Assembly: GCA_946481475.1 (NCBI GenBank)
Contig: CAMLOB010000131.1
Span: 1-8,830, forward strand
Origin: an uncultured Chlorobiota bacterium
Lineage (GTDB): Bacteria; Bacteroidota; Kapaibacteriia; OLB7
Reading direction: 5' to 3'
Length of the DNA: 8,830 nucleotides
Part shown: piece after piece, positions 1 to 8,830 of the stretch
Layout of the letters: every line of letters starts with the position of its first letter
How positions within the stretch are numbered: the first letter of the stretch is position 1
Notes under the pieces: generated by a model
What the model was told of the DNA's origin: nothing
The model's database searches: none
Seen by the model: only the letters and a program-made list of their open reading frames with translations
Position numbers and translations under genes: made by a program

Positions 1-1
1 C

Positions 2-703
2 TACCTGACGTTCAATCAGTTCTTCGCCCGCCACGTCAAGCCGGGCATGCGTCCGGTGGCCGGACTCTGCGACAACAGCAGCATCGTCTCTCCGGCCGAC
101 TCCACGTTCGTCGGCTGGTGGCAGGTCAGCGAGAAGTCGAAGATCTATGTGGAGGAGAAGAAGCTGGACATCAAGGGGATTCAGTGGTCGATCCATGAGT
201 TGCTGCAGGGGAGCGAATATGCCGACCGCTTTGAGGGGGGAATCTTCACCCACAGCTTCCTGAACACATTCGACTACCATCGCTGGCACACGCCGGTGCA
301 GGGGAAGGTGCTGGAAGCGGACGTGATTCAGGGACAGGCCTGGCTGGACGTGAACGTAAAGCCGGCAATCGTCAACGGAAAGGAAGTGAACGTCCTGAAC
401 GCCCTCGACGGCACCGGCTACCAGTTCGTGCAGACGCGGGGACTTGTGGTGATCGACTCGCCGATCGGACTTGTCGCCTGCCTTCCGATGGGGATGGCCC
501 AGGTCTCCTCAGTGGTCATCACCGCCGAGGTCGGCAAGACGCTCCGCAAGGGGGAGGAACTCGGCTACTTCCAGTTCGGCGGCTCCGACTTCGTAATGGT
601 CTTCGAACGAGCAAGCAACGTTCAGTTGATCAATCAGCCGAACGTCCACTACAACCAGGGGACCTGGATCGGCACTGCCTTTCCCTACGGGAAGAATTTC
701 TGA
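2..703 (+). CDS. Phosphatidylserine decarboxylase family protein (3' part, start outside window)
   Basis: This enzyme family makes phosphatidylethanolamine from phosphatidylserine at the membrane, using a pyruvoyl group formed by self-cleavage. The frame is open from base 2, so the N-terminus lies upstream and 233 codons are visible. The visible start reads LTFNQFFARHVKPGMRPV, the family's 'TFNEFFxRxLKPGxRP' region. It is followed by IVSPADS (Asp codon 98-100) and DYHRWHTP (His codons 278-280 and 287-289), matching the Asp and His residues needed for self-processing. The cleavage motif near the C-terminus is FGGSD, with the future pyruvoyl Ser at 584-586. It differs from the bacterial LGST form and resembles the GGS form of Psd2-type enzymes. 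About 39 residues follow the cut and would form the small alpha chain. A phospholipase-like gene follows on the same strand. The family call is secure; the substrate could be a different phospholipid or amino-acid headgroup. Confidence 0.9.
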   Translation, partial: YLTFNQFFARHVKPGMRPVAGLCDNSSIVSPADSTFVGWWQVSEKSKIYVEEKKLDIKGIQWSIHELLQGSEYADRFEGGIFTHSFLNTFDYHRWHTPVQGKVLEADVIQGQAWLDVNVKPAIVNGKEVNVLNALDGTGYQFVQTRGLVVIDSPIGLVACLPMGMAQVSSVVITAEVGKTLRKGEELGYFQFGGSDFVMVFERASNVQLINQPNVHYNQGTWIGTAFPYGKNF

Positions 704-718
704 CCCCCTGAGACCAGC

Positions 719-749
719 GTGCGATCCGGGAGCACGCCCCGGACCGCAC
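719..749 (+). other. Hairpin after the decarboxylase gene (no U-tract)
   Basis: Bases 719-730 (gtgcgatccggg) pair with 738-749 (cccggaccgcac) across a 7-base loop, giving a 12-bp stem with a single A/C mismatch. It begins 15 bases after the decarboxylase stop. No T-run follows, so it is not a standard intrinsic terminator. It could be a Rho-type end, an mRNA 3' stabiliser, or partial attenuation before the next gene. Confidence 0.5.
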
Positions 750-780
750 CACGGAACAGCCGCACACATCGGCCCGGCAT

Positions 781-815
781 TCGCAAATCGCAAATCGACA
801 TTCGAAAATTCAACA
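781..815. repeat. Degenerate heptanucleotide tandem repeat upstream of the PLC-like gene
   Basis: Five 7-base units lie in register: tcgcaaa (781), tcgcaaa (788), tcgacat (795), tcgaaaa (802) and ttcaaca (809). The first two are identical and the others decay from them. The tract ends 15 bases before the ATG at 831, inside the leader, and is AT-richer than the sequence around it. Its form matches the short tandem repeats scattered between genes in some bacterial genomes. No function can be read from it. Confidence 0.6.
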
Positions 816-830
816 AACGGGACAAACACC

Positions 831-1721
831 ATGGGTCAGGACAATCTCAAATACAACGACGTCTGCTTCAAGGCATCCCACAACTCCTACGACCGTGACG
901 AGTCGATCTCCGAGCAGCTCACTTTCCATTCAAACGATCCCTCGAAATGCGGCTGCTCCGGTCTGGAACTGGATATTGTGCAGAAGAACGACGCCTGGAA
1001 ATGGAGCGTCAGTCACGGCGGCTCCTACAGTTCCTCCGCAGACAAGCAACTGAGCGCCTATCTGCAGAAGATCAAATCCTGGATGGATGCGAACCCCGGA
1101 CACCGGGTCATCGAGGTTCACATGGACATCAAGAACACGCCGATGAGCAACGATCAGTTCCCGCAGGAGATCGACAGCTACATCGAGCAGGTCTTCACCG
1201 ACCGGAGCGTCATCTTCCAGCCGAACCGGTTGATCCGGAACTACGATGATCTGGTGCAGGGGGCGCAGGCGACCGGCTGGCCGACGCTCGGGGAACTGAA
1301 AGGGAAGATCATCTTCTGCTTCACCGGCAACGAATCCCGCAAGGCGACCTACGCCCGGACCGATCCGAAGGAACGGCTCTGCTTCGCCGATCTCTATCTG
1401 GAGACGGACCCACCGCAGTATCCCGACTTCAGCCGCGGAACCCGGGTCTTCATGAACTATCATCTCTACCAGAAGTACTACGACCAGTGGTACCACCAGC
1501 TCCAGCGGATGGCCCAGCAGCCCGGCTTCCTGACCCGCGGCTACGTCCTGAACAGTCAGGACATCTGGACCAAGGCGCAGAACGCCGCGCTGAACATCAT
1601 GGCCACCGACAAGGTGAGCGGACATAGCTGGGCGCAGAATGGAGATTATCCGTTCAGGCAACTGGATATTGTCGCCGGGAAGGTTGCGCAGGCGACCGAG
1701 AGTGAAGTGGAGAGTCTGTAG
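831..1721 (+). CDS. PLC-like phosphodiesterase (PI-PLC/TIM-barrel superfamily)
   Basis: The 296-residue product looks like a phospholipase C-type phosphodiesterase, a superfamily that cleaves phospholipid headgroups or related phosphodiesters by general acid/base catalysis. The first catalytic-type His is in KASHNSY (His17). It is followed by GLELDI (Glu46, Asp48, possible metal ligands), then WSVSHGG (His62, second catalytic-type His), then VIEVHMDIKN (Glu95 and Asp99 region). The segment WPTLGELKGKIIFCF matches the strand after the catalytic half in PI-PLC X-type domains. No signal peptide, lipobox or membrane segment is visible. The frame stays open upstream but has no ATG, GTG or TTG there, so ATG 831 is the best start; its ribosome binding site is weak. 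The gene lies 127 bases after the decarboxylase on the same strand and ends before a strong terminator. The exact substrate is unknown. Confidence 0.75.
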   Translation: MGQDNLKYNDVCFKASHNSYDRDESISEQLTFHSNDPSKCGCSGLELDIVQKNDAWKWSVSHGGSYSSSADKQLSAYLQKIKSWMDANPGHRVIEVHMDIKNTPMSNDQFPQEIDSYIEQVFTDRSVIFQPNRLIRNYDDLVQGAQATGWPTLGELKGKIIFCFTGNESRKATYARTDPKERLCFADLYLETDPPQYPDFSRGTRVFMNYHLYQKYYDQWYHQLQRMAQQPGFLTRGYVLNSQDIWTKAQNAALNIMATDKVSGHSWAQNGDYPFRQLDIVAGKVAQATESEVESL

Positions 1722-1811
1722 TTTTCCCTCCACTCCGGATGGACGGGCCGGCGTCGCTCGGCATCACGCACGTGCCGGACGGATGGAAGAGAACGGAGAG
1801 GAAACTATCCG

Positions 1812-1858
1812 AATGCGGATCGGGAACGGAACAATCCGAATTCCCGATCCGCATTTTT
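1812..1858 (+). terminator. Strong intrinsic terminator after the PLC-like gene
   Basis: A perfect 15-bp inverted repeat pairs aatgcggatcgggaa (1812-1826) with ttcccgatccgcatt (1841-1855). The 14-base gap can fold further through cgga/tccg (1827-1830 with 1835-1838). A run of five T (1854-1858) overlaps the right arm. It lies 91 bases after the PLC-like stop and 67 bases from the stop of the convergent phosphatase gene. The minus strand has no comparable T-run after the stem, so it mainly serves the plus strand. The 1722-1811 stretch before it shows no gene. Confidence 0.85.
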
Positions 1859-1924
1859 AATGTATCGAAGATGTCCTTTCCGTATGTGCACTTTCGTTTC
1901 GCCGTTCATCGAAGCCGACCGGCA

Positions 1925-4537
1925 TCAAACCGAGACATTTTCTTCCATCTCACCAATCCTCTCTCCTCTCCGTTCCAACTTCTCCCCCGCCATCTCCACC
2001 ACCACCACCGTCACGTCATCGTTCTGCTCGGCCTCTCCACGGAATTCGGTGATCTCACGGAGCAATTGGTCGTTCAGTTCTTCCGGCGTCGCTTCGGCGG
2101 CCCGGGCAAGAGCGGCATAAAGGCGTTCCTCTCCGAACTCCTCGCGCCGTTCGTTCATCGCCTCGGAGAGTCCGTCGCTGTAGAGGATGAACCGGTCGCC
2201 GGGGAGATAATCCAGCGTAATCTCTTCGAGACAGGAAGAGAAAAGATCGAGCGAGCGGACGCCGAGGGGGAGTCCTTTCGGTGCAAACGATTCGATACCG
2301 GTCTTCCGCTGGCGGATCAGCCGCATGTGTCCGGCCCGGGCAAGCTGCAGGGTGCCGTCGTTCAGGTCGATCAGCATGATCGACGCGGTGATGAAGATGC
2401 CGCTCTCGATCACCGCGCAGAGTTGTTCGTTCAGCATCCCGAGCATTTCGCGGGGTGACAGGCGGATCGAGGAGACGATGCGGACCATGCCGTGAAGTTC
2501 CGCCATGTAGAGTGAGGCGGGAAGGCCTTTGCCGGAGACGTCGGCGATCATCACCAGCAACCGGTTGTGAGGAAGGGGAATCACCTCGTAGTAGTCACCG
2601 CCGACCGCCATCGCCGGACGGGAAACGGCCGCCATGGCGACGCCCGGTATCTCCGGCATATCCGACGGAAGCAGACTCTGCTGGATGCGCCGGGCGGTTG
2701 CAAGTTCTTCCTCGTATCGCCGCCGCTCGATCTCCCGCTCGTAGAGTCGGGCCGCCTCGATGCCTGAGGCCCCCTGCGAGGCGACGCTGTTGACGAAGGA
2801 GATCTGACTCCCGCTGATCGGCTTTCCGTCGGAACGCTTCCCCATCAGGATCGCGCCGATCAGTCTTCCCCCGGCATAGAGTCCGATCGCGTAGGTGAAC
2901 CCGGCGTCGACGATCGAGCGAAGCTCCGGTTGCTGCACGGCGTTCAATCGGGTCAGTTCGTGCGATGAGCGGAGAATATCCTGCAACCGCTTCACCCCCG
3001 CCTCATCAAATGCGACGGTATCGCCGCACACTTCCCTGACGATCTCCAGCCGTTCTCCGCCGTCAACCACCGATACGCAGATCTTCTCCAGCGCAAGGTG
3101 CTCGCTCAACGTCCCGGCGATCAGTCCGGCCACCTGCGGCACACCGATCGCCTCGGTGATCCGCGCGCCGTATTCGGCCAGATGCTCGGAGTAGTCGCGG
3201 TACTGCGGAAAGAACCGACGGTCGACCAGTCGCTGAACGAAACGGCGGATCGGTTCGAAGGCAAGAAGGAACAGGACCAGAATGGCGATCTCCACCACCT
3301 TCTCCATCTGCGTCCCGAGAAGCGAACCGAGCTGCTGTCCGATCCCGAGAGCAAGCGTGATGTAGAGTCCGACAATCGCACCGGTCGTCAGCGTGTAGAC
3401 GAGCGTCGTCTTCACCACCGCCCGGACGTCCATCAACTGATAGCGGAAGATCGCATAGCCGTAGCTGAGGGGAAGGGCTACGAAGAGGGCGGCCGGGATG
3501 ACGATCAACTGTTGCCAGATGCCGCTCACCTGTGACTGCACCATGCCGATCACCCCGAAGTAGAGGAGAACGCAGGCCGTTATCATCGTCCCGACCAGAA
3601 TTGCCCGCATCGGTCGCCGGTCGCTCTGCGGCGGCATCTTGCCGTATCCCCTGAAGAGAAGCCAGATACCGAAACCGAAGTAGAGTCCGCAAAGGATCTT
3701 CAGGATAAAGATGGAGGGCGAAATCAGCGATGCGAACCGCTCAACCGGAATGAACGAGCCGATCATTCCTTCCACACCAAGAAACCCGACGAAGGCGACC
3801 GCAGCCGGAGCCAGTATCAGACCGAAGAGAATCAGCTTCCGACGTCGTCTCTCCAGAAAATCCTGTCTGACCGGGAAGGATACGCAGAAGAAGACCCACG
3901 CCAGGAAATAGATCGTCCCGCCGACCAGCCAGACTATCGTCCACCCGCTTGTGGCCATCTTCCCGGCCGGACCGGAGAAGGCGAAGAGGACGGTCAGTCC
4001 GGTCAGAAAGAAAAACTTCTGGACATATCCGTCCGGCCGGGTCAGTCCGACTATGAGACCGATCAGAAGCCAGAGCGTGGCGAAGACCGCGTAGATGACC
4101 GGGATCAGGGGGAACGATCCCATTTCCGAGAGCTGCAACTGCAACTCGATCCGCCGTCCGTCCCGTTCCACCACATAGGAAATCGGTCGGTCGGTCGGCG
4201 CATTGTTCAGAAGGGACTGGGCGTACCAGAGGATCTGCTCGTTGTCGGCCGGAGGTATCGTGCCGCCGTTGATCTCCAGAACGCGATCCCCCACCTGCAC
4301 CCCCGCCTCCTCGGCACTCCCCCCCGGAACCAGTTGCGTCACGATCAGGACGTTTTCTCCTCCCCGCTTCGCAATCCCCCACAGACAGTTGTCCGTGTTG
4401 ATGCTGCTGACGAAGAGGGCGTTGGTCCAGACGGCAATCAGCGTCAGCATGGCACAAGCGGAAAGGGTGTAGAGAACCCTGAGAAGAGAGGTCTTCGAGA
4501 GAAGACGCGGCGACTGTTCGACGAACGTTGAGACCAT
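1925..4537 (-). CDS. Membrane PDZ-GAF-SpoIIE (PP2C-type) serine phosphatase
   Basis: The 870-residue product is a membrane-bound regulatory phosphatase of the RsbU/SpoIIE type, which usually dephosphorylates STAS anti-sigma-antagonist proteins. Visible layout: a membrane segment near 20-44; a PDZ-like domain about 60-135 (PGGSAEEAGVQVGDRVLEIN); a block of about eight hydrophobic segments between 143 and 430, including FRYQLMDVRAVVKTTLVY, a linker common in multi-TM sensor proteins; a GAF-like domain about 455-595; a charged helical linker ending in ARRIQQSLLP (615-624); and the phosphatase domain about 625-850. Metal-binding Asp residues are present in GGDYYE (648), IADVSGKG (666), LYSDGL (788) and NDDVT (840-841). 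The start at 4537 is chosen because it places the first membrane segment correctly and leaves the divergent promoter region free. A frame-open extension to 4771 would translate repeat sequence. The SD is weak. No partner STAS or kinase gene is in the window. Confidence 0.88.
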   Translation of the reverse strand: MVSTFVEQSPRLLSKTSLLRVLYTLSACAMLTLIAVWTNALFVSSINTDNCLWGIAKRGGENVLIVTQLVPGGSAEEAGVQVGDRVLEINGGTIPPADNEQILWYAQSLLNNAPTDRPISYVVERDGRRIELQLQLSEMGSFPLIPVIYAVFATLWLLIGLIVGLTRPDGYVQKFFFLTGLTVLFAFSGPAGKMATSGWTIVWLVGGTIYFLAWVFFCVSFPVRQDFLERRRRKLILFGLILAPAAVAFVGFLGVEGMIGSFIPVERFASLISPSIFILKILCGLYFGFGIWLLFRGYGKMPPQSDRRPMRAILVGTMITACVLLYFGVIGMVQSQVSGIWQQLIVIPAALFVALPLSYGYAIFRYQLMDVRAVVKTTLVYTLTTGAIVGLYITLALGIGQQLGSLLGTQMEKVVEIAILVLFLLAFEPIRRFVQRLVDRRFFPQYRDYSEHLAEYGARITEAIGVPQVAGLIAGTLSEHLALEKICVSVVDGGERLEIVREVCGDTVAFDEAGVKRLQDILRSSHELTRLNAVQQPELRSIVDAGFTYAIGLYAGGRLIGAILMGKRSDGKPISGSQISFVNSVASQGASGIEAARLYEREIERRRYEEELATARRIQQSLLPSDMPEIPGVAMAAVSRPAMAVGGDYYEVIPLPHNRLLVMIADVSGKGLPASLYMAELHGMVRIVSSIRLSPREMLGMLNEQLCAVIESGIFITASIMLIDLNDGTLQLARAGHMRLIRQRKTGIESFAPKGLPLGVRSLDLFSSCLEEITLDYLPGDRFILYSDGLSEAMNERREEFGEERLYAALARAAEATPEELNDQLLREITEFRGEAEQNDDVTVVVVEMAGEKLERRGERIGEMEENVSV

Positions 4538-4569
4538 AGTCAGTCGGAAAGAGTATTCGGGAACGGCTT

Positions 4570-4577
4570 CAAATATA
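4570..4577 (-). promoter_or_regulatory. Possible -10 element for the phosphatase gene
   Basis: On the minus strand these bases read TATATTTG, about 33 bases upstream of the ATG at 4537, in an AT-rich patch of otherwise GC-rich DNA. It resembles a sigma-70 -10 box and also fits the TAnnTTTG form used by Bacteroidota-type sigma factors. No good -35 (or -33 TTTG) element is seen at the right distance, so this is only a candidate. Confidence 0.25.
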
Positions 4578-4593
4578 GGAAAGCCCCATTCCT

Positions 4594-4632
4594 TTCTTTG
4601 TGCTTCTTTGTGCCCTTCGAGACTTTGCGGTT
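4594..4632. repeat. Intergenic TTCTTTGTGC tandem repeat
   Basis: Two exact copies of the 10-mer ttctttgtgc (4594-4603 and 4604-4613) are followed by two decayed units up to about 4632 (ccttcgagac, tttgcggttc). The element sits in the 267-base gap between two divergent genes (4538-4804), where no gene is evident. Both neighbouring reading frames run open through it, which makes false N-terminal extensions. From memory, similar words recur between genes in many metagenome-derived genomes; I could not check this. Confidence 0.5.
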
Positions 4633-4794
4633 CCTCTTCTTCAGAACGGATTTCACCACCAACGCTATCCGCTACGGCAAGGAGACCAGGGTCCGCGAAG
4701 ATTTTTCCGTTACACCCGTTTCCCCCCGCGTCGTTCCGCTCGTACGGACAGATCGCGTCCGGAATCATCAACAGTCATTCATCACACATCACAT

Positions 4795-4800
4795 GGAGGG
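4795..4800 (+). promoter_or_regulatory. Ribosome binding site that fixes the YfbK-like start
   Basis: The sequence ggaggg ends four bases before the ATG at 4805. It is the clearest Shine-Dalgarno sequence in the window. It selects ATG 4805 over the in-frame ATG at 4793, which overlaps it, and over the far-upstream start at 4598. Confidence 0.75.
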
Positions 4801-4804
4801 AGAG

Positions 4805-7105
4805 ATGTCTCGCCTTACTACTCCTCTGCGCTCTTTTCTGATTCCGGCCCTCACGCTCCTCGTCGGCGCGTGTACGGGCGACCGGAAAGAGACCGCCGAA
4901 TCGACCCCGTCAACAACCGAAAGCCCGGCAGGAGATGATCTTTCGGGCACAAACCCGAACCCGATCGTTGCCGCCGGCGTTACCGATGGAAGTGGTCTCC
5001 TCGCTCCACTCACTGCGGCCGATCCGCCCCTTGATGCGGCAGATTGGGTTTCAATCGGAGCTGAAGTCGTGGATGGAGAGACCACCACGTATAACCCGCC
5101 CACACCCTGGAATGTACCGTTGACATGGTCTACCGAAGCATCGAAAGAGGCGATTGCACAGGAACTGCGTCGGGGATATATCAGTAATGCCGCCAACTCC
5201 AACTACAACATCCGTGGGGGCCGGGCAAATGAGACGTCCGGTACGGTTCAGCAGGTCGGTGCCGGTGCGGTAGGAGCCGATCCGATTCTGAACGAAGTAA
5301 TCCTTGCGGAGGACATCGCTACGGGTGCGATGACCACTGATGAGATTCTGAACCAGACCATCACCAGCGAGGATATTCAGGACGGACAGGTCATGACGGT
5401 TGACATCGCCAATCTGGCGGTAACCAACCGGAAGCTCAGTCCGAACGCCGTCACCACGGACAAGATTCGGGACGGCGAGGTGATGAATCCGGATCTGGCG
5501 ACCGAATCGGTGACAACTCTACCGAGCACTTCCCCCGTCCCCGGCAATCGGAACAATCCCTGGTTGTCGCTTCTGAGCGAGGGACTCGGCAACGTGATGT
5601 ACGACTCCATCGGGGTCAACAACAGGGATCGGAACGAACAACAGATTCAGGAGGTCGTCTCCCAACCCGAACCGCCCCGCAAGCCGTCGCACGAAAATCA
5701 TTTTCGTCTGACCTCCGGCAGTCCCTACTCCACCTTCTCGATCGACGTGGACAACGCCGGCTACTCGAACGTCCGGGGCTACCTCACCCGGGGACAGCTC
5801 CCCCCGCCGGATGAAGTCCGGATCGAGGAACTGGTCAACTACTTCAAGTACGATTACCCCGAACCGACCGACGGCTCCCCCTTCGCCTTCAACTCGGAGA
5901 CGACGGTCTGTCCCTGGAACCGGGACCACCTTCTCGTCCGCCTCGCCCTTCAGGGACGTGAACTGCAGAAGCAGCAGGCCCAGTCATCGAATCTCGTCTT
6001 CCTGATCGACGTCTCCGGCTCGATGAGCGACGCCGACAAACTCCCGCTGCTGAAGGAATCCCTGAAGAAGCTCATCAACGAACTTCGTCCGGAAGACCGC
6101 GTGGCCATCGTCGTCTACGCCGGTGCGGCCGGTCTCGTCCTGGAATCGACCTCCGACAAAGGGAAGATCCGGGGAGCAATCGACCGACTCAGCTCCGGAG
6201 GCTCGACCGCCGGAGGGGCCGGTATCGAACTTGCCTACAAGACCGCACGGAAGAACTTCATGCCGGACGGGGTCAACCGGGTGATCCTTGCGACCGACGG
6301 CGACTTCAACGTCGGCGTCTCAAGCGAGGACGGACTGGTGAAGCTGATCGAGGAGAAGCGGAAGGACGGCATCTTTCTGAGCGTCCTCGGCTTCGGCACG
6401 GGGAATTATCAGGACAAGAAGATGGAGCAACTGGCCGATCACGGCAACGGCAACTACTACTACATCGACCGGCTTCAGGAGGGAGAGCGGGTACTGGTCG
6501 ATGAGATGAGCGGAACGCTCTACGCCATTGCAAAGGATGTGAAGCTCCAGTTGAAATTCAACCCCGAAAAGGTGGCCGCCTACCGGTTGATCGGTTACGA
6601 GAACCGGGTCCTGGCCGCCCGCGACTTCGACGACGACACGAAAGATGCAGGCGAACTCGGCGCCGGACATCAGGTAACCGCCCTCTACGAGGTGGTGCCG
6701 GTCGGTGCGGTAATCGGATACGAACCGGACACGACCGCCGGAGAGGACTACAAACTGGAGGATGAACTCCCCGATCTCTTCACCACGAACGACCTCCTCC
6801 TGGCCCGCCTCCGCTACAAGGAACCGACCGACAGCGTCAGCAAACTGATCCAGCATCTGGTGCGGGACGAACGGAAGGAACTGGAGAAAGCCGGTGAGTC
6901 GACCCGGTTCGCTGCGGCGGTTGCCGGATGGGGGATGCTGCTGCGGGGTTCGGACTATCGGGGGAGGATCAGCTATGACGATGTGGTAACGTGGGGGAAG
7001 GGTGCGAGTGGATCGGATGGCGACGGCTACCGCCGTGAGTTTATCGGGCTTGTCGAGAAGTCGAAGATCTATGCACAGGGGAATGCATTGTCCGACACGA
7101 GATAG
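4805..7105 (+). CDS. yfbK: YfbK-like von Willebrand factor A lipoprotein with decapeptide-repeat insert
   Basis: The 766-residue product is a predicted envelope lipoprotein. Residues 1-22 form a signal peptide ending in the lipobox LVGAC, with Cys23 lipidated. A Ser/Thr/Pro-rich stretch and a region of no recognised fold follow. Residues 161-240 are eight decapeptide repeats. From about 297 the protein follows the YfbK family: an N-terminal domain (FSIDVDNAGYSNVRGYL, VRIEELVNYFKYDY); a vWA domain about 395-575 with a complete MIDAS metal site (DVSGSMS 402-408, Thr468 in GGSTAGG, Asp498 in ATDGD); and the YfbK C-terminal domain (FAAAVAGWGMLLRG, GYRREFIGLV). E. coli YfbK, about 575 residues, has no such insert, so most of the extra length is N-terminal. 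The molecular role of the family is unclear; metal-dependent adhesion or complex assembly is typical of vWA domains. The gene is divergent from the phosphatase and has its own terminator. Confidence 0.9.
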   Translation: MSRLTTPLRSFLIPALTLLVGACTGDRKETAESTPSTTESPAGDDLSGTNPNPIVAAGVTDGSGLLAPLTAADPPLDAADWVSIGAEVVDGETTTYNPPTPWNVPLTWSTEASKEAIAQELRRGYISNAANSNYNIRGGRANETSGTVQQVGAGAVGADPILNEVILAEDIATGAMTTDEILNQTITSEDIQDGQVMTVDIANLAVTNRKLSPNAVTTDKIRDGEVMNPDLATESVTTLPSTSPVPGNRNNPWLSLLSEGLGNVMYDSIGVNNRDRNEQQIQEVVSQPEPPRKPSHENHFRLTSGSPYSTFSIDVDNAGYSNVRGYLTRGQLPPPDEVRIEELVNYFKYDYPEPTDGSPFAFNSETTVCPWNRDHLLVRLALQGRELQKQQAQSSNLVFLIDVSGSMSDADKLPLLKESLKKLINELRPEDRVAIVVYAGAAGLVLESTSDKGKIRGAIDRLSSGGSTAGGAGIELAYKTARKNFMPDGVNRVILATDGDFNVGVSSEDGLVKLIEEKRKDGIFLSVLGFGTGNYQDKKMEQLADHGNGNYYYIDRLQEGERVLVDEMSGTLYAIAKDVKLQLKFNPEKVAAYRLIGYENRVLAARDFDDDTKDAGELGAGHQVTALYEVVPVGAVIGYEPDTTAGEDYKLEDELPDLFTTNDLLLARLRYKEPTDSVSKLIQHLVRDERKELEKAGESTRFAAAVAGWGMLLRGSDYRGRISYDDVVTWGKGASGSDGDGYRREFIGLVEKSKIYAQGNALSDTR
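5285..5524 (+). repeat. Eight in-register decapeptide-coding repeats inside the YfbK-like gene
   Basis: Codons 161-240 encode eight consecutive 10-residue units without any spacing error. The consensus is roughly (I/L)xxxx(V/I/M)(T/L/M)xx(D/E/K), for example IATGAMTTDE (171-180) and LSPNAVTTDK (211-220). DNA identity between units is low, so the repeats are old or selected at the protein level. The pattern resembles the 'ADGAVTTAKI' repeats of phage tail-fibre and bacterial surface proteins, which form elongated, often trimeric beta structures. That likeness is from pattern recognition alone. Confidence 0.75.
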
Positions 7106-7128
7106 TCCGCCGATATTGACCTACCCTC

Positions 7129-7179
7129 TGCCCGCGCCTGATCGTCGTCGCTCCGGACGAGAGAGGCGCGGGCATTTTT
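7129..7179 (+). terminator. Intrinsic terminator after the YfbK-like gene
   Basis: An 11-bp perfect stem pairs tgcccgcgcct (7129-7139) with aggcgcgggca (7164-7174), followed directly by five T (7175-7179). The loop carries its own 5-bp hairpin (tcgtc 7145-7149 with gacga 7156-7160). It begins 23 bases after the stop at 7103-7105, and it separates this gene from the aldehyde dehydrogenase. Confidence 0.9.
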
Positions 7180-7190
7180 CTGCCTGGTGA

Positions 7191-7236
7191 TTCTTCGTGC
7201 CTCCGCCGCGGCGGATGTCTCCGTGGTAAATCCTCC
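7191..7236. repeat. Second intergenic TTCTTCGTGC-type element with embedded palindrome
   Basis: The element begins ttcttcgtgc, 9 of 10 bases identical to the repeat unit at 4594, and ends in ctccgtggtaaatcc. The later part matches the 4594 element only loosely. It contains a 14-bp perfect palindrome, tccgccgcggcgga (7202-7215). The 253-base gap 7106-7358 that holds it has no gene. Confidence 0.4.
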
Positions 7237-7254
7237 ACCCGGCGCACCAAACCC

Positions 7255-7296
7255 CAGTCCCGATTCTTGACTCCCGACTCTCGACTCCTGACTCCT
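7255..7296. repeat. Heptanucleotide tandem repeat (GACTCCC type)
   Basis: Six 7-base units lie in register: cagtccc (7255), gattctt (7262), gactccc (7269), gactctc (7276), gactcct (7283) and gactcct (7290). The last two are identical. The tract lies about 63 bases before the aldehyde dehydrogenase start. Like the 781-815 tract it has a 7-base period, but the unit sequence is unrelated. Confidence 0.7.
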
Positions 7297-7358
7297 TGCC
7301 CATCCCTCCCCCCCGACGTAACTTCCCGCCGATTTCAACAACCAGTACAGGCAGATTC

Positions 7359-8830
7359 ATGAACGACCAGCTTCTTCAATCCGATATACTCAATCCGCAG
7401 GCGGCCGTCCGGGACTACCGGCTCTTCATCGACGGAGCCTTCGTCGATTCGGTCTCCGGCAACACGTTCGACGACGTCAGTCCGGTGACCGGGCGGGTGA
7501 TCGCCCGCGTGGCCGAGGCAAACGCAGACGATGTGGACCGGGCGGTGGCGGCCGCAAAGCGGGCACGCCACGGCGAGTGGGCGAAGATGGGGACGAACGC
7601 CCGACTCGATCTCCTCTCCCGCGTCGCCGACAGAATCATGGAACGGTTCGATGAATTTCTCAAAGCCGAAATCGCCGACACCGGCAAACCGGTCTCCTGG
7701 GCAAAGGCGATCGACATCCCGCGCGGCGCGGCAAACTTCCGGCTCTTCGCGAACATGGTCCGGAACGTCCCGAACGAGTCATACCAGACCGACACGGAGG
7801 ACGGACTCGGCGCGCTCAACTATGCGATCCGCGTTCCGCTCGGCGTCGTCGGCGTGATCTGTCCCTGGAACCTTCCCCTGCTGCTGATGACCTGGAAGGT
7901 CGCCCCGGCTCTGGCCTGCGGGAACACGGTGGTGGTGAAACCGTCGGAGGAGACGCCCGGCACCGCAACGCTGTTGGGGGAGGTAATGAACGAGGTCGGC
8001 ATCCCCTCCGGCGTCTACAACGTCGTCCACGGGTTCGGTCCCGGATCGGCCGGCGAGGCATTGACGAAGCATCCGGACGTTGCGGCGATCACCTTCACCG
8101 GCGAGACCCGGACCGGCTCGGCCATCATGAAAGCGGTTGCCGACGGAGTGAAGCCGGTCAGCTTCTTCGCCGATGCGGATTTCGACGCCGCCGTCGCCGG
8201 GGTGGCCCGCTCCACCTTCGCCAATTGCGGTCAGGTCTGCCTCTGTTCCGAGCGGGTCTACGTGGAGCGTTCGATCTTCGACCGTTTCGTCGAGGGACTG
8301 GCCGACCGGGCCGGGAAGCTCCGGATGGGAGATCCGTTCCTGCAAGCGACCACGATGGGACCGCTGATCTCGAAGGGACATCGGGAGAAAGTTCTCGGCT
8401 ACTACGATCTGGCCCGGGAAGAGGGGGCGACGGTCGTGACCGGCGGGGGCGTCCCGGAACTCGGCGATCCGTTCGACGGCGGTTCGTTCGTGGAGCCGAC
8501 GATCCTGACCGGGCTGCCGGAGACGGCCCGCGTCATCAGGGAAGAAATCTTCGGTCCGGTCTGCCACATCCAGCCCTTCGATGATGAAGATGAGGCGTTG
8601 GCGATGGCGAACGACACCGACTACGGCCTCTGCTCCGCCCTCTGGACGCAGAACCTCTCCCGCGCCCACCGGCTTGCCGCGCAGATCGACGTCGGGATCA
8701 CCTGGGTCAACAGTTGGTTCCTCCGCGACCTGCGAACGCCTTTCGGCGGGACCGGAATCAGCGGCATCGGACGCGAGGGGGGGATTCACTCGGTGAACTT
8801 CTATAGTGAGTTGAGGAATATCTGTGTGAA
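7359..8830 (+). CDS. Aldehyde dehydrogenase, hydroxymuconic-semialdehyde type, lacking ELGGK (3' end outside window)
   Basis: The 490 visible codons cover almost a whole NAD-dependent aldehyde dehydrogenase; only the last residues are cut off. Present are PWNLP (Asn171), VVVKPSEE (Lys194), TFTGETRTG (246-254), the catalytic Cys294 in NCGQVCLC, EEIFGPV (cofactor Glu396) and TPFGGTGISGIGREGG. The GETRTG word and the ending VNFYSELRNICV fit the 2-hydroxymuconic/aminomuconic semialdehyde dehydrogenase branch, which acts in aromatic-ring cleavage, though the substrate cannot be set from this. The odd point is KPVSFFADADFDAA (266-279): the family normally has about ten more residues here, containing ELGGK with the general-base Glu (268 in human ALDH2). 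Frame is kept. The ATG at 7359 has a weak SD. The enzyme is therefore either altered or inactive as hydrolase, or the gap is a sequence error. Confidence 0.9.
   Translation, partial: MNDQLLQSDILNPQAAVRDYRLFIDGAFVDSVSGNTFDDVSPVTGRVIARVAEANADDVDRAVAAAKRARHGEWAKMGTNARLDLLSRVADRIMERFDEFLKAEIADTGKPVSWAKAIDIPRGAANFRLFANMVRNVPNESYQTDTEDGLGALNYAIRVPLGVVGVICPWNLPLLLMTWKVAPALACGNTVVVKPSEETPGTATLLGEVMNEVGIPSGVYNVVHGFGPGSAGEALTKHPDVAAITFTGETRTGSAIMKAVADGVKPVSFFADADFDAAVAGVARSTFANCGQVCLCSERVYVERSIFDRFVEGLADRAGKLRMGDPFLQATTMGPLISKGHREKVLGYYDLAREEGATVVTGGGVPELGDPFDGGSFVEPTILTGLPETARVIREEIFGPVCHIQPFDDEDEALAMANDTDYGLCSALWTQNLSRAHRLAAQIDVGITWVNSWFLRDLRTPFGGTGISGIGREGGIHSVNFYSELRNICV

What the first reader, a model, noticed from the sequence alone, without database searches (positions are those of the whole stretch)
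8151..8183. Aldehyde dehydrogenase has lost the ELGGK general-base segment in frame
The translation reads KPVSFFADADFDAA, where family members read roughly KPVS-x-ELGGKNP-x-x-V-FADAD. About ten codons (30 bases) are absent between Ser268 and Ala271. The Asn, Lys, Cys and cofactor Glu motifs are all intact, and the rest of the gene is clean. The missing Glu activates the water that hydrolyses the thioester, and the missing strand sits next to the catalytic Cys. A real deletion would give a dead, CoA-acylating or otherwise repurposed enzyme. The doubled ttc ttc at the junction also fits a clean deletion or an assembly collapse.
Basis: partly seen in the sequence, partly recalled or inferred. Interest (0 to 1): 0.72.

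Follow-up and report, generated by a model that had tools for sequence, protein, structure and literature searches.

The report
Dehydrogenase copy missing catalytic segment
An ordinary bacterial aldehyde dehydrogenase gene lacks, in this sequence record, ten codons that hold its catalytic glutamate; it looks like a recent breakage or an assembly slip, not a new kind of enzyme.

Summary
The gene at 7359-8830 (+) is a 2-hydroxymuconic/2-aminomuconic semialdehyde dehydrogenase (TIGR03216, 803.6 bits, cut-off 693.25). It reads SF|FADAD where relatives read SF-ELGGKNPAII-FADAD or nearly so: 10 codons are absent between bases 8165 and 8166. A repurposed or CoA-acylating enzyme finds no support. The 222 distinct homologues listed by two searches all carry the segment, with a constant 34-residue step from Glu to catalytic Cys. 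So do the 115 genomic loci examined, and a 90%-identical Ignavibacteriae protein. Of 221 columns conserved at 95% or more, 7 fall in the gap and the window protein departs at 0 of the other 214, so the loss is recent or a record error. AlphaFold confidence is much lower than for the intact relative (pTM 0.57 against 0.88). In a solved family member, changing this Glu alone to Ala left no detectable steady-state activity (PMC4286809, passages). The product is most likely misfolded and inactive. The window appears to be a whole contig that ends two codons before the expected stop. No reads are held, so a true null allele and an assembly error cannot be told apart.

The parts
7359..8830 (+). 2-hydroxymuconic / 2-aminomuconic 6-semialdehyde dehydrogenase gene, 490 codons present; runs off the end of the window, where relatives have two more codons (KL) and a stop
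   Evidence: TIGR03216 803.6 bits vs cut-off 693.25; PF00171; P0001 90% identity; the genes of five related genomes end ...KL before the stop
8163..8168 (+). junction TTC|TTC (Phe269-Phe270); 30 bases present in every relative examined are absent between 8165 and 8166
   Evidence: alignment of 120 homologues; 222 proteins; 115 loci
8238..8240 (+). codon of the catalytic Cys294 (NCGQVC), intact
   Evidence: invariant column in A1; Cys302 is the nucleophile in PMC4286809 (passages)
7869..7871 (+). codon of Asn171 (PWNLP), intact
   Evidence: invariant column in A1; oxyanion-hole role recalled

Best explanation
This is an ordinary 2-hydroxymuconic/2-aminomuconic semialdehyde dehydrogenase gene of a bacterium near the Ignavibacteria/Kapabacteria (group inferred from the nearest named hits). 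In this record it has a single, recent, in-frame 30-base loss. The loss removes the general-base Glu, the LGGK turn and the strand that follows (275-279 in the P0001 model). The encoded protein would not hydrolyse the thioester and probably does not fold into the normal two-domain enzyme. It is a null allele or a sequence-record error, not an evolved variant. Shown: the gap, its absence from every relative examined, the conservation of the rest, and the lower model confidence. Inferred: loss of function, recency, and the DNA-level origin, which stays open between a strain-level deletion and an assembly error, at about even odds.
For: The gap is absent from 120 of 120 listed homologues, 222 of 222 distinct listed proteins and 115 of 115 loci. 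The 90%-identical P0001 is intact. At the 95% level the window protein departs at 0 of 214 ungapped conserved columns, against a mean of 1.5 of 221 for the 120 homologues. AlphaFold gives mean pLDDT 77.2 and pTM 0.57, with residues 248-271, 293-295 and 455-474 below 50, against 89.0 and 0.88 and no stretch of three or more below 50 for P0001; strand 275-279 of P0001 is missing from the window model. E268A in the solved AMSDH had no detectable steady-state activity (PMC4286809, passages).
Against: The loss is exactly in frame and leaves the frame open to the end of the window, which a random deletion does only one time in three and which would also fit a tolerated variant. No expression or activity data exist. 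AlphaFold is not calibrated for deletions, the alignments were shallow (43 and 42 rows), and no control deletion was modelled. Most of the window model is still confident (351 of 490 residues at pLDDT 70 or more). Conservation of the rest dates the loss only loosely, because most substitutions would have accumulated before it.
Confidence: 0.88

Rival explanations
1. Sub-case of the best explanation: the 30 bases exist in the organism and were lost by the assembler or gap-filler, for example where the strongly conserved ELGGKNPAIIFADAD coding stretch is shared by several strains in the sample.
For: The loss lies in one of the most conserved stretches of the gene (E, L, G, G, K, N invariant in A2). 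The window seems to be a short whole contig: the protein database gives 8830 as the longest contig of the window's own VWA protein. It ends 665 bases after the junction and two codons short of the stop. The rest of the gene shows no decay.
Against: No long repeat is present at the junction; the flanks share about 2 bases. The neighbouring VWA protein has no gap at 463 alignment columns occupied in 95% or more of 119 homologues, and the frame is kept.
Confidence: 0.45
2. Sub-case of the best explanation: a true, recent 30-base deletion in a strain, giving a null allele.
For: Clean junction, frame kept, roughly 2 bases of shared sequence at the ends as in simple replication slippage or end joining; no other gap found in the gene or at the 463 columns checked in the VWA protein.
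Against: No second record with the junction was found: 0 of the 342 proteins fetched hold VSFF or SFFAD. No reads are held.
Confidence: 0.43
3. A repurposed enzyme, such as a CoA-acylating, esterase-like or non-catalytic binding protein, in which loss of the general base was selected.
For: Frame, Cys, Asn and Lys positions are all kept, as are Arg residues near the places of the substrate arginines.
Against: No relative examined shares it. TIGR01722 (CoA-acylating) is far below its cut-off. A point change would suffice to lose the Glu, whereas this loss takes out a strand and lowers model confidence.
Confidence: 0.03
4. The missing residues are supplied by another Glu nearby, or by recoding.
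For: None found.
Against: All 222 listed relatives have the Glu at the fixed 34-residue step from Cys. In the window no Glu lies between the junction and Cys294 (sequence). Recoding cannot restore bases that are not in the DNA.
Confidence: 0.01

Closest known systems
2-hydroxymuconic semialdehyde dehydrogenase, NCBIfam TIGR03216
   Same: Full-length match above the curated cut-off (803.6 vs 693.25 bits); 0 departures at 214 ungapped columns conserved at 95% or more among 120 homologues
   Different: Lacks the 10-residue segment with the general-base Glu
2-aminomuconate 6-semialdehyde dehydrogenase, solved structures 7bzv, 4u3w, 4i1w and the E268A mutant 4oe2
   Same: Best PDB matches by sequence (7bzv 661.7 bits); R122 in DIPRG and R456/R459 in LRDLRT lie near the substrate arginines Arg120 and Arg464 of that enzyme (correspondence judged by eye)
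   Different: In the two alignments printed (7bzv, 4u3w) the chain has 10 extra residues exactly at the junction; E268A keeps the whole fold (PMC4286809 passages), whereas the window model loses confidence
CoA-acylating methylmalonate semialdehyde dehydrogenase, TIGR01722
   Same: Same superfamily
   Different: Below cut-off (245.8 vs 448.5 bits). That such enzymes lack the general-base Glu but keep the strand is recalled, not checked
ALDH16 pseudoenzyme
   Same: A non-catalytic ALDH superfamily member exists as precedent (PMC8160307, passage)
   Different: ALDH16 lacks the Cys; here the Cys stays and the Glu segment is gone, in this record alone among those examined

Membership tests
TIGR03216 2-hydroxymuconic semialdehyde dehydrogenase | score above the curated cut-off over the whole model | tested here: met
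   803.6 bits vs 693.25, profile 2-479 of 481
TIGR03216 2-hydroxymuconic semialdehyde dehydrogenase | general-base Glu in E-L/M-GGKN | tested here: not met
   absent; so it is a family gene by descent, not shown to be a working member
TIGR03216 2-hydroxymuconic semialdehyde dehydrogenase | catalytic Cys and oxyanion-hole Asn | tested here: met
   C294 and N171 invariant in A1
TIGR03216 2-hydroxymuconic semialdehyde dehydrogenase | NAD-dependent oxidation of the semialdehyde | not testable with these tools
   needs an enzyme assay
TIGR01722 CoA-acylating MMSDH | score above the curated cut-off | tested here: not met
   245.8 bits vs 448.5

The most novel reading that the evidence does not exclude
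A natural ALDH that has lost its general base together with a core strand, yet still folds and keeps a partial function: a stable thiohemiacetal or acyl trap, or a dominant-negative subunit in mixed tetramers.
Probability: 0.02. Interest if true: 0.55.

Novelty: new member of a known kind. Interest (0 to 1): 0.13.

Why it matters
Mainly as a caution: a conserved catalytic motif missing in frame from one contig, with the rest of the gene in good order, points to a recent null allele or a consensus error rather than a new chemistry. If reads confirm the deletion, it is a natural loss-of-function allele of an enzyme of aromatic-ring or tryptophan breakdown.

Tried and rejected
Own genome: none held. 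Viral contigs: one stretch matched a pattern, none encoded a relative. Same gap in relatives: looked for with the whole protein, with a 46-residue query centred on the junction, in genome contigs (521 relatives, best 80 kept), and among 391 genomes of the class of G001, of which 147 had a match at E <= 1e-100; only the 30 best places of that search were given loci and examined. One search searched what proved to be the same class (391 genomes, same tally) and added nothing. Relatives of G005: 7 of 61 matched at E <= 1e-150.

CoA-acylating reading: rejected on TIGR01722 and on the lack of any lineage with the gap. Decay along the gene: not seen, 0 departures at 214 ungapped columns of the 95% set, where the mean of the 120 homologues is 1.5 of 221; at the 90% set (257 columns, 10 of them gapped) there is 1 departure, T282V, which P0001 shares. 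Assembly quality elsewhere: the neighbouring VWA protein (766 aa) has no gap at the 463 columns occupied in at least 95% of 119 homologues; its more variable part, and the other genes of the window, were not checked in this way.

Papers: one search listed one paper, PMC4286809, of which passages were read. Searches combining ALDH with in-frame deletion and catalytic glutamate and with MMSDH, Glu268 and CoA-dependent returned no paper; one search listed 8 of 15, of which passages of PMC8160307 were read.

Full report
What is there. The reading frame 7359-8828 on the + strand is open for 490 codons and runs off the end of the window. It matches NCBIfam TIGR03216, 2-hydroxymuconic semialdehyde dehydrogenase, with 803.6 bits against a cut-off of 693.25, and Pfam PF00171. 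The closest protein found is P0001, 90% identical, 502 aa, named by its source as a 2-hydroxymuconic semialdehyde dehydrogenase of an Ignavibacteriae MAG. In the five related genomes whose matching gene was read out (G001, G002, G005, G016, G035), the protein ends two residues (KL) after the point where the window stops, so the window lacks only two codons and the stop. The protein database lists the window's own VWA protein (100% identity) with 8830 as its longest contig, in a cluster of 2 sequences on 2 contigs, which indicates that the window is a whole contig.

The observation. Relatives read SF-ELGGKNPAII-FADAD or nearly so; the window reads SF-FADAD. The alignment places a gap of exactly 10 residues between Phe269 (8163-8165) and Phe270 (8166-8168), and nothing else is missing except the two end residues. 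None of the 120 homologues listed shares the gap. In 115 of 115 loci the best-matching gene has E-x-GGK at the site. These are 80 loci and 35; the 35 include a second fetch of the genes of L001 and L002, and more distant ALDHs down to about 35% identity. The counts cover the best-listed hits only (120 of 8000 scored, 120 of 1235), and the database is clustered at 90% identity.

Is it old or recent? Of the 221 alignment columns conserved at 95% or more among the 120 homologues, 7 fall in the gap and the window protein departs at 0 of the other 214; the homologues depart 1.5 times on average, and P0001 once (position 300). At the 90% level (257 columns) the window departs once, T282V, which P0001 shares. 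Of the 39 ungapped differences between the window and P0001, 38 lie outside the 95% columns and one, position 300, lies in such a column, where P0001 is the one that departs. A rough figure computed for 39 random changes all missing the 214 columns, about 1e-10, overstates the case slightly for that reason. The gene was thus under normal constraint for most of its separation from P0001. The loss is recent, or it is not in the organism at all. This dating is loose.

What it does to the protein. AlphaFold2 models with nearly the same alignment (43 and 42 rows) give mean pLDDT 77.2 and pTM 0.57 for the window protein against 89.0 and 0.88 for P0001. The window model has residues 248-271, 293-295 (beside the Cys) and 455-474 below 50, while P0001 has no such stretch, and the strand at 275-279 of P0001 is missing. 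No control deletion was modelled, and 351 of 490 residues of the window model still have pLDDT 70 or more, so this is indicative only. In the crystal-studied 2-aminomuconate 6-semialdehyde dehydrogenase, the best PDB match by sequence, changing this Glu alone to Ala left no detectable steady-state activity although the fold was unchanged, with r.m.s.d. 0.139 A (PMC4286809, passages). A review gives the same residue its role in activating water for the thiol and for thioester hydrolysis (PMC8160307, passages). Losing the Glu, the LGGK turn and a strand together should be worse than E268A. This last step is inference.

Why not repurposed. The protein falls far below the cut-off of the CoA-acylating model TIGR01722 (245.8 against 448.5 bits). 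No lineage examined shares the gap. No Glu lies between the junction and Cys294 that could replace the lost one (sequence).

Allele or artefact. For an artefact: a short contig that ends inside the gene, 665 bases after the junction, and a site in one of the most conserved stretches of the gene, where sequences from several strains could be confused. For a true deletion: a clean in-frame junction, no long repeat there (the flanks share about two bases, TC, judged from the codons of L081 and L082), and no gap in the neighbouring VWA protein at the 463 columns checked. Without reads this stays at about even odds.

Surroundings. Upstream lie a phosphatidylserine decarboxylase (cut at the window start), a PI-PLC-like protein, a SpoIIE-type phosphatase with a PDZ domain on the opposite strand, and a YfbK-like VWA protein. 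They do not look like one pathway with the dehydrogenase (inference). In the closest held genome, G005, the dehydrogenase is present and intact, but in the 19 kb around it the only other nucleotide match to the window is a short decarboxylase remnant just upstream.

Verdict. This is an ordinary enzyme gene with a one-off loss, most likely inactive, of low interest.

Noticed in passing
L116:11252-11410 (minus strand), with window 2-703: In G005, directly upstream of the intact dehydrogenase gene, lies a stretch matching only the last ~55 residues of a phosphatidylserine decarboxylase (44% identity to the window's decarboxylase); it looks like a remnant or a fusion tail.
   Followed up: partly
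window 4805-7105: VWA/YfbK-type protein whose N-terminal part has repeat-like stretches (ITSEDIQDGQV, AVTTDKIRDGEV; seen by eye) before the VWA domain; many listed homologues match only about 60% of its length.
   Followed up: no
window 7258-7296: Short imperfect tandem repeat (GACTCC-like units, periods 7 and 14) in the gap before the dehydrogenase gene; a similar short repeat (TCGCAAA) lies at 781-797, also between genes.
   Followed up: no
window 1925-4771, minus strand: SpoIIE-type phosphatase with an N-terminal PDZ domain; the stretch between them looks hydrophobic by eye. Nearly full-length relatives of 42-46% identity lie in 4 of 5 related genomes, but only partial matches in G005.
   Followed up: partly
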